From Haloplanus salinus (GTDB lineage: Archaea; Halobacteriota; Halobacteria; Halobacteriales; Haloferacaceae), in contig NZ_QPHM01000001.1 of NCBI RefSeq assembly GCF_003336245.1, positions 1,178,001-1,242,000 on the forward strand: a DNA stretch of 64,000 nucleotides, in the 5' to 3' direction. Below the pieces are notes generated by a model. The model did not search any database. It was not told the DNA's origin and saw nothing but the letters and a program-made list of their open reading frames with translations. This document shows positions 1 to 64,000 of this stretch, piece after piece. Numbering within the stretch: position 1 is the first letter of the stretch; each line of letters opens with the position of its first letter. The translations under genes were made by a program, and so were the position numbers.

Positions 1-50
1 GGCGCACACGGCCGTCGGCCTCAAGTTCGCGGAGCCTGTAGAGGGACTCG

Positions 51-299
51 ATGTCGAACTTGGAACTCTACGAACTCTCCGGGTGTCCCTACTGCGCGAA
101 GGTAAAGACCAAACTCGACGAACTCGGGCTGGAGTACGTCTCCCACGAAGTGCCGCGCTCGCACTCCGAGCGGACGGAGGTGGAGGACGTGAGCGGGCAG
201 ACGGGCGTCCCCGTCCTGGTCGACCCGGATCACGACGTCGAAGGGATGCCCGAGAGCGACGACATCGTCGCGTATCTGGACGAGACGTACGGCGCCTAG
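51..299 (+). CDS. Glutaredoxin/GST-N-like thiol oxidoreductase
   Basis: An 82-residue thioredoxin-fold protein of glutaredoxin size. The active-site motif CPYC is at residues 12-15, followed by the TGVPVL cis-proline segment that closes the thiol site in glutaredoxins and GST N-terminal domains. It probably reduces disulfides or mixed thiols in the cytoplasm. Haloarchaea use gamma-glutamylcysteine rather than glutathione, so the physiological thiol is inferred, not shown. The ATG at 51 gives the usual short beta strand before CPYC. It converges on the cupin gene across a structured repeat. The 50 bases before it contain no gene I can identify. Confidence 0.85.
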   Translation: MSNLELYELSGCPYCAKVKTKLDELGLEYVSHEVPRSHSERTEVEDVSGQTGVPVLVDPDHDVEGMPESDDIVAYLDETYGA

Positions 300-330
300 G
301 ACGGCACTGATTAGAGTAGCGCAATTGGAT

Positions 331-640
331 TGTGAACACCTCGAAAGCCCCCGGCGTCTCGGCTCCCAGGACTCGCTGCGCTCCTCACTCCGTTGCGGTG
401 CTTACTTCGTCCGGGCACGCCGGGACGCCGGCCCCTTTCAGTCCCGCCCGCATCGGCTGGCCGACCGGCCGCCGGGCGGGACTGAAAGGGGCGACTCGCT
501 GGAGGAAGGCGGGCGACGTAAGCACGCGAGCGAAGCGAGCGCGCGCAGCGAGGTTCGCGCACGGCTCCGCCGTGCGCGTGTCCGAGGCGGCTTTGCCGCC
601 TCGCTACCCCCGACTCCAGCGAGGCGGGGCTTTCGAGGTG
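331..640. repeat. Foldback / MITE-like inverted-repeat element
   Basis: This non-coding stretch is built of nested inverted repeats. The outer arms CACCTCGAAAGCCCC (337-351) and GGGGCTTTCGAGGTG (626-640) are perfect 15-bp complements, and both outer flanks read TGTGAA when oriented inward. Inside lie matched pairs at 372-381/543-552, 398-405/518-525, and a perfect 20-bp pair at 431-450/473-492. The right half also holds tight hairpins at 556-565/569-578 and 584-591/595-602. No transposase is present. It could be a miniature inverted-repeat transposable element or a structured RNA; no second copy was seen in this window. Confidence 0.6.
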
Positions 641-1083
641 GTTACAGTTTCACAGGTGTATCTCAACACTATTCCTAGGACTCCTCGACGACGTACGACC
701 CGAAGTCGTCGCCTCCCGACCGGCGGCGCGCCGACGGCCAGCCGGACGTGGGTCTCGTCGGAGTGATTGACCAGACTGCGGACCGTCTCCGGGGCGACGC
801 GGGCGACGCCGCCGGCGGGCACGTCGTGGACCTCGCCGGCGAGCGATAGCTGGCCGCCGTCCATCGAGACGAACACCTCCTCCTGTCCCTCGTGGAAGTG
901 GGGCGTCGTCACCTCGCCCGGCTCGACGACGACCTGATTCACCCGGAGTTCGGTCGCCCCGAGCGGCTCCGTCAGCTTCCGGACCGCCGTCTCACACGTG
1001 TCGAACTGGTCGGCCGGTACGTCGGCGGGGTGGACGATACTGTAGCCGTCCGTCGTGGGCGAGGCGTCGCTGCGGGCGCGCAA
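604..1083 (-). CDS. Cupin domain protein, probable 3' frameshift
   Basis: A single cupin barrel with the metal-binding HFHEGQEEVF motif and the usual glycine turns; the substrate is unknown. The start is a TTG at 1083, 13 nt after the upstream regulator stops, so the two are probably cotranscribed. The family-like reading holds through AVGAPPVG, then turns into an arginine-rich tail. Shifting frame by one base near 714 restores GGDDFGSYVVEES and a TAG at 675-677, a far more natural cupin end. As written, the frame instead runs into the repeat element to 604. This is either a natural frameshift or a base-call error. Confidence 0.7.
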   Translation of the reverse strand: MRARSDASPTTDGYSIVHPADVPADQFDTCETAVRKLTEPLGATELRVNQVVVEPGEVTTPHFHEGQEEVFVSMDGGQLSLAGEVHDVPAGGVARVAPETVRSLVNHSDETHVRLAVGAPPVGRRRLRVVRRRGVLGIVLRYTCETVTTSKAPPRWSRG

Positions 1084-1096
1084 AATCCTTTGCCGG

Positions 1097-2068
1097 TTAA
1101 CTCTTCGCCGGCGCCCGTGCGCGCTCGAGGATCAGGTCGCGCAGGTCGTCGGCGTCACGGAGCGCCGCGAGTTCCTCCTGGCTCACGAGCGCCGTCCCCT
1201 CGATGGCGTCCCGCTTCTCGCGTTCCTCGGTGACGTACACGGATCGGGTGCGGGTCACCTCGCCGAGCGAGGACATGATCCGGGCGCGTTTCTCCGCGCT
1301 CCGGGTGAAGGCCGAGTGGCCGGTGAGCAGGTTCGCTATCTCGTGGTCGCCGTCCTCGCTGACGGCGGTGAAGGGCGCGCGGTTCGTCGGGTGGACGGTG
1401 AAGCCGACGCGGGCGAGGACCGCGAGGACGTGATCCGCCTCGGGGTCGAGGGCGGGGTCCTGCGGCGTCGGTTCCGCCTCGCGAACCGCCTCGGCGCCGT
1501 CGAGAACGTTCACGGGGTCGCTGAAGGGCTGGTCGAACAGCTCTTCGAGCTTGATCGCCACCTCGATGCTGGCGTTCATGCCGTCCTCGTACTTCGAGAC
1601 GGTGCGCCGCGAGACGCCGAGTTCGGTCGCCAGCCGGCCGAGGCTCCAGCCGCGCTCCTCGCGTTCGTCCGCGAGCAGGTCGCCGTCGATGTTGACGTAG
1701 AGGCCACCGGGCGCCGCGTAGATGAGCGGCGGGACGCTCTCGACGAACAGGTCGAAAGCGGTGTCGGGGTTGATCGCAGGCACACCGTGGCGGAAGTAGA
1801 CCACCTCGGGTTTCAGATCCTCGTCGCGGGTCCGCAGGCCGATGACCAGCGGCGTCGCAGAGAGGTAGGAGCCGAGGCGACGCATCTCGGTCCCGGTTTC
1901 GGCGCCGAGGCTGTCGACGTTGGCGAGAATCTTTACCAACAGCAGGTCGTCGCCGCGCCGCGCCGCCAAGTCGAAGCTCTTGGGGCGGATCGAACACCGG
2001 TCGCTCACCACGAAGCCCGCGTCCTGCAGCATCGCAGTGACGTTTCCGACCAGTGCTGACCGTGACAT
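1097..2068 (-). CDS. XRE-family HTH transcriptional regulator
   Basis: A 323-residue archaeal regulator of the family called 'putative HTH-type transcriptional regulatory protein'. It has an N-terminal nuclease-like/sensor domain, a central Cro/C1 helix-turn-helix around residues 145-175 ([20 protein letters not shown]), and a C-terminal domain that may bind ligand. I chose the ATG at 2068 over the GTG at 2092 because a strong TATA box lies 28 nt upstream of the ATG, which fits a leaderless transcript, and because [10 protein letters not shown] is the natural family start. It is divergent from tiaS. Targets are unknown. Confidence 0.82.
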
Positions 2069-2090
2069 AGCCGGAGGTAAGCGCTCCGTC

Positions 2091-2100
2091 ACATATATAA
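2091..2100 (-). promoter_or_regulatory. TATA box of the XRE regulator gene
   Basis: Read on the minus strand this is TTATATATGT. Its centre is about 28 nt before the ATG at 2068, the spacing of a leaderless haloarchaeal promoter. It decides the start codon of the regulator. Confidence 0.7.
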
Positions 2101-2220
2101 GTTGTGTCGACCATCCGCGTCACGTCCGTCGATTGGCGGGGGCGACCACGCCGGCCCACCCCCGCCCGGAAGACGGGAGCGACGGCAGCGCTTATCACCG
2201 GCGGTCCGCCTACACCCCCT

Positions 2221-3471
2221 GTGACCCTCGTCGGCCTCGACGACACCGACTCCCGCGAACGCGGGATGTGTACGACGTACGTGGCGGCCCGCGTGGCCGA
2301 CGCCATCGCGTCGGCCGGCGGGAGCGTCGAGCGCCGCCGCCTGGTCCGTCTCAACCCCGCAGTCGAGTTCAAGACGCGGGGCAACGCCGCCCTCTGCATC
2401 GAAACCGACCTCGATCCGAGCCGGGCGTTCGCCCTCGCCGTCGCGGCCGTCGACCGGCTGGCCGAAACCGGCGACCCGCGGACGGATCCGGGCGTCGTCG
2501 TCGCGGACGCGACGGTGCCGGACGCCGTCGTCGACTTCGCCCGCCGGGCGCTCCGCGAGAAACTCGGCGTCGACGAGGCGGTCGCCCTTCTGGATCGGCT
2601 GGGCTACCGACACGACGGCGGCCGGGGACGGGTCGGCGCCCTCGCGGCCATCGGCGCGGGTCGCGCTTTCGACGACTGGACGTACGAACGGATCGCCTAC
2701 CGGGAGTTGGAGCGGTGCGGGACGCCCCGCGAGGTGGACGCCGAGAGCGTCTTCACCGCGGCCGCGGCGGCCTACCCCGACGCCTGGGATACGGTGGATC
2801 GGGTCGAGGAGGAACTCGTCTGCGTGCCGGCGGCGCCGGGACCGATCCTCTACGGGATCCGCGGCGACGACCCCGAGACGGTCCACGAGGTGGCGCGAAG
2901 CGTCGAGAGCGAACCCGTCGCGCGGGCGGTCACGTACCGCACCAACCAGGGAACCGACGCCCATCTCCGCCCGGGGAGCGTGGCGTCGGTCGAGGACGGC
3001 CGCGCGTACCGGGTCGACGGCGTCGTCGACGACGCGCCGGCGACACGGGCGGGTGGGCACGTCCACCTGTCGGTTCGCGACGGCGACGCGACGCTCCCCT
3101 GTGTGGCGTTCGAACCGACGAAACGGTTTCGGGACCGGGTGCGCCGCCTCCATCCCGGCGACCGCGTGACGGTCTGTGGCGAGGTTGGCGACGGGACGCT
3201 CAAACTGGAGAAGTTCGCCCTCCGCGAGCGGGTCACGACCGAACGGGTCGTTCCGACCTGCCCCGGCTGCGGCCGGTCGATGGAGAGCGCCGGCCGGGAG
3301 CAGGGCTACCGGTGTCGTGACTGCGGGACGACGGCTCCCGACCGGGCGGAGCGACCGCTCGACCGGGCGCTCGACCCGGGGTGGTACGAGGTGCCGCCGT
3401 GTGCCCGCCGCCACGTCGCCAAGCCGCTCGTCCGCGGCGGCTTCGACGCGCCGACGCACCCCGAACGCTGA
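2221..3471 (+). CDS. tiaS: tRNA(Ile2) 2-agmatinylcytidine synthetase TiaS
   Basis: TiaS attaches agmatine to C2 of the wobble cytidine of tRNA-Ile(CAU), allowing AUA decoding in archaea. The 416-residue protein opens with the diagnostic GLDDTDSRERGMCTTYVA segment (TCKD domain, DDTD ATP-binding motif), has a ferredoxin-like middle, an OB-fold near residues 270-335, and a C-terminal zinc ribbon with two CxxC pairs (CPGC, CRDC). The GTG at 2221 places the motif at the very N-terminus; an AT-rich GCTTATC lies about 30 nt upstream. The longer in-frame reading from 2104 is proline/arginine-rich and unlikely to be translated. Confidence 0.93.
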   Translation: MTLVGLDDTDSRERGMCTTYVAARVADAIASAGGSVERRRLVRLNPAVEFKTRGNAALCIETDLDPSRAFALAVAAVDRLAETGDPRTDPGVVVADATVPDAVVDFARRALREKLGVDEAVALLDRLGYRHDGGRGRVGALAAIGAGRAFDDWTYERIAYRELERCGTPREVDAESVFTAAAAAYPDAWDTVDRVEEELVCVPAAPGPILYGIRGDDPETVHEVARSVESEPVARAVTYRTNQGTDAHLRPGSVASVEDGRAYRVDGVVDDAPATRAGGHVHLSVRDGDATLPCVAFEPTKRFRDRVRRLHPGDRVTVCGEVGDGTLKLEKFALRERVTTERVVPTCPGCGRSMESAGREQGYRCRDCGTTAPDRAERPLDRALDPGWYEVPPCARRHVAKPLVRGGFDAPTHPER

Positions 3472-3600
3472 GGGTAGGGGGTGGTTGACCCCGTTCAACG
3501 GGTCGTTAAGCCGCGGTAATCGGTGAATAGCCAAGCCGGGTGCGCGCCTCGCGTCGACTGTGATGTGTGATCGATTTGCACGGATTGGGAGGGCAGTGCC

Positions 3601-3789
3601 GTGAGTTCGGTCGACGAAGGGGAGCCACCCGTCACGACGGACACTCCCGCGCTCGACCGCTGGCCGACGTACACCCTCGACCACGCCATCGAAACCGTCG
3701 GTAGCGACGGGGAGCAGTGTACGATCTATCCGTCACGGTCGACGACGACGAGCGGCGACGCCTTCGTCGCCATCGACGAGATCAGGTGA
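3601..3789 (+). CDS. Small haloarchaeal DUF7511-like protein
   Basis: A 62-residue protein with the pattern HAIETVGSDGEQCTIYP followed by GDAFVAIDEIR. This resembles a haloarchaea-specific family of about 60-70 residues (I believe DUF7511) whose function is unknown. A GGGAGG stretch lies 8-13 nt before the GTG start at 3601, so this gene may use a Shine-Dalgarno site. It ends 24 bp before the convergent aspartoacylase gene. The 130-bp gap before it holds only short dyads after tiaS. Confidence 0.65.
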   Translation: MSSVDEGEPPVTTDTPALDRWPTYTLDHAIETVGSDGEQCTIYPSRSTTTSGDAFVAIDEIR

Positions 3790-3813
3790 GTTCCCGGCCG
3801 GCGGCGGGCGGAC

Positions 3814-4770
3814 TCAGTACGTGTCGACGGTCTTGCCGACCGAGCAGACGTACTCGCCGGTCGCGACCTGCGGGAGGCGTCGGCTGCGCCAGAAGATGCC
3901 GTCGTTGTCGGCGGTGATTCGGGCTTTCAACTCGCCGAACACGTCGGTCACTTCGAACAGCGCCTCGTCGGCGCTCACGCGGTCGCCGAGGTCGTGGTGA
4001 AAGCGGACGAGGCCGCCGACCGGCGAGCCGTACTGGTCGAACGCCTTCGCGCGCGTCTGGGCCTCGATCCCCGGATCGCCGGAGAGGAAGTCGTAGCCAC
4101 GGAGGACGTTGAACACCCCTTCGACGCCTTTGGCGATGCTCCCCTCGTCCCAGCCGACGGCGCCGCCGAGTTCGGGATCGACCGCCGGTACGCCGTCGGA
4201 AGGGGCGACGCGAGCGAGTTGGCCGTCCGGACCTTTCTGGTCGAGGACGTAGCCACAGCCGAACGTCTTCGCGAGGTCGAGACACTGGGTGTGGAGGCGG
4301 TGTCGGCGGCCACACCGCACCCGCACCTCGTCGATCATCCGGCTGGTCGACCCTTGATGCAGGTCGAGGACGAGGTCCGCGTTCCGTGCCACGTCGTAGG
4401 TGGCGGCGGCGATGCGCTCGCTCGACGTGCCGTTCTCGTCGCCGGGGTAGGCCCGGTTCATCTTCGTGTCGTCGATGGGGTTGCGGTGTTCGGCCACCTG
4501 GAACGCGTGGTAGTTGACGACGCCGACGACGATCACCGTGCCCGCGAGTTCGTCGGGGTCGATCCGGGGGACGACGCGTCGGACGACGCCGACGCCGTTG
4601 AGTTCGTCGCCGTCGCTGGCCGCTTGGATGTAGAGCGTCTTGCCGTCGCGGGCCCCCTCCACGACGGCGACGGGGAGGCCGAACGTGCTGCCGTCGCGGG
4701 TCTCGCCGACCTCGAGACGGCCCGTATCGACCGTCCCAGGCGACGCGTCCGCGGTTCCCACCGAAGTCAT
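3814..4770 (-). CDS. Succinylglutamate desuccinylase/aspartoacylase-family protein
   Basis: A 318-residue member of the M14-like AstE/AspA zinc amidohydrolase family, which cleaves N-acyl amino acids. The family HGxE zinc motif appears as SDGDELNG near residue 50, so an Asp sits where the first His ligand is expected; Glu is retained. LDLHQGS supplies a later His. From memory the Asp may be typical of a haloarchaeal subfamily, so the protein need not be inactive, but the substrate is unknown. The ATG at 4770 was chosen because MTSVGTADAS matches the natural start; the longer reading is low complexity. Confidence 0.78.
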   Translation of the reverse strand: MTSVGTADASPGTVDTGRLEVGETRDGSTFGLPVAVVEGARDGKTLYIQAASDGDELNGVGVVRRVVPRIDPDELAGTVIVVGVVNYHAFQVAEHRNPIDDTKMNRAYPGDENGTSSERIAAATYDVARNADLVLDLHQGSTSRMIDEVRVRCGRRHRLHTQCLDLAKTFGCGYVLDQKGPDGQLARVAPSDGVPAVDPELGGAVGWDEGSIAKGVEGVFNVLRGYDFLSGDPGIEAQTRAKAFDQYGSPVGGLVRFHHDLGDRVSADEALFEVTDVFGELKARITADNDGIFWRSRRLPQVATGEYVCSVGKTVDTY

Positions 4771-4896
4771 TGTTCGACACAGGAACTCGTCCCCTTTGAG
4801 CGGTTCGGTCGCGGACGGCGTGGACTCGCCCGACGCCGGGCGGCCGGTCGGCGGCACAACGACGCGCCTTTGATCGTCGCCGCCCAACGGCCGAGC

Positions 4897-5187
4897 GTGA
4901 GCGACGACCAACCAGCGCGCCCCCCGTCCGCGGGCCTCGTCGACGCCTTGGAGGTGCGCCGTAACGCACTCGTCGGCGTCGTCGCCGGCATCGCCCTCGC
5001 CATCGTCATCTACCTCGTCCGCGTCTTCGAGTTGGCCGGCCCGGTGGCCGGGTCCCGGCGCTATCCCGTGGTCGGCCCCGAGGGGTGGTTTCTGATCCTC
5101 GGGTTCGTCCTCGCGTCGGCGACGGCGCTACTCGTGGCCGCGGCGCTGACGCTCGTGACGGCGTATCGGGCCACGCGGGAGCTGTAG
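4897..5187 (+). CDS. Small two-helix membrane protein
   Basis: A 96-residue protein with an acidic N-terminus, then two hydrophobic segments at about 27-48 (VGVVAGIALAIVIYLVRVF) and 63-88 (the stretch around FLILGFVLASATALLVAAALTLV). The GTG at 4897 is the natural start; the same frame stays open far upstream only because it lies antisense to the aspartoacylase gene. It resembles a conserved haloarchaeal DUF family (possibly DUF7536). It abuts the convergent PhoU/TrkA_C gene with no gap. Function unknown. Confidence 0.7.
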   Translation: MSDDQPARPPSAGLVDALEVRRNALVGVVAGIALAIVIYLVRVFELAGPVAGSRRYPVVGPEGWFLILGFVLASATALLVAAALTLVTAYRATREL

Positions 5188-6393
5188 TTACGCGTCGACG
5201 GGGTCGTCGGCACCCGCGAGGTCGGCGAGGCGGCCCGCACCCGCGCGCGTCCCCTTCGCGATGAGCACGTCGCCGTCGTGGACCGCCGTCGCCGGGCCGG
5301 GCGAGATGACCCAGTCGCCGTCGCCACGGCGGACGGCGATCACGCGCATCCCCGTCGCCGTCTTGACTTCGAGGTCGCCGAGCGACGCGTCGGCCAGTCG
5401 GCTTCCGCCGGCGACGGGGAGGCGGACGATCACTTCGTCGGACTCCTCGACCGCGGCGGCGACGACGGGGTGGGTGTCAAGCCCCCGGAGGACGCCCTCG
5501 CTGATCTCGAGGGCGGCGTCGCTGATCACCTCCGTCGCGCTCGCGAGGTGGACCAACCCCCGGAGGGTGATGGGGTCCTCGACCCGCGGCGCGGCGCGCA
5601 ACACCCACGCCTCGAACCGCGATTTCAGGGCGTCGACCTCCGCTTCGAGTTCGACCACCTCCTCGGCGACGCCCTCGCTGTCGAAGAGGACGGCGCCGTA
5701 GGCCAGATCCACCGCGAGTTCGCTCATGTTTTTCATGAGGACGATGGAGTCGACGGCGCGGTCCAGGTCGTCGATGGAGGAGTCGACCGGTTCGGGTGGG
5801 TCGTACGCGTCACCGGTGAGGGCCTCGTACACCGTCGACAGCGCCGTCTCCGTCCCCCGGAGGAGGGCCACGTCGTCGGCCTCGAACGTCGTCGTCCGGT
5901 CGGGGTTGACGATCCACTCGCCCGCCCGCCGAATAGCGATGACGCGGACGCCCGTCTCCGTTTCGAGGTTGCAGTCGCCGAGCGACGCGTCGCGGTAGTC
6001 GGAGTCGGGGGCGACCTGTGCCCGAACCACCGTCTCGACGGCCTCCGGAATCGCCGTCCGCATCGCCTCGGGGACGCCGATGTCCTCCAGCACCACTTTG
6101 GCGATGTCGCCGGCGGCGTCGCTGATCTTCTCCGCGGCGCCGACGACGCCGAGAACGGGTGCCAGCGCCTCCGCGTCCTCCGGGCTCCGAGCGGCCATCA
6201 GGAGGCTCATCCGCGCTTGCATCTGCAACACGTCCATCCGCTCTTCGAGTTCCAGCACCTCCGCCGCCACCTCGTCGCTCCCGTGGAGCACCGCCGAGTA
6301 CGAGAGGTCGATGAGGAGCTCGGCCGTGTCCTTCATCTCCGCGAGGACGGCCTTCACGCTGATCGGCTCGTACTCCACGTCCCCAGGGTCCAT
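5188..6393 (-). CDS. Tandem PhoU/TrkA_C regulatory protein
   Basis: A 401-residue soluble protein made of two copies of the same unit: a PhoU-like helical bundle followed by a TrkA_C (RCK_C) domain. Unit 1 spans about 10-200 and unit 2 about 210-395; the parallel segments SDYRDASLGDCNLETETGVRVIAIRR and the shorter second copy LADASLGDLEVKTATG show the duplication. RCK_C domains bind small ligands and gate potassium or other cation transporters, so this is probably a regulatory subunit, but no channel is adjacent. The ATG at 6393 follows a GGGGGGT stretch. Confidence 0.82.
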   Translation of the reverse strand: MDPGDVEYEPISVKAVLAEMKDTAELLIDLSYSAVLHGSDEVAAEVLELEERMDVLQMQARMSLLMAARSPEDAEALAPVLGVVGAAEKISDAAGDIAKVVLEDIGVPEAMRTAIPEAVETVVRAQVAPDSDYRDASLGDCNLETETGVRVIAIRRAGEWIVNPDRTTTFEADDVALLRGTETALSTVYEALTGDAYDPPEPVDSSIDDLDRAVDSIVLMKNMSELAVDLAYGAVLFDSEGVAEEVVELEAEVDALKSRFEAWVLRAAPRVEDPITLRGLVHLASATEVISDAALEISEGVLRGLDTHPVVAAAVEESDEVIVRLPVAGGSRLADASLGDLEVKTATGMRVIAVRRGDGDWVISPGPATAVHDGDVLIAKGTRAGAGRLADLAGADDPVDA

Positions 6394-6477
6394 ACCCCCC
6401 TCTCCGTCGGCCGAGCGGATAAAAAGTCCGCCGGGGAAACGCAAGAACGAAGCGAGTAGCGGGGGACGGCCACAGCC

Positions 6478-7641
6478 ATGGAGCGGTGGGACCTCCTCGG
6501 CGTGACGACCGGCGCGTTCTTCGTGACGATGGTCGCCCGCTTGGCGCCGAGCCCCCTAGTGCCCGACGTCATCGACGCGTTCGGCGTCACCACTGGGACG
6601 GTCGGCCTCGCGCTCTCGGGGATGTGGGCCGCGTACGCCCTCTTCCAGTTCCCGGGCGGCGTCGTCGCCGACCGGATCGGTCAGCGACGGGTCGTCCTCT
6701 TCGCGATGGCCGGCGTCGCGGCGACGAGCCTCCTGCTCGCGAGCGCACCGGGGATCCTGATCTTCGCCGTCGGCGCCGCCGCCCTCGGCGCGAGCGCCGG
6801 TCTCTACTTCACCGCCGGCACCTCCTTTCTCGCCGATCGGTTCGAGAACACCGGCCGCGCGCTCGGCGTCCACGAAATCGGCGCGTCGGGCGCCGGCCTG
6901 CTCGCCCCCGTCGCCAGCGCCGCCGTCGCCACCGAGTTCGGCTGGCGGGCCGGCCTGCTCGTGCCCGCCGTCGTCGCCCCAATCGCGCTCGTCCTGTTCG
7001 GGTGGCGGGTCCCGGAGACGCCGCCCGCAAGGCCCGACGGGACGGGACTCGGCGTCGACCCGTCCGAACTGCTACGGATACTCGCCCGTCCCAGCATCGG
7101 CTTCACCACCCTGCTGGCCATGATCGCCTTCTTCACCTGGCAGTCCTTCGCCTCGTTTTTTCCCACGTTCCTCGTCGAACACGTCGGCCTCGGGACCGGC
7201 CGGGCGAGCTTCCTCTTCGGCGTGGTCTTCGCTATCACGCTCGTCGCGGCGCCCTCGCTGGGGTGGGTCTCCGACGCGCTCGGCCGGGACCACACCCTCG
7301 GCGCCGCCTTCCTCGCCGGCGGCGCCGGCTACGCCTGTTTCCTGTTCGGGGGCGGCGGCGTCGCCGTCGTCGTCGCGGGAACGGGACTTCTGGGGCTTGG
7401 CCTCTCGTGGCCAGGGGTGCTCAACTCCCGATTCATGGACTACCTCGCCGCCGACGAACGCGGCACCGGGTTCGGGCTGGTGCGGACGGTCGTGTTGCTC
7501 GTGAGTTCGCTCGGGAGCGGCGTGACGGGGGCGCTGGCCGGCCGACTTGGGTGGGTCGCCGCGTACGGTCTCGTCGCGGGGCTGCTCGCCGTCTTGGTCG
7601 TGGCGCTGTCGGTCAATCGGGCGCTGGGGATCGACGCCTGA
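6478..7641 (+). CDS. MFS transporter
   Basis: A 387-residue major facilitator with about 12 predicted membrane helices. The motif-A loop between helices 2 and 3 is visible as GGVVADRIGQRRV, and a related VSDALGRDH loop is in the second half. The substrate cannot be told from the sequence; the shape suggests a drug/organic-anion or nitrate-like MFS branch. It is divergent from the PhoU/TrkA_C gene, with an 84-bp gap that holds both promoters. Confidence 0.85.
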   Translation: MERWDLLGVTTGAFFVTMVARLAPSPLVPDVIDAFGVTTGTVGLALSGMWAAYALFQFPGGVVADRIGQRRVVLFAMAGVAATSLLLASAPGILIFAVGAAALGASAGLYFTAGTSFLADRFENTGRALGVHEIGASGAGLLAPVASAAVATEFGWRAGLLVPAVVAPIALVLFGWRVPETPPARPDGTGLGVDPSELLRILARPSIGFTTLLAMIAFFTWQSFASFFPTFLVEHVGLGTGRASFLFGVVFAITLVAAPSLGWVSDALGRDHTLGAAFLAGGAGYACFLFGGGGVAVVVAGTGLLGLGLSWPGVLNSRFMDYLAADERGTGFGLVRTVVLLVSSLGSGVTGALAGRLGWVAAYGLVAGLLAVLVVALSVNRALGIDA

Positions 7642-7699
7642 CCGTGTGGTGGGGACGCCCCACCCAACGACCTATCGGGATCGAGACTGAGTGGCAACC

Positions 7700-8620
7700 A
7701 TGGACACGGCGTACACGCTCCGGCGGGACGAGTCGGTTTCCGCGGGCATCGATCGAATACTCGAGGGAAAGATCGACGCGGCGATCGGACACGTCGACGG
7801 CGGGATGGACCGCCACGAGACGGTCCACGAGGTGCGAAAGCGGTGCAAGGAGATACGGGCGGCGCTCCGGCTGGTTCGGGGCGTCCTCCCGACGTACAGC
7901 GCCGAAAACGCCCACTACCGCGACGCGGCGCGGCGGCTCTCCGACATCCGCGACGCGCAGGCGCTCGTGGAGACGTTCGACGACCACGTGACGCCGGCGG
8001 TCGAGTCGGCCGACGCGTTGGAGGCGGATCGGATAGCCGGGGTCCGGGCGACGCTGGTCGACCGACGCGAAGCGCTGGCGGCCGAGACGGACCTCGACGG
8101 CCGGCTCGCGGCGGTCAGGCGGGACCTCGTCGAGGGGCGAACGAGGGTCGACGGCCTGCCCATCGCGACGGACGGGTTCGACGCCGTCGACGGCGGCCTC
8201 CGGAAATCGTACAAGCGGGCGCGAAACCGGATGGCCGATGCGTACGCGGACCCCGACACCGAGCGGTTCCACGAGTGGCGCAAGCGGGTGAAATACCACC
8301 GATACCACACGCGACTGCTCCGGCACGTCCGTGTCGAGCCGATGAGGGCCCGACGCGGGGAGCTCAAGACCCTCTCGGACCTGATCGGCGACGAACACGA
8401 CCTCGCCGTCTTCCTAGAGACGATGACCGAGGAGGAGCGCTTCGACGCGGACACGCGGGAGACGCTCCACGAGGTGAGTACGAGGCGGCGAGCGGAGCTC
8501 CGGCGGGCGGGGCGACCGGTCGGGGAACGGCTGTTCGTGGAGGACCCCGACCGGCTGGTCGACCGGATGCGCGGCTACTGGCACGCGACCCGGGAGTACG
8601 AACCCGCGGTCGACGACTGA
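7700..8620 (+). CDS. CHAD domain protein
   Basis: A 306-residue all-helical CHAD protein. The conserved basic residues are seen in two repeated segments, VRKRCKEIRAALRLVR near residue 45 and WRKRVKYHRYHTRLLR near residue 195. CHAD domains bind polyphosphate through these basic faces, often near polyphosphate or phosphate functions; here the nearest such gene is the PhoU/TrkA_C protein. An in-frame GTG at 7691 is an alternative start three codons upstream; I preferred the ATG. Confidence 0.85.
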   Translation: MDTAYTLRRDESVSAGIDRILEGKIDAAIGHVDGGMDRHETVHEVRKRCKEIRAALRLVRGVLPTYSAENAHYRDAARRLSDIRDAQALVETFDDHVTPAVESADALEADRIAGVRATLVDRREALAAETDLDGRLAAVRRDLVEGRTRVDGLPIATDGFDAVDGGLRKSYKRARNRMADAYADPDTERFHEWRKRVKYHRYHTRLLRHVRVEPMRARRGELKTLSDLIGDEHDLAVFLETMTEEERFDADTRETLHEVSTRRRAELRRAGRPVGERLFVEDPDRLVDRMRGYWHATREYEPAVDD

Positions 8621-8710
8621 GCGGGCGGGTCGCTCCCGTCCGGAACCGTCATGCGGCTGTCGGCCGCCGAGACGACGTTACACCCGTTCGCCCCGGCTCG
8701 TGCGCGAAGG

Positions 8711-8716
8711 TTTAAT
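8711..8716 (+). promoter_or_regulatory. TATA box of the ArlD/E-like gene
   Basis: TTTAAT, preceded by a purine-rich BRE-like CGAAGG, lies about 32 nt before the GTG at 8746. This supports that GTG as the start of a leaderless transcript. Confidence 0.5.
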
Positions 8717-8745
8717 TTCCGGGCGCCCGTACGCGTGGACGTTCC

Positions 8746-9261
8746 GTGGCTATCGACCCTCGAAACTACGACCTCGACGAACTCCGCGCGGCCAGCGTCG
8801 GCCAACCGTCGCTCGGCGGGCGCGACGACTGGCCCGAAGCGTGGGTCGACGCGGCGGCCGACGGCGACGAGTCGGCGGCGACTGACGACGACGGCGACCC
8901 CGGTCGGCCGGCCGCCGCCGTCGCTTTCGAGACGGCCGTCACGCGCGACCTCGCAGCGCTCGACGGGGAGGCAGTGGGGCGACCGTATCTCCCCGCCCTG
9001 CCCGCGTCGCTCCCCGCCGAGGCGCTGCTCTTCGAGTGGCTGGAGTTTCTCGTCCTGCAAGGGGGTCACGAATCGGCCGCCGACGCCCTCGACTTCTACG
9101 AACGAGTAGGGTGGCTCGGGAGCGACGCCGCCGAGATGCTCGATCGGTATCTCGCGGGCCTCGACGACCCGCGGGGCGACGCGGCGAGCGGCCTCGGGGC
9201 CGACGACCACCGGGTGAGCCTCCACTACATCGCGCGGCTGGCGTCCTGTTCGCAGCACTGA
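8746..9261 (+). CDS. ArlD/E (FlaD/E)-domain protein
   Basis: A 171-residue protein with a charged, disordered N-terminal half and a C-terminal FlaD/E domain at about 85-165 (LLFEWLEFLVLQGG, ALDFYERVGWLG, DHRVSLHYIARLAS). In euryarchaea such domains belong to cytoplasmic archaellum proteins that link the motor to chemotaxis; haloarchaea also carry stand-alone paralogues away from the archaellum locus, and this appears to be one. It lies directly before the salactin-type actin gene on the same strand, but that gene has its own promoter. Confidence 0.75.
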   Translation: MAIDPRNYDLDELRAASVGQPSLGGRDDWPEAWVDAAADGDESAATDDDGDPGRPAAAVAFETAVTRDLAALDGEAVGRPYLPALPASLPAEALLFEWLEFLVLQGGHESAADALDFYERVGWLGSDAAEMLDRYLAGLDDPRGDAASGLGADDHRVSLHYIARLASCSQH

Positions 9262-9274
9262 GAATCGCGGGCGT

Positions 9275-9287
9275 GATTATTTATCAT
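9275..9287 (+). promoter_or_regulatory. TATA box of the salactin-type actin gene
   Basis: GATTATTTATCAT is centred about 29 nt upstream of the ATG at 9310. It is the best TATA box in this part of the window and implies a leaderless, independently transcribed gene. Confidence 0.65.
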
Positions 9288-9309
9288 CCCCCCGAGTAGC
9301 CGCGGCCGT

Positions 9310-10407
9310 ATGAGCGAAGCCGACGCGGAGACGGAAGCCGACCCGGAGCACGAGGAGGCCGAGGCGGGCGGAGACGGCGACGAGCCGATCCCTATCGGCG
9401 TCAAACTCGGGAGCACGCGGACGGTGATCACGATTCCCGAGGACGACGGCTTTCGGACGATCAAGACCCTGACCTGCCTCGCCACCTACGAGGACGTGAT
9501 CACGGGCGAGGAGAAGGTACTCTACGGCGAGGAGGCGGCGACGGAGTATCCCGACCGGGTGCAGTACACGCTCCGCTCCGGCCTGCCCGAAGACGAGTCG
9601 CGGGCGGAACTCACGTCGACGTTCTTCGAGGAGGTCATCCGAGCCAACGACGTCCCCGAGGACAGCGCCGTCGTCTACGCCATCCCGACCATCGACAACG
9701 AACGCGGGTTGGAGAACCTCCAGTCGGTCATCGAGGGGAGTTCCATCGGCGAGGCGCTGATCCGAAGCTACCCGGAGTCGCTCTGTGGCTCGGTGCCCGC
9801 GCTGGGCGACGGCTTAGAAGCCGTCGACGACATCTTCGTCACGGTCAACCTCGGCTCGACGAACCTCGAAGCCTCCGCGTACCGGCGGGGCGAACAGCTC
9901 ATCCCGTTCACCACCGGCGCCGTCACCGGCAACGAGGTGGACCGGATGATCGCCAACTACGTCGAGGAGGAGACGCAGGGACGGGTGAACATCGACAACA
10001 CCACGGCCCGCGAGTACAAGGAGAACCACGCCGATTTCGTGGATTTCGAGCCGTTCACCGACGTGATCCAGCAGCCCGGCGGCGGCTCCCACGAGTTCAC
10101 CATCGAACGCAGCGTCATGGACGCCGTCGACGAGTACGTCGACGACGCCGTCGAGGAGATCGCCAACGCCTTCCTGCCCGAACTCGCCAACGACTACATC
10201 AAAGTGTACCAGCTCGCGCTGGACCGCCCCATCGTCCTCACGGGCGGGATGGCCTGCATCCCCGGCATCGTCGAGGAGTTCGAGAAGCGACTGAGCGAGG
10301 AACTCCAGCGCGAGGTCGAGGCGGTGGCGCCCGACGAGCCGGCGAAGTCCGCGGCGGTCGGCGCCCAGCGCATCGCCGAGCGACTCGTCGCCGCCGACGC
10401 GTACTAA
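9310..10407 (+). CDS. Salactin/volactin-type archaeal actin homologue
   Basis: A 365-residue member of the actin/Hsp70/MreB ATPase superfamily resembling haloarchaeal actins such as salactin of Halobacterium. After an acidic tail of about 28 residues, phosphate-1 (IGVKLGSTRTVITI), phosphate-2 (VTVNLGSTNLEASAYR) and the adenosine loop (PIVLTGGMACIPGI) follow in actin order. Such proteins form dynamically unstable cytoplasmic filaments and affect cell shape or low-phosphate growth. The very acidic N-terminus is typical of halophilic adaptation. Confidence 0.85.
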   Translation: MSEADAETEADPEHEEAEAGGDGDEPIPIGVKLGSTRTVITIPEDDGFRTIKTLTCLATYEDVITGEEKVLYGEEAATEYPDRVQYTLRSGLPEDESRAELTSTFFEEVIRANDVPEDSAVVYAIPTIDNERGLENLQSVIEGSSIGEALIRSYPESLCGSVPALGDGLEAVDDIFVTVNLGSTNLEASAYRRGEQLIPFTTGAVTGNEVDRMIANYVEEETQGRVNIDNTTAREYKENHADFVDFEPFTDVIQQPGGGSHEFTIERSVMDAVDEYVDDAVEEIANAFLPELANDYIKVYQLALDRPIVLTGGMACIPGIVEEFEKRLSEELQREVEAVAPDEPAKSAAVGAQRIAERLVAADAY

Positions 10408-10581
10408 GGACACGGTCGTTTCGGTTCGACCGGGCGGCCGTGCCTGGCCACGCCCGCACGCCGGCGGGCCGTCCGCCGCGGCGTCGCGCTCGTACCCGTC
10501 CAACTCGGCACCCTCCCCGCACAGGTCCACGGGCGCGACCGGACCGACGACGCTTTGCCCCGCCCGCGTCAGCGATGGGGT

Positions 10582-10920
10582 ATGAAACAGGCGATCGTCG
10601 CCCGAACCGACCTCGGCATGGGGCAGGGAAAGCTCGCCGCGCAGGTCGCCCACGCCTCGCTCTCGGCGTACGAGGACGCCGACGAGCGTACCCGCCGGGC
10701 GTGGAAAGGCGAGGGACAGAAGAAAGTCGTCCTGAAAGGGAGCGGCGAGGCCGAACTGTTCGAGCTAGCCGACGCCGCCGAACGGGGCGGCCTGCCGAAC
10801 GCAATCGTCCGCGACGCCGGCCACACCCAGTTGGACCCGGGAACGGTGACGGCCCTCGCCGTCGGCCCCGGCGACGACGAGGCGATCGACCGCGTGACGG
10901 GCGACCTGTCGCTGTACTGA
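10582..10920 (+). CDS. pth2: Peptidyl-tRNA hydrolase Pth2
   Basis: A 112-residue archaeal/eukaryotic-type Pth2 that releases tRNA from drop-off peptidyl-tRNA. Recognisable segments are [20 protein letters not shown] (N-terminal strand and the catalytic-loop lysine/glutamine region) and [27 protein letters not shown], the family's conserved core. The ATG at 10582 was chosen because [10 protein letters not shown] is the family start; an in-frame extension back to 10555 adds only a basic string. The 174 bp before it contain nothing I can identify. Confidence 0.93.
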
Positions 10921-11098
10921 ACGCCGGCCGGTCGCAGGGTCCTCACCCCTCTAGCGGCGACTCTCCCACCCCGTCCGCGGCGGTGGACTCCGCCGTTCCG
11001 CTGCCGCCCGTGCCGGCTCCGGAATGCGCACAGCCGGCCGGCGCCAAGCCGGGGGCCTCGACCACGCGAATTAAGCCCGGGGACGACGAGTCGCGGAT

Positions 11099-11749
11099 AT
11101 GTCGCTCGTCGCCGCCGCCGTCGCCGGAAGCGCCCTCGGCGCGCGCCATGCGCTCGAGACGGACCACCTCGCAGCTATCGTGACGCTCGTCGACGGCGAG
11201 GGGACGGCCCGCCCAAGCGTCGTCGGCGTCTCGTGGGGCGTCGGCCACACCATCCCGATCGCCGCGCTCGGGCTGACTTTCCTCCTCCTCGGCGTCAGGC
11301 TCCCGTCCTCGGCGACCACGCTGGTCGAGGCCGCCGTCGGTATCGTCCTCGTCTACCTCGGGGGGCGGCTGCTGGCGGGGGTCCTCGGCTACCGCGAACA
11401 CGACCACGGCACGCCTCCGCTCCACGGACACCTGCGGGTCGGCGCCCTGTCGCTTGGCGGTGGGCACGTCCACCTGCACGGCGACTCGTTTCTGGTCGGC
11501 GCCCTCCACGGCGTCGCGGGGAGCGGCGCGCTGGTGGTCGCGCTGGTCGCCGCCGCGCCGGACCTCCCGACCGGCGTCGCCTTCCTCGGCGCTTTCGGCG
11601 TCGGGTCGGTAGCGACCATGGCGGCGGTGTCGGCAGTGTGGGGGCGGACCCTCGGGGCCGGCGCCCGGCGCACCCTCAGTGGACTCGCCGGCGTCGTCGG
11701 CGTCGGCGTCGGCTGCCTGTTGCTGGCCGGGGTGGCCGGCCTCGTCTGA
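11099..11749 (+). CDS. NicO/UreH-type nickel-cobalt transporter family protein
   Basis: A 216-residue membrane protein with about six helices. The N-terminal helix bears [14 protein letters not shown], close to the HX4DH signature of NiCoT/NicO permeases, and a histidine-rich loop ([23 protein letters not shown]) sits in the middle, consistent with divalent metal binding. Nickel or cobalt export or uptake is the likely role, but the metal is not determined. AATTAAGCC about 26 nt upstream is a plausible TATA box. It lies 61 bp before truD. Confidence 0.8.
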
Positions 11750-11810
11750 CCGCCGACCGTCGAACCGACAGCGTATCCCGTCGGGGACGCGAATCGAAGG
11801 CACCGATCCG

Positions 11811-13145
11811 ATGCGCGAGGCACACCCACTGGAACGGCAGGTCGGCATCGACTACTACGTGAGCGACGGCCCCGGCGTCGGTGGACACCTCCGCGACGCT
11901 CCGGCGGACTTCCGGGTGCGTGAGATCGAAGCGATGGAGCCGGAGCCGCTCGACTCCGACCCCGGCGCCTACCCCCACCTCCTCGTTCGCTCGACGCTTA
12001 CCGACTGGGACACCAACGACTTCGCGAGCGCGCTCTCGTCGGGCCTCGGGATCAGCCGCGAACGCGTGTCGTGGGCGGGGACGAAGGACAAACGCGCGGT
12101 CACGACGCAGCTGTTCTCGATTCGGGGCGTCGAACCCGCCGGCCTGCCCGACCTCTCGGGGGCCGACATCGAGGCGCTGGGGCGAATCGGTCGTAATCTG
12201 GAGTTCGGCGACCTCGCGGGCAACGCCTTCGAGATTCGGATTTCCGACCCGGAGCGGCCCGCAGCGGTGGACGCCGTGACCGACGCCCTCCGCGGATTCG
12301 GTGGTGGACGCGTCGCCGTCCCCAACGTCTTCGGCCACCAGCGCTTCGGGAGTCGCCGGCCCGTCACCCACGAGGTCGGCCTCCACATCGTCCGCGAGGA
12401 GTGGCGCGAGGCGGTCCTCGCGTACGTCGGCAACCCCGCGGAGTCGGAACCCGAACGAACCCGGGAGGCGCGCGCGACGGTCGACAAAGTGGCGGCAGGC
12501 ACCGACCCGGACTGGCGGGTCGCCCTCGACGCGACGCCGGGTCACCTCGGCTACGAACGGTCGATGCTCCACGCACTGGTCGAGAACGGCGGCGAGGAGC
12601 CGGCGGACTTCCGATCGGCGCTCGAAACCGTCCCGTGGAACCTCCAGCGACTCTTCGTCAACGCGGCGCAGTCATACGCGTTCAATCGGATGCTTTCCGA
12701 GCGTCTGCGCCGTGGCCTGCCCTTCGACCGCCCGGTCGCCGGCGACGTGGTGGCGTTCGCCGACGCCGACGCGCCCGACTGGCTTCCGGTGCCCGACACC
12801 GACCGCCTGCAACGGGTGAGCGAGGACCGGGTCGACGTGATCCGCCGGCACTGCGAGCGCGGCCGCGCGTTCGTCACCGCGCCGCTCGTCGGGACCGAGA
12901 CCGAACCGGGCGACGGCGAGCCCGGCGACATCGAGCGCGCGGTGCTTGACGACCTAGCCCTCGAACCCGCCGACTTCGACCTCCCCGGCAACTTCGAGTC
13001 GACGGGGACGCGACGGGCGATTCTGGTCGGGGCCGACCTCGACGTGGCACGTGGCCCCCTCACCCTCTCCTTTTCGCTGCCGCGGGGGTCGTATGCGACG
13101 GCGGTCCTGCGGGAGTATCTGAAAGCCGACCCGCGGGACCTCTAG
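11811..13145 (+). CDS. truD: tRNA pseudouridine(13) synthase TruD
   Basis: TruD converts U13 of tRNA to pseudouridine. The 444-residue protein has the family catalytic segment [12 protein letters not shown] with the nucleophile at Asp93, the [19 protein letters not shown] block, and a large inserted TRUD domain around residues 165-390 typical of archaeal enzymes. The ATG at 11811 was chosen since [16 protein letters not shown] matches the family start; the open frame upstream overlaps the NicO gene. Confidence 0.93.
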
Positions 13146-13264
13146 GCCGTCGTCGCGGCGGCGAGGCCGACGAGAGTCCGAAGATGGGGGCTCGTGCGTG
13201 GGCCGTGCGAACGGAGTCGGGTGTCGAGGGACGCACTTATCAACGCGGGCCGACTGCCACGAGC

Positions 13265-13987
13265 ATGGAGTGTGGGCGGTGTGGCTCCCCGCTTGATCGA
13301 CCGGGCGACTACTGTCTGGTCTGTCACACCGCCAACTGCGACGCCGTCGTCGTCGACATCGCTGAGGACCGCGCCCACCTGACGATGCTCGACGGGGAGG
13401 CGGTGGTGGGCGAGACGACGATCACTACCCGGCCGGAGGAGGACGGGGAGGCACGGGTGATCGAGCGGCGGAACTTCGCGGGGTTGATCGCCGACGAACT
13501 GCGCCGGAAGCGGCCGGAGACGGTGTTCGCGGCGGGCGACCGGGAGATCATCCGCGCGGTGCGGGCGGAGACCCACTACGAGTTCTACCGCGTCGCCGGC
13601 GAGGACCCGGTGGCGGCGGTGCTAGAGCGGCGCGGCGACCGAGCGCTGGAGGTGGTGGAGACGCCGCCCAAGGAGAAACTCGGCGGCCGGCACACGACGC
13701 TGATCGGCGGGCGGACGGGCCGGCGGGCCATCTCGACTGTAGCCGAACATCCGCACGTAAAAAAGATCGTCCCCGGCCCGATCGACGCGGGTGGGACGGG
13801 GTCGCAGTCCGGGCTGCGCGCGAAGGTGACGCGCGCGGACGGCAACGGCAACGTGCGTCTCCTCCTGCGCGACGGGTCGAGCGTCCAAGAGAACCGGATC
13901 GTGACGACGGCGATGGACCGGGAGACGGGCGAACGCGTCCGCGACGACCTGAACGAGGCGTTGGCGGCCGCCGACCTGCAGGACTGA
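13265..13987 (+). CDS. DUF2103 family zinc-ribbon protein
   Basis: A 240-residue archaeal protein. Two zinc-binding pairs are at the N-terminus (CGRC, CLVC with a following C) and a large alpha/beta domain follows with VKKIVPGPIDAGGTGSQSGLRAKVTRADGNGNVRLLLRDGSS, which fits DUF2103. A nucleic-acid or translation role is suggested by the ribbon but not known. The ATG at 13265 puts the ribbon at residue 3; the in-frame extension to 13184 lacks family character. Confidence 0.85.
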   Translation: MECGRCGSPLDRPGDYCLVCHTANCDAVVVDIAEDRAHLTMLDGEAVVGETTITTRPEEDGEARVIERRNFAGLIADELRRKRPETVFAAGDREIIRAVRAETHYEFYRVAGEDPVAAVLERRGDRALEVVETPPKEKLGGRHTTLIGGRTGRRAISTVAEHPHVKKIVPGPIDAGGTGSQSGLRAKVTRADGNGNVRLLLRDGSSVQENRIVTTAMDRETGERVRDDLNEALAAADLQD

Positions 13988-14043
13988 GCGGCCCGTGATC
14001 GAACGGTCGCTTTAATCAGGGTCCAGCCACGAACACCGGCCGA

Positions 14044-14766
14044 ATGGCCGGAACACTGGTCCAAGCGTTGTCGTACACGATGTTGGCTGTCGTGGCCGCG
14101 TTGGTCGGGGGCGTGATCGCCGTCTACCGACCGCCGGGGGCACGGATGGAGAGTAACGTGCAGCATCTCGCGGCCGGCGTGGTCATCGCCGCCGTCGCCG
14201 CCGAACTGTTACCGGACGTCCACAACCGGGCGCCGCTGGTCGTCGTCGTCGGGTTCGCCATCGGCGTCGCGACGATGCTCGGAATCCACCGACTGAGCAA
14301 GGTCATCGAGAAACGGGACGTCGGCGGGAGTTTCGCCGGCGCCGCCGGCTTGCTCATCACCGTCGGCATCGACATGCTCATCGACGGGGTGCTCATCGGC
14401 GTCACGTTCCTCACCGAGGCCGCGACCGGCGTCCTCATCGCGGTGGCGCTGGCCATCGAGGTGCTCTTCCTGGGCGTCGCCGGCGTCGTCGCGTTACCGG
14501 CCGGCGTCGGGACCCTCCGCAAACTCGCCGTACCGGCGGCGTTCGGTGGGTTGCTGACGGTCGGCGTGACCGTCGGCGTCCTCGTCCTCGAGGGAGTGAC
14601 CGGAGCCCCCATCGCCGTCATCCTCGCGTTCGGCTCCGCGGCGCTACTGTATCTCGTCACCGAGGAGTTGCTGGTGAAAGCACAGAAGGTGCCCGAGACG
14701 CCGGTGTCGACGACGCTGTTTTTCCTCGGGTTCCTCTCGATTTTCCTGCTCGATATGATGCACTGA
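14044..14766 (+). CDS. ZIP-family metal transporter
   Basis: A 240-residue protein with about eight membrane helices and ZIP-type metal sites: AAGVVIAAVAAELLPDV in one helix, and GIDMLIDGVLIGV plus AIEVLFLGVAGV in later helices, where His of the classical HNxxD site is replaced by D/E/N-rich residues. It likely moves a divalent cation such as zinc into the cytoplasm. CTTTAATC about 30 nt before the ATG is a plausible TATA box. Confidence 0.82.
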   Translation: MAGTLVQALSYTMLAVVAALVGGVIAVYRPPGARMESNVQHLAAGVVIAAVAAELLPDVHNRAPLVVVVGFAIGVATMLGIHRLSKVIEKRDVGGSFAGAAGLLITVGIDMLIDGVLIGVTFLTEAATGVLIAVALAIEVLFLGVAGVVALPAGVGTLRKLAVPAAFGGLLTVGVTVGVLVLEGVTGAPIAVILAFGSAALLYLVTEELLVKAQKVPETPVSTTLFFLGFLSIFLLDMMH

Positions 14767-14822
14767 TCGGGCGGGGCCAACTCGTAGGGTTTATCCGTTC
14801 CCTCCCGGTATGAGGCGGTACT

Positions 14823-15095
14823 ATGGCCGAGAACAAGGCACGCAGCACCGGGAGCGCGGGCCGATTCGGCGCGCGATACGGGCGTGTCGCCCGTCGGCGC
14901 GTCAAGGAGATCGAAGCAGGGATGCAGAACGCCACGCTCGACGGCGACAGTGTCACCCGCGTCGGGACGGGCGTCTGGAAGAACGAGGAGACGGGCGAAA
15001 CCTTCACTGGCGGGGCGTACCGCCCCGAGACGCCCGGCGGCCGTACCGTTCGACGGTCGATCCGCGCGGCGCTGGCCACCGACGACGACGAATAA
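14823..15095 (+). CDS. rpl37ae: 50S ribosomal protein eL43 (L37Ae), cysteine-free
   Basis: A 90-residue large-subunit protein beginning the archaeal eL43-rpo12-pcc1-pfdB-DUF3194 block. [20 protein letters not shown] and the C-terminal [22 protein letters not shown] are typical of eL43. Standard archaeal eL43 has four Cys forming a zinc ribbon in the middle; here the aligned positions around [25 protein letters not shown] contain none. Length is normal, so this is substitution rather than deletion. A TTTATCC box lies 30 nt upstream, supporting the ATG at 14823. Confidence 0.92.
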
Positions 15096-15096
15096 C

Positions 15097-15231
15097 ATGA
15101 GCTACAAATGTTCCCGGTGTAAGCGTGATGTCGAACTCGACGAGTACGGCGGCGTTCGCTGCCCGTACTGCGGCCACCGGGTGCTTTTGAAAGAGCGCGC
15201 GCCGACGATCAAGGAAGTCGACGTCGAGTAG
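15097..15231 (+). CDS. rpo12: RNA polymerase subunit Rpo12 (RpoP)
   Basis: A 44-residue subunit of archaeal RNA polymerase, homologous to eukaryotic Rpb12. It has the zinc ribbon CSRC-x14-CPYCGHRVL and the family end LKERAPT, ending KEVDVE. The ATG at 15097 follows the eL43 stop by one base, indicating translational coupling in the same operon. Length matches the family. Confidence 0.95.
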
Positions 15232-15233
15232 CG

Positions 15234-15509
15234 GTGTTCGTCGACGACGCGCCACACACCCTCTCTTTGCGGTTCGCGTACGCCACCGAGCGGCGCGCCC
15301 GGATCGTCGAGCGGAGCGTTCGCGTCGAGGTGGGGGAGATCGACGACGACCGCTCGGCCGCCCGGGTCGAGCGCGAGGGCCGGACGGTCCGGGTCCGGAT
15401 CGGTGCGGCCGACCTCGTCGCCCTGCGTGCCGGGGCGAACACGTGGCTGCGACTGCTGGACGTGGCGGAGGCGGTGTCGGCCGATACCGCGGACTCGTCG
15501 GGAGCCTGA
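15234..15509 (+). CDS. pcc1: KEOPS complex subunit Pcc1
   Basis: A 91-residue dimerisation subunit of KEOPS, which makes t6A37 on tRNAs reading ANN codons. The ferredoxin-like fold pattern (LSLRFAYATERRARIVERSVRVEVGEI, then VRVRIGAADLVALRAGANTWLRLLDVAE) is typical of Pcc1. The GTG start at 15234 follows rpo12 by 2 bp. Its place between rpo12 and prefoldin beta is conserved in euryarchaea, which supports the call. Confidence 0.88.
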   Translation: MFVDDAPHTLSLRFAYATERRARIVERSVRVEVGEIDDDRSAARVEREGRTVRVRIGAADLVALRAGANTWLRLLDVAEAVSADTADSSGA

Positions 15510-15587
15510 TCCCGTCGCGGGCTGCCGATCACGCCGGCGCGAGCGGGAATACGGGGCTTTTTCACTCCGGGACCCAACGATCCGCCC

Positions 15588-15977
15588 ATGCAAGGCAATC
15601 TGCCGCCGGAGGCCCAGGAGAAAATCGAGGAACTACAGGACCTGCAGGAGACGGCCCAGCAGGTTGCGGCCCAGAAACAGCAGGCCGAAACCGCGCTCAA
15701 CGAGTCCCAGACGGCGCTCGACGCGCTCGAAGGCATCGACGAGGACACCGAGATGTATCGCGAAGTCGGCGAACTCCTCGTCTCCACGGAGTACGACGAC
15801 GCCTGCGACGACCTAGAGGAGAAAGTCGAGAGCCTCGAGGTTCGCGTCGAGCAGCTTGGCAAACAGGAAGAGCGCGTCCGCGAGCAGTTCGAGTCGCTCC
15901 AGCAGGAACTGCAGCAGATGCTGCAGGGCGGCGCTGGCGGCGGCCCGATGGGGCCGGGCGGCGCCGGCGGCGCGTAA
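15588..15977 (+). CDS. pfdB: Prefoldin subunit beta
   Basis: A 129-residue beta subunit of the hexameric prefoldin chaperone that hands unfolded chains to the thermosome. Two long coiled-coil helices (about 8-50 and 75-112) flank a beta-hairpin region ([18 protein letters not shown]), and a flexible glycine-rich tail ([16 protein letters not shown]) ends it. A GCTTTTTCAC box about 30 nt before the ATG suggests its own promoter within the cluster. Confidence 0.93.
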
Positions 15978-15981
15978 GGCC

Positions 15982-16242
15982 GTGGGCGAGCCCGACGACG
16001 AGACCGTCGTTCGGACGGCCGCCGAAGCGGCCGAAGGAGTCGTCTTCGCCCACTACCGCCAGTCGGACGTGCGCGACCTCGACGTGACCGTGACGTTCGA
16101 GGAGGGCGTCCTCGACGTCGACGTCTACCTGAACGCCCCGGACGCCGAGGACGGGGCGGACCCCGAGACGGTCGCCGACGAGGCGGCACGCGCGGCGCGG
16201 GACGCCGTCGACGACTTGTTCGGCGTCGGTGGCGCGGCGTAG
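15982..16242 (+). CDS. DUF3194 family protein
   Basis: An 86-residue protein that follows prefoldin beta by 4 bp. It matches DUF3194, a small alpha/beta family found downstream of pfdB in euryarchaea (VVRTAAEAAEGVVFAHY, then DVTVTFEEGVLDVDVYLNAP). The GTG at 15982 is the natural start, since the open frame before it lies inside pfdB. No function is known; cotranslation with prefoldin suggests a folding-related or ribosome-related role, which is inference. Confidence 0.85.
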   Translation: MGEPDDETVVRTAAEAAEGVVFAHYRQSDVRDLDVTVTFEEGVLDVDVYLNAPDAEDGADPETVADEAARAARDAVDDLFGVGGAA

Positions 16243-16649
16243 CCGTCTGCCGGTAACACGAGCTAACCTGGCGGTGGTCGTCGACGAAACGGCGTCGACG
16301 GCGTTCTTTCTTTCCCACCCTTTCGCTCCCGGACCCGGGTGGAGCGATCGAACGATGCGAGGCGAGGCGTGTCGCGCGTTCCTGCGGAGCGCTGCAGCGG
16401 TCGCCGGGGTGGCGGCCGTGCCGACCGCCGGCGCCGCGGGCCGCGCGTGGCCGCGTGCGGAGGCACCCGTGGATGTGTGCCGTGGCGACACGGAGGGGTG
16501 ACTCGGGGGACCGCACCCGGCGGACCGACCCCGACGCCGTCGTCGACGCGGACGCGAGGTCGTCGATGCCGGCGGGGCCGTTCTCGACGACGAGATCGGT
16601 GGCACGGGCGGCGGGCAAGGTACTTCTGTAGCGCAGTCCAACGACGTGT
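16243..16649. other. 400-bp gap with a possible Tat-signal remnant
   Basis: No convincing gene. A 48-codon ORF at 16355-16501 starts with a basic/hydrophobic stretch (CRAFLRSAAAVAGVAAVP) like a Tat or Sec signal but with CR instead of a twin arginine, then stops. The coding-like reading does not continue in one frame afterwards, so it may be the head of a decayed exported-protein gene. No clear TATA box precedes it. The end of the gap carries the promoter region of the Hvo_1808-type gene. Confidence 0.35.
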
Positions 16650-18203
16650 ATGCGAAAGCGGGCATCCGCGATTCTCGCGGTACTGATGATGATGGCTGCG
16701 GTCGCGCCGGCGACGGCGACCGCACCAGCGGCGGTCGACGCCGGCGCGAGCGTCGTCGACCAGCGTGCCGATCCCGACGAGGACGTCGTCGGCTGGGAGG
16801 GTGGGTACTGGCACGACGACGAGATCGATATCGACCAGTCCGACGGCCTCAGCGACGAGGAGCTGGACGCCTACGTGGCACGGGCGATGGCCCGCGTCGA
16901 GTACCTCAGGGAGTCGGAGTTCGACAGCGAGGTTCCCGTCGAGGTACTCCCGCGGGAGGAGTTCAAGCGCCAGCGGAACGAGAGCGCCACGGGCAACACC
17001 TCGTTCGACGCCTGGAACGACCAGGTGTGGGAAGCGCTGTTCGTCATCGGCGAAGAGCGGGAGGCGAACGAGGCGCTGCAGTCGGCGACGGGAGAGACGA
17101 CGGCCGGCTTCTACGCCCCCAGTGACGACCGCATCCGGATCATCACCGACTCGCCGGACAGTCCGACCATCGACAACGCGACGCTCGTCCACGAACTCGT
17201 CCACGCCCTGCAGGATCAGGACGGTGACCTCGGCGAACGGATCTCCACGACCGAGACACAGGACGCGGGTCTGGCGACGGACGGCGTCGTCGAGGGTGAG
17301 GCCAACTACATCGAGCAGCGCTACACGAGCCGTTGTGGCGTCGAGTGGGAGTGCGTCGAGACGCCCAGTTCGGGCGGCGGCCCGGGGCAACCGCCGAACC
17401 TCGGCGTCCTGTTGACGCTCCTGCAGCCGTACTCCGACGGCCCGGTCTACATCGACTGGCTCATCGAACGGGGTGGCTGGGACGCGGTCGAGGCGGCGTT
17501 CGAGAGCCCGCCACAGTCGACCGAGCAGATCATTCACCTGACTGACGAGGAGCCGGTCCCGATCGAGTACACGGACCGCGCCCGCAACGGTTGGGAGACG
17601 TTCCCGAACCAGGGCGAAGGGGGCTCGGACACCGTCGGCGAAGCGTCGATGTACGTGATGTTCTGGTACCAAGCGCGGACGGCGGGCGCCCGGACCGTCT
17701 CGCCGCAGTCCGTCGTCCAGACCACCGACCAGTACGACATCTACAACTACGACGCGGAGCCCTCGACGGGGTGGGGGAACGACCGCGTGTTCCCGTACGA
17801 GAAGGGGAGCGGCGAGGAGGCACAGTACGGCTACGTCTGGGTGACCGAGTGGGACACCGAGGAAGACGCCGATGAGTTCGTCGAGGCGTACGGCGAGATT
17901 CTCGTGGCACAGGGCGTAGCGGAGTTCGACGGCGAGGGTCAATACGTCGTCCCGAGCGGCGAGTTCGCCGACGCCTTCCGCATCGACCGACAGGGAACCC
18001 GCGTCACCATCGTCAACGCGCCGACGGCCGAGGACCTGAGCGACGTCCGGCCGGCGCCGGAGAGCGGCAGCGACGGCACCGCGGCGAGCGACGACGACGC
18101 CGGCTCGACGGGCCTCGAAGCGCCCGGCTTCGGCCCGCTGACGGCCGTGCTCGCGCTGGTCGCCGCCGTGGCGCTGGTCGCGGTGGCCCGGCGACTCGAC
18201 TGA
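16650..18203 (+). CDS. Hvo_1808-family surface protein with PGF-CTERM anchor
   Basis: A 517-residue exported haloarchaeal protein. A Sec signal occupies about residues 1-30. The domain contains HELVHALQDQ with His181 and His185 of an HExxH zinc-protease motif and a second conserved half (SDGPVYIDWLIERGGW, GEASMYVMFW). The C-terminus has a Ser/Asp-rich linker then APGFGPLTAVLALVAAVALV and basic residues: a PGF-CTERM signal processed by archaeosortase A and lipid-anchored. Peptidase activity is plausible from the motif but not shown. It is followed 43 bp later by a paralogue. Confidence 0.88.
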   Translation: MRKRASAILAVLMMMAAVAPATATAPAAVDAGASVVDQRADPDEDVVGWEGGYWHDDEIDIDQSDGLSDEELDAYVARAMARVEYLRESEFDSEVPVEVLPREEFKRQRNESATGNTSFDAWNDQVWEALFVIGEEREANEALQSATGETTAGFYAPSDDRIRIITDSPDSPTIDNATLVHELVHALQDQDGDLGERISTTETQDAGLATDGVVEGEANYIEQRYTSRCGVEWECVETPSSGGGPGQPPNLGVLLTLLQPYSDGPVYIDWLIERGGWDAVEAAFESPPQSTEQIIHLTDEEPVPIEYTDRARNGWETFPNQGEGGSDTVGEASMYVMFWYQARTAGARTVSPQSVVQTTDQYDIYNYDAEPSTGWGNDRVFPYEKGSGEEAQYGYVWVTEWDTEEDADEFVEAYGEILVAQGVAEFDGEGQYVVPSGEFADAFRIDRQGTRVTIVNAPTAEDLSDVRPAPESGSDGTAASDDDAGSTGLEAPGFGPLTAVLALVAAVALVAVARRLD

Positions 18204-18246
18204 CCGACGGCACCCTTTTTACTGACCGTCGCCGACGGCCGGGAAG

Positions 18247-19635
18247 ATGCGTCTCCCCGTCCTGCTGGCGGTCCTCGTCGTGCTCGCGGGTTGTGGGGGC
18301 GCGGTCGGACCGGACGGACCGACGGCAGCGCCGACCGCGACGTCAACGTCGTCGCCGCCGCCCGCCCACTCCGGCTTCGCCGACCCCGCCACGGACCGCC
18401 TCGGCTGGGAGGCGGGCTACTGGTACGACGAGCCGCTTCCGGTGAACGCCACCGATGGCTTGGACGCGAGCGAACGCGCGGCGGTCGTCGGGCGGACGAT
18501 GGCACGCATCGAACGGCTTCGAGGCCTGGAGTTCGAGTCGGCGGTGCCGGTCGAGGTGGTCGACCGCGAGGCGTATCTCGCGGACGGGACCGTGACCGCG
18601 ACGGCGTTCGAGGAGGTGGTGTGGGAGGCGTTACTCCTCGTCGGCGAGGATCGGTCGGTCGCGGCGACGTTCGCGGCGTTCTACGGCGCGTCGGTGCAGG
18701 GGTCGTACGTCCCGAGCGAGGATCGGATCGTCGTGGTGAGCGACTCGGCGCGGCCGACGCTCGACCGCCGAACGCTCGCCCACGAACTCACGCACGCTCT
18801 ACAGGACCAGCACTTCGAGGCCGTCTTCGGCCGGCGGAACCGGACGGGAACCCGCGACGAGCGGCTGGGATGGCGGGGGTTGATCGAGGGCGACGCGGGC
18901 TACGTCGAGGACCGGTACGAGAAGCGGTGCGGGGCGGAGTGGTCGTGTCTGCCGCGGCCGACGAGCGGTCCGGGCGCGAGCCTCGACGGGAATGGGGGCG
19001 TCCACGTCGCCGTCTACCAGCCCTACAGCGACGGCCCGGCGTTCGTCCACAGGCTCCGGGAGCGCGGCGGGTGGGAGGCGGTGAACGCCGCCTACGCGGC
19101 CCCGCCGACGAGTTCGGCGGCGGTGATCCACCCGGCGCGGTACCCGGACTGGGAACCGACGGCGGTCCGCGTGCCGGATCGCTCGGCGTCGGACTGGCGC
19201 CGCTTCGGCCGGTCGCCGCCGGGAACGACGGTCGGCGAGGCGTCGCTGTTCGCGACCCTGTGGGCGAACGGCGGGACCGAACCCTTCCACCGCCGGCGAG
19301 CCTCGCGCCCCCACCGCACGTACAACTACACCCATCCGGTCACGACGGGGTGGGTCGGCGACCGACTCGTGCCCTACCGCAACGGGACGGCGACGGGCTA
19401 CGTCCTCCGGACGGAGTGGGTGACGACGGGCGACGCCGCGGCCTTCGCCGTCGCGTACCGTGACCTGTTGCGGACGCGTCGGGGTGCCGAACGCCGCGCG
19501 GGCGACGTGTTGGTCGTCCCCGCCGGTCCCTACGCCGACGCGTACCGAGTGACGCGAAACGGGACGACGGTGACGATCACCAACGCGCCGACGGTGGGGG
19601 CGCTGGACGCGGTCCACCGCCGGCCGGCCGACTGA
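18247..19635 (+). CDS. Hvo_1808-family lipoprotein paralogue
   Basis: A 462-residue paralogue of the preceding protein, sharing GWEAGYWYDEPLPVN, HELTHALQDQ (HExxH at 179-183), YSDGPAFVHRLRERGGW and GEASLFATLW in the same order. Its anchoring differs: the N-terminus has a lipobox LAGC with Cys16 and there is no PGF-CTERM tail. A CTTTTTACTG box lies about 30 nt upstream, so it has its own promoter. The pair presumably arose by tandem duplication with a change of membrane anchor. Function unknown. Confidence 0.87.
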   Translation: MRLPVLLAVLVVLAGCGGAVGPDGPTAAPTATSTSSPPPAHSGFADPATDRLGWEAGYWYDEPLPVNATDGLDASERAAVVGRTMARIERLRGLEFESAVPVEVVDREAYLADGTVTATAFEEVVWEALLLVGEDRSVAATFAAFYGASVQGSYVPSEDRIVVVSDSARPTLDRRTLAHELTHALQDQHFEAVFGRRNRTGTRDERLGWRGLIEGDAGYVEDRYEKRCGAEWSCLPRPTSGPGASLDGNGGVHVAVYQPYSDGPAFVHRLRERGGWEAVNAAYAAPPTSSAAVIHPARYPDWEPTAVRVPDRSASDWRRFGRSPPGTTVGEASLFATLWANGGTEPFHRRRASRPHRTYNYTHPVTTGWVGDRLVPYRNGTATGYVLRTEWVTTGDAAAFAVAYRDLLRTRRGAERRAGDVLVVPAGPYADAYRVTRNGTTVTITNAPTVGALDAVHRRPAD

Positions 19636-19744
19636 TGTGGGTCGCCGGGGCGGATCGGCGACGGGGCCGTCTGAAGACGAATCCTCTTCGACCACGGCGA
19701 CCGAACGAACGGATTTTTCACCGACGGGAGCGAAGCCGGCGGCA

Positions 19745-20893
19745 ATGCCACCGTTCGACATCGTCGGCCCCGGAGCCATCCGTGACGGCACGGCGACCGA
19801 CGCGTACTTTCTGCGGACGGAGACGACGCTGCGACACGCCGACCGGAACCCGACGGTCGTCGCGGAGGTGACGGCCGACCAGTTCCCCGACGGCGACTTC
19901 GAACTGCTCGCAGGGGTGAAAGACGCCGCGGCCCTGCTGGAGGGCCGGGGCGTCGACGTCGACGCGATGGGAGAGGGACGGCTGTTCGACGGCGGGCCAG
20001 TCGTGCGGATCGAAGGGCCGTATCTCGAGTTCGCGCGGTTCGAGACGTCGTTGCTCGGCTTCCTCTCACACGCCAGCGGGATGGCGACGGCGGCGCTGGA
20101 GGCGCGACGGGCCGCGCCGGAGTCGACGGTGCTCTCTTTCGGCGCGCGCCACGTCCACCCCGCCATCGCGGCGACCGTCGAACGGAGCGCGTTGGTCGGA
20201 GGGCTGGACGGCTTCTCCCACGTCGCCGCCGGCGAGGTACTCGGCCGGGAAGCCGGGGGGACGATGCCCCACGCCCTGCTGATCTGTTTCGGCCGCGGGG
20301 AACAGGTGGCGGCGTGGCGCGCGTTCGACGAGGCGGTGGCGCCGGACGTACCGCGCGTCGCGCTGTGTGACACGTACAGCGACGAGGTGGACGAGGCGTT
20401 GCGCGCGGTCGAAGCCCTCGGCGACGACCTGGACAGCGTCCGGCTCGACACCACCGGATCGCGCCGGGGGGACTTCCGACACATCCTCCGCGAGGTGCGC
20501 TGGGAACTCGACGCCCGCGGGCACCACGACGTGGACGTATTCGCGAGCGGGGGTCTCGGGCCGGCGCAACTGCGGGAACTCCGGGACGTGGCCGACGGCT
20601 TCGGCGTCGGAAGCCACGTCTCGAACGCCGAGCCCGTGGATTTCGCGCTCGACATCGTCGAAGTCGACGGTGAGCCCGCGGCAAAGCGGGGGAAGCTCTC
20701 GGGGGCGAAACAGGCCTACCGGACGCCGGACGGGGGTCACCACGTCGGACTCGCGGACCGGAACGGACCGAAAGACGGCGAGGCGCTCCTCGAACCGCTG
20801 ATTCGGGACGGCGAGGTGGTCAGGGAGTTCGACGTGGACGCGGCGGCGGAGCGGGCGCTGGAAGACGCCGACGTCGTCGGGTTCGGGGAGTAA
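19745..20893 (+). CDS. pncB: Nicotinate phosphoribosyltransferase
   Basis: A 382-residue enzyme that joins nicotinate and PRPP to give nicotinate mononucleotide in NAD salvage. TDAYFLRTETTLRH near the N-terminus, FGARHVHPAIA, VALCDTYSDEVDEAL and VFASGGLGPAQLREL are characteristic phosphoribosyltransferase/TIM-barrel elements of the archaeal type. The ATG at 19745 fits the family start (MPPFDIVGPGAI), with GATTTTTC about 30 nt upstream. The frame before it, back to 19637, is not coding-like. Confidence 0.9.
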   Translation: MPPFDIVGPGAIRDGTATDAYFLRTETTLRHADRNPTVVAEVTADQFPDGDFELLAGVKDAAALLEGRGVDVDAMGEGRLFDGGPVVRIEGPYLEFARFETSLLGFLSHASGMATAALEARRAAPESTVLSFGARHVHPAIAATVERSALVGGLDGFSHVAAGEVLGREAGGTMPHALLICFGRGEQVAAWRAFDEAVAPDVPRVALCDTYSDEVDEALRAVEALGDDLDSVRLDTTGSRRGDFRHILREVRWELDARGHHDVDVFASGGLGPAQLRELRDVADGFGVGSHVSNAEPVDFALDIVEVDGEPAAKRGKLSGAKQAYRTPDGGHHVGLADRNGPKDGEALLEPLIRDGEVVREFDVDAAAERALEDADVVGFGE

Positions 20894-20897
20894 CGGC

Positions 20898-21500
20898 TTA
20901 CAACTGTTCGACGGAGCCGCCTTCGGGGCGCTCGCGGAACACCTGTCCCTCGAAGAGGGTGATCATGGTGTCGTCGTCCTGCCAGGCGAGCGGCGAGAGG
21001 CCGGCCTTGCGACAGGCGTGGGTGAGGAACTGTTCTTCGTTCCAGCCGTTCTCGACCGGGAGGGTGGGGTACATCCAGGCGTGTTGGCCGTCGGCGTCGA
21101 GGGCAACGCCGTGTGTGCCGAGTTCGAGGTCGGCGAGCGGGTCGTTCGTGAGGACGTGGTTACAGACGACACAGACGGAGATGTTGAGATGTTGGAGCTC
21201 CGGTGGCTCGATTTCGGAGCCACAGGAGTCGTCGGAAGCGGCAGTGATGGCCGCGTCGACGATGGCGTGGCCGAGTTGGTCGGAGCCGCGATAGGCGCCG
21301 GCACAGCCGCGGAGCCGTCCACGGCCGCGGTTCGACGTGACCCGAACGAACGCGCCCGTGCGGGCGTAGAACGCGTCACGCATACTTCCCGGCTGTTCTC
21401 GCTGGCCCTGGAGCACGTACGCTTCCACGGCTTCACGAGCCAGTTCGACCGCTCGGGCGCCGTCGTCGTAAGAAAGGTGTACCGTCTGCGCCTCGGACAT
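20898..21500 (-). CDS. TIGR00296/AMMECR1 family protein
   Basis: A 200-residue AMMECR1-domain protein, conserved in archaea and eukaryotes. RGRLRGCAGAYRG carries the signature LRGC motif and ELQHLNISVCVV and HGVALDADGQHAWMYPTLPVENGWNEEQFL complete the domain. Biochemical function is unknown; a modification or radical-SAM-partner role has been proposed for relatives. It converges on pncB with a 4-bp gap and is divergent from the RNase P RNA gene. Confidence 0.9.
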   Translation of the reverse strand: MSEAQTVHLSYDDGARAVELAREAVEAYVLQGQREQPGSMRDAFYARTGAFVRVTSNRGRGRLRGCAGAYRGSDQLGHAIVDAAITAASDDSCGSEIEPPELQHLNISVCVVCNHVLTNDPLADLELGTHGVALDADGQHAWMYPTLPVENGWNEEQFLTHACRKAGLSPLAWQDDDTMITLFEGQVFRERPEGGSVEQL

Positions 21501-21590
21501 ACGTCAAGGTTACGCCCGACCGACTTGAAGTCTTCCTTTCCGTCGGAAAGAACCGTGATGAATGGTGGCCGGCGAGTCGCCCGACCGAAC

Positions 21591-21600
21591 GGCTTATTCC
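21591..21600 (+). promoter_or_regulatory. TATA box of the RNase P RNA gene
   Basis: GGCTTATTCC, centred about 25 nt before the predicted 5' end of the RNA, fits a haloarchaeal TATA box and helps place the start near 21619. Confidence 0.55.
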
Positions 21601-21618
21601 GCCGACTGCCGTAGCGCT

Positions 21619-22032
21619 AGACGGCAGAGAGAGCCCGGCCCCCGTGCGCGAGCATGAGGAAAGTCCCCCCACCGTCCGGACGGGTGACCGGGCGCAAGCC
21701 CGGAGTCGGAGACGGCTGGCTCTGGAACAGAAACGAGACCACTCGACCCGACCGATGAGGTGTGCGAACCCGAGCGCAAGCGAGGGGAGTTGACCCACCG
21801 AGGGAACGGAGACGCGGCGCGTCCCCGGATCGTGAGCGGCGTGAGCCGTGAGCGACGGGGCGCCACGCGCCTCGATGGTGAACGGCGACGCCGTGAGCCG
21901 ACGGTCGAGAACGGATGGAACGGCGAATCCTCACCGGTGCAAGTCCGCCTCGTCAAGGTAGTCCGGACGCGGAGGTGGACGCTCAGCCGAATGCCGGGAA
22001 AACAGAAGGGGGCTTACTCCTCTCAGCCGCTC
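21619..22032 (+). ncRNA. rnpB: RNase P RNA
   Basis: Archaeal type-A RNase P RNA, the catalytic subunit that trims 5' leaders from pre-tRNAs. Conserved region I, GAGGAAAGTCC, is at 21656-21666, and the CR-IV/V 3' core ACAGAAGGGGGCTTA is at 22002-22016. CAGAAACGAGACC and GGATGGAACGGCG segments are also typical. The 5' GGCAGAGAG near 21623 can pair with the 3' CTCTCAGCC near 22020 as P1. Ends are estimated from this pairing and the TATA box, so each may be off by some 10 nt. Confidence 0.92.
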
Positions 22033-22042
22033 ACACGGCCAG

Positions 22043-22795
22043 TTACGACTCCACGTCCCGCCCGCCGAGCCACCGCGTCAACCCCGGATAGTCGGCTATC
22101 AGGCCGTCCGCGCCGGCGTCGACCGCTGCGCGCGCCTCGACCCACGTTCGCACCGTCCAGACGTTGACGGTTCGGTCGGTCGGGACCCGGTCGGCGGCGC
22201 GGAGTGCCGGGAGCGACGGGTGGATGCTCCCGGCGTCGTACCGGACGGCGAGTTCGCGACCCGTCCCGAGGTCGGTACAGAGTGGCGCGAGCGACGCCGT
22301 CGCGTCCCGCTCGCGGACGGCCGCGAGCGCCCCCTCCGAGAACGAGGAGAAACGGGCATCGCGGCCGCCGACCAGTTCCAGCACCCGGTCGACGAACGGT
22401 TGCCAGCGCTCGCGGGCGATGTCGCGGTCGGCGGGCGGGAGCGACCCGCGGGGATCCGTCCCCGCGCCGGGGGACTTGAGTTCCACGTCGAGTGGGCCGG
22501 TCGTCCGGGCGAGCAGGCGGGCGAGCGTCGGCACGCGCTGGCCGCTCCCGAGCACCACGGCGTCGGTCACCGCCTCGGACGGCAGGTCGGCGACGGCGCC
22601 CGAGCCGTCCGTGACCCCGCGGCTGTCCGCCCCGGCGTCCAGTCGCGCGTCGTGGAAGACGACCGGCGTCCCGTCCCCGCAGGCGACCACGTCGATTTCC
22701 ACCCGGTCGGCGCGGTCCGCCGCGACCCGCACCGCACCGACCGTATTCTCGGGAGTGACGCCCGCGAACCCCCGATGGGCGATGATGGTCGTCAC
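22043..22795 (-). CDS. Glycerophosphodiester phosphodiesterase family protein
   Basis: A 250-residue GDPD TIM-barrel enzyme that hydrolyses glycerophosphodiesters. The signature IIAHRGFAGVTPENT is at the N-terminus, followed by VEIDVVACGDGTPVVFHD and, late, WTVRTWVEARAAVDAGADGLIADYPG. The GTG at 22795 overlaps the stop codon of the upstream aminopeptidase gene in a GTGA arrangement, so the two are translationally coupled. It ends 11 bp beyond the predicted RNase P RNA 3' end, converging on it. Confidence 0.88.
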   Translation of the reverse strand: MTTIIAHRGFAGVTPENTVGAVRVAADRADRVEIDVVACGDGTPVVFHDARLDAGADSRGVTDGSGAVADLPSEAVTDAVVLGSGQRVPTLARLLARTTGPLDVELKSPGAGTDPRGSLPPADRDIARERWQPFVDRVLELVGGRDARFSSFSEGALAAVRERDATASLAPLCTDLGTGRELAVRYDAGSIHPSLPALRAADRVPTDRTVNVWTVRTWVEARAAVDAGADGLIADYPGLTRWLGGRDVES

Positions 22796-23886
22796 GCGTC
22801 GAAGCCGTCCTCCCACCGAAACAGCCCGTCGCGCTGGATCACCGCGTCGTCGACGACGAGTCGGGAGCCCTCGTCCATCCGGGTGATGAGGTCCGTGTGG
22901 ATCGCGCTCTCGGTGCCGGACTCGCCCGCGGGGAGACAGGCCTCGTAGGCGCGGCCGAGCGCGAGGTGGACGGTCCCGGCCATCTTCTCGTCGAAGAGCA
23001 CGTTGTCCGTGGGGCGGGTGATGCCGCGGTTCATGCCGACGCCGAGTTCCCCCAACCGTTTCGCGCCGTCGTCGGTGGCGAGCAGGTCCGCGAGGGCCCC
23101 TTCACCCGCCGCGGCCGAGAAGTCGACCACCGCGCCGTCCTCGAAGACGAGGTGGGCGTCGCGGAGGCGGCGACCCTGAACCGTGATCGGCACGTCGAAC
23201 GTGACCTCGCCCTCGGCCGTCGCCGGCGCGGTGAACACCTCGCCGCTCGGCAGGTTGTGGGAGTCGTAGGCGACGCTCGCGGCGCTGTTGACGGCGACAC
23301 GATCCTCGATGGAGAGCGTGAGGTCCGTGCCCTCGCCGAGGAGTCGGACCTCGCGGCCGTCGTCGAGGACGTCTTTCAGCGCCGCCATCTCGTCGGCCAG
23401 CGACGCCCAGTCACGGAGGACGGCGTCGTAGACGAAGTCCGCGTACGCCTCGTAGGACATGCCGGCGGCCTGGGCGAGCGAGCGGGTGGGGTGGACGGTC
23501 GACACCCAGTCGGTCGCCATGCGGGCCTCGCGGGCGTCGGCACGGGACCGGGCGTACGCGCTCCGAACGTCCCCGGGGACGTCCGCCGTGGCGGTCGTGT
23601 TGCGGCCGCCGCCGAGCGAGAGGAAGACGTCGGCGCGGTCGTAGAGGGCGCGTTCGGCCTCGGCGGGCGCGAACTCGCCGTCGTGGGCACGGAGGTACGC
23701 GCGTTGCACTTCGTCGGAGCCGTAGGTGGCCAGCAGGGTCGCACCGCGGGCCCCGAGTTCGGCGGCGACGGCGACGGCGAGGTCGTGGGCGCCCTCCGCG
23801 ACGCGCATCACCACCTCGTCCCCGGCGTCGATCCGGGCGCTCCAGTCGACGAGCGTCTCGGCGTGGGCGCGGATACGGTCGTCCAT
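22792..23886 (-). CDS. M29-family metallo-aminopeptidase
   Basis: A 364-residue thermophilic-type aminopeptidase (peptidase family M29, AmpS/T class). Metal-ligand segments are seen as VRLLGEGTDLTLSI, LPSGEVFTAPATAEGEV (conserved E..P..) and ELGVGMNRGIT with HLALGRAYE later. It probably acts on cytoplasmic peptides. The ATG at 23886 starts MDDRIRAHAETLVDWS, the usual family opening; a long open frame upstream is an overlap with other genes. First gene of a two-gene operon with the GDPD gene. Confidence 0.9.
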   Translation of the reverse strand: MDDRIRAHAETLVDWSARIDAGDEVVMRVAEGAHDLAVAVAAELGARGATLLATYGSDEVQRAYLRAHDGEFAPAEAERALYDRADVFLSLGGGRNTTATADVPGDVRSAYARSRADAREARMATDWVSTVHPTRSLAQAAGMSYEAYADFVYDAVLRDWASLADEMAALKDVLDDGREVRLLGEGTDLTLSIEDRVAVNSAASVAYDSHNLPSGEVFTAPATAEGEVTFDVPITVQGRRLRDAHLVFEDGAVVDFSAAAGEGALADLLATDDGAKRLGELGVGMNRGITRPTDNVLFDEKMAGTVHLALGRAYEACLPAGESGTESAIHTDLITRMDEGSRLVVDDAVIQRDGLFRWEDGFDA

Positions 23887-23976
23887 GTGCTGGCGTGGCG
23901 GGGGGCGGGGAAAAGGGCGCCGGCCGGGCAGGCCGCGACCGCAACCACTACCTCCCGGCGCGCAGGAGTCGGGGGT

Positions 23977-24867
23977 ATGCAACTCGGAGTCGTCGGACTC
24001 GGCCGGATGGGGCGGATCGTCGTCGACCGCGTACTCGACGCGGGGCACGACGTCGTGGCGTTCGACATCGACGAGGAGTCGGTGGCGGCGGCCGCGGACG
24101 CCGGCGCGGAGCCGGCCGACTCGGTCGCCGACCTCGCGGAGCGGCTGGGTGCGGACAAACGGATCTGGCTGATGGTCCCCGCGGGCGACGCGGTGGACGC
24201 GGCACTGGAGGAACTGGGCCCGCACCTCGACGGCGACGACGTCGTCGTCGACGGCGGCAACTCCCACTTCGAGGACTCGGTCCGGCGGGCGGAGGCGACC
24301 GACGCGGCCTACCTCGACTGTGGGACGAGCGGCGGTCCCGCGGGTGCCGACGTGGGCTTCTCGCTGATGATCGGTGGCCCAGAGGCGGCCTACGACGAAC
24401 TGGTTCCCGTCTTCGACGCGGTGGCGACGGGACCCGACGGCCACGCCCGGATGGGGCCGGCGGGGTCGGGCCACTACGTGAAGATGGTCCACAACGGGGT
24501 CGAGTACGCGCTGATGCAGGCCTACGGTGAGGGGTTCGAACTCCTCTTCGAGGGGCGGTACGACCTCGACCTCGAAGCGGTGGCGCGGACGTGGAACAAC
24601 GGCGCAGTCATCCGGTCGTGGCTGCTGGAACTCTGCGAGGAGGCGTTCCGCGAGGAGGGGTCGGATCTGGGCGACGTAGCCGACCACGTGGCCGGCGGAT
24701 CGACGGGAACGTGGACGGTTCAGGAGGCGCTGGCACAGGAGGTGCCGGTGCCGCTGATTCACGGGGCGCTGGCGGAGCGGTTCGCGTCTCGTCGGGGACG
24801 GTTCTCGCGGCGGCTCGCCAACCGCCTGCGGTACGGGTTCGGACGCCACGAGGTCGCCCGACGGTAG
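23977..24867 (+). CDS. gndA: 6-phosphogluconate dehydrogenase (decarboxylating)
   Basis: A 296-residue short-form 6PGDH that converts 6-phosphogluconate to ribulose 5-phosphate in the oxidative pentose pathway of haloarchaea. The Rossmann motif GLGRMGRIV starts at residue 7, DGGNSHFEDS and CGTSGGPAG are substrate-binding blocks, and GHYVKMVHNGVEYALMQAYGE carries the catalytic Lys-His-Asn. The length matches the bacterial GndA short class rather than the 470-residue class. Divergent from the aminopeptidase gene with a 90-bp gap. Confidence 0.92.
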   Translation: MQLGVVGLGRMGRIVVDRVLDAGHDVVAFDIDEESVAAAADAGAEPADSVADLAERLGADKRIWLMVPAGDAVDAALEELGPHLDGDDVVVDGGNSHFEDSVRRAEATDAAYLDCGTSGGPAGADVGFSLMIGGPEAAYDELVPVFDAVATGPDGHARMGPAGSGHYVKMVHNGVEYALMQAYGEGFELLFEGRYDLDLEAVARTWNNGAVIRSWLLELCEEAFREEGSDLGDVADHVAGGSTGTWTVQEALAQEVPVPLIHGALAERFASRRGRFSRRLANRLRYGFGRHEVARR

Positions 24868-24919
24868 GTCGGGCGCGACAATCACAATCCCCTTAACCCC
24901 AGCATCCAAACCGTGTGCT

Positions 24920-25519
24920 ATGGTCGAGGTAAATCTGGTGGGACTGAGCGTCGGGGCACTCCTGACGCTCACCGCCGTCGCGCTCCATCTGTCGAAGGGG
25001 ACGGGATGGACGCCCACCACCGACATCAGCCAAGAAGTTCTCGAACGCCGGGCCGAGTCGGTGCCCGAGACGGACTTCCCGGAGCCGATGAACCGCGCCA
25101 TCGGCGCCGGCGGTGGCGGCGCCGTCGCGGCCGGCGCCGTCACCGGCGAGGAGGAGGGTGCCGAACTGGAAGGGGGTGCCGAGGCGGTCGAGGAGGTCGG
25201 CCCGTGGGACGTCTCCGACGACGAGGCCGAAGTCTTCGAAATCGAGTACGCGAAGGAGGGCGACACCATCGACGTCAAGGAGAACGAGACGGTGCTCGAA
25301 GCCGGCGAGGACGCGGGCTGGGACCTACCCTACGCCTGCCGGCAGGGGCAGTGTGTCTCCTGTGCCGGGCAGATCACCTCCGGCGGCAGTTCCGAGGACT
25401 ACGTCGTCCACGACGACCAACAGATGCTCGACGACGGCGAACTCGACGACGGCTACACGCTGACCTGCGTCGCCTACCCCAAGGCCGATTTCACGATCGA
25501 GACGGGCGAGGCGCCTTAA
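24920..25519 (+). CDS. Membrane-anchored [2Fe-2S] ferredoxin
   Basis: A 199-residue protein with one N-terminal hydrophobic helix (about 5-24), a Glu/Gly-rich linker to residue 100, and a plant-type [2Fe-2S] domain. Cluster ligands are Cys140, Cys145, Cys148 and Cys183 in YACRQGQCVSC and LTCVAYP. It would carry electrons at the inner face of the membrane; the partner is unknown. This form is larger than the standard soluble haloarchaeal ferredoxin. Its TAA lies inside a TTAA that also supplies the stop of the convergent kinase gene. Confidence 0.88.
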   Translation: MVEVNLVGLSVGALLTLTAVALHLSKGTGWTPTTDISQEVLERRAESVPETDFPEPMNRAIGAGGGGAVAAGAVTGEEEGAELEGGAEAVEEVGPWDVSDDEAEVFEIEYAKEGDTIDVKENETVLEAGEDAGWDLPYACRQGQCVSCAGQITSGGSSEDYVVHDDQQMLDDGELDDGYTLTCVAYPKADFTIETGEAP

Positions 25520-27399
25520 TTTCGAAACTCGAAGCGCGCCCCGCCGTCGTCGGCTTCGATGGCGTCGGCCGACCACCCGTGTTCTCCCGCGATCCGATCG
25601 ACGATGGCGAGCCCCAACCCCGTCCCCCCCGGGTCGGTCGTGTAGCCCGCCTCGAACACGTCGCCGTCGTCGGGGAGTCCCGGGCCGTCGTCCGCGACGT
25701 AGAACCCGTCGGGGAGCGGACCGACGGTGACGGTGAGGTCGGCCACGGACCCGTGTTCGGCGCTGTCGTCGGCCTCCGGCCGACTGCCCGTGGAGCCGTG
25801 CTCCACGGCGTTCCGAAACAGATTCTCCAGTAACCGCCGAAGGCGTGACTCGTCGGCCCGGACGGCTACGTCGTCCTCGACGACGAGCGTCGCGTCGCCC
25901 GTGTCGGCGGTCCGCCAGCACGCCTCGGCGACCGTGGAGAGGTCGATCGGCCGCCGGTCGTGGGACGCCTCGGTCCGGGCGAGGGCGAGCAGCTCCTCGA
26001 TCAGGTCGAACGCGCGGTCGAGCGACCGTGCGGCACGGTCGAGGTCCTCGTCGTCGTGGCGCTCGCACGCGAGTTCGAGCGAGCCGTCGACGACCGTCAG
26101 GGGCGTCCGGAGGTCGTGGGAGACGACGCTCGCGAACTCGTCCAGCCGTTCGTTCTGCCGTTCCAGATCCCGGGTCCGATCGAGGAGCGTCAGCGCCGTC
26201 GCGGCGTTGGCCGCGAACACCTCCGCGAGGTGGCGATCCAGTCGGTCGAAAGTGCCGACCTCGGTGTCGCCGACACTCAGAACGCCGTGGTCGCCGATCG
26301 GGACGAACATCGACGCCCGGGCGGTCCGCCGGTCGTAGTCGTCGTCGACCGTACGCACGTCGTCGTAGACGAGCGTCTCACCGTCGGCGAAGGCGCGGCC
26401 GGCTGTCCCCTCGCCGATCCGGTAGACGGGGCGTTCACCGAGCCGTCGCTCGGCTTCGTCGGTGATGGCGACCGGGTGGAGTTCGTCGCCGTCGACGAGC
26501 CTGACGAGGTTCGTCGGATAGCCGAGCACGTCTCGGACCGCGTCGGTGATGATCTCCGCCACCCGCGCGCTGCTCCCGGCGCGGAGGAGGCTACGGGTCG
26601 CGTCGTGGAGCCGTTCGAACGTCCGCTCGCGACGCTTCTGGGCCGTGATGTCGACGTATAGCCCGAGGGTACCGATCACGTCGCCGGTCGCGTCGAGGCG
26701 GGGACTCGCGCGAAAGAGGGTGTCGACGCGCTCCCCGTCGGCGGCGACGAGGGTGCGCTCCTGTTGGCCGAAGGTGCCCTGCCGCCCACTGTCGAAGCCG
26801 TCGACGGCGTGAGCCATCGACTCGTCGGCGTAGATGTCCCAGACCGACCGGCCGAGTATGTCGTCGCGCTCGTAGCCGAGGCGGTCGAGAAAGCGGTCGT
26901 TGCAGTCCTCGACGACCGGTTCGTCGTCGACGCGCCGGAAGGCGACGTACATCACGGGGGCGTCCGCGAAGAGCTGTCGGTGCTGGGAGCGCTCGGTCCG
27001 AAGACGGCGTTCGGTGCGGTGGCTCGCGACTGCCTCGTCGATGCGGTGAGCGAGGAGGTCGGTGTCCGCCGTGTCGGGGGCGACCCGCACGCAGTCGGTC
27101 ACGCCCGCGTCGAGGGCGTCGCCGACGGGCACGTCCGCCTCCGGCCCGACCACGAGCACGAACGGGAGGTCCTCGCGGAGGTCCCGGACGGCCCGGAAAA
27201 ACGCGAGCCCGTCAATCTCGGGGAGCGACGCGTCGCTCACCACGCAGTCGATCGACGAGTCGGCGTCGAGGGCTGCGAGCGCGTCGCCGGCCGTAGTGAC
27301 CCGCCGGACCGTGAGCCGGTCCGCGGCGCGTGACAGCCCGTCGGCGCCGGTACCGACGTACAGCGCGTCGACGGACGGATCGGATGGCGGCTGGAGCAT
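25516..27399 (-). CDS. Hybrid REC-PAS-GAF sensor histidine kinase
   Basis: A 627-residue soluble signalling kinase. Domains in order: receiver-like domain (about 10-125, phospho-acceptor Asp56), PAS (about 138-255), GAF (about 265-405), HisKA with FASVVSHDLRTPL and phospho-accepting His428, then an HATPase with LENLFRNAVEHG and DDGPGLPD plus GGTGLGLAIV. No transmembrane segment is seen, so the signal is probably cytoplasmic. No response regulator is adjacent. It lies between the ferredoxin gene and the DoxX operon, hinting at redox sensing, which is inference. Confidence 0.9.
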   Translation of the reverse strand: MLQPPSDPSVDALYVGTGADGLSRAADRLTVRRVTTAGDALAALDADSSIDCVVSDASLPEIDGLAFFRAVRDLREDLPFVLVVGPEADVPVGDALDAGVTDCVRVAPDTADTDLLAHRIDEAVASHRTERRLRTERSQHRQLFADAPVMYVAFRRVDDEPVVEDCNDRFLDRLGYERDDILGRSVWDIYADESMAHAVDGFDSGRQGTFGQQERTLVAADGERVDTLFRASPRLDATGDVIGTLGLYVDITAQKRRERTFERLHDATRSLLRAGSSARVAEIITDAVRDVLGYPTNLVRLVDGDELHPVAITDEAERRLGERPVYRIGEGTAGRAFADGETLVYDDVRTVDDDYDRRTARASMFVPIGDHGVLSVGDTEVGTFDRLDRHLAEVFAANAATALTLLDRTRDLERQNERLDEFASVVSHDLRTPLTVVDGSLELACERHDDEDLDRAARSLDRAFDLIEELLALARTEASHDRRPIDLSTVAEACWRTADTGDATLVVEDDVAVRADESRLRRLLENLFRNAVEHGSTGSRPEADDSAEHGSVADLTVTVGPLPDGFYVADDGPGLPDDGDVFEAGYTTDPGGTGLGLAIVDRIAGEHGWSADAIEADDGGARFEFRN

Positions 27400-27419
27400 T
27401 GTGGTCTCGAAGGGGCGGG

Positions 27420-28526
27420 TCAGTCGGCCGTCGGCGTCGACTCACCGCCGGCGTCGACCGGGGTCCGGCCGACGCGTGCGCGCAACGCGGGAACGACGGT
27501 CCGGTCGAGAGCGAACGGGCCGCTCCCGGTGATCAGCAGGGCGGAGGTGAGGCCGAACAGAGTGACGTGAGCGAGCACCGGGTCGTCGGGGAGGCCGAAG
27601 AGGGTCGTGGTGAGGATGAGGAAGCCGGCGCCGGCGGCGCTCCGGGTGAACGTGCCGCTCAGGATGAGTAGGCCGACGGCGAGTTCGCCCAGCCCCGCGC
27701 CGAACACCCACATCTCCGGGGAGATGGGAGCGACGGCCGTGAGATCGTACTTCTCGACCACCTGGAGCGCCCGACCGGGATCGAGCCACTTCTCGGTGAC
27801 GCCGAGGTAGGCGAAGTTGAGGCCGAGGAAGACGCGGATGAGAAGGGGGGCGGCGGACTTCTCGATCCCGAGCCTGGAGAGGAGGTCGGAGACGGTCGTC
27901 ACGTCGCGGAAGCGACTCATGATCGTGCCGTCGGTGAGCATCAACCGCCGGAGCAGGAGGTCGGCGCTCGGCTGGCCGGGGCCGACGACGAGGATGCCGA
28001 AGAAGCCGGCGAGATACTCCGAACTGAGCAGGAGCGTCGGGAAATGCGTCGCCAACCCGGAGAGGTAGGTGAGGATGCCGGCGAGTGCCGCCAGCCGCGT
28101 CCCCAGACCGAACAACAGGAGGAAAGCGAGAGTGACCTGGACGAGACGTGCCTCGACGCTCACCACGGGTGAGAAGAAGTAGCCGCCGAAGCCGGCGCCC
28201 ATGAGCGGGAGGCCAACGGCGAGTCGCAACAGCCAGCCCAGATACGGTTGGTAGGAACGCAGCGTCCGTCGGGTGACCGTCACGTCCATCAGGTGGTCGC
28301 CGTACCGGAGCCAGCCGAACGTCGCGACGGTCACGCCCGCGCTGCCGGCGGCGAGGAGGGCGAGGTTGAGCGGGTCGGAGAGGACGGTGACGAGGAAGTC
28401 GGCGACGCTCGGTCCCGAGCCACCCCCCTCGGTCACGTAGTCGACGTGAGCCGCGACGGGACGCGAGGCGACGACGGCGACGAGAAGCGGCGCCATGAGG
28501 ACGTGTCGCGGCTGGCTGGAGGTCAT
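27420..28526 (-). CDS. DoxX-family multi-pass membrane protein
   Basis: A 368-residue membrane protein with about eight hydrophobic segments and two DoxX-like four-helix modules: one around 90-175 (LGWLLRLAVGLPLMGAGFGG) and one around 215-340 (LIRVFLGLNFAYLGVTEKWLDP). DoxX proteins relate to quinol-linked thiosulfate or redox functions. I chose the ATG at 28526 over the GTG two codons upstream because the TATA box fits. A decayed short DoxX gene lies directly upstream, and an HxlR regulator is divergent beyond it. Confidence 0.8.
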   Translation of the reverse strand: MTSSQPRHVLMAPLLVAVVASRPVAAHVDYVTEGGGSGPSVADFLVTVLSDPLNLALLAAGSAGVTVATFGWLRYGDHLMDVTVTRRTLRSYQPYLGWLLRLAVGLPLMGAGFGGYFFSPVVSVEARLVQVTLAFLLLFGLGTRLAALAGILTYLSGLATHFPTLLLSSEYLAGFFGILVVGPGQPSADLLLRRLMLTDGTIMSRFRDVTTVSDLLSRLGIEKSAAPLLIRVFLGLNFAYLGVTEKWLDPGRALQVVEKYDLTAVAPISPEMWVFGAGLGELAVGLLILSGTFTRSAAGAGFLILTTTLFGLPDDPVLAHVTLFGLTSALLITGSGPFALDRTVVPALRARVGRTPVDAGGESTPTAD

Positions 28527-28550
28527 TATCACAGTTAGCCCGACGTTGGT

Positions 28551-28558
28551 AATAAAAA
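28551..28558 (-). promoter_or_regulatory. TATA box of the large DoxX gene
   Basis: On the minus strand TTTTTATTACC lies about 30 nt before the ATG at 28526, so this gene has its own promoter downstream of the DoxX pseudogene. Confidence 0.6.
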
Positions 28559-28568
28559 CTGGGCTGGG

Positions 28569-28880
28569 TTACAGGCCGACGTTGGCCGCCAGCGGCCACG
28601 CCTCGCCCGCGATCATCAAGAACCCGAGAGCGGCGGCGAGGAAGGCGGCGACGGCGACGACGGCGACCGTCGGATAAACGCCGGGGGGCGATTCCAAAGC
28701 CACCGGCGATCAGCATCCCACCGGACGCGGGGACGCCATCGGAATGCCTTTCGCCTGCGCGTAGCCCATCATCCCTTCGGCGTCGAGGAAGTGATTCAGG
28801 CCGGTGAACGCGAAGACGGCGCCGAAGAGGACGCGTGCGAGCAGGAACGCGATGCCCGCGCCGGCGGTGTCGAAGGCCAT
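28569..28880 (-). pseudogene. Decayed DoxX-family gene
   Basis: The minus-strand reading starts well: MAFDTAGAGIAFLLARVLFGAVFAFTGLNHFLDAEGMMGYAQAKGIPMAS in the first frame, typical of short DoxX proteins. It then reaches a TGA after a few odd residues. The coding signal moves to a second frame (SGGMLIAGGFGIA) and then a third (GVYPTVAVVAVAAFLAAALGFLMIAGE, ending WPLAANVGL). Two frameshifts are therefore needed, and at about 312 bp it lacks some 30 residues of the usual middle between the third and fourth helices. It is probably a non-functional remnant of the first gene in the DoxX operon. Confidence 0.8.
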
Positions 28881-29079
28881 CGGAGCGTTACCTCGGCGTC
28901 GCCGCGGGTCGAAAGTGGTCCGTCGGACGTGGTCGGATCGATCATCGTCCCCTCGTAACCCGGCGCGACGAATATACGGTATCTGACATCGGTGTCACCG
29001 GGACGAGCGCTCCCGCAGTAACACTCCGATACCTGATTCGAAACGGTACCTCCACCTATCCGGACGCCCCGGAAGTGGT

Positions 29080-29385
29080 GTGGGGACCGAGGAGGACGCC
29101 GAGACGTGTTACGTCATCGATTCGCTCGAACAGATCGGCTCCCGGTGGCGGCTGGCGGTGCTGCACGACCTGCAGGAGGGTGAGAAGCGGTTCAACGAAC
29201 TCGAGCGATCGACCGGCGCGAGTTCGCGGACGCTCTCCCGGGTCGTCGACGACCTAGGGGAGATGGGGTTCGTCCACCGCCGCCTCGAGGAGGACGCGCC
29301 AGTGGCGACGTACTACTCCCTGACGGAGAAAGGGGAGTCGCTCTGTCCGGTGTTCGACGCCATCGGCGACTGGGCCAAAGAGTGA
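29080..29385 (+). CDS. HxlR-family winged-helix regulator
   Basis: A 101-residue MarR/HxlR-type DNA-binding protein. The winged-helix core IGSRWRLAVLHDLQEGEKRFNEL, TGASSRTLSRVVDDLGEMGFVHRR is clear, and a single Cys10 precedes it, which in some relatives senses redox or aldehydes. The GTG at 29080 is the family-like start. It faces the DoxX pseudogene across a 199-bp gap and would be expected to regulate that operon and itself. TATA candidates in the gap are weak. Confidence 0.85.
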   Translation: MGTEEDAETCYVIDSLEQIGSRWRLAVLHDLQEGEKRFNELERSTGASSRTLSRVVDDLGEMGFVHRRLEEDAPVATYYSLTEKGESLCPVFDAIGDWAKE

Positions 29386-29405
29386 ATCGCCGAGGAGGCG
29401 ACGGC

Positions 29406-29756
29406 CTAGTCGGCGCGGTTGATCCACAGGAGCGTCGGCCCGGCGAGGACGAGCAACAAGCCGACGAGGGCGACGAGGGTCCAGAGACCGGCCATCGACC
29501 CGCCGGCGCTGGCCGTGGCCTCCCCGGTCGCCCGTGCGGTCGACGGGTCGTTCAGCAGAAGTAGCGCCTTGTCCTGCGGTAACACGGCGGCGTAGGTCCG
29601 GTCCGGCGACACCGAAAAGAACCGGATCAGATCCGGGTTCGTGGTCGCCGGCACCGACATCGACCGCCCGTACGCACCGAGGATGACGGCGATGATCCCG
29701 AGGAGCGTCAGATCGAGCGGGGAGGTAGTGTCACTATTTATCAGGCGGGACTCCAT
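29406..29756 (-). CDS. Small membrane protein with two transmembrane helices
   Basis: A 116-residue haloarchaeal protein with a hydrophobic segment near 16-35 (LTLLGIIAVILGAYGRSM) and another near 87-110 (LWTLVALVGLLLVLAGPTLL), with a short polar domain between. No family function is recognised. The ATG at 29756 lies 27 nt after a clear TATA box. It converges on the HxlR gene with a 20-bp gap and is divergent from hemE. Confidence 0.7.
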   Translation of the reverse strand: MESRLINSDTTSPLDLTLLGIIAVILGAYGRSMSVPATTNPDLIRFFSVSPDRTYAAVLPQDKALLLLNDPSTARATGEATASAGGSMAGLWTLVALVGLLLVLAGPTLLWINRAD

Positions 29757-29779
29757 ACGTGTGGTACGGTCCGGAGTAA

Positions 29780-29787
29780 CATATACT
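29780..29787 (-). promoter_or_regulatory. TATA box, small membrane protein gene
   Basis: On the minus strand GAGTATATGTTAC centred about 27 nt before the ATG at 29756. A second box, CATACTTAGC at 29810-29819 on the plus strand, lies about 29 nt before hemE, so this 88-bp gap is a divergent promoter pair. Confidence 0.65.
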
Positions 29788-29844
29788 CCCGGCCGGGCGA
29801 GCGCGATGCGACATACTTAGCCGGCCGCGGTCCGTTCGTTCCCC

Positions 29845-30852
29845 ATGACCCACCTCCTCGTTCGCGCTGCCCGCGGCGAACGGACCGAGCGGCCGCCGGT
29901 TTGGCTGATGCGACAGGCCGGGCGCCACATTCCCGAGTACCGCGAGATTCGTGCCGACTACACGTTCCGTGAGGCCATCGAGACGCCCGAGGTGGCCGAA
30001 CGAATCACCCTCCTCCCCTGGGACCTCTACGAACCGGACGGCGTCGTGATGTTCTCCGATATCCTCACCGTGCTCGAACCCCTCGGCTTCGACTACCACA
30101 TCGAGAGCGGCGTCGGCCCCGTCGTCGAGAACCCGGTCGACGGCCCCGACGACGCCGAACGACCCCGCGGCGACGTGGCGACCGACCTCGAGTTCGTCGG
30201 CGCACTCCTCGACCGACTCGTCGAGCGAGTGGGTTCGGAGACGGCCATCATCGGCTTCGCCGGCGGCCCCTTCACCCTCGCCTCCTACGTCGTCGCCGGC
30301 GGGTCCTCACGGAATCACGGCCCCGTCCGCCGCTTCCGTGCCCGCCATCCCGAGGCGTTCCGCACGCTCCTCTCGGCGTTCGCCGACGTGGTGCGCGAGT
30401 ATCTGGAGTATCAGGCCGCCCACGGCGCCGACGTGGTGCAACTGTTCGACACCTACGCCGGCGTCCTCTCGCCCGCCGACTACCGCGAGTTCGTCCTCCC
30501 GCTCCACCGCGAGATCCTGTCTGACCTCTCCGTGCCCGCAATCGTCTTCGTGCGCAACATGGGTGGCCGCCTCGACAGCCTGCAGGCGACGGGCGCGGAC
30601 GTGGTGAGCCTCGACTGGACCGTCGACATGGCCGCGGCGCGGGCCGAACTCGGCGACCAGCCCGTCCAAGGAAACCTCGACCCACAGTATCTCTTCGGGT
30701 CGCCCGAGTTCGTCCGCGAGCGGACGCGGGAGGTTATCGACGCCGCCGGACCGCGGGGCCACATCCTCAACCTCGGCCACGGCGTCAACCGCGACACGCC
30801 GGTCGAGTCGGTGAAGGCGTTCGTCGAGACGGCGAAGTCCGTCAGCCGGTAG
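29845..30852 (+). CDS. hemE: Uroporphyrinogen decarboxylase HemE
   Basis: A 335-residue cytosolic enzyme that decarboxylates uroporphyrinogen III to coproporphyrinogen III in heme synthesis. Signature segments are PPVWLMRQAGRHIPEYREIR near the N-terminus (arginines bind substrate carboxylates), GFAGGPFTLASYVVAGG, VVQLFDTYAGVLSPADYREF and the C-terminal GHILNLGHGVNRDTP. Length is typical. It is convergent with hemG, and the two genes overlap by 11 bp. Haloarchaea make heme for respiration and bacteriorhodopsin-independent metabolism. Confidence 0.95.
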   Translation: MTHLLVRAARGERTERPPVWLMRQAGRHIPEYREIRADYTFREAIETPEVAERITLLPWDLYEPDGVVMFSDILTVLEPLGFDYHIESGVGPVVENPVDGPDDAERPRGDVATDLEFVGALLDRLVERVGSETAIIGFAGGPFTLASYVVAGGSSRNHGPVRRFRARHPEAFRTLLSAFADVVREYLEYQAAHGADVVQLFDTYAGVLSPADYREFVLPLHREILSDLSVPAIVFVRNMGGRLDSLQATGADVVSLDWTVDMAAARAELGDQPVQGNLDPQYLFGSPEFVRERTREVIDAAGPRGHILNLGHGVNRDTPVESVKAFVETAKSVSR

Positions 30853-32143
30853 CCTCGGCGAGGGGAGCGTCGGCGCCCACGTCGTCCCCGGCGAACCGCT
30901 CGGCCAGTCGCTTCGCCTCCCGCACCCGCGCCGGAACGCCCATCCGCCCGGCGTAGTTCGAGGCGAGCGTGATTCCGTCGGGGAGATCCACGTCCGCCAT
31001 CGCCGTCCACGATCCGTCGTAGGCGGGGATACCCCGCGGGTAACGCGTGACGTTCACCACTTCCGCCTCGGCGTCCATCACCGCCTCGAACTCCTGGCTG
31101 GCGATCCGGCCGAGTTCCCGTTCCGGGCGGTCGACCAGTCCCGGGTTCTTCATCCCGCCGAGGAAGCAGGTGTAGACGCCGTCACGGTCGAACAGGCTGG
31201 CGTTCCACGTCACGCCGAGCGTCCGGAGGGGTTCGTCGTGGCGCACCTGGTAGCCGTAGCCGGCGGGGGCGGCCGCGGAGTGGAGATGGACGTACGCGAG
31301 CGGGTTGTAGTAGAGCCGCCGGAGCGCACGGGCGCTGTCGGCGTCCACGTCGGCCAGCAAACCGGCGGCGACGTCCGCCCGCACGGTGACGACGACGTGG
31401 TCGACGCGGTGGCTTCCGTCCTCGGTCTCCAAACGGTACCCCGTCCCCTCGGGGACGATTCGGTCCACCGCGGTCTCCAGTGCCACTCGGTCGGCGTTGT
31501 GTTCGTAGAGCGCGCGGGGGAGTTGGGCCATGCCGTCGTCGAAGGAGACGGGCGCCTCGCGTCCCTTGCCCTCCAAGCGGCGGTTGACCGCCGCCCGGAT
31601 CAGGCTGCCCGAGCGCTCCATCTTCTTGACCGTCCGCAGGGCGTATTCCCCCGGCATCTCCGCGGGGTCCGAACCGTAGATACCGCCGAACAGCGGTTCG
31701 ACGAGGTTGTGGTACGCCTCGGAGCCGAACTTCCGGACGAAGTAGTCGGCCGCCGTCTCGCCGTCGCGGGCGCCCTCGGTCAGTGGCTCCGCGAGCAGTC
31801 GCAGCTTCCCCCGGACGGAAAGCAGGTCCGTCGAGACGAACTCCTCGATGGAGAACGGCACCCGTCGGAGCCGGCCGTCGACGTAGACGTACAGCGGGAG
31901 GTCGGTGTCGGCGGTCCGGAGGTCGCCCCGGAGCCCACAGTCGTCGACCAGCGCCTCGATATCGGCGGTCAGCCGGGTGCGCTGGGGACCGTGTTCGAGG
32001 ACGCGCCCGTCGACCCGCTCCGACTTGATGACGCCCCCGGGGTCGGACGCCGCCTCGAAGGCCACCGAGTCGGCGCCGCGCTCCCCGAGGTAGTGGGTGA
32101 GCGCGAGGCCGGTGATACCCGCGCCGACGATGCCGACCGTCAT
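30842..32143 (-). CDS. hemG: Protoporphyrinogen oxidase-family flavoenzyme
   Basis: A 433-residue FAD amine-oxidase-fold enzyme of the PPO/HemY type (some pipelines would name this hemY). The dinucleotide motif GIVGAGITGLALTHYLGERG starts at residue 4, and the C-terminal NYAGRMGVPARVREAKRLAE and GMKNPGL segments match protoporphyrinogen/coproporphyrinogen oxidases. Whether it oxidises proto- or coproporphyrinogen is not decided by the sequence; haloarchaea may use either route. It is coupled to hemH through an ATGA overlap. The ATG at 32143 puts the motif at the N-terminus; the longer open frame is hemH antiphase. Confidence 0.88.
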   Translation of the reverse strand: MTVGIVGAGITGLALTHYLGERGADSVAFEAASDPGGVIKSERVDGRVLEHGPQRTRLTADIEALVDDCGLRGDLRTADTDLPLYVYVDGRLRRVPFSIEEFVSTDLLSVRGKLRLLAEPLTEGARDGETAADYFVRKFGSEAYHNLVEPLFGGIYGSDPAEMPGEYALRTVKKMERSGSLIRAAVNRRLEGKGREAPVSFDDGMAQLPRALYEHNADRVALETAVDRIVPEGTGYRLETEDGSHRVDHVVVTVRADVAAGLLADVDADSARALRRLYYNPLAYVHLHSAAAPAGYGYQVRHDEPLRTLGVTWNASLFDRDGVYTCFLGGMKNPGLVDRPERELGRIASQEFEAVMDAEAEVVNVTRYPRGIPAYDGSWTAMADVDLPDGITLASNYAGRMGVPARVREAKRLAERFAGDDVGADAPLAEATG

Positions 32144-33192
32144 TCGTCGTGGTGAGCGGCGTTCAGGCACATCGTCCCCGGTTCGTCCCGACATTTGCAC
32201 TGCTTGAGGCCGGCGTAGGAGGCGTCGTAGCCCGCGACGAACGGCTCTACCAGATCGGCGAGCGCGCCGACGAACCGCTCGTCGTCGTACGGGATGGGGA
32301 TCCGGTAGAACTCTAGGCCCTCCGCTTCCGCTTCTTCCCGAAGCTCTACGTCGAGTTCGGAGAGCGTCTCGCTCTGTTCGTGCATGAAGCTGACCGGTTC
32401 GACGACGACCCGATCGGCCTCGATGCTCTCGATGACCTCCTCTACGTCGGGCTCGGTCCACTCCACGTCCCGGTTCTCGTGATTCTGATAACCGAGCGCG
32501 TAGTCCGGGGCGTCGAGTGCCGTGGCGACGACGCCACAGAACTCCTCGACGTACTGCTCGTACCGACTGCCTTCGTCGAGGTAGTACTGGGGCGTCCCGT
32601 GGGCCGAGAAGACGAGTTGCGTCCCGTCGCCGAGGGTGAGGTCGTTCTCGTCGAGGAACGCCCGGATATTGTCGATGCGGGCGCGGCTGTATCCGGGGTG
32701 CTTGTGCCAGCCGGTCAGGCCGTCGACGGGGACGTCCCACCCCACCTCGTCGAGCGCTTCGTCGAGTTCGTCCAGCGACTGGACGTTGGTCGACGGGCCA
32801 CAGAGGGGGTAGATGGGCAGGCCGACCAGGTGGTCGACGCCGTCCGCACGGGCCTCTTCCACGGCGTCGGTAATGAACGGATCGGTGTACTGCATCCCGT
32901 AGTAGGTGGGCACGTCGTACCCCCGCCGGTCGAGCTCGTCCGCGAGCATCGACGCCTGCGTGGTGGCGTGGTCGTAGAGCGGCGACCCACCGATCTCTTC
33001 GTACTCCTCCATCAGTCCAGGGGCGCGACGCTCGGCCAGCTTGCTCGCGCGGGCCTGTGCCTCCGCTTCAGTCGTCTCCTTCCCTTCGATGTCCATGTTG
33101 GCGAAGAAGATGCGTTCGAGGTAGTCGACGACGACGTCTCGCTCCGGTTCCGACGGCTCGCCGAAGTTGAGTAACACGATGCCGGTGGTCAT
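32140..33192 (-). CDS. hemH: Ferrochelatase HemH
   Basis: A 350-residue ferrochelatase that inserts iron into the porphyrin. It has TGIVLLNFGEPSEPERDVVVDYLERIFFAN, the central LVFSAHGTPQYYLDEGSRY block with its catalytic His, and FMHEQSETLSELDVELREEAE carrying the second metal-binding Glu/His region. A short C-terminal cysteine group (QCKCRDEPGTMC) recalls the [2Fe-2S] ligands of some ferrochelatases, though only three Cys are present there. First gene of the hemH-hemG operon; its promoter contains an inverted repeat. Confidence 0.93.
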   Translation of the reverse strand: MTTGIVLLNFGEPSEPERDVVVDYLERIFFANMDIEGKETTEAEAQARASKLAERRAPGLMEEYEEIGGSPLYDHATTQASMLADELDRRGYDVPTYYGMQYTDPFITDAVEEARADGVDHLVGLPIYPLCGPSTNVQSLDELDEALDEVGWDVPVDGLTGWHKHPGYSRARIDNIRAFLDENDLTLGDGTQLVFSAHGTPQYYLDEGSRYEQYVEEFCGVVATALDAPDYALGYQNHENRDVEWTEPDVEEVIESIEADRVVVEPVSFMHEQSETLSELDVELREEAEAEGLEFYRIPIPYDDERFVGALADLVEPFVAGYDASYAGLKQCKCRDEPGTMCLNAAHHDE

Positions 33193-33206
33193 ACATCCAC
33201 CCTAAG

Positions 33207-33229
33207 GACAGGTCGGTACAAAACCTGTC
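33207..33229 (-). promoter_or_regulatory. hemH promoter with inverted-repeat operator candidate
   Basis: GACAGGT at 33207-33213 and ACCTGTC at 33223-33229 form a perfect 7-bp inverted repeat with a 9-nt spacer. The spacer contains the TATA-like GTTTTGTAC (minus strand) about 27 nt before the hemH ATG. A dyad centred on the TATA box is where a repressor would block TBP. Heme- or iron-linked control is a guess. Confidence 0.5.
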
Positions 33230-33718
33230 GGTCGGTGCAGTGCGCCGGGTATCGGCCCGGGCATTTAATCCCGGGTTCATCGTCGGCTCGCTCGGCGGCC
33301 ATGGATTGCATCGAGGGCGGCACGGAGGCGACCGATCGCCGCGCCGCCGTCGAACTCGTCGCCGGGGCCGCACTCGGGGGCGACTCCGTCGACTACACGG
33401 CGTCCGGTTCGGGTGGCACCGTCCGTAGTCACGCGACGAGCCGGGAGTGCGCGCCGGTCGAGCGACCACGGATGATCGCCCGTCGACCACCCGCGACGGC
33501 CGTGCCATTCCCTACCATACTGGAGGCGACACGGAGGGACGTCGGATCGGTCCCGCGACGGCCGAGCGACCCCAGTAAGCACCCCTTTCGTCGGGTTTCG
33601 GCGCCTCAAACCCGATGTTTTCGCAGTTCCCCCGTGATCGATCACGGGGGGTTTCAAACACACGTTGATACGGAGTACGGTCCCGATACCTATACCCAAT
33701 GGCGGCGAATAAAGCGCC
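33230..33718. other. 490-bp structured gap, possible non-coding RNA or ORF remnant
   Basis: No confirmed gene. GGCATTTAATCC at 33260-33271 is a good plus-strand TATA box, and an ATG follows at 33301; the reading MDCIEGGTEATDRRAAVELVAG opens plausibly but becomes unlike any protein I know after about 45 codons. Two hairpin-forming dyads occupy 33591-33650. A second TATA-like element, GATACCTATACCC at 33685-33697, precedes the next small gene. A short transcript starting near 33290 and ending at the hairpins is possible. Confidence 0.45.
33591..33650. repeat. Two adjacent hairpins, one a perfect 22-bp palindrome
   Basis: TCGGGTTT (33591-33598) and AAACCCGA (33608-33615) form an 8-bp stem with a 9-nt loop. 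Fourteen nt later a perfect 22-bp palindrome spans 33629-33650: half-site CCCCCGTGATC followed at once by its inverse complement. A perfect palindrome with no loop is more typical of a dimeric protein site than of an RNA terminator, but a cruciform or terminator is possible. Confidence 0.6.
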
Positions 33719-33907
33719 ATGGGTACCGGATCACGGTCCGATCAGGGGGGACATCGAGGGGTCGAACGCGACGTCGGTCCGACCACCAAGTCGACGGCCG
33801 AGGCCATCGACAGGCAGTTGACGGCCGCGCTCGACGCCGCGGAGTCGTCGGAGACGCGGTTCCACCTCCGACAGGCGCTCCAACTCGTCAAGGCGTTCGA
33901 CGAGTGA
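33719..33907 (+). CDS. Small conserved haloarchaeal protein
   Basis: A 62-residue protein with a polar N-terminus and a helical C-terminal half (TAEAIDRQLTAALDAAESSETRFHLRQALQLVKAFDE) that resembles a small haloarchaeal family of unknown role. The ATG at 33719 lies about 28 nt after a TATA-like TACCTATACC. An alternative ATG at 33699 opens a different frame with no family-like sequence. It stands alone between the hairpin region and the next membrane protein gene. Confidence 0.6.
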   Translation: MGTGSRSDQGGHRGVERDVGPTTKSTAEAIDRQLTAALDAAESSETRFHLRQALQLVKAFDE

Positions 33908-33999
33908 GCGCGGCGACGACTCGGCAACGCGACCGCGGGCGGTCGGGCGTGCCACGCGAGTTAGTAATCGTTATACGCCGGGTGGACTAGATTCGACGC

Positions 34000-34866
34000 A
34001 TGCAACGACGCGCTGCGGCCATCTACGTCGCGTTCTTCATCGTGCTCGGCGCGGCGTCGTACTCGGTCATCGCGACGGCCACTGCGCCGACGGTCGAGTT
34101 CGACAACCCCGACCACAGGCTCTCCCAAGGCGATCAGTTCTCTGTCGACGATCGACAGTACACCGCCTCGTCGATCTCGGCCGAGACGTCCGGTGGCGGC
34201 GGCGGTCACGGCGGTGGTGGCGCGAGCGTCACCCGCTCGGGCGAACTCTCTTGGACCAACGACACGGCCCGCTACACGCAGACGTGGGAACACAACGCCA
34301 CCGTCACGTATCAGAACGAGACCTATCGCGTCCTCGTGGAGGACGCCGACGATCCGGCGTCGTTCCAGTTGGTCGAGGAGATAAACCGCACGGCAATCCT
34401 GCAGGAGGATTCGGCCGTCGAGGACGAGACGGTCACGGTGAACGGCACGGAGTACGTCGTTCGGCAGGACGATGACGGTCGGACGCTGACGCCCACGAGC
34501 GAGTACTTCCCGACGCCGGGGTCGACGAACTACGCCGAAGGCGACAGCCTCCGGTTCCAAGGTAACACCACCACCGTCGCCGACGTGACGGGGGAGGGCG
34601 CGACCCTCGCGTGGACCGCGCCGCGGACCAACACCGTCAGCGTGGATAACGAGGCGAACGTCACGGTGAACGGCCAGCAGTACTTCGCGTACTTCCCCGA
34701 CAACAGCACGCTCGTCCTCGAGAGCGACTACGGCGTCTACCAACGGCAGACGAACGAGATGGACACCTACCACGAACACGTCAACGGTCTCTGGGGCGTC
34801 TCTATCGTCAGTTTCTCGACGGCCATCGTGCTGCTCGGTATGGCGTACATGCCGTCGCGGTACTGA
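34000..34866 (+). CDS. Membrane-anchored extracytoplasmic protein
   Basis: A 288-residue haloarchaeal protein with an N-terminal helix (about 7-28), a large extracellular beta-rich region with many Asn-X-Thr sites (typical of haloarchaeal N-glycosylated proteins), a Gly/His-rich segment (SGGGGGHGGGGAS), and a C-terminal helix (about 265-283, VSIVSFSTAIVLLGMAYM). No enzyme motif is seen. GTTATACG lies 27 nt before the ATG. It converges on the ba3 oxidase operon and may be related to it, which is inference. Confidence 0.7.
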   Translation: MQRRAAAIYVAFFIVLGAASYSVIATATAPTVEFDNPDHRLSQGDQFSVDDRQYTASSISAETSGGGGGHGGGGASVTRSGELSWTNDTARYTQTWEHNATVTYQNETYRVLVEDADDPASFQLVEEINRTAILQEDSAVEDETVTVNGTEYVVRQDDDGRTLTPTSEYFPTPGSTNYAEGDSLRFQGNTTTVADVTGEGATLAWTAPRTNTVSVDNEANVTVNGQQYFAYFPDNSTLVLESDYGVYQRQTNEMDTYHEHVNGLWGVSIVSFSTAIVLLGMAYMPSRY

Positions 34867-35307
34867 GGCCGCCTGCGGTTTCCTCGAACGTGTCGTCGTG
34901 AGTAGCCCGAACGGCGCTCCCGGGCGTACGGTTGCGCTCGCGTGTTCGACGCCGCCCCCGAAACGGGGGGTCGACCCACGTAGCTTCGGAGGTGAACGTC
35001 CGGGTCGATCCGAAGGGGACGGGCGGGTGCTGCGGGCGACGGACGACGACCCCACGGCCACGTCGCCCGCAGCGCCGGTCGTCGGGCGGGCGCTATCGGC
35101 CCGGTATCCAGTGCAGCACGCGGACGGCGCTTCGCCGGGCCGTCCGGCGCATGGTGGGTAGCGTGGGTCGGTACGCAGGTGAGATGAACGCCACGGACTC
35201 GCCGAACTCGAACGCATCGGCAACGCGCCGTTCACCCGCTATCGACGTCGGGGACGTGACGAACGGGATGCAGTGGGTGGAACCCGTCGCCGGAAGCCGA
35301 CGGCGGA
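34867..35307. other. 440-bp gap, no convincing gene
   Basis: Open frames exist on both strands but none reads like a protein I know, and no TATA box of quality is seen. A plus-strand reading from an ATG at 35184 (ending around IDVGDVTNGMQWVEP) is the least bad candidate and overlaps the 3' end of the next minus-strand gene. Short GC-rich dyads occur. The region separates two convergent genes and probably holds their terminators. Confidence 0.4.
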
Positions 35308-35949
35308 TCAGCCGCCGCGGACGGGGATCTTCGCCAAGTCGACGCGGCGCTCGACCGTCTCGACCGAGTCGTCGCCGTAGACGAGGGCGACGACGTCGAC
35401 GGCGCGAGGCGTCGATCCGGCGGGGATCGACCACTCCCCGGTGATCGTGCGGGTTTCGCCGGGCGCGAGACGATCGGTACTCGTCCGCCCGCTCACGGTC
35501 CGTCCGTCCCCGAGGTGGACGGAGAGCAGTTGGAACTCGTAGGCCGTGTCGCCGGCGTTGTGCACGTCGACGGTGAGCGAGAACGGCCAGCGGTCGCCGC
35601 CGACCTCGCGGAGCACGGCCGAGGCGAGCGTCTCGGAGCGCTCCGTCTCGGGGAGGAGGTCGTCGCCGACGCCGACGGCCGAGTCGGGCGTGTCGGGCGT
35701 ATCGGTGGCGGTCGGCCCGGACCCGGTGTCGCCACCCTCGTCGCCGCCGAACTGCTGATCGAGCAAGCCGAGGAAGGTGATCCCCTCGATGAGGAGGGGG
35801 ATGCCGATCCCGAAGCCGACGAGCAGGCGGATCAGCGTTCGTTTCGAGATGCCACCGGGAGTGTCGTCGCTGTCCGCCCGAGGGAACTCCGTTCCCTCGT
35901 CGACGGGCTGTTCGGCCGCGTTCGTGCCGTCGTCGGGTGTGTCGGTCAC
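35308..35949 (-). CDS. Membrane-anchored protein at the end of the ba3 oxidase operon
   Basis: A 213-residue protein with an acidic cytoplasmic N-terminus, one helix (about 40-60, LLVGFGIGIPLLIEGITFLG), a Thr/Asp-rich linker, and an extracellular domain at about 105-213 with an Ig-like pattern (FSLTVDVHNAGDTAYEFQLLSVHLG, LAPGETRTITGEWSIPAG). It starts at a GTG 16 bp after cbaA, so it is probably cotranscribed. It may assist assembly or electron transfer, but no metal-ligand motif is visible. Confidence 0.68.
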   Translation of the reverse strand: MTDTPDDGTNAAEQPVDEGTEFPRADSDDTPGGISKRTLIRLLVGFGIGIPLLIEGITFLGLLDQQFGGDEGGDTGSGPTATDTPDTPDSAVGVGDDLLPETERSETLASAVLREVGGDRWPFSLTVDVHNAGDTAYEFQLLSVHLGDGRTVSGRTSTDRLAPGETRTITGEWSIPAGSTPRAVDVVALVYGDDSVETVERRVDLAKIPVRGG

Positions 35950-35965
35950 GGATTGAGCGGGGAGT

Positions 35966-37645
35966 TTAGACGGGGATCGGCGGGCTTCCCGGGGCGAACA
36001 GGCCGTCGGCGAGCATCGCCGACAGCGGCAGACCGTAGGCGAGCACGATCAAGACGATGGCGATCGCCGTCCAGAGTTTCAGGTTGTCGAGGATCTTCGG
36101 GCTGTGTTCGGGCCCGGAGAGCGGCGTCGGGAGCGTTCCGTTGACCCGGAGGGGAGCGGTTCGGCTACCGCCGAGCCACGTCGCGAAGATGACGAGGAGG
36201 AACAGCATGAGGCCCAGGAACAGGAAGACACCGCCGATAGCGATCTGGAGACGCATCTCACTGACGCCGCCGACGACGCCCTGGAACGTGACGGCGTCGT
36301 ACTGCGGTTCGGCGGTCCGGCGCGGGATGCCCGCGAGGCCGGCGCGATGCATCGCGTTCGACATCAGCGTCATGCCGACGAACCAGATGTACGGCTGGAC
36401 CGTCGCGACCGAGCGAAGCCGCAAGCGCTTGCCGGTGATCTGCGGGAACAGCCAGTATCCTATCGCCATGAACGTCAGCGCCGACGCGGTGCCGACGGTG
36501 AGGTGGAAGTGACCCGGCACCCACAGCGTGTTGTGGACGAGGTAGTTGATGTTCATCCCGGCGTTGATAATACCGGAGAAGCCACCGGCGGCGAACATCA
36601 GGCCGGCGAGCGCACAGCCGGCGAAGGCGGGTTCGTCCCAGGGGAGTTTCCGGAGCCAACTGAGGCGGCCGCTCCCACCGCGCTGCCGAGCCCCGTGTTC
36701 GATGCTGGCGACGACGGTGAAGGCAGTGAGGAAACTGGGCAACAAGAGGAACATCGTGTTCGTCATCGCGATGAATTTGAATCCTTCCGGAATGCCGGGG
36801 TCGGTGTACTGGTGGTGGAAGCCGACCGGCGTCGACAGCAGGAGAAAGAGCACGAAGACCACTCGCGCGAGCGGGTCGCTGAACAGGCGCCCCCCGGCGA
36901 GTTTCGGCAGGACGGTGTACCAGATGAAGTACGCCGGCATGAGCCAGAAGTAGACGACGGGGTGACCGAAGTACCAGAACAGCGTCCGGGTGAGCAACGG
37001 ATCGACGCTCTCGATGATGCCGAGCGACCACGGCAGGAGAAAAAAGAGCACCTCGACTGCGACGCCGGCGGACGAGATGTACCACATCAGCATCGTCACC
37101 AACACCATGAACGTCTGCAGCGGGATTCGCTCGCCGGGGTTGTCACCGCGCCAGCGCCAGTACGTGCGGAACCAGTCGAATCCGGCCATCCAGGTGCCGA
37201 CGATGAACAGCACGAGTCCGGTGTAAAAGGCCGGGTGCGCCTGCATCGGCGCGTAGAACGTGTACAACACGTCGGCGTTGAACGGCATCGAGGGGACCAG
37301 CCCGCCGAGGATGGTCACCGTCGCCGTGAGTGCCCCGACGAACATGAACCCGAACCAAGCCATCGTGAACCGTGCGCTCGGAAGCGGTCGGTCGAGGCTC
37401 TTGGTGACGCCCCAAGTGAACAGCCCACAGAGGGCGAAAATGGTGAAAAAGAGCGCGAGGAGGACGCCGTGTCCCGTGAGCACCGAGTAGTAGTCGGCGG
37501 AGCTCACGAAGCCACGGAAGACGTCCGTGCGGTGAAGCGCCTGAATCATGCCGAACAGGCCGCCGATGCCGAGGGCAGTGAAGGCCACCAGCAGATTCCA
37601 GCGAACGATACGTGCGTCTGTCGGAAAGTCGTCGACGTATGCCAT
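35966..37645 (-). CDS. cbaA: ba3-type heme-copper oxidase subunit I
   Basis: A 559-residue subunit I of a type-B (ba3) oxidase that reduces oxygen at a heme-CuB centre. Visible elements are LTGHGVLLALFF (low-spin heme His), FGHPVVYFWLMPAYFIWYTVLP (CuB His and the tyrosine region), and HNTLWVPGHFHLTVG plus a GFHHQYTDPGIPEG loop with the CuB histidines. About 13 helices are predicted. The ATG at 37645 follows cbaB by one base. This enzyme pumps protons at low oxygen in haloarchaea. Confidence 0.94.
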   Translation of the reverse strand: MAYVDDFPTDARIVRWNLLVAFTALGIGGLFGMIQALHRTDVFRGFVSSADYYSVLTGHGVLLALFFTIFALCGLFTWGVTKSLDRPLPSARFTMAWFGFMFVGALTATVTILGGLVPSMPFNADVLYTFYAPMQAHPAFYTGLVLFIVGTWMAGFDWFRTYWRWRGDNPGERIPLQTFMVLVTMLMWYISSAGVAVEVLFFLLPWSLGIIESVDPLLTRTLFWYFGHPVVYFWLMPAYFIWYTVLPKLAGGRLFSDPLARVVFVLFLLLSTPVGFHHQYTDPGIPEGFKFIAMTNTMFLLLPSFLTAFTVVASIEHGARQRGGSGRLSWLRKLPWDEPAFAGCALAGLMFAAGGFSGIINAGMNINYLVHNTLWVPGHFHLTVGTASALTFMAIGYWLFPQITGKRLRLRSVATVQPYIWFVGMTLMSNAMHRAGLAGIPRRTAEPQYDAVTFQGVVGGVSEMRLQIAIGGVFLFLGLMLFLLVIFATWLGGSRTAPLRVNGTLPTPLSGPEHSPKILDNLKLWTAIAIVLIVLAYGLPLSAMLADGLFAPGSPPIPV

Positions 37646-37646
37646 A

Positions 37647-38153
37647 TTAGCTACCCTCCGCGGAGTACTCGTCTTCGGGAACGACGACGAGTTGCCCCGC
37701 CATCGTGTGGTGGGCGGCACCACAGTACTCGTGACAGACGATGCCGTACTGTGCCGGCTCGTCGAATCGGACCGTGACCTCGCTGACCTGTCCGGGCACC
37801 GCCATCACGTTGACGTTGGTGCCGGCGACTTCGAAGCCGTGGACCACGTCGGCGCTGGTGATGTAGAACGTCACCTCGGAGTTAGCCGGGACGCGGATCG
37901 GCGAACCGGTGCCCGGCTGAAAGAGGAACTGGCGGGCGACCACGTGGACCTCGTACTGGTTCTCGCCGGTCTGTGTCACGCCGGGATCGCCGAATTGGGT
38001 CTCGCCGAGCGATCCGGAATCGATCGTTCCACCGGAGTCGTCGACCATCGTCACGCCCGGACCGAGCGCACCGTACGTTACCGTCGCGATGAATCCGACG
38101 ATCAACAACAGTGCGGCGGCCGTCCATAGCTTCTCGTATCGGTGAATTTCCAT
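37647..38153 (-). CDS. cbaB: ba3-type oxidase subunit II
   Basis: A 168-residue subunit II with one N-terminal helix (about 10-30) and an extracellular cupredoxin domain. The CuA site is seen as His105 (VVHGFEV) and the block CHEYCGAAHHTM with Cys140, Cys144, His148 and Met151. It receives electrons from the halocyanin-type protein encoded just upstream and passes them to subunit I. ATG at 38153, 12 bp after the halocyanin fusion gene. Confidence 0.94.
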   Translation of the reverse strand: MEIHRYEKLWTAAALLLIVGFIATVTYGALGPGVTMVDDSGGTIDSGSLGETQFGDPGVTQTGENQYEVHVVARQFLFQPGTGSPIRVPANSEVTFYITSADVVHGFEVAGTNVNVMAVPGQVSEVTVRFDEPAQYGIVCHEYCGAAHHTMAGQLVVVPEDEYSAEGS

Positions 38154-38165
38154 GTGTGTGTCCCC

Positions 38166-39086
38166 CTATCCGATCACCGTGGGTCCGCCGCCGAGGAACT
38201 CGACGAAGTACATGAACACCCACAGTAGGCTGATGATGCCGGCGTAGATGATGATGAGCGTCGCAGTGCCGTACGGGTTGAAGTCGTCGTGGCCGAGGTC
38301 ACGGACGATACCCGACTCGAACACCGACTCGGTGGGCGTCCGTTCGGCCAACGAGCGGGCGGCGGCCGTCGTGCCGCCGGTCGTGAACTCGTCGTAGTTG
38401 ACGAACACCCACGCGGTGACGCCGAGGACGACGGCGAGGGCCGCCACGACGGCGCCCCCGACCATCCGGAACGCGAGCGTGAGGGCGGGCGAACTACCGG
38501 CCGCTTCGCCACCGCCCGTCTCGCCGCCGGCGCCGGTACCACCGCCGCCACCGCCACCGCCACCGCCACCGCCACCGCCGGAGGGTGCCGCGCCGACGAC
38601 GATAGCGCCTTTCATCCCGAGCGCGAGGTGTGGTTGGCAGTAGTACTTGTAGATGCCTTCGGTCTCGAAGGTGAATTCGTGGGAGAAACCCTGATTCTCG
38701 ATAGCCTCGACGCCGTCCCACCCGGAGTCGGACGGCTGTTCCTCGATCAGGACGTTGTGGGTGTTCGACACCCACTCGAAGGTGACCGTCGTTCCGGGGT
38801 CGATCCGGACGGCGGCGGGACCGTACGCGTACGGTCCCCCGTTGCCCTGTGACCCGACTTCGATCGTCACCGAGTCCTGGCCGGTTCGATCGACTGTGCC
38901 GTCGAAGTTCCCCGTCTCGCCCCCAGTACCGCTCCCGAACCAGCCGCCGTAGTCGACGCCGCCCTGAGCGGCGGCGGTGCCGGCAATCCCCGTTCCGGCG
39001 ACGCCGGCGGCGACGGTGCCCGCCGCCGTCCGGAGCGCCGCCCGCCGGGTGAGCGTTCGCGGGCCACCGTCGGGGTCCCGTTTCAT
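38166..39086 (-). CDS. Halocyanin domain fused to a CbaD-like membrane module
   Basis: A 306-residue fusion. A Tat signal (TRRAALRTAAGTVAAGVAG) leads into a blue-copper halocyanin domain (about 45-165) with His110, Cys150, His153 and Met158. A run of 14 Gly (170-183) follows, encoded by a CCACCG hexamer array, then two helices at about 201-229 and 273-298. The C-terminal part resembles the small membrane subunit of ba3 oxidases. The fusion would tether the electron donor to the oxidase. First gene of the cba operon. Confidence 0.85.
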   Translation of the reverse strand: MKRDPDGGPRTLTRRAALRTAAGTVAAGVAGTGIAGTAAAQGGVDYGGWFGSGTGGETGNFDGTVDRTGQDSVTIEVGSQGNGGPYAYGPAAVRIDPGTTVTFEWVSNTHNVLIEEQPSDSGWDGVEAIENQGFSHEFTFETEGIYKYYCQPHLALGMKGAIVVGAAPSGGGGGGGGGGGGGGTGAGGETGGGEAAGSSPALTLAFRMVGGAVVAALAVVLGVTAWVFVNYDEFTTGGTTAAARSLAERTPTESVFESGIVRDLGHDDFNPYGTATLIIIYAGIISLLWVFMYFVEFLGGGPTVIG

Positions 39087-39110
39087 CCTCGTCGCCTCCC
39101 GACGTGGCGT

Positions 39111-39118
39111 CTATACCA
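39111..39118 (-). promoter_or_regulatory. TATA box of the cba operon
   Basis: On the minus strand GGTATAGACG lies about 27 nt before the ATG at 39086. A second AT-rich box, CTATATTATAAG at 39181-39192, is 95-106 nt upstream on the same strand and could start a longer transcript. Confidence 0.55.
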
Positions 39119-39227
39119 CGTCCCGACGAACCGTTCACGACCGTCGTCTACCACCATACGTGCCACCTCACAACCTCTTGCTTATAATATAGCCCGTCGA
39201 TTTTCGCGTCGCTGGAATAGCGGGATC

Positions 39228-39237
39228 AGTTATTAGC
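39228..39237 (+). promoter_or_regulatory. TATA box of the plus-strand copper/oxidase operon
   Basis: AGTTATTAGC centred about 28 nt before the ATG at 39260. Together with the minus-strand boxes it makes the 39087-39259 gap a divergent control region for both halves of the oxidase-copper island. Confidence 0.6.
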
Positions 39238-39259
39238 ACGACTCCCCGAGGATCGCAGT

Positions 39260-39439
39260 ATGATTTCGGTCCATCGGGTACCGATCGTGGGCCTGCTCGC
39301 ACTGCTTCCGGTCGCACTGTACGCGTTCTCCCTGCATTCCATCGTCGGCATCGCGCTTGTCAACGTCGTCCTCATCGCGGCGAGCGTGTACATCATGTTC
39401 CTGCCCAGCGAGTCGACGGTCAAGACTGCATCCGCGTAA
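39260..39439 (+). CDS. Small CbaC/CbaE-like ba3 oxidase subunit
   Basis: A 59-residue protein with two helices (about 8-26 VGLLALLPVALYAFS and 28-49). I recall similar short proteins beside ba3 oxidase genes being annotated as cytochrome-ba3 oxidase subunits; I cannot check this here. The ATG at 39260 has a TATA box 28 nt upstream. It is divergent from the cba operon and followed 3 bp later by the TauE/SafE gene. Confidence 0.65.
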   Translation: MISVHRVPIVGLLALLPVALYAFSLHSIVGIALVNVVLIAASVYIMFLPSESTVKTASA

Positions 39440-39442
39440 GCT

Positions 39443-40233
39443 ATGATGCCACTCGTCGGTGCGTCGGGCGTGCTTCCCGCCGTACAGGGAGACGTCGGGT
39501 TGCTCGTCTTCCTGGCCATCGGCGTCCTCGGGGGCGCGCACTGTCTCGGCATGTGTGGACCGCTGGTGACGCTGTACGCCGACCGGATGGGCGCCGAGGC
39601 CAACCGCGTGCGACCGATCGACGTTCGCCAGCATCTCCTGTTCAACGCCGGGCGGACGGCCAGTTACACCCTGATCGGAGCCCTGATGGGCGCTCTCGGC
39701 GCCGTCTTCTTCGACGCCGCCGCCGTCGCCGCCGTCGCGACCGACGTCCGCGCCGCGACCGGGATTCTGGTCGGCGGCTTCATCATCTTCACCGGGGCTG
39801 GCTACGTCGTCCGTGGATCGATCGGACACGGCGGCTCGCTGCCCGTCGTCGGTGAGGCCTTCACGCGGATGTACGGCGCGGTCACGGGCCGCGTCGACCA
39901 GTGGGTCGGCGGCCCGCGGATCGCCGCCCTCGGCGCGCTCCACGGCTTCCTGCCCTGTCCCCTGCTCTATCCGGCCTTCCTCTACGCCTTCGCCGTCGGC
40001 TCCCCGCTTCGGGGGGCGCTGTCGCTCGCCGTCCTCGGCCTCGGTACCGTGCCGACGCTGCTCGCCTACGGCACCGTCTTCCAGTCGCTCGGTTCGGGAA
40101 CGCGGGTGGGACTGCACCGGGTCCTCGGCGTCGCATTCGTCGTCCTCGGCTACCTGCCGTTGGCGCACGGGCTGATGCTCGTCGGCATCCACATTCCCCA
40201 CCCGATGATCCCCGTCTACCAGCCGCTGGGATA

Positions 40234-40234
<1 letters not shown>
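39443..40234 (+). CDS. TauE/SafE-family (COG2836) membrane protein
   Basis: A 263-residue protein with about seven helices and the motif GGAHCLGMCGPLVTLYADRM, typical of COG2836 proteins that accompany cytochrome oxidase copper-assembly genes in bacteria. The paired Cys could move copper or reducing power across the membrane. Its TAA overlaps the ATG of the copper ATPase gene by one base (TAATG), which couples translation. The pairing with a FixI-type ATPase supports a role in oxidase copper supply rather than sulfite export. Confidence 0.82.
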
Positions 40235-42744
<2,510 letters not shown>

Positions 42745-42752
42745 GAGCCGAG

Positions 42753-43508
42753 TCAGAAGGCGTGTGGGTCGTCCTCGTACCCACAGAGTTCGTCGTAGAG
42801 GTCGGTACGACGGTCCCGTGGGACGACGTTGTGGTCGTTCCACGTCTTCATCTTACGGGCGTCCATGAGGTTACAGTCCTCCACGAGGAGGAGTTCCTCG
42901 TCCGCTTGGCTCGCGGGCCCGGCGATGGGGTTGCCGGCAGGGTCGACGACGAGGCTACGGCCGAGGAACGGCTGCCCACGCTCGGTACCGACGCGGTCGG
43001 CACAGGCGAACCACACCGTGTTGACGTGCGCGTTCGACACCGCGAGATAGTTCGCCCGCGCGAGTTCGTCCGCGTCCATCTGCCCCGACCGCTCGTACTC
43101 GTTGATCGGCACCCAGTTGGTAGGCTCGGCGATGATGTCGGCGCCCTTGCCCGCCTGAATCCGGGTCAGTTCGGGGAACCACTGGTCGTAACAGATCTGC
43201 ATCCCGATCCGGCCGATCTTCGTCTCGAACACCGCCACTTCGTCACCGGGTTCGAACCAGAGTTTCTCCTCGTTCCAGAGGTGGACCTTCCGGTGGGTGC
43301 CGATATACCCGTCCGGACCGACGAGAATCGAGGAGTTGTACAGCAGTTCCCCGTCCTGTTCGGCGTAGCCGCCGACGATGTACGCGTCGTACTCCGCGGC
43401 GAGGTCGATCCAGCGCTGGGCCGTCTTCCCCTCCGGAGCGGGTTCGGCTTGCCAAACGGCGCGGCGACGCGCCGGCAACGGCTTGCAGTGATCGCCGTAA
43501 TCGGTCAC
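42753..43508 (-). CDS. Nitrilase/carbon-nitrogen hydrolase homologue lacking its N-terminus
   Basis: A 251-residue nitrilase-superfamily protein. The catalytic Lys (HRKVHLWNEEKLWF) and Cys (MQICYDQWFPE) are present, but the family's first 70-80 residues, including the catalytic Glu of the LPE motif, are missing. The reading starts at a GTG preceded in frame by a TGA, and the short upstream space cannot hold the missing part because a divergent gene begins at 43566. It is probably a 5'-truncated, inactive copy; use as a binding protein cannot be excluded. Confidence 0.7.
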   Translation of the reverse strand: MTDYGDHCKPLPARRRAVWQAEPAPEGKTAQRWIDLAAEYDAYIVGGYAEQDGELLYNSSILVGPDGYIGTHRKVHLWNEEKLWFEPGDEVAVFETKIGRIGMQICYDQWFPELTRIQAGKGADIIAEPTNWVPINEYERSGQMDADELARANYLAVSNAHVNTVWFACADRVGTERGQPFLGRSLVVDPAGNPIAGPASQADEELLLVEDCNLMDARKMKTWNDHNVVPRDRRTDLYDELCGYEDDPHAF

Positions 43509-43565
43509 TCAAACGCCCGCTTTCGTCTTGGACGCCCTTTTGAACCAGCCGCTCGATGGTCGTGT

Positions 43566-43790
43566 ATGGGTCCCTCCGTCTCCACCCACCGCGCTCGATC
43601 GGCCGCCGCCCACACCGGTTCCGTCGTTCGCGCCGCCGCCTTCTGGAGCGCCGTTGGGCTCCCCGCCCCCATCATCGGCCTACTGGCGGTCGGTGCCCCG
43701 CTCCCGTGGGTCGCGTCGCTACTTCTGTGTAACGCCGCGGCGCTCGTCGTCGGCCACGACTACCGGACGTGCCCGAACCACGAGGGCTAA
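43566..43790 (+). CDS. Small membrane protein
   Basis: A 74-residue protein with a basic N-terminus and two hydrophobic stretches (about 22-43 and 45-63, the latter around PWVASLLLCNAAALVVG). It ends HDYRTCPNHEG. It looks like a haloarchaeal membrane protein with no known role. The ATG at 43566 is 57 bp from the truncated nitrilase start, and the MBL-fold gene follows 27 bp later. Confidence 0.6.
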   Translation: MGPSVSTHRARSAAAHTGSVVRAAAFWSAVGLPAPIIGLLAVGAPLPWVASLLLCNAAALVVGHDYRTCPNHEG

Positions 43791-43817
43791 GTCGGCCGGC
43801 CGGCAATCAACCCCCGA

Positions 43818-44642
43818 ATGCGGGTGACGCTACTCGGGACGGGCGACACGACGGGGACGCCGACGGTCGGCTGTGGCTGTGACACCTGTGAACGCGCACG
43901 CGAACTCGGCGTCGAGCGCTCCCGGTTCGCCGTCCACGTCGAGAACGGGCGGACCGGCGAGTCGCTCCTGATCGATCTGAGTCCCGACTTCCGGAGCCAG
44001 TTTCTCACCCACGACGTCCCGCTCCCGGACGCCGCCCTGGTGACGCACATCCACTTCGACCACCTCGACGGCCTCGGCAACGCCTACCGCGTGTTCGACG
44101 ACCTACCCGTCCATGCGACGGGCGAGGTGGACCCCGTGACCGAGGAGAGCGTCGCCGGGACGATCCGGCGGAAGTACGACTACCTCGACCGGGTGACCGT
44201 CCACGACCACGACCCGATGGCGCCGTTTCGGACCTGCGGGCTCAACGTGCGCTTCGTCCCCGTCGACCACCCGCCCTTACTCTGTTACGGCGTCGTCGTC
44301 GAGGACCCCGAGACCGGCGCGAAGTGTTCACTCACGGGCGATACGAGCTACGGGATTCCCGAGGCGTCCCGGGCGGCGCTCGTCGACCCCGACCTCCTGC
44401 TCGCGGACGGCATCGTGCCCGCGTCCGCGGCGCGACGCCATCCGCTCGGGGGGAAACATCACGACGACGACGGCGTCCCGCGCACCTTCGGGACGAAGCA
44501 CATGACCCGGGAGGGAGCGCTCGACCTCGCGGCCGAACTCGACGCCGACCGGACGCGGCTGGTCCATCTGGCACACTACTACCCGGCCGACGAGGCGTTC
44601 GCGGAGCCGCTGGCCGTCGACGGCGAGGCGTACGATCTGTAG
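43818..44642 (+). CDS. MBL-fold metallohydrolase, PhnP-like
   Basis: A 274-residue metallo-beta-lactamase-fold enzyme. It has GTGDTTGTPTVGCGCDTCERA at the N-terminus (a Cys-rich zinc loop typical of PhnP-like phosphodiesterases), the metal motif HIHFDHLDG, a second site VDHPPLLCYG, and a late VHLAHYYP. Cyclic phosphodiesters or nucleotides are likely substrates; PhnP itself acts in phosphonate use, but no phn genes are nearby. The ATG at 43818 is the family start. Confidence 0.85.
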   Translation: MRVTLLGTGDTTGTPTVGCGCDTCERARELGVERSRFAVHVENGRTGESLLIDLSPDFRSQFLTHDVPLPDAALVTHIHFDHLDGLGNAYRVFDDLPVHATGEVDPVTEESVAGTIRRKYDYLDRVTVHDHDPMAPFRTCGLNVRFVPVDHPPLLCYGVVVEDPETGAKCSLTGDTSYGIPEASRAALVDPDLLLADGIVPASAARRHPLGGKHHDDDGVPRTFGTKHMTREGALDLAAELDADRTRLVHLAHYYPADEAFAEPLAVDGEAYDL

Positions 44643-44672
44643 ATTCATGGCCCCCGCGCGTTCACACCCACC

Positions 44673-44849
44673 ATGACCGTCGTCTCGACGCTCGGCCGCG
44701 GCGCCGCCAGCGGCCTCGCAGGTGCGCTCGTCTGGATCGCCGTCTCGCTACTCGTCGTCGGCACACCCGACCCAGGCCGGGCGGTCGTCGCGGGCGTCGT
44801 CCTCGCCGTCGCCGTCGGCGGCGTCGCCGCCGCCGCCCGCCTCACCTGA
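44673..44849 (+). CDS. Short two-helix membrane protein
   Basis: A 58-residue protein of almost only hydrophobic residues: GLAGALVWIAVSLLVVG and VVAGVVLAVAVGGVAAAA form two helices. It starts at an ATG 30 bp after the MBL-fold gene and may be in its transcript. Its 3' end overlaps the convergent DUF5787 gene by 8 bp. Codon use is strongly GC-biased like its neighbours. No function is known. Confidence 0.5.
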   Translation: MTVVSTLGRGAASGLAGALVWIAVSLLVVGTPDPGRAVVAGVVLAVAVGGVAAAARLT

Positions 44850-45807
44850 ACCGATCTAGCCCCGCCTGCCGGCGCACCACGCCGTCCGGGTCGGCGACCC
44901 ACGGCGTTCGAGCGTCGCGGAGGGCCTCGCGGTCGACCGTCGGGGGATCGGCTGCCTCGAACGCCGAACACGACGCGCCGCAGGCGCTCCCGGGGTCGAC
45001 GACGCGGTCGAACGCGGTGCAGTAGGGGCGACCGTCGGCGGTCGGACGCATCGACGCACAGCCCGGGTACTCCCGGGGACGCCACCCCTTGCCGTAGGCG
45101 CGCTCGGCGATCGCGCGGCGCTTGCGCGCTTTCGCCGCGGCGTCGACGACGGCCACGTCCGTTCGGAGCGACTCCTCGGTGAGGGGCTCGATCCCCGGCG
45201 CCGTCGGATCGAGCGGCGTCGGCTCGCGGACGACGGTGAGGTCGTCGTCGGTGAACCGCCAGACGCCCACGTCGTCGGGGATGCGGTTCAGGTGCGCGCC
45301 GGTGACGTAGCTCTCGGTGGCGAGAACGATGTGGTCGAAGAGGCCGAGCGAGGCGTCGCGGCGCAGCTGTCGTTGGAGGGCACCCGGCCGCCCGAGGTCG
45401 GGCTTGTTCTCGATGCCGACCAGCCCGCCGATCCAGTCGGGATACCGGGTCGTCGCGCGGACGTGGCGGCGACTCCCCCGGTGTTCGGCCTCGAAAAAGC
45501 CAACCTCGACGGCGCGGTCGGCGAGGCTTCGGGCGCGGGCGGGCGCACAGTCGAAGGCCGCGGTGGGGTCGACGGCCCGGCCCGGTCCCACGTCGCTCTC
45601 GACGGCGTGGGGCGGGATGGTGTCGCTCGTGATGGCGGCCCGGCTGTCGAACTCGGAGCCGGGGACGACTGCACAGACGTCGACGACGCGAGCGCCGGGG
45701 TCGGCGACCGAGGCGCCGAGCTGTCGGCCCAGTATCCACTCGCGGGTCCGTTCGAGATGGGCACACAACGCGAGTTCGAAGGCGTACTCCGGCCGGCCGT
45801 CGGTCAT
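44842..45807 (-). CDS. DUF5787 family protein
   Basis: A 321-residue haloarchaeal protein. An N-terminal endonuclease-like domain (AFELALCAHLERTREWILGRQLG, RVVDVCAVVPGSEFD, IGGLVGIENKPDLG, HIVLATESYVTG) recalls a restriction-like fold with E-x-K near IENKPD. A C-terminal Cys-rich segment (YCTAFDR, CGASCSAFE) may bind metal. Known family role is none; nucleic-acid processing is a guess. The ATG at 45807 fits the start MTDGRPEYAFELALC. Confidence 0.8.
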   Translation of the reverse strand: MTDGRPEYAFELALCAHLERTREWILGRQLGASVADPGARVVDVCAVVPGSEFDSRAAITSDTIPPHAVESDVGPGRAVDPTAAFDCAPARARSLADRAVEVGFFEAEHRGSRRHVRATTRYPDWIGGLVGIENKPDLGRPGALQRQLRRDASLGLFDHIVLATESYVTGAHLNRIPDDVGVWRFTDDDLTVVREPTPLDPTAPGIEPLTEESLRTDVAVVDAAAKARKRRAIAERAYGKGWRPREYPGCASMRPTADGRPYCTAFDRVVDPGSACGASCSAFEAADPPTVDREALRDARTPWVADPDGVVRRQAGLDRFR

Positions 45808-45846
45808 GTGGGCATGCCGCTCGGAACGGTCACCGGTCGGGCGCGA

Positions 45847-46125
45847 TCAGTCGTCGACGACGACTTCGACGGGTTCGTCGGCGTCGTCGCTCTCGTCGAG
45901 GTCCTCGGAGCCGCCGCGTTCCTGCCAGAGGAGGACGCCGGCGACGAGGACCACGATCCACGACCGCCAGTTCGCCAGGTTCAGCGTGTAGCCGATGCCG
46001 AAAGGCTTCTCGACGACCATGCCCTCGCCGGGTTTCCAGTGCGCGGAGAGCAGGCGCCCGAGGCTCGGGCGTTCGAAGTTGTACGGGATGCCGAGGATCG
46101 ATCCGGACTGCGGCTTGTCTGCCAT
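45847..46125 (-). CDS. DUF5808 domain protein
   Basis: A 92-residue protein with a DUF5808 domain (SGSILGIPYNFERPSLGRLLSAHWKPGEGMVVEKPFGIGYTLNLANWRSW), one helix (about 57-72, WIVVLVAGVLLWQ) and an acidic tail. The function of DUF5808 is unknown; it is usually membrane-anchored. The ATG at 46125 gives the family start MADKPQSGS. It is divergent from engB with a 125-bp gap. Confidence 0.82.
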   Translation of the reverse strand: MADKPQSGSILGIPYNFERPSLGRLLSAHWKPGEGMVVEKPFGIGYTLNLANWRSWIVVLVAGVLLWQERGGSEDLDESDDADEPVEVVVDD

Positions 46126-46220
46126 GGGGACAACGTACGGTTTCCCGGGATAAATCGTTTCGGCTCGACGGCGAGTGGTCCGGAACCCGACGCTCCGGGC
46201 GCTCGTCCACGACACGCCGA

Positions 46221-46229
46221 GTTTAAACC
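46221..46229 (+). promoter_or_regulatory. TATA box of engB
   Basis: GTTTAAACC, centred about 26 nt before the ATG at 46251, supports a leaderless transcript and that start codon. Confidence 0.55.
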
Positions 46230-46250
46230 TCGCACCCGCCTACATCGTCC

Positions 46251-46865
46251 ATGTTCGAGGACCGCCCGGACCGCGACGAGGTCGTCCTCGTCGGCCGGTC
46301 GAACGTGGGCAAGTCGACGCTGATGCGGGAACTGACCGGCCACTCGGTGTCGACGGGGCGGAAGCCGGGCGTGACCCGCCAGCCAAACCACTTCGACTGG
46401 GCATCGGAGTCGTTCATGTTCACCGACCTCCCCGGCTTCGGCTTCATGTCCGGCGTCCCCGAGGAGCAACGCGAGCGGATCAAAACCGACGTGGTGCAGT
46501 ACGTCGAGCGCAACGCCGACGACGTCCTCGCGGGCGTCCTCGTCGTCGACGGCAAGAGCGTGATCGACATCATCGACCGCCACAGCGACGCGGGCGAGGT
46601 GCCCCACGACGTGGAGCTGTTTCACTTCCTGCAGGAACTCGATATCCCGACCGTCGTCGCGGTCAACAAGATGGACAAGGTCGACGACCGAGACGAGCGG
46701 CTGGACGACCTCTGCGACCGGCTGGGCATCCTCCCGCCGTGGCAACAGTGGCGGGACACCATCGCCCCCATCTGTGCCAAACGCGGCGACGTCTCGGCGC
46801 TCACGGACGCGCTGGGGACGCATTTCCACGACCAGAAGCGTGACGACTTGCTGAAGTTCCTCTAA
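46251..46865 (+). CDS. engB: EngB-family GTP-binding protein
   Basis: A 204-residue TrmE-Era-EngB GTPase. G1 is GRSNVGKS (residues 15-22), G3 is DLPGFG, G4 is NKMDKV; the G2 region is TRQPNHF. EngB is an essential ribosome/cell-division-linked GTPase in bacteria, and the archaeal family is used in ribosome assembly by inference. Its TAA and the TAG of the convergent monooxygenase gene overlap by 4 bp. Confidence 0.9.
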
Positions 46866-48004
46866 CCGAGGCCGAGTCGGTCGTCGCCCATCCGTCGCCC
46901 GCGGGCGACGAGGCGGGCACCGTCGGTGCCACGGGTCTCGTCCCACGCCGAGAGCGCGGCCCCCAGCGTCTCGTGTCGGCCGAGCGCGGCCGCCAGTTCG
47001 ACCGCGTCGTCGGCCGCCTTGGCCGTCCCGGCGGCGGTGTGAGGGCGGGCGACGAACGCCGCGTCGCCGAGCAGACAGACCCGGTCGACGGTCATCGAGG
47101 GGACGGTCAGGTCGTAGATAGCCTGGACGAAGGGGTCGGTCGTGGCCGCGACCAGTTCCGCGAAGACGGGCGGGAGCGTCGAGTCGGCCCGGTCCCGCCG
47201 CCGCCGTTCGATCGGTGCGCGAAGCCGTCCCGGCGGCACGGTGAATCGCCGTTCAGTCCCGGCATCGTCGGTGAATATCGCGCGGCGGTTTCCCGAGAGC
47301 GCGTCGTACCAGACCCAGTTGAGCCGGCGCTCGCCGGATGCCGTCCCGCCGTCGTGGCCGGGGATGAAGTACGCGAGGGCGAGTTGGTCCGCCCCCTGAT
47401 AGAAGGTGAACCGGTCGTCGAAGGCCTCGACCACGGCGGGCGGCAGGTCGGCCTCCGGCGTCACGCCACGCCACGCGACGTAGTCGGCGACGTCGGGAGT
47501 GGCGTCGGGAAACAACTGCTGGCGGGTCGACGACCGCCCGCCTTCGGCGGCGAGGATCGCGTCGGCCGTGGTCTCCGTGCCGTCCGCGAGCGTCGCGGTG
47601 CCCGCCGCGGGCGAGACGGAGGCGACTCGCCGGTTCGTGTGGTAGCGGTCGTCGGGGAAGGCGTCGCGCAACGCCCGGTAGACGGCGTCCCACGAGGTGA
47701 ACGTCATCGACTCGGCTCGGGCGGTGTCGACGCTCCCGTCCGCGGCGAGATACCGGCGCTCGCCCGTCGTCGTCGTGAGTTCGGCGGGGTCGACGGCGCA
47801 GTGTCGGGCGAGAAATCGGCGGACGGATCGCTGTGCGACGATGCCGCCGCCGCGGCTACGGAGTTCGCCGGCCGACCGCTCGAAGACGGCCACGTCGTGG
47901 CCCGCGTCGTCGAGTTCGATGCCGGCGAACAGCCCGGCCATCGATCCACCGGAGACGGTGACGGTCAGTTCGTCCGTCGACTGCGTGGTAGGGTCCGCGG
48001 ACAC
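46862..48004 (-). CDS. FAD-dependent monooxygenase (PHBH-like)
   Basis: A 380-residue flavoprotein monooxygenase. The FAD motif [25 protein letters not shown] begins near residue 18, and the second signature [25 protein letters not shown] lies near residue 310; it is the group that includes 2,6-dihydroxypyridine and salicylate hydroxylases. The substrate is not predictable. The GTG at 48004 gives an N-terminus MSADPTTQ. A D-2-hydroxyacid dehydrogenase gene lies upstream on the same strand. Confidence 0.85.
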
Positions 48005-48053
48005 GAACGGTCGTGAGGCCGCGGACGGCGAAAGGCCTCCGGTCCGTGGCGGG

Positions 48054-48989
48054 CTACACGACCCGATTGGTCAGCGACTCGCCCGCGTCGAACCGCCGCA
48101 GGTTCTCGCGGACGATGGTCGCCACGCGCTCGTAGTACTCGTCGTTGAAACCGGCGGCGTGGGGCGTGACGATCACCTCCTCCCGGTTCCAGAGCGTCGA
48201 GTCCTCGGGGAGGGGTTCGGCTTCGAACACGTCGAGGCCGGCGCCCGCAATCTCGCCGGCGTCGAGGGCGTCGACGAGGGCGGCCTGATCGACGACCGGG
48301 CCGCGCGCGACGTTGATCAGGTAGGCGTCGTCGCGCATGGCCGCGAACTCCGCGGTGGAGAACATGCCTTCGGTGTCGTCGGTCAGCGGCACCGCGAGCG
48401 CGACGAAGCGGGCGTCGGCGACGGCTTCGTGGAGTCGTTCGGGCGGGGACACTCGGTCGACGCCGTCGACGGGGACCGGGGTTCGCTTGACGCCGGTCAC
48501 GTCCATCCCGAGGGCGGACGCGCGGGTGGCGATGCCCCGCCCTAGCGTCCCGAGGCCGACGACGCAGGCCGACTCCCGGCGGAGGGGGAAGGCGTCGTCC
48601 CACGCGGGCTTGTGCCACTCGCCGCGTTCCTGGTGCGATCGGTGGACGTGTAGGCGACGGGCGAACGCGAGCATCAGCCCCACGGCCGTCTCGCCCACCA
48701 CGTCGCCGTGGATGCCCGTGCTGTTGGTGAGGGTGATCCCCCGTTCTCGGAGGGCGTCGAACGGGAAGCGGTCCACGCCGGCCTGGATCGAGTGAATCCA
48801 GTCGAGGTCGGCGCTCAGAAAGCGGTCCTCGTAGCGGAAGGTGACGAGCGCGTCACAGGGTGCGAGGGCGTCGCCGTCGCTCACGATCCGCACGTCGGGC
48901 GCGGCGTCGGCGAGTTCGTCGCGAAAGACCGGCGCGGGAAACACGTCGGTTACCGAATCGTGGATCCCGACGGTCGAACTGTCGGACAT
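48054..48989 (-). CDS. D-2-hydroxyacid dehydrogenase family protein
   Basis: A 311-residue NAD(P)-dependent oxidoreductase. The cofactor motif GLGTLGRGIA is near residue 148; VARGPVVDQAALVDAL carries the catalytic Arg, DVFEAEPLP the Glu, and TPHAAGFNDEYYE the His. The natural substrate (glycerate, glyoxylate or another 2-oxo acid) is not determined. The ATG at 48989 was chosen over longer readings, which are low complexity. The FAD monooxygenase gene is 50 bp downstream and may be cotranscribed. Confidence 0.88.
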   Translation of the reverse strand: MSDSSTVGIHDSVTDVFPAPVFRDELADAAPDVRIVSDGDALAPCDALVTFRYEDRFLSADLDWIHSIQAGVDRFPFDALRERGITLTNSTGIHGDVVGETAVGLMLAFARRLHVHRSHQERGEWHKPAWDDAFPLRRESACVVGLGTLGRGIATRASALGMDVTGVKRTPVPVDGVDRVSPPERLHEAVADARFVALAVPLTDDTEGMFSTAEFAAMRDDAYLINVARGPVVDQAALVDALDAGEIAGAGLDVFEAEPLPEDSTLWNREEVIVTPHAAGFNDEYYERVATIVRENLRRFDAGESLTNRVV

Positions 48990-49553
48990 GGCGTCGGCTT
49001 CAGAGGCGGGGGGCAAAAGCCTACCTGCGACCGCAGTCGTGGACGGCGTGGCATGCGCGAACGGTGGCTCGGGAACGGCCCTCGTCACAAGGGGCTCGGA
49101 GGGGGTAACCTTCGTCACAGCCACCGACGGCCGTTGGTCGGCCGGCGTCAAGAACCCCGCGTCTCGGCGGCGTGGCGGTCAGTCCCCCGTAGTTGGCGTC
49201 GCCGCCGGGTTCGCGGCGTCTCGCTGGTACGATTCGACGCCTCCGCACCGGACGAGTTCCGTTCCCAAGCGTTCGACGCGGCCCCGGAGGTCCGGGTCGG
49301 TCGACTCGCCGTCGGCGGACCGGGCGCGGGAGTCGGGAACTGCGGCCTAGTGTGGGAGCACCCACGCGTCGAGCGCCCGGGCGACGACGCGCAGGTGGGC
49401 CAGCGCGGGCGTCGCCCGCGACGGTGCCGGTCGTCCCACTCGAGCACAGTTAAGCGCCGTTAAATCCGGACTGAATCCGGTTCAAGCCGCCGAAATCCGG
49501 GTTGAGCGGAATCGGGGTTCAATACCCCCGAGTTACACGGATCGGGCGCAACG
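48990..49553. other. 560-bp gap, no supported gene
   Basis: No frame on either strand reads as a known protein. A minus-strand reading at 49347-49439 (about 30 codons, ending LDAWVLPH) sits behind a TATA-like TTTAACGG and looks coding at its end only. A run of plus-strand codons around 49240-49360 is protein-like but frame-broken. The last 100 bp carry repeated AATCCGG boxes and the promoter of the next gene. Confidence 0.4.
49463..49524 (+). promoter_or_regulatory. AATCCGG repeat cluster and TATA-like box
   Basis: AATCCGG occurs at 49463-49469, 49474-49480 and 49494-49500, with a variant AATCGGG at 49510-49516. The first two copies are 11 bp apart, one helical turn, and the third is 20 bp on. 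TTCAATAC at 49517-49524 lies about 30 nt before the ATG at 49554. The array looks like an operator for the exported protein gene. Confidence 0.5.
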
Positions 49554-49976
49554 ATGACCCGAACGAAGTTCGTCGCGGTCGTGTTCGCGGCGCTTCTGGT
49601 GACCGTCGGGACGGTCGCCGCAGCGCCCGGGAACGCGCCCGTGGATGTCGGTACGAACGACCAGTACGACGACCACGCCGAGCGGGGCGAGGAGAACGCC
49701 GCCGGCGCGCACGGCGCGACCGGGGGGCGGCCTGCGAACGCGTCCGCTGATGACGCAGCCGAGAACGCGGACGACGGCCCTACCGGCGCGGCGAACGCCG
49801 ACGCCTCGAACGCCGACCGCCGCGGCCCGCCCGCCGGCCTGCCCGCGCAGGTGCCCGATCACGCGAGTCGGATCCACGACCTCGTCGGATCGTTCCTGAG
49901 CGGTGCCCTCGACGGGGCGCTCGGCGACGCGGTGAGCGGCGCGACGCCGGACGACGCGAACGGGAACGCGACCTGA
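49554..49976 (+). CDS. Exported Asn/Ala-rich haloarchaeal protein
   Basis: A 140-residue secreted protein: a Sec signal (TKFVAVVFAALLVTVGTVAAAP), a highly acidic Ala/Asn/Asp-rich disordered middle, and a C-terminal helix (LPAQVPDHASRIHDLVGSFLSGALDG) that resembles a motif I recall in other small haloarchaeal exported proteins. No membrane anchor is visible. It may be controlled by the AATCCGG cluster just upstream. Function unknown. Confidence 0.65.
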   Translation: MTRTKFVAVVFAALLVTVGTVAAAPGNAPVDVGTNDQYDDHAERGEENAAGAHGATGGRPANASADDAAENADDGPTGAANADASNADRRGPPAGLPAQVPDHASRIHDLVGSFLSGALDGALGDAVSGATPDDANGNAT

Positions 49977-49982
49977 GCACCC

Positions 49983-50348
49983 GTGCCCCCGACCACCGTT
50001 CCGGCCCTCGACGACCGTCTCCTGACGTTCGTCGTGAGCGTCCTGCTCGGCGGCGTGGCCATCCACGTCGGGGCGCTGGTCGCCTCCGACGCGCGGGGCT
50101 ACCCCCACGCGGTGCTGACCGCGCTCGTCGGCGCCGTCGTCTGGGCGCTGCTCGAACCGGTGCCGTTGATCGGCGGCCTCCTCGCGCTCGTCGCGTGGGT
50201 CGCCGTCGTCCGGTGGCAGTATCCGGGCGGTTGGCTCCGCGCCGGCGCGACGGGGGTCGCCGCCTGGGCGGCCGCCGTGGTCGTCCTCGCGGCGCTCGAC
50301 CTGTTCGGCGTCGGCGGCGTGTCGGCGCTGGGCGTCCCGGGCGCTTGA
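49983..50348 (+). CDS. Multi-pass membrane protein
   Basis: A 121-residue protein with four hydrophobic segments, GTG start at 49983, 6 bp after the exported protein gene, so the two likely share a transcript. The segments include LLTFVVSVLLGGVAIHVGAL and AVVVLAALDLFGVGG. No motif gives a function; a small integral membrane partner of the exported protein is possible. Confidence 0.65.
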   Translation: MPPTTVPALDDRLLTFVVSVLLGGVAIHVGALVASDARGYPHAVLTALVGAVVWALLEPVPLIGGLLALVAWVAVVRWQYPGGWLRAGATGVAAWAAAVVVLAALDLFGVGGVSALGVPGA

Positions 50349-50363
50349 TCCCCCGCCGACGAA

Positions 50364-51593
50364 TCAGTCCTCCCCCTCGTCCCAGCGTGCGTGTGTTTCG
50401 TGTTCGGCCGCCACGTCGCCCACGGCCGCGGCGTCGAGGACACCTCGTTCCGTGATCACACCCGCCACGAGGTCGGGCGGCGTCCGGTCGAAGGTCGGAT
50501 TCGAGACCGTCACGGGCGCCGCCCCGTCGTAGAGGTCGGCGTCGGCGCCCGCCTCACCCTCGAATCGCTCGTCCGGTCGCACCTTGTCCGCGGCGGCGAC
50601 GGCGTACACCGGCACGTCCTCGCGAGCGGCGGCGAGGGCGAGGCCACGGGTGCCGACCTTGTTGACGACGCTCCCGTCCGCGAGCACCGCGTCGGCGCCG
50701 ACGAGGACGGTCTCGGGGTCGCGAGCGGCGAGTTCGCTCGAAAGCGCCGCGTCCGTCGTCAGCGTCACGTCGAGTCCGTCGTCGGCCAGGGTCGCGGCCA
50801 CCTCGACCCCCTCGCGGGCGGGGCGCGACTCGCCGATCAGGACCGACGGCTCGGCCGCCCGGAGCGCCGCACGGACGGTCCCGGACCGCGAGAGGGTGGT
50901 GACCGACGCGCCGCAGCGCTCGGCCGCCCGCGCTGCCGCTGCGTCGTCGGCGTCGAGCGCCGCCGCCGCCGCCAGTTGCGCACGCTCCCGGATCGCCGCG
51001 GGCGTCCGGTCGGCGTCGGCCATCACCCGGTTCACACGGTTGGCGACGGCGGCCATGCTCGGCCGAGCAGCCCGAAGGTCGCGCGCGACGGCGACGACGG
51101 CGTCGGCCGTCCCCGCGACGGCCGCCCGGTCCCGCAGGACTTCGAGTGCGCGCACCGAAATCCACGCCGAGCCGTGGGTCCCGTCGGCCGCCACCGTCTC
51201 GACCGTGGGGGCGACGGCGACGTAGGCGTTCCAGAGACCGGGGACGGTCTCCCGGTCGTGGATCGCCGGCGGCGACGCCCACTCGTGGGCGTCGAGCTCC
51301 TCGTTGGGGTCGATATCGCGAGATCCCACCTCGAACAGGAACGGGTGGACCGTCCACGTCCGGTCGCCGTCCCGCACGTCGAGGGGGTCGCCGACGCGGA
51401 CGAGCGTCGCCGACTCGACGCCGGTCTCCTCTCGGATCTCGCGGCGGGCGTCGGCCTCGGCATCGGCGGGGTCGCCCTCGACGGAGCCCGAGATTCCGGC
51501 CCAGCGACCGGCGTCGGTGCCGACGGCGTCGCTCCGGCGGGCGAGCAGGACGTGCGTACGGTGACGCAAGAAGCAGGTGACCACGTGTGGCAT
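50364..51593 (-). CDS. NUDIX hydrolase fused to an eIF2B/R15P-isomerase-like domain
   Basis: A 409-residue two-domain protein. The N-terminal NUDIX domain (about 1-145) has the box GSVEGDPADAEADARREIREETGVE. The C-terminal domain (about 165-405) is eIF2B-alpha/ribose-1,5-bisphosphate-isomerase-like, with IGESRPAREGVEVA, GADAVLADGSVVNKVGT and NPTFDRTPPDLVAGVITERG. R15P isomerase is part of the archaeal nucleoside/AMP salvage route, so the NUDIX part may hydrolyse a nucleotide or sugar phosphate feeding it. The ATG at 51593 fits; longer readings are spurious. Confidence 0.85.
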   Translation of the reverse strand: MPHVVTCFLRHRTHVLLARRSDAVGTDAGRWAGISGSVEGDPADAEADARREIREETGVESATLVRVGDPLDVRDGDRTWTVHPFLFEVGSRDIDPNEELDAHEWASPPAIHDRETVPGLWNAYVAVAPTVETVAADGTHGSAWISVRALEVLRDRAAVAGTADAVVAVARDLRAARPSMAAVANRVNRVMADADRTPAAIRERAQLAAAAALDADDAAAARAAERCGASVTTLSRSGTVRAALRAAEPSVLIGESRPAREGVEVAATLADDGLDVTLTTDAALSSELAARDPETVLVGADAVLADGSVVNKVGTRGLALAAAREDVPVYAVAAADKVRPDERFEGEAGADADLYDGAAPVTVSNPTFDRTPPDLVAGVITERGVLDAAAVGDVAAEHETHARWDEGED

Positions 51594-51668
51594 GGTGGCC
51601 CTTCGGAGGCTAACGACACGGCTCTTGCGTTGGGACAAGGATTTCACGCCGCGGGACGACGACTGTGT

Positions 51669-52172
51669 ATGGAGCTGGCGATCATCAGCGACACGCACGT
51701 TCCCGGACGAGCGGGCGGGATTCCCGACTGGGTGCGTGAGCGGGTCGAGGCGGTCGATCACGTCATCCACGCCGGGGACTTCGAGACGCCGGCCGTGGTC
51801 GACGAGGTGCGATCCCTCGCGGGTGGCTCGTTCACCGGCGTTCGGGGGAACGTCGACGCGGCGGACGTCGACCTGCCCGACGTGGCGACGGTGGAGTGTG
51901 GGGGCGTCGAGTTCGTCGTCACCCACGGCACCGGCGACCGAATCGGCTACGAGGACCGCGTCGCCGCCGCGGTCCGGAAACACGGCAGCCCCGACGCCGT
52001 CGGTGTCGCCGGACACACCCACGAACAGACGGACGAGGTCCACGACGGCGTGCGCATCCTGAACCCCGGGTCGGCGACCGGCGCGAATCCAGCCAGCGGG
52101 GCGACGATGCTGACCGCCACCGCCGAGGACGGCGACCTGTCCGTAACGCTCCACAGCGAGGACCGCTGGTGA
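51669..52172 (+). CDS. YfcE/MJ0936-type metallophosphodiesterase
   Basis: A 167-residue calcineurin-like phosphodiesterase. Metal ligands appear as ISDTHVPG, HAGDFET, GVRGNVDA, VTHGTG and GHTHEQTD, in the standard order. Such enzymes hydrolyse 2',3'-cyclic nucleotides or phosphodiesters. The ATG at 51669 gives the family start MELAIISDTH; the longer open frame is antisense to the NUDIX gene. Confidence 0.9.
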   Translation: MELAIISDTHVPGRAGGIPDWVRERVEAVDHVIHAGDFETPAVVDEVRSLAGGSFTGVRGNVDAADVDLPDVATVECGGVEFVVTHGTGDRIGYEDRVAAAVRKHGSPDAVGVAGHTHEQTDEVHDGVRILNPGSATGANPASGATMLTATAEDGDLSVTLHSEDRW

Positions 52173-52197
52173 CGCGGCGCGCCGACGGGGGCGGCAG

Positions 52198-52956
52198 ATG
52201 AAGCTGTTCGCCGTCCCCGACCTCCCCGAGTTCGAGTCCGGCGACTCCATCCCCGACCTCGTCGCCGAACGGGTCGACCTTCGACCCGACGACGTGGTCT
52301 GTGTGGCGAGCACGGTCGTCTCGAAGGTCGAGGACCGCGTCGCCGACCTCTCGTCGTTCCCGGCCGGGCCGCGCGCCCGGGAGGTGGCCGCCCGCCTCGA
52401 ACGCGCCACGGGCGAGAAGAAGGACCCGCGGTTCGCGCAGGCAGTGCTGGAGGAGAGCACCGACCTCCTGATGGAGGCGCCCTTCCTCCTCACCGAGACG
52501 CGGTTCGGGCACGTGACGGTCAACGCGGGCATCGACCGCTCGAACGTGCCCGGCGGCGACCTGTTGCTCCTGCCGCGGCGCCCGGACGAGAGCGCGGCCC
52601 GGATCGAAGCGGGGGTCGACGCCGACCGGGTGATCGTCACCGACACCTGCGGCCGCCCGTTCCGTCACGGACAGCGGGGCGTCGCCATCGGGTGGGCGGG
52701 CACGCCCGCAGCCAGGGACTGGCGCGGCGAACGCGACCGGGACGGGCGCGAACTCGGCGTGACCGTCCAGGCAGTCGTCGACGAACTCGCCGCCGCCGCG
52801 AACCTCGTCGCCGGCGAGGGCGATGGGGGGACGCCGGCCGTCGTCGTCCGCGACTTCGACTTCGGCGACCACGACGGAAGCGACGCCCTCTTCCGGGACG
52901 TGGAGGGGGACTTCGTCAGACAGGCGCTCCGGGGTTGGTCGTTCGACGACGGCTGA
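52198..52956 (+). CDS. cofE: Coenzyme F420-0:L-glutamate ligase CofE
   Basis: A 252-residue ligase that adds glutamate to F420-0 to build the polyglutamate tail. FAVPDLPEFESGDSIPDLVAE, VVCVASTVVSKVEDRV, GHVTVNAGIDRSNVPGGDL and VIVTDTCGRPFRHGQRGVAIG are the characteristic blocks, the last with the metal- and GTP-binding residues. Length is typical. It starts a short plus-strand series with an aldo/keto reductase and a Mer-like enzyme, the latter likely to use F420. Confidence 0.93.
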   Translation: MKLFAVPDLPEFESGDSIPDLVAERVDLRPDDVVCVASTVVSKVEDRVADLSSFPAGPRAREVAARLERATGEKKDPRFAQAVLEESTDLLMEAPFLLTETRFGHVTVNAGIDRSNVPGGDLLLLPRRPDESAARIEAGVDADRVIVTDTCGRPFRHGQRGVAIGWAGTPAARDWRGERDRDGRELGVTVQAVVDELAAAANLVAGEGDGGTPAVVVRDFDFGDHDGSDALFRDVEGDFVRQALRGWSFDDG

Positions 52957-52994
52957 CCGACGGGGTTTTTGTTACCACCCCGCGTGGCCGACCC

Positions 52995-53987
52995 ATGGAG
53001 TATACGACGCTCGGCTCCACCGGGACGAAAGTCAGCCGCCTCTGTCTCGGCTGTATGAGCTTCGGATCGAGCGACTGGCGCGACTGGGTACTCGGCGAGG
53101 CGGAGAGTCGCCCGATCATCGAGCGCGCCATCGAGTTGGGGATCAACTTCTTCGACACCGCGAACATGTACTCGCTGGGCGAGTCCGAACGCGTCCTCGG
53201 GAACGTCCTCGCGGAGTACGACCGCGACTGGCCGGTGGTCGCGACGAAGGTGTACAACGCGATGGACGACGACAACCCGAACGCACGGGGGCTGTCACGG
53301 AAGGCCATCGAACAGGAGTTGTCGAACTCCCTGGATCGGCTGGGGATGGACACGGTCGACCTCTACCAGATCCACCGCTGGGACTACGACACGCCCATCG
53401 AGGAGACGCTTCGCGCCCTCGACGACGCGGTGCGCCGGGGGCAGGTCCGCCACCTCGGCGCCTCCTCGATGTGGGCCTACCAGTTCGCGGACGCCCTCCA
53501 CACGAGCGACCGACTGGGGCTGGATCGGTTCGCCACCATGCAGAACCACTACAACCTCGCCTACCGCGAGGAGGAACGCGAGATGCTCCCCCTGTGTGAC
53601 CGGGAGGGCGTCGGCGTCATCACGTGGTCGCCGCTCGCCCGCGGGTTCCTCGCGCGCCCCCACGAGTCATTTCTGGAGACGACGCGCGGCGAGTTCATGG
53701 ACAACCACGAGCGGATGTCCGAACGCGTCGCCACCTACTACGCCAACGGGGGCGACGAGATCAACGAACGCGCCGAGGAACTCGCCGCGGAGAACGGAGT
53801 GACGATGGCTCAGATCGCCCTCTCGTGGCTCCTCCACCAGGACGAGGTCGACGCACCCATCATCGGCACCACGAGCGTCGAGCATCTGGAGTCGGCGGTC
53901 GAGGCGCTCGAGGTCGACCTCTCGGACAGCGACTTGGAGTATTTGGAGGAGCCGTACAGCCCGGTGCCGGTCAACGGACACGAATGA
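52995..53987 (+). CDS. Aldo/keto reductase
   Basis: A 330-residue NADPH-type aldo/keto reductase of the YghZ/Tas-like branch. The catalytic tetrad residues are visible in FFDTANMYSLGESERVLG (Asp, Tyr), ATKVY (Lys) and QIHRWD (His); GVITWSPLARGFLA is a conserved cofactor-domain motif. The substrate is unknown. GGTTTTTGTTACC lies about 25-30 nt upstream and supports the ATG at 52995. Confidence 0.9.
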   Translation: MEYTTLGSTGTKVSRLCLGCMSFGSSDWRDWVLGEAESRPIIERAIELGINFFDTANMYSLGESERVLGNVLAEYDRDWPVVATKVYNAMDDDNPNARGLSRKAIEQELSNSLDRLGMDTVDLYQIHRWDYDTPIEETLRALDDAVRRGQVRHLGASSMWAYQFADALHTSDRLGLDRFATMQNHYNLAYREEEREMLPLCDREGVGVITWSPLARGFLARPHESFLETTRGEFMDNHERMSERVATYYANGGDEINERAEELAAENGVTMAQIALSWLLHQDEVDAPIIGTTSVEHLESAVEALEVDLSDSDLEYLEEPYSPVPVNGHE

Positions 53988-54142
53988 CATCCTCCCCGGC
54001 GTGAACGGCGGGACTGTTTTACTCAGGTAGTTCGACACCGACACCGGCAGGTACCGCGTACGACGAACGGTTTTTGAGCGTCGGGGCCAACCGACGGACA
54101 GATGATCCTGCCCGCGCACCCCCGGAGGAGGCACCGCCGCTG

Positions 54143-55123
54143 ATGTTCGGAATCGAACTCACGCCCGAGCAGCCACTCGACCGACTGGTCGACCTGGGTA
54201 CGGCCGCCGAGGCCGCGGGCTACGACACCCTCTTCGTCTCCAGTCACTACAACAACCGCTCGCCCTTCGCCGCCCTCTCGCGGCTGGCGGCGGCGACCGG
54301 CGAGATTCGGCTGGGGCCGGGCGTCGTCAATCCCTTCGAGCGCCACCCGGTGACGCTCGCGGGCGAGGTGGCCACCGTCGCCGAGGCCAGCGACGGCCGC
54401 GCCGTCTTCGGGATCGGGCCGGGCGACCCGTCGACGCTCGGCAACCTCGGCCTCGCGGACGACCGGGGACTTCGCCCCGTACTGGAGGCGTTCAAAGTCG
54501 CGGAGCGGCTCTGGGACGGCGAGCGCGTCGACCACGACGGCACCTTCACCGCCGAGGACGCCGGCCTCAACTTCGACGTGCCGACACCCATCCCGACCTA
54601 CGTCGGCGGCGAGGGGCCACACATGTGCAAGATGGCGGCCAAACACGCCGACGGCCTGCTCTACAACGGCGCCCACCCCGCCGACCTGCGCTGGGCGCGC
54701 GAGCAGGTAGCGGCGGGCCTCGACGACCGACTCGACGACCTCGGCGAGTTCGACCTCGCGGCCTACGCGAGCGTCAGCGTCGGCGCCGACGGCGAGGCGG
54801 CCCGCGAGGCCGCACGCCCACCGGTCGCGTTCATCGCCGCCGGCTCGCCCCCGCCGGTCCTGAACCGACACGGCATCGACGCCGACCGCGCCGACGAGGT
54901 CGGCGACGCCATCGCGGCCGGCGACTTCTCCGAGGCCTTCGGTCTCGTGACCCCCGCGATGATCGACGCTTTCTGTGCCGCGGGGACGGTCGAGGAGGTG
55001 GCGGACCGGCTGGCCGCGGTGCTCGACCACGCCGACAGCGTCGTCGTCGGCTCGCCGCTCGGACCCGACCTCGACGCCGCCATCGACCTCGCGGCCGAGG
55101 CGCACGACCGGGCACGGGCGTAG
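54143..55123 (+). CDS. Mer-like LLM-class F420-dependent reductase
   Basis: A 326-residue luciferase-like F420 enzyme of the 5,10-methylenetetrahydromethanopterin reductase (Mer) type. FGIELTPEQPLDRLVDLGTAAEAAGYDTLFVS, GPGVVNPFERHPVTLAGEVATVAEAS and IGPGDPSTLGNLG match Mer and relatives. The ATG at 54143 follows GGAGGAGG by 5 nt, a true Shine-Dalgarno site and therefore a better start than the upstream in-frame codons. In haloarchaea the C1 carrier is a folate/pterin; the exact substrate is not shown. Confidence 0.87.
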   Translation: MFGIELTPEQPLDRLVDLGTAAEAAGYDTLFVSSHYNNRSPFAALSRLAAATGEIRLGPGVVNPFERHPVTLAGEVATVAEASDGRAVFGIGPGDPSTLGNLGLADDRGLRPVLEAFKVAERLWDGERVDHDGTFTAEDAGLNFDVPTPIPTYVGGEGPHMCKMAAKHADGLLYNGAHPADLRWAREQVAAGLDDRLDDLGEFDLAAYASVSVGADGEAAREAARPPVAFIAAGSPPPVLNRHGIDADRADEVGDAIAAGDFSEAFGLVTPAMIDAFCAAGTVEEVADRLAAVLDHADSVVVGSPLGPDLDAAIDLAAEAHDRARA

Positions 55124-55124
55124 G

Positions 55125-55331
55125 TCAGGCGAGGGCGTCGCGTAGGCCGCCGATAACCGCGCCGACGGTGAGAACGCCGAACAGGCCGGCGGCGAACGTC
55201 GTCAGCGCCGCGCCGACCAGGAAGACGAGCAGACCGATCGGGTCCTGGAGCGCCACCTCGGTCACGAAGATGATCGCGAGGTCGACGACGCTCCGCACCA
55301 ACTGTACCAGAAAGTCCGTGACGGTGGCCAT
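55125..55331 (-). CDS. Small membrane protein
   Basis: A 68-residue protein with two hydrophobic helices (about 8-25 and 32-58, around LLVFLVGAALTTFAAGLFG). It lies convergent to the Mer-like gene with a 1-bp gap. The ATG at 55331 starts MATVTDFLVQLV. The role is unknown. Confidence 0.6.
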   Translation of the reverse strand: MATVTDFLVQLVRSVVDLAIIFVTEVALQDPIGLLVFLVGAALTTFAAGLFGVLTVGAVIGGLRDALA

Positions 55332-55418
55332 AGCGCCGGTAAGCGTGGGCCACACTTGGCCGTTCCGGGCCGGTTCGCCGTCGGCACCCCTAAGCCTCTC
55401 GGCGTCCAGACGACACGC

Positions 55419-55682
55419 GTGTCCAACCGTTCGCTCGACGAGTTCGCGGGCGGGCCGGCGGGGAGCGATGGCGCCGACGGCACCGACGACGCCGACGACT
55501 CGGCTGCCGTAGACGCCGATCGAAGCGTCCCGACGATGCGTTGGTCGGTCGACGGCACCGCCTGCGACGCCTGCGGGAGCGTCGTCTCGCGGCGGTGGCG
55601 AGACGGGGAGGCGCCACGCGCCTCCGGAAGTCGGCCGGCGGCCGACGCCACCTTCGTCTGTGCCGACTGCAAGGGGTGGTGA
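55419..55682 (+). CDS. Small zinc-ribbon protein (DUF7573-like)
   Basis: An 87-residue protein: acidic, disordered N-terminal half, then a zinc-binding segment CDACGSVVSRRWRDG and a terminal VCADCKGW. Four Cys in two CxxC pairs make a zinc ribbon. The start GTG at 55419 gives MSNRSLDEFAG. A DUF7573 assignment is from memory and not checked. It abuts mutL at 55683 on the opposite strand. Confidence 0.65.
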   Translation: MSNRSLDEFAGGPAGSDGADGTDDADDSAAVDADRSVPTMRWSVDGTACDACGSVVSRRWRDGEAPRASGSRPAADATFVCADCKGW

Positions 55683-57329
55683 TCACCGACGGTTGGGACG
55701 TCGCTCGAACCCGCGCGCGAGATGTCCCTCGCCGATAGCGAGGACCGTCGGGCGGCCGTGTGGGCAGGCGAACGGCTGCTCGCACGCCCCGAGGCGCTCG
55801 ATCAGCGCCGCGGCGTCGTCGTCGGTGAGTTCGTCACCCGCCTTCAGCGACGGGTGACAGGCCAGGTCCGCGAGCAGTTCGTCGCGCCGGTCGGCGTCCC
55901 GGCCGTCGCGCAGCGCGGCGAGTGCGTCTTCGAGCGCGTCGGCGTCGGCGACGCGGCCCAGCGGCGCCGGCACCGCCCGGACCCGGACGGTGCCGCCCCC
56001 GAACGGGTCGCAGTCGAAGCCGAGGCGGGCGAGTTCGTCGGTGTGGGCCTCGACGGCGGCGGCGTCGCCCGGGGAGAGCGAAAGCGTCACCGGCGGATCG
56101 AGCGGTGCCGACTCGACGTCCTCGGCCTCGACGGCCGCCCGCAGGCGCTCGTAGTTGATCCGCTCGTGGGCGGCGTGCTGGTCGACCACCAGCAGGTCGC
56201 CGCCCACCGCACAGAGCAGATACAGATCACGAAAGCGGCCGATGACGGTCGCGTCGCCGAGCAGCGACGGCTCGGACTCGACCGGATCGAGCGCCGCGTC
56301 GAGGTCCATCGCCACGTCCGCCGAGCGCCGGAGGTCGGCCGTCGAGAGGGCGTCGGCGACGGCGTCCTCGACGGCGTCGGCCACCGCATCCGCGGCCCGG
56401 AGCGCCACCCGCTCTTTCGTCGGGTGGACGTTCGGATCGACCGCCCACGGCGGGAGCGAGAGGGCGAGAGCGGCGACCGGGTGGCGGTCGCCGGGGAGGA
56501 GCGATCCGTAGCCGCGGTCGACGGCGCGGCGGAGCGCGGGCACCGAGACGGGGCGGCCGTTGACCGCGACCCGAACGTGATCGGCCGACGCCCGCGTGAC
56601 CGACGGATAGGCGAGGACGCCACGCAGGCCGACTGCGGCGTCGTCGTCCCCGACGGAAACCGTCGCGGTGGCGTCGAGGGTCGTGCTCTCGCGGGCCGCC
56701 TCCCGGCCGTAGACGGCGAGGGCGGCGTCGGCGAACGCGCCCGATCCCGGCGTGGCGAAGATCCGCCGGCCGTCGTGGGCGAGCGAGAGAGCCACCTCCG
56801 GACGGAGGAGTGCGTACGCCGCGAGGCGATCACTGATCCGCTCGAACTCGGTCGCCGGCGCCGCCAGCGACTCCGCTCGCGCCGGGCGGTTGTGGAACAG
56901 GTCGCGCACCTCGACGGTCGTGCCACGGCCGCGACCCGCGGAGTCGACGGTCACGTCGTCGGCGTCGACGCGTACCGACGTCGCTCGGGGCCCCCCGTCG
57001 TTCGTCGTCAGCGTCAGCCGGGCCACGTCGGCGATACTGGCGAGCGCCTCGCCCCGAAAGCCGAGCGTCTCGACCGCCGTCAGATCGCCGTCTGGAAGCT
57101 TGCTCGTCGTGTGGCGCTCGACGGCCATCGCCGCCGCCTCGGCGCTCATCCCCCGGCCGTCGTCGGCGACGCGGATCCGCTCGGTGCCGTCGCCGTCGAC
57201 CTCGACGTCGATCCGCGCCGCGCCGGCGTCGAGCGCGTTCTCGACGAGTTCCTCGACGACCCGGGCCGGGCGGGTGACGACCTCGCCGGCGGCGATGCGG
57301 TCGACCGTCTCGCGATCGAGACGCCTCAT
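55683..57329 (-). CDS. mutL: DNA mismatch repair protein MutL
   Basis: A 548-residue MutL that links mismatch recognition to strand incision. The N-terminal GHKL ATPase has ELVENALDAGA, DDGRGM, HTTSKL and GFRGEAL. The C-terminal domain has the endonuclease motif DQHAAHERINYE, ACHPSLKAGD, and CPHGRPT, so it likely nicks DNA like the non-GATC MutL proteins. The ATG at 57329 overlaps the mutS stop by 4 bp (ATGA), so mutS-mutL is one operon. Confidence 0.95.
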   Translation of the reverse strand: MRRLDRETVDRIAAGEVVTRPARVVEELVENALDAGAARIDVEVDGDGTERIRVADDGRGMSAEAAAMAVERHTTSKLPDGDLTAVETLGFRGEALASIADVARLTLTTNDGGPRATSVRVDADDVTVDSAGRGRGTTVEVRDLFHNRPARAESLAAPATEFERISDRLAAYALLRPEVALSLAHDGRRIFATPGSGAFADAALAVYGREAARESTTLDATATVSVGDDDAAVGLRGVLAYPSVTRASADHVRVAVNGRPVSVPALRRAVDRGYGSLLPGDRHPVAALALSLPPWAVDPNVHPTKERVALRAADAVADAVEDAVADALSTADLRRSADVAMDLDAALDPVESEPSLLGDATVIGRFRDLYLLCAVGGDLLVVDQHAAHERINYERLRAAVEAEDVESAPLDPPVTLSLSPGDAAAVEAHTDELARLGFDCDPFGGGTVRVRAVPAPLGRVADADALEDALAALRDGRDADRRDELLADLACHPSLKAGDELTDDDAAALIERLGACEQPFACPHGRPTVLAIGEGHLARGFERRPNRR

Positions 57330-59986
57330 TCGTCGACCCGCTCTTGCAGGTCCGCGAGCAGGTTCAGCGCCTCGATGGGCGTCGTCCGGGCGAGGTCGGC
57401 CTCGCGGAGGGTGGCGACGAGGGCGGCGCCCGCGTCGTCGGCCGCCGCGTCGCCACCCTCGGCGTCGATCCCAGCGAGCGTCATCTGGGCCCCCTCGTCG
57501 TGCCCGTTCGTCTCGGGGGCGGCGCCGTCGACGAGCGCCCGTGAGCGCTCGACCACCGGGTCCGGCACGCCGGCCATCCGCGCCACCTCGACGCCGTAGG
57601 ACGACGAGGCCGGTCCCTCCGCGACCCGGTGGAGGAAGGCCACGTCGTCCCCGTCGCCCGCCGGCCGGCCGTCCGCGGCGTCCGGGCGCTCCGCCGCGAA
57701 ATGCAGGTTCCGCACCCGCGAGTACGCCTCGGCCAACCGCGTCAGATCGTGGTAATGCGTGGCAAAGAGCGTCGTCGCGCCAACCTCGTCGTGGAGGAAC
57801 TCGGCGGTGGCGCGGGCGATTGCGCGGCCGTCGGCGGTGCTGGTGCCGCGACCCACCTCGTCCAGGAGGACGAGGGAGTCCGACGTCGCCTCGTGGAGAA
57901 TCGACGTGAGTTCGCTCATCTCGCGCATGAACGTGGACTGGCCGCCGGCGATGTCGTCGCTGGCGCCGACACGGGTGAACACCCGGTCGACCACGGGGAG
58001 ATGGGCGGCGTCGGCGGGGACGAAACTCCCCGCCTGCGCGAGGACGACGATCAGCGCCACCTGCCGCATGTACGTCGACTTCCCGCTCATGTTCGGGCCG
58101 GTAACGAGCGTGACGCTGCCCGGCGGCAGGTCCGCGTCGTTGGGGACGAAGCGGTCCTGCGTCACCTCGACGACGGGGTGGCGGCCCGCCTCGACCGCTA
58201 TTCCCTCGTCGTGGAAGGTCGGACGGGCGTAGTGCCGGTCGACGGCGACGGCCGCGAGCGCCGCGAGGGCGTCGAGTTCGGCGAGGGCGTCCGCCACCGC
58301 CTGTATCCGATCCGTCTCCGCCGCGACCGACTCGCGAACCTCGCGGAAGCGCTCGTACTCCAGCGTGTCGGCCCGCTCGGCCGCTCCCAGGATCTCGTCC
58401 TCGCGGCGCTTGAGCGCCGGCGTGTAGAACCGTTCGGCGTTTTTGAGCGTCTGTCGGCGGGTGTAGTCGTCGGGCACCCGATCCAGGTTGGGGTCGGTCA
58501 CCTCGATGTAGTAGCCGTGGACCTGGTTGTGGCCGACCGAGAGGGAGTCGATGCCGGTTCGCTCCCGCTCGCGGGCTTCGAGTTCGGCTACCCACGCCCG
58601 CCCCTCGCGTTCGGTCTCCCGGAGTCGGTCGAGTTCGTCGTCGAACCCCTCGCGGATCACGCCGCCCTCCGTCACCTCGACCGGCGGGTCGGGGCGGATC
58701 GCCCGCTCGATCAGGTCGCGGGCGTCGTCGACGGGGTCGATCCGCTCTTCGAGGTCGTGCAGGCGGGCGGCGTCGCCGCCCACGTCGTCGAGGCCCGCGA
58801 GGACGGCGGGCACGGCGTCGAGCGTCGCCCGCAGGGAGCGCAGGTCGCGGGCGTCGGCGCGGCCGCGGGACACCCGGCCCGCGAGGCGTTCGAGGTCGTA
58901 CACCGCGTCGAGCGCGTCGCGGATGGCCTCGCGGGCGAGGGCGTCGTCGGCGAGGGCCTCGACGGCGTCGAGTCGCGCCTCGATCCGGTCGCGGTCGACG
59001 AGCGGCCGGCGGAGCCAGCCGTCGAGTTTTCGGCGACCGAGCGCGCAGGCCGTGTCGTCGAGCACGTCGAAGAGCGTCTCGCTCGCCCCGGCCCCCCGGT
59101 TCTCGAAGAGTTCGAGGCTCCGGATAGCCGCCGAATCGAGGCCGAGCGACTCGCGCGGGTCGTGACGACGGATGCGCGTGACGTATGCCAGCGGGCCGTC
59201 GCCCCCCTGCGTCCATTCGGCGTAGGCGAGGGCGGCGCCACAGGCGCGGCGTTCGGCGTCGCCCTCGACCACCGCGTCGGGGCGAGCGACGTACGACGAC
59301 AGCGTCTCCGTCGCCGTCTCCACATCCGTCGTCGCCGCTCCGTGGTCGGTCACCATCGGCTCGGCGGCGAGCGCCGCGGGGTCGACGGCCGCGTCGGGGC
59401 CGACGAGCAGTTCCGCGGGCGCGAGGCGGTCGAGTTCGGCGTACAGCCCGGCCTCGTCCGTGACGCTCGTCACCAGACACTCGCCGGTGGCGGCGTCGAC
59501 GGCGGCGACGGCGCGGGTCGATCCCTCGCGGGTCACCGCCGCGACGTAGTTTTTCGTCCCCGCTCCCAGCAGTTCGTCGTCGACGACGGTGCCCGGCGTG
59601 ATAACCTGCGTCACCGCGCGCTCGACGAGGCCCGACGCTTCCTCGGGGCGTTCGACCTGCTCCGCGACGGCGACGCGGTAGCCGGCGTCGAGCAGGCGTT
59701 CGACGTACGTGGCCGCGCTGTCGACGGGGATACCCGCCATCGGGTAGGTGCCGGTGCTGTCCTCGCGCTGGGTGAGGGTGAGTTCACACACCCGCGCCAC
59801 CTCCGCGGCCGCGTCGCAGTAGGTCTGGTAGAAGTCGCCGTTCTGGAAGAGGAGGAGTGCGTCCTCGTACTCCGCACAGCGCTCGTAGTACTGGCGCAGC
59901 ATCGGCGTCAGGTCGTCGCGGGCGTCGACCATGCCGTCGGGAGGGCCGGTGACGGCGCTCGCGTCCGTGTCGGCGTCCGCGTCCAT
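57326..59986 (-). CDS. mutS: DNA mismatch repair protein MutS
   Basis: An 886-residue MutS1-type protein that binds mismatches. The N-terminal mismatch domain starts with LTPMLRQYYERCAEYEDALLLFQNGDFYQTY, where the family F-x-E mismatch motif appears as F-Q-N-G-D-F; the expected GDFYE is GDFYQ here, so the acidic residue of the FYE motif is replaced. The ATPase domain has VTGPNMSGKSTYMRQ, VLLDEVGRGTSTADG and ATHYHDLT. First gene of the mutS-mutL operon. Confidence 0.95.
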   Translation of the reverse strand: MDADADTDASAVTGPPDGMVDARDDLTPMLRQYYERCAEYEDALLLFQNGDFYQTYCDAAAEVARVCELTLTQREDSTGTYPMAGIPVDSAATYVERLLDAGYRVAVAEQVERPEEASGLVERAVTQVITPGTVVDDELLGAGTKNYVAAVTREGSTRAVAAVDAATGECLVTSVTDEAGLYAELDRLAPAELLVGPDAAVDPAALAAEPMVTDHGAATTDVETATETLSSYVARPDAVVEGDAERRACGAALAYAEWTQGGDGPLAYVTRIRRHDPRESLGLDSAAIRSLELFENRGAGASETLFDVLDDTACALGRRKLDGWLRRPLVDRDRIEARLDAVEALADDALAREAIRDALDAVYDLERLAGRVSRGRADARDLRSLRATLDAVPAVLAGLDDVGGDAARLHDLEERIDPVDDARDLIERAIRPDPPVEVTEGGVIREGFDDELDRLRETEREGRAWVAELEARERERTGIDSLSVGHNQVHGYYIEVTDPNLDRVPDDYTRRQTLKNAERFYTPALKRREDEILGAAERADTLEYERFREVRESVAAETDRIQAVADALAELDALAALAAVAVDRHYARPTFHDEGIAVEAGRHPVVEVTQDRFVPNDADLPPGSVTLVTGPNMSGKSTYMRQVALIVVLAQAGSFVPADAAHLPVVDRVFTRVGASDDIAGGQSTFMREMSELTSILHEATSDSLVLLDEVGRGTSTADGRAIARATAEFLHDEVGATTLFATHYHDLTRLAEAYSRVRNLHFAAERPDAADGRPAGDGDDVAFLHRVAEGPASSSYGVEVARMAGVPDPVVERSRALVDGAAPETNGHDEGAQMTLAGIDAEGGDAAADDAGAALVATLREADLARTTPIEALNLLADLQERVDE

Positions 59987-60030
59987 ACCCGCTACCGGGC
60001 GGTCGAGGGATAAAAACCGTCAGGTTGCCG

Positions 60031-62259
60031 TTAGCCGAACAGGCGTTCGAGCAGCCCCCGATCCCGTTTCCGCTCGGCCAGCAGGACCGAACAGTCCACG
60101 TCGTCCACCACGTCGAGGACGAGCGTCCCGCGGACCAGCCGGGAGATGAGGCCGCGTTCCGTCGCGCCGATGATGAGCATCGTCGCGTCGTCGGCCTCCG
60201 TCTCGATGGCTTCCTCCACGTCCCCGGAGCGGACGACGAGTTCGGCACCCGCTAACCCGTGTTCCGCCGCCCATCCTTCGAGGAACGCTTCGCCTTCGGC
60301 CACGTCGTCGGCGACGTGGAGGACCTGCACCTCGGCGTCGTTGGTGAGACGGAGGAGCGCCGCCACCTCCGCGGCGAGTTCGGAGTCGGGGCCGCCGGCG
60401 GTGGGGACGACGATCCGCGAGGGGTCGAACCCCCGGTCTTTCAACACCAGCATGTCACAGGGGAGGGTGTGGACGAGTTCGTCCACCGTCCCCTCGACGC
60501 GGCCGGGTGCGCCGTGGGCGCCGGGGGTCCACCCCATCACCACGAGGTCGGCGTCGTAGGTTCGCGCCGAGTCGAAGATCTCCTCGTAGGAGCGATGCGA
60601 GAGGACGGTGTGGGTCTCCACGTCGACGCCGAACGTCTCGGCGTCCTCGCGCGCCCGGTCGAGGAGATGTTTCGAGGTTGCGTCGATTTCGTCGGAGCGG
60701 CCCTTCGCCCGCTCCAGCGCCGTCTGGTCCGGCACGGTGATGATGTGGGTTGCGACGACCGTCCCACCGCGTTCCTTGGCGACGGTGCTCGCGAGTTCGA
60801 TCAGATCACGCTCGTGTTCGGGGTTGGCGAGCGGCACCATCACCCGATACTCGCCGCCGTCGGGCTGGACACTCGCCGCGGCGTCGACGGCGGCCGCGGG
60901 CATCTCCTCCGCGCGGTCGAGGACGTACTCGGAGAGCACGCCCTGCTTCGTGGCGCGGGCGCGGGCGTAGCCGAAGTACCAGACGATAGCGCCGGCGACG
61001 AGGACGGCGCTCAGCGCGATCACCAGCGGCGCGATAAAGACGATCAGCCCGAGTGCCGTGAGCGCGCCGAGGATCGGGACGACCGGGTAGAGCGGAATCG
61101 TGTAGTCCGGATCGTAGTCCGAGGGGTCGGCTTCGCGCATCACGATCAAGGCGACGTTGAGGAGGGCGTAGATGACCAGGTGGAGGACGCTGCCCATCGC
61201 CGCCAGCGTCTCGACGGTCCCGGCGGCGATGAAGAGGACGATCAGGGCGCCGGTGATGGCGATGGCGCGGTACGGGGTGGCGAAGCGGGGGTGGATCTCG
61301 TTCAGCGACTCGCTGACGATGCCGTCCCGGCCCATCGCGAAGTTGATGCGCGAGGACGCGAGGATCGAGGCGTTGGCGCTGGAGGCGGTGGCCAACAGTC
61401 CCCCGAGCAGCATGGCGATGGCGCCGGCGGGACCGAGAAGGAGCCGCGCCACCTCGACGACGGCGATCTGTTCGGTCGGCAGGGCGTTGATGAACCCCTG
61501 TTCCACCGCGGCGGCCATCGTCACCAGCACGAGCGCGTAGATGACCGTCACGAGGAGGACGCTGCCGATGACCGCCCGCGGCAGGTTGACCCCGGGGTTC
61601 TTGATCTCCTCGGCGACGCTCGTGATCTGGACGAAACCGAGGTAGGAGACGAAGATGATGCCGGTCACGGCCATCGTGTCGGTGAACGTCGCCGCCGGCG
61701 GCAGGTTCGCCGGGTCGGCCCGGAGCGCGCCGTAGGCGGTGAAGACGGCGAGGATACCCACGAGGACGATGACGATGACGTTCTGGAGGCGCCCCGTCTC
61801 CTTCGCGCCGACGTAGTTGATCGCGATGAACAACACGGCGCCGACGAGGGCGATGATCTTCACCGGGTCGACCGCGACCGGGCCGACGCCGACGGTGCCC
61901 GTGAGCCCGAATATCTGCTGGATGTACTGGCCGAAGCCGACCATGTAGAACGCGGAGGCGAAGGCGAGGCCGAGCCAGTTGGCCCATCCCGCGACGGAGC
62001 CGAACAGGGGGCCGAGCGCGTGGTTGACGTAGTAGTACGCCCCGCCGGATTTGGGCATCGCGGTCCCGAGTTCGCTGGCCGAGAAGGCTGTCAGGAGCGC
62101 AATGGCGCCGCCGAGGACGAACGCGACGACGGCGAAGGAGCCGGCCTGGCTGATCGCCGTCCGGGGTAGCACGAAGATGCCCGCGCCGATCATCGTCCCG
62201 ACGCCGATGGTGAGGGCGGCCAGCGGGCCGAGGTCCTTGGCGAGTTCCTCGCCGCTCAC
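60031..62259 (-). CDS. APC-family amino acid permease with C-terminal USP domains
   Basis: A 742-residue fusion. The first 450 residues form about 12 helices of an APC permease (GVGTMIGAGIFVLP, SGGAYYYVNHALG, NYVGAKETGRLQN). Two universal stress protein-like domains follow at about 475-610 (MVPLANPEHERDLIELA, VVMGWTPGA) and 615-735 (IVVPTAGGPDSELAAEVA, MLIIGATERGLI). The USP domains probably bind ATP and regulate transport. The GTG at 62259 overlaps the upstream usp gene in a GTGA arrangement. Confidence 0.88.
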   Translation of the reverse strand: MSGEELAKDLGPLAALTIGVGTMIGAGIFVLPRTAISQAGSFAVVAFVLGGAIALLTAFSASELGTAMPKSGGAYYYVNHALGPLFGSVAGWANWLGLAFASAFYMVGFGQYIQQIFGLTGTVGVGPVAVDPVKIIALVGAVLFIAINYVGAKETGRLQNVIVIVLVGILAVFTAYGALRADPANLPPAATFTDTMAVTGIIFVSYLGFVQITSVAEEIKNPGVNLPRAVIGSVLLVTVIYALVLVTMAAAVEQGFINALPTEQIAVVEVARLLLGPAGAIAMLLGGLLATASSANASILASSRINFAMGRDGIVSESLNEIHPRFATPYRAIAITGALIVLFIAAGTVETLAAMGSVLHLVIYALLNVALIVMREADPSDYDPDYTIPLYPVVPILGALTALGLIVFIAPLVIALSAVLVAGAIVWYFGYARARATKQGVLSEYVLDRAEEMPAAAVDAAASVQPDGGEYRVMVPLANPEHERDLIELASTVAKERGGTVVATHIITVPDQTALERAKGRSDEIDATSKHLLDRAREDAETFGVDVETHTVLSHRSYEEIFDSARTYDADLVVMGWTPGAHGAPGRVEGTVDELVHTLPCDMLVLKDRGFDPSRIVVPTAGGPDSELAAEVAALLRLTNDAEVQVLHVADDVAEGEAFLEGWAAEHGLAGAELVVRSGDVEEAIETEADDATMLIIGATERGLISRLVRGTLVLDVVDDVDCSVLLAERKRDRGLLERLFG

Positions 62260-62711
62260 TGGTCGCCCTCCGGATCGGGCAACACGACCACCGGCCGGTC
62301 GCTCTCCTCGATCAGCCTGTCGCGCACGTCGCCGGTCAGGAGGTCGAGCAGCCACGAGCCGCCCCGAGGGTGGAAGACGATGGCGCTCGCGTCGGCGTCG
62401 GCCGCCGCCGCGAGGATGGCGTCGACCACGTCCGTCCCGTACCGGATGTCGGTCTCCACGTCGAGGCCGTGGTCGGCCGCACGGTCGCGGACGGCGGCGA
62501 ACGCCTCCTCGGCCGCCGCCTCCCGCTGTTCGACCGACGCCTTGTCGGGAGCACCCCCCGCCTTCTCGATGACGTGGACGACGACCGGGCGACCACCCGC
62601 GGCGGCGATGCGCGGGAACGCGGTGCGACAGGTTTCGACGGCGTCGTCCTCGCTCGCGACCGGTACGAGCGGCCGCGACAGGAGTCCGGGCGAGCCAGCC
62701 GGCTCACTCAC
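62256..62711 (-). CDS. Universal stress protein
   Basis: A 151-residue USP-family ATP-binding protein; FHPRGGSWLLDLLTGDVRDRLIEESDRPVVVLPD is the G-2x-G-9x-G(S/T)-like loop in a variant form. It is the first gene of a two-gene operon, overlapping the APC-USP fusion by 4 bp, so the cell has one free and two fused USP domains acting at the same transporter. GTG start at 62711. Confidence 0.85.
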   Translation of the reverse strand: MSEPAGSPGLLSRPLVPVASEDDAVETCRTAFPRIAAAGGRPVVVHVIEKAGGAPDKASVEQREAAAEEAFAAVRDRAADHGLDVETDIRYGTDVVDAILAAAADADASAIVFHPRGGSWLLDLLTGDVRDRLIEESDRPVVVLPDPEGDQ

Positions 62712-62803
62712 GGCCGCACCCTCCGTTCGGTCCGGGAGGCGACTCGCACAGTACGTTCATGACCCAACATCGCGTCCCGAACCATCATCACACTTCCCCT
62801 TCC

Positions 62804-63214
62804 TCATATCTGCGTTACCCACGCCCGGTAGTCGTCGTCGAGGCCGAACGTGACTTGGAGGGCGCGGTCAGCGAACTGCCCCAGCCGGTTCGCGTCCGAC
62901 CGGGCGGTGATCCGGACGTTCGCCCCTTCGGCCTCCTCGGGCCGTTCGATCCGCTCGATGCGGCACTCGGGGAACTCGTCGAGAAGCCCTTTCAGCCGGT
63001 CGAGTTCCGCGTCGGTGCAGTCGAGGTTGAACGTCTTCTCGGCGAACTGAATCCAGGGGACGGGCGCGGGCTCGTCGTCGTCGCTCGCGCCCGGCACGTC
63101 CGCCGGATCGACCTCGATGGTGCAGAACTGACTCCCGCGATTCCGGTGGGCGAGGACCGACTCGGCGAACAGTTTGCGGCGCTCCGCGGCGTCGGCCGCA
63201 TCGAAACGTGTCAT
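62804..63214 (-). CDS. Conserved haloarchaeal protein of unknown function
   Basis: A 136-residue soluble protein starting MTRFDAADAAERRKLFAESVLAHRN. SQFCTIEVDP, PWIQFAEKTFNLDCTDAELDRLKGLLDEFPE and VRITARSDANRLGQFADRALQ are its conserved-looking blocks. I recognise it as widespread in haloarchaea but cannot assign a function. The ATG at 63214 is preceded by a GC-rich 90-bp gap shared with the DJ-1 remnant promoter on the other side. Confidence 0.72.
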   Translation of the reverse strand: MTRFDAADAAERRKLFAESVLAHRNRGSQFCTIEVDPADVPGASDDDEPAPVPWIQFAEKTFNLDCTDAELDRLKGLLDEFPECRIERIERPEEAEGANVRITARSDANRLGQFADRALQVTFGLDDDYRAWVTQI

Positions 63215-63305
63215 AGGGGTGCTTCGACGCCCAGCGGGAAAAAGTCGCGCGAGTTCGCGACGCCGTCGCATCACTGGCCGTTTGCCCCTCAGGGCCCCCG
63301 GTCGC

Positions 63306-63539
63306 ATGCCAGCCGCACTGTTCGTCGTCAGCGAGGACGGGTACTGTAGTGGGGTCTGTGATGACTTACAAACGCCACTATGGGGAGAGGAGTGTATCGA
63401 GTCGCTGACCACGCTCGACTCGGCGGGCGTCGACGTGACCGGCTTCCCGAACGCCTGAGAGGAGGGAATCGTCGACGACCGGGGCCTGATGCCCGACGGC
63501 CGGAAGCTACCGTACTGGGTCGAGACACCCGACGCGTAG
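63306..63539 (+). pseudogene. DJ-1/PfpI-family gene remnant
   Basis: The reading MPAALFVVSEDGY then WGEECIESLTTLDSAGVDVT is the N-terminus of a haloarchaeal DJ-1/PfpI protein. After VDVTGFPNA a TGA replaces the usual TGG codon, and the same frame continues EEGIVDDRGLMPDGRKLPYWVE, which belongs to the family's C-terminal region. About 110 residues between are missing, joined at the shared GACGTGACC. A 34-bp mini-insertion adds 12 residues after GY. The gene is therefore deleted, interrupted and nonsense-mutated, and is inactive. Confidence 0.8.
63347..63380 (+). mobile_element. 34-bp TIR-bearing mini-insertion in the DJ-1 remnant
   Basis: The insert begins TAGTGGGGTCTGT and ends with an imperfect inverse complement (ACAAACGCCACTA), the two ends matching at 11 of 13 positions. 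It is flanked by TG on both sides (63345-63346 and 63381-63382), consistent with a 2-bp target duplication. Removing it with one TG restores the codons for GYWGEE. With the duplication it adds 36 bp, keeping frame. It looks like the bare ends of an element, or a footprint of one. Confidence 0.6.
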
Positions 63540-63584
63540 ACGGTATCCGAACGCCTTTTGCCGTCGCGGCCTTCGCTCGGGTAG

Positions 63585-64000
63585 ATGAACACGCTGCTGT
63601 GGGTGCTCGTCGGCGTCCTCGTCTACTCCCTCGTGGCGAAGGCCCTCCAGATTCGTGGCTATCTCCCCAGCGCGGTGCGATTACAGGGACCGATCGCGAC
63701 GATCCACACCCGTCGCGGGCGCGCACTCCTCACCCGTCTCGCGCGGCCCAAGCGCCTCTGGCGCGCGTACAGCAACGTCGGCGTCGGCGTCGCCCTGGTC
63801 ATCATGGCCGGAATGTTCGCCCTCCTGCTGGTCCAGGCGCTGACCATCCTCCGGAACCCGCCGGCGCCGTCGGCGGTCAACCAACCCCAGAACTTTCTCG
63901 TCGTCCCCGGCGTCAACGACTTCCTCCCGCTGGCCGTCGCGCCCGAAATCGTCTTCGGCCTGCTCGTCGGCCTCGTCGTCCACGAGGGCGGCCACGGGCT
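63585..64000 (+). CDS. Site-2 protease family zinc metalloprotease (partial)
   Basis: The first 138 codons of an M50-type intramembrane protease, cut by the window end. An N-terminal helix (LLWVLVGVLVYSLVAKAL), a second helix (around VGVALVIMAGMFALLLVQAL) and a third ending in the zinc motif HEGGH at the window edge (codons around 63982) match haloarchaeal site-2 proteases that cleave membrane-bound regulators. The ATG at 63585 is the family start. The rest lies beyond the window. Confidence 0.85.
   Translation, partial: MNTLLWVLVGVLVYSLVAKALQIRGYLPSAVRLQGPIATIHTRRGRALLTRLARPKRLWRAYSNVGVGVALVIMAGMFALLLVQALTILRNPPAPSAVNQPQNFLVVPGVNDFLPLAVAPEIVFGLLVGLVVHEGGHG

Follow-up and report, generated by a model that had tools for sequence, protein, structure and literature searches.

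Here we asked whether a foldback segment lying between two convergent genes of Haloplanus salinus is a mobile repeat or a fixed structure such as an RNA gene or a terminator. The window (the whole stretch of DNA that was analysed, 64,000 nucleotides in length) had been the subject of a preliminary description made from the sequence alone, which presented the segment as a near-palindrome of roughly 300 bp, read it as a MITE or foldback element and left a structured RNA as the alternative.

Extent and architecture of the foldback element

The arms reported earlier were all recovered, that is the perfect 20-bp inner arms (431-450/473-492) and the outer arms (331-351/626-646), 15 bp of which are perfect at 337-351/626-640. 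Because these arms are subterminal, with the transposon ends further out, we delimited the element at window positions 303-673, a full extent of 371 bp; the end positions shifted outward once all seven copies in the genome had been lined up. The foldback is thus real, and only the size first given to it was too small. Folded as single-stranded DNA, the segment reached -126.6 kcal/mol as compared with -83.4 +/- 4 kcal/mol for dinucleotide shuffles (z = -10.8), and none of the 100 shuffles was equally stable. The features of the locus are the following:

51-299, plus strand: glutaredoxin-like gene adjoining the element, with its stop codon inside the left duplication
295-302: left target-site duplication CCTAGGAC, an exact 8-bp direct repeat with 674-681
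303-319, plus strand: terminal inverted repeat A GGCACTGATTAGAGTAG, an IS6-type end with 2 mismatches to GGYACTGTTTAGATTAG
337-450, minus strand: hairpin module of type 1 (match to the R1 model, 122.4 bits, E = 1.3e-18)
451-472: spacer of 22 nt separating the two head-to-head modules, read from the sequence
473-640, plus strand: hairpin module of type 2, split by the twin-hairpin insert and recognised by the module motifs and the stem GACTCGCTGGAG/CTCCAGCGAGGC
554-606: twin-hairpin insert of 53 bp (hairpins at 556-578 and 583-603)
657-673, minus strand: terminal inverted repeat B AATAGTGTTGAGATACA, reading inward on this strand and aligned with the B ends GGTAGTGTTGAGATAAG of the other copies
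674-681: right target-site duplication CCTAGGAC, an exact 8-bp repeat

Both halves of the element are the same module of about 114 nt (this being the conserved part as seen in other genera) placed head-to-head, and the whole DNA therefore folds back on itself. The module consists, in this order, of GGGTGGGACTGAAAGGGGC, one strand of a stem that varies, an interior GACGCAAGCACCGC...GAGGAGCGCAGCGAG that is conserved, the second stem strand and GGGGCTTTC. The two tight hairpins noticed previously on one side of the palindrome correspond to the 53-bp twin-hairpin insert, which L012, L013 and L050 lack, their modules being uninterrupted; other copies have comparable inserts at different sites. In L002, L004, L006, L010 and L052 twin-hairpin inserts of about 51-62 bp were seen at several different positions within the modules.

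The setting between convergent genes was as described, with the glutaredoxin-like gene (plus strand) on one flank and a cupin gene (minus strand) on the other. The glutaredoxin-like gene has its stop codon within the target duplication and was therefore not disrupted by the insertion. In comparison with sister species, the cupin gene (window 604-1083, minus strand) appears to have lost 2 bp near 711-715; its frame, shifted in this way, does not end in the target site but continues for about 23 codons within the element. The apparent frameshift may be a sequencing error. In agreement with the earlier account, no open reading frame for a transposase of about 211 aa was found inside the 371-bp element, which is too short for one.

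Mobility of the element and its relationship to IS6 insertion sequences

Searching the whole genome yielded seven copies of the element, the window copy included, and the earlier statement that there was no second copy hence holds for the window but not for the genome, which has six more. Exact target duplications of 8-9 bp flank four of the seven (8 bp at the window copy, 9 bp at two), those of the other copies being GGCGAGCG, ATTACCAGG and GTCGGCGTC; of the remaining three copies, one is flanked by a 7-bp match and two lack an exact duplication. When the joined flanks of six loci were used as queries, all six were contiguous without the element in sister Haloplanus species, and the window locus was empty in G002, G003, G007 and G009, the empty site in sister genomes carrying a single copy of the CCTAGGAC target. 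Multiple copies, target duplications and clean empty sites thus bear out the interpretation as a MITE or foldback element. The strong fold of the segment, its intergenic position and the conserved pairing of the modules would also agree with a fixed structure that does not move, either a structured RNA gene or a bidirectional terminator between two convergent genes. The exact target duplication, the absence of the element from at least four sister species and the occurrence of seven copies in settings unrelated to one another, some of them not between convergent genes, speak against this explanation, which the empty sites refute for the window locus and to which we give very little credence.

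The ends GGYACTGTTTAGATTAG and GGTAGTGTTGAGATAAG turned out to match the two ends of full-length insertion sequences of 697-698 bp present in sister genomes, and terminal inverted repeat A has the end type of these full-length IS6 copies. Four such copies (L070, L078, L079 and L089) have the same asymmetric ends together with exact 8-bp duplications, and therefore the full-length element that the preliminary description had proposed to look for does exist. Assignment to the IS6 family was tested on the L070 protein, a transposase that scored 206 bits on the NCBIfam IS6 model NF033587 (cut-off 125) and matched Pfam DDE_Tnp_IS240. IS6-family elements duplicate 8 bp of their target, and ISfinder lists two IS6 MITEs (PMC7986276, PMC6807381), with lengths of 227 and 336 bp (PMC7986276) and the names MITEHarch3 and MITEBth2 (PMC6807381). 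Because the window element shares IS6-type ends and 8-bp duplications with full-length IS6 copies, and is itself short and transposase-free, we conclude with high confidence that it is a non-autonomous IS6-family MITE carrying two head-to-head hairpin modules. It is like MITEHarch3 and MITEBth2 in being non-autonomous, in having IS6 ends and in lacking a transposase, and differs from them, in a comparison of descriptions only, by its length of 371 bp and its nested twin-hairpin insert. The haloarchaeal IS6 elements of clades Ai-Aiii (PMC7986276) share with the MITE the 8-bp duplication, the GG...TGTT tips and the asymmetric ends, but carry an IS6 transposase of about 211 aa where the MITE carries hairpin modules only.

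An IS6-family DDE transposase would recognise the terminal inverted repeats of the element in trans and insert it mostly into intergenic DNA, duplicating 8 bp of the target, and this movement may proceed by cointegrate formation and resolution or otherwise. The orientation of the core with respect to the ends is divided 6:6 among distinct copies, with one further copy having two A ends; such flipping in about half of the copies points to recombination between the inverted arms. An ends-only copy of 64 bp with its own duplication was found in G003 (L069). Present mobility in H. salinus is doubtful, because this genome has a single IS6 copy whose ends match, with a transposase interrupted by three in-frame stops, and because the two intact IS6 genes examined there have different ends. 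An intact cognate IS6 transposase is found in sister species.

REP/BIME elements with RAYT are dispersed intergenic palindromes that are often paired, and the modules are alike in all of this. They differ in their length of about 114 nt, their conserved internal loops and the absence of a link to a Y1 transposase. An origin as an IS605-derived PATE, or as a REP element that depends for its movement on a Y1 (RAYT/IS200) transposase, would be in line with the subterminal palindromes and with the abundance of PATEs in haloarchaea (PMC3119063). PATEs, however, have neither terminal inverted repeats nor target duplications, and since the window copy has both, its membership in this class was rejected. 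No TnpB motif was found near the modules in 1.04 Mb, the numbers of Y1 transposases and of modules were unrelated (Spearman 0.01) and Y1 transposases were absent from five of the six genomes richest in modules, the richest genomes in this comparison having at least about 62 modules. An IS605/PATE or REP-RAYT origin is therefore not supported, and we practically discount it. The PATEs and SMRs of Haloquadratum resemble the MITE in being palindromic or inverted-ended, transposase-free, numerous and mutually nested (PMC3119063); in contrast to the window element, with its duplications and IS6 ends, PATEs there lack inverted ends and duplications, and SMRs have no duplications and ends that match no known transposon (PMC3119063).

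Distribution and pairing of the hairpin module

Covariance-model matches to the module were obtained in 43 of 60 haloarchaeal relatives, the highest numbers of copies per genome being 84 in G024 and 88 in G059, often without IS6 ends. A pattern scan of GTDB genomes returned at least 120 stretches, all haloarchaeal by title among the matches listed. The module was also present in 74 plasmid records, and in all six plasmid records inspected (L107-L112) a gene annotated as a DNA-binding protein, replication factor A or OB-fold protein lies nearby on the 5' side of the module in divergent orientation; in some of them another gene lies in between. Most of these plasmid copies, which come from haloarchaeal plasmids of several genera, are preceded by a conserved leader GGTCGGTCGCGAGCGACGCGGAGGGCGG. 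Plasmid phalar01 of DL31 has two modules, IS6 MITE status being established for neither. Phage records gave one chance match among 50,697 and no halovirus match, and the PATE of HRTV-DL1 (PMC10544981) was considered as a relative and rejected; the exact core pattern had no match in viral contigs. A text search of papers for the core sequence returned unrelated matches only, and no earlier description of the module was found in it.

The stems differ in sequence between copies and retain their pairing. In 35 modules the consensus structure comprised 29 pairs, 23 of them with two-sided compensatory changes, and 95.9% of the cells were paired as opposed to 75.6% in shuffles and 30-45% with the partners slid. 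Extending the analysis to 119 modules, in an alignment that was fitted to the model and leans towards it, gave 95.5% paired and two-sided changes at 25 of the 29 pairs (0/500 shuffles). On the module strand, with the outermost pair excluded, G:U outnumbered A:C by 95 to 23, an uneven excess in that two columns contribute 52 of the 95 and the count by column is 12 to 8. The interior motifs are conserved across the class and conserved internal loops interrupt the stems. In the modules of the Haloplanus MITEs the stems are mostly still paired through compensatory changes; in the window copy, each of the two stems contains a single broken pair. No Rfam family reached its curated gathering score in 18 loci, the window giving weak matches far below it, and membership in an Rfam family was rejected.

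The repeat of G024 is about 250 nt long, with a second structured domain upstream of the module, and 19 copies within this genome showed compensatory changes in 34 of 62 predicted pairs. Around solo copies of G024 no target duplications beyond chance were detected. At one solo locus the repeat is present in G024, G066 and G075 but missing from several congeners, and at a locus that G075 shares with G024 (L327) the loop of the module is inverted within its stem in G075.

Nature of the cargo

IS6 ends surround modules in a few other genera, for example in Halonotius (L188), and also in the MAG QH_7_66_36 (L236), there with an exact 8-bp duplication; in most other genera no recognisable IS6 ends were found around module pairs. 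The head-to-head pair could be a foldback that spreads by itself and that gained IS6 ends at a later stage, in Haloplanus and a small number of other genera. This possibility we take seriously without favouring it. Haloarcula, Halohasta, Natronococcus and others have pairs with spacers of 16-26 nt and similar outer arm sequences without recognisable IS6 ends, and the solo copies of G024 are present or absent at the same locus among congeners. Against it, neither a transposase partner nor a target duplication was found for the forms without IS6 ends; moreover, it is compatible with IS6 mobility of the window copy and does not compete with it. A different doubt concerns the compensatory changes, which might be neutral, with template switching at the DNA level keeping the hairpins perfect and no selection for RNA structure. 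The loop inversion, the 6:6 core inversions, the near-perfect twin-hairpin inserts and the 3' tandem tails are what such a process might leave, but the class-wide interior motifs, the conserved internal loops within the stems and the excess of G:U over A:C on one strand argue against it, and we find it rather unlikely. Loop and core inversions together with the twin-hairpin inserts nonetheless show that processes at the DNA level are active, and the inversion at L327 fits poorly with a function strictly at the RNA level.

We infer that selection acts on the module as a single folded strand, the likelier candidate being a transcript. Tentatively, we propose that the module may represent an undescribed, class-wide family of structured nucleic acids of haloarchaea, probably a non-coding RNA, with a two-domain full form of about 250 nt in one genus (84 module copies in one genome), and that it may spread in several guises, one of them a head-to-head dimer captured between IS6 ends. 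The structured RNA offered as an alternative at the outset may accordingly hold in part, for the cargo: instead of a single-copy locus with compensatory changes we found a multicopy mobile element whose cargo conserves its pairing. An IS6 MITE is a known kind of element, and what sets this one apart is its cargo, a module found in numerous intergenic regions across many haloarchaeal genomes, with pairing that persists as the stem sequences change. As an RNA, the module would constitute a very numerous archaeal structured RNA family without an Rfam entry; as a DNA structure, it would exemplify hairpins that replication or transposition maintains in many copies. Whether it is RNA or DNA can be tested with the covariance model and the genomes given here.

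Tandem tails that repeat the 3' end GAGCGGCTGGGGCTTCGGTGG, with related spacers, were observed in addition at L264, L266, L273 and L327 in the genus of G024.

Follow-up and report, generated by a model that had tools for sequence, protein, structure and literature searches.

The window analysed here, a stretch of 64,000 nucleotides of the Haloplanus salinus genome, carries a gene that joins a halocyanin, through a glycine-rich linker and an additional transmembrane helix, to CbaD (subunit IIa) of an oxidase of the ba3 type, a label that reflects a CuA motif and a COX1 domain, no model used having placed subunit I in the ba3 type. The halocyanin has its copper ligands, and the neighbourhood of the fusion is conserved. 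It is likely that the product serves as a captive electron donor to the CuA centre of this oxidase, with a copper domain that would lie outside the membrane and pass electrons to CuA, and the single copper domain found here may be what was left by the collapse of a tandem.

Architecture of the fusion and its neighbourhood

The N-terminal signal of the fusion (Table 1), which we take to be Tat-like, precedes a halocyanin domain in which residues 57-164 match TIGR03102 in a profile search, with an E value of 1.4e-33 and 115.3 bits against a curated cut-off of 93.8. The fusion also matches Pfam Copper-bind (E 7.7e-16), and the relatives of the domain with solved structures are pseudoazurin and plastocyanin (best E 1.1e-11). 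The four copper ligands are unchanged across an alignment of 32 rows, and none of the 67 halocyanin domains in a set of 40 distinct fusions departs from the H..C..H..M pattern, which is also kept in 54 of the 55 domains of 28 later fusions, the exception being the shortened first domain of one locus (L219). With the TIGR03102 score above its cut-off, the Copper-bind match and all four ligands, the blue-copper domain proposed in the initial annotation is confirmed, and the arrangement of copper domain, glycine-rich and predicted-disordered linker and two-helix module beside the CuA subunit is supported.

Table 1. Features of the fusion gene and its neighbours, in positions of the window; residues are those of the fusion protein
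Feature	Position	Strand	Remarks
Halocyanin-CbaD fusion gene	38166..39086	(-)	306 aa, ATG start, stop included
N-terminal signal, residues 1-41	38964..39086	(-)	TRRAALRTAAG...AAAQ by sequence; without lipobox Cys
Halocyanin (type 1 copper) domain, residues 44-164	38595..38957	(-)	ligands His110, Cys150, His153, Met158
Flexible linker, residues 166-197	38496..38591	(-)	21 Gly among 32 residues
14-Gly run, residues 170-183	38538..38579	(-)	GGCGGT hexamer array
Transmembrane helix 1, residues 200-229	38400..38489	(-)	hydropathy, charge, AlphaFold
Transmembrane helix 2 (CbaD/subunit IIa), residues 271-298	38193..38276	(-)	NPYGT at its start
Oxidase subunit II (CbaB-like)	37647..38153	(-)	CuA motif CHEYCGAAHHTM
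Oxidase subunit I (CbaA-like)	35966..37642	(-)	COX1 7.2e-90
Small ORF	about 39259-39440	opposite to fusion gene	upstream side
DsbD_2-family membrane protein	39443..40234	(+)	divergent neighbour; 1.9e-47

An AlphaFold model computed from the 32-row alignment contains a confident cupredoxin at residues 41-160 (block-mean pLDDT 84-98), a disordered stretch at residues 171-198 (pLDDT below 50) and helices at the two places given in Table 1; because the mean pLDDT is 74.4 and the pTM 0.51, the placing of these parts relative to one another in the model is unreliable.

The fusion is the first gene of the oxidase cluster in Haloplanus and sits directly upstream of the reading frame for the CuA subunit II, which matches CoxB TIGR02866 (3e-22, under its cut-off) and COX2 (9.1e-11). 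Of 128 CbaD loci, a set that includes some genomes counted twice from two collections, 127 have a CuA motif less than 1 kb downstream; the exception has only 443 bases to the end of its contig. On the upstream side the small ORF is presumably CbaE-like, the DsbD_2-family neighbour may have a role in assembly, and the other strand also carries a gene whose sequence, judged by eye, is that of a heavy-metal P-type ATPase. The N-terminal part of this ATPase has a perfect hexamer array of its own (GCCGAC x 5.2, 40411-40441), which codes for an Ala-Asp repeat. At 34000-34866 on the plus strand there is a membrane-protein-like ORF of 288 aa with the motif GGGGGHGGGG, every Pfam match of which falls below its cut-off.

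The genome as a whole holds two COX1 genes, one cytochrome b match and, besides the fusion gene, eight further matches to the query, some of them weak or interrupted by stops; a search of plasmids gave partial halocyanin matches, none spanning 80% of the query. One halocyanin elsewhere in the genome (L004 1501-2127, on contig C1 at about 432.1-432.7 kb) has a glycine-rich linker and, by eye, one C-terminal helix. Its position, two genes ahead of cytochrome b, suggests that there may be a leashed halocyanin on the donor side as well.

The membrane part had been described as a two-helix module, and both helices are indeed there, but they do not form a generic anchor, as helix 2 is CbaD and only helix 1 is extra. 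The sequence PYGT occupies residues 271-274, with P271, G273, T274 and W289 invariant in the 32 rows; ProXaaGlyThr is given as the CbaD motif in the available portion of PMC3128077. Helix 2 aligns with stand-alone CbaD, and the notion of two helices serving as a simple anchor was rejected on this ground. In the ba3 oxidase of Thermus, according to the part of PMC3141039 that was accessible, subunit IIa is one helix that lies parallel to the subunit II helix and has the opposite orientation to that in aa3, and the accessible text of PMC3128077 agrees on this polarity. With the CuA domain outside, subunit IIa should therefore run from inside to outside, and because the halocyanin would also be outside, at the N terminus of such a subunit, one more crossing of the membrane would be needed. 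Helix 1 is the probable candidate, as a topology helix that would run from outside to inside.

The distribution of this additional segment is consistent with such a role. All 36 fusions of a first set have a second hydrophobic segment before the CbaD helix (hydropathy of at least 1.6), as do all 28 of a later set (at least 1.55). Among the 71 named loci in which no halocyanin domain was detected, ten of which had too little sequence before the motif for scoring, such a segment occurs in only 4, and in one of these four (L136) it is probably a read-through into untranslated sequence. Summed over 68 distinct fusions, lysine and arginine number 23 in the 20 residues before helix 1 and 220 in the 20 after it, with more after than before in 59 fusions, equal numbers in eight and fewer in one; the bias is weak in Haloplanus, where the ten rows have 7 before and 9 after. 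Counter to the reading of helix 1 as an addition made for the halocyanin, four loci (L095, L158, L167 and L177) have this helix without a halocyanin domain. Three of them (L095, L167 and L177) still have a signal-like start together with a short glycine-rich stretch, as though the gene had lost its copper domain.

The glycine linker

The pure run of 14 glycines coded by a hexamer array, as first noted in the initial annotation, was recovered as CCGCCA x 5.8 at 38545-38579 with 100% matches. GGC and GGT alternate strictly in 11 of the 14 glycine codons, a regularity that exceeds chance both with 14 random glycine codons drawn according to the codon usage in eight ORFs nearby (P = 1.1e-4) and with shuffles of the same 14 codons (P = 0.0034). 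At the same site there are 7 glycines in G004 and 8 in G001, two congeners with a tandem form of the fusion, and the difference from the 14 found here looks like hexamer expansion. Over 40 distinct fusions the distance from the end of the domain to helix 1, by a hydropathy rule, is 23-50 residues with a median of 29, and the longest glycine runs in that interval are 14 (the gene of the window), 11 and 10. A run of 12 was found in L210, where everything between the first domain and CbaD was scored, and G001 has 15 glycines between its two halocyanin domains.

Such runs are common in the genus. A GGY pattern of 10 codons has matches in 10 of the 12 Haloplanus genomes, and when overlapping matches are merged by eye they form 31 distinct tracts of at least 10 codons; the pattern read backwards as a control matches the same tracts and is uninformative. 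Halocyanin matches, fusions included, account for 13 tracts, and the other 18 comprise two in lipoprotein halocyanins, 14 that directly follow a lipobox cysteine or lie close to one and two that are unassigned, the lipobox being called by eye after the accessible portion of PMC2945643. The idea of a glycine run peculiar to the oxidase was accordingly rejected, as 29 of the 31 tracts belong to these halocyanin and lipobox classes. In the lipoproteins at L189-L195, L198-L203 and L206 the tracts have 10-20 glycines, and many of these proteins resemble substrate-binding proteins by eye.

These observations bear on the proposal that the run is a tunable tether, in which slippage of the hexamers, under selection, sets the reach of the donor and with it the rate of electron transfer. 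The codon alternation beyond chance and the variable run length among congeners (14, 7 and 8) are what such a mechanism would leave behind, but poly-glycine is generic in the tethered proteins of the genus, and the ten Haloplanus fusions keep 38-50 residues between domain and helix while their longest glycine run goes from 4 to 14. We consider selected tuning improbable. Of the earlier suggestion that the array could expand or contract and so adjust the length of the tether, expansion is what the sequences resemble, but tuning is unsupported, because poly-glycine is a generic membrane tether in Haloplanus. The exact number of glycines probably reflects near-neutral slippage within a permissive tether. 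By simple arithmetic, not simulation, and counting 3.6 Angstrom for each residue, a linker of 32 residues has a contour of about 115 Angstrom, which would be ample for reaching the CuA of the same complex and perhaps that of a neighbour.

Distribution and domain number

Within the order, a CbaD-like match was found in 240 of 392 genomes and the full-length fusion, at E <= 1e-55, in 59 of the 392, from 15 genera and five families. These 59 are the matches that cover the model from position 1 or 2 to position 245 or 247; 72 genomes matched in total, 13 of them in the halocyanin part only, and fusions scoring below the 1e-55 limit would escape the count. According to the translated loci, from which domain numbers were taken (a listing of open frames served as a first guide only), two halocyanin domains stand in tandem in 51 of the 59 genomes and a single one in eight, and no three-domain fusion was seen among 68 distinct fusions. 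The first fusions from outside the genus had been picked by their long frames, which biases their one-to-two ratio; the 59 were not so picked. The 51 include the tandem frame with a shortened first domain (L219, in genome G330), which may be a frameshift or a decaying copy. The counts of the fusion and the prevalence of the tandem form are new here, and in a partial literature search no title or abstract opening that was found names a tandem halocyanin-CbaD, although unpublished status is not claimed.

The tether is not essential, because halocyanin is absent from 71 of 80 named CbaD loci in haloarchaea. A cytochrome b gene occurs in 57 of the 59 fusion genomes as against 225 of the 333 others, as counted by eye, two of the 57 matching only at about 8e-41; this association fits a supply of electrons from the cytochrome b complex, but it is confounded by family.

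In Haloplanus the fusion is present in ten of 12 genomes, that of the window included, eight with one domain and two (G001 and G004) with two; none was found in G002 or in G010, which is 79% complete. Because so many congeners share the one-domain form and two more have a two-domain form, a frameshift is unlikely, and a frameshift or assembly artefact as the cause of the fusion was rejected.

The gene of the window itself looks like a collapsed tandem, in which a two-domain ancestor would have lost its second domain, because its sister has two domains and because it has the body of a first domain on the junction of a second. In a tree of subunits II and I with 12 rows, the window gene and the two-domain G004 are sisters at 97/97 and the number of domains changes at least twice within Haloplanus; 6 of 9 inner branches in this tree are open, and of three intended outgroups L071 was left out, its downstream end not having been found. 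In a tree of the domains, which is built on few columns and leaves 28 of its 64 inner branches open, the eight single domains and both Haloplanus first domains form one set (SH-aLRT 88, not starred), outside which the second domains of G001 and G004 lie. There are 17 diagnostic sites at which both first-domain copies agree and differ from both second-domain copies; up to nucleotide 300 the window gene is first-domain-like at eight of nine scorable sites, a tenth being neither, and from nucleotide 364 to 374 it is second-domain-like at seven of seven, a switch seen in none of the other seven single-domain Haloplanus genes. Its junction, GAAPSG, is that of the second domain of G004.

Several observations run counter to a collapse. 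The nearest relative of the whole fusion by identity is the one-domain G007 (85%, full length), the window gene pairs with the one-domain G009 in the domain tree (SH-aLRT 85), the diagnostic sites at 364-374 are adjacent and all within a short junction, and in comparison with G004 alone the window gene is mixed before site 364. One could thus suppose that a single domain is ancestral in Haloplanus and that G001 and G004 each gained a second one independently, the more so as eight of the ten Haloplanus fusions have one domain. The two domains of one protein pair with each other, with starred support, in 6 of 27 two-domain proteins in the domain tree, a pattern expected from recent duplication or from gene conversion, and one or the other of these processes therefore seems to recur; other two-domain proteins, of which the f4/g39 group is an example, have first domains and second domains that for the most part fall into different sets. 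This alternative is rather unlikely, as it would have to accommodate the second-domain junction of the window gene and the position of both Haloplanus second domains outside the set of single and first domains. The loss of a second domain from a tandem ancestor therefore remains the preferred account of the gene in the window.

Proposed function and known systems

The captive donor would work as follows. The halocyanin domain would be exported and sit outside the membrane, and helix 1 would return the chain to the inside, which would allow helix 2 (CbaD) to take its place next to the CuA subunit of the oxidase while running, as is native to it, from inside to outside. Held near CuA by the glycine-rich linker but still mobile, the tethered halocyanin might accept an electron, the probable source being halocyanins that the cytochrome b complex supplies, and hand it to CuA. 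One might argue instead that the fusion serves assembly or stoichiometry only, with a free halocyanin as the real donor and the tethered one as a docking or storage site. The eight other query matches in the genome, of which one neighbours cytochrome b, would provide candidates for such a free donor, and unfused CbaD occurs in many haloarchaea. The retention of the ligand pattern in 67 of 67 and 54 of 55 domains, both tandem copies included, speaks against this alternative, which we regard as distinctly unlikely.

A broader and more doubtful extension of the captive donor is that many haloarchaea have a leashed copper-to-copper chain from cytochrome b to the oxidase with no diffusing carrier. 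The cytochrome b end would be a protein made of halocyanin, linker and helix, the oxidase end one or two halocyanins on CbaD, and the number of domains would shift between one and two through recombination inside the gene. Apart from this extension, a donor built into the oxidase would offer a purifiable one-to-one pair of donor and acceptor, and the natural series of zero, one and two copper domains with varied linker lengths makes models of tethering testable.

The caa3-type oxidases, in which a cytochrome c domain is fused to subunit II, also have a covalently tethered electron donor. That donor is a heme c on subunit II, whereas here it is a blue copper on subunit IIa. In haloarchaea the role of one-electron carrier is attributed to halocyanin rather than to cytochrome c, one argument being the fusion itself, and electron flow in haloarchaea without complex III is called unresolved (PMC8305020, available portion).

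Fusions of this kind are already known. As far as the accessible parts of the sources go, halocyanin-CbaD (IIa) fusions have been described from Halobacterium and Haloarcula and have served to argue that the oxidase is supplied by halocyanin (PMC3128077, PMC8305020, PMC3403918, PMC2674319). In Halobacterium salinarum (OE_4073R, HcpB-CbaD) and Haloarcula marismortui the halocyanin-CbaD gene is likewise directly upstream of subunit II; the present fusion has one domain and a run of 14 glycines, whereas the extra helix, linker and number of domains of those fusions are not discussed in the portions of the text available. The ba3 oxidase of Natronomonas pharaonis (cbaDBAC) is of the same type and gene order as that of Haloplanus in the accessible part of PMC3403918, but there CbaD is a separate small subunit and the halocyanin a separate, lipid-anchored protein (PMC2945643, available portion).
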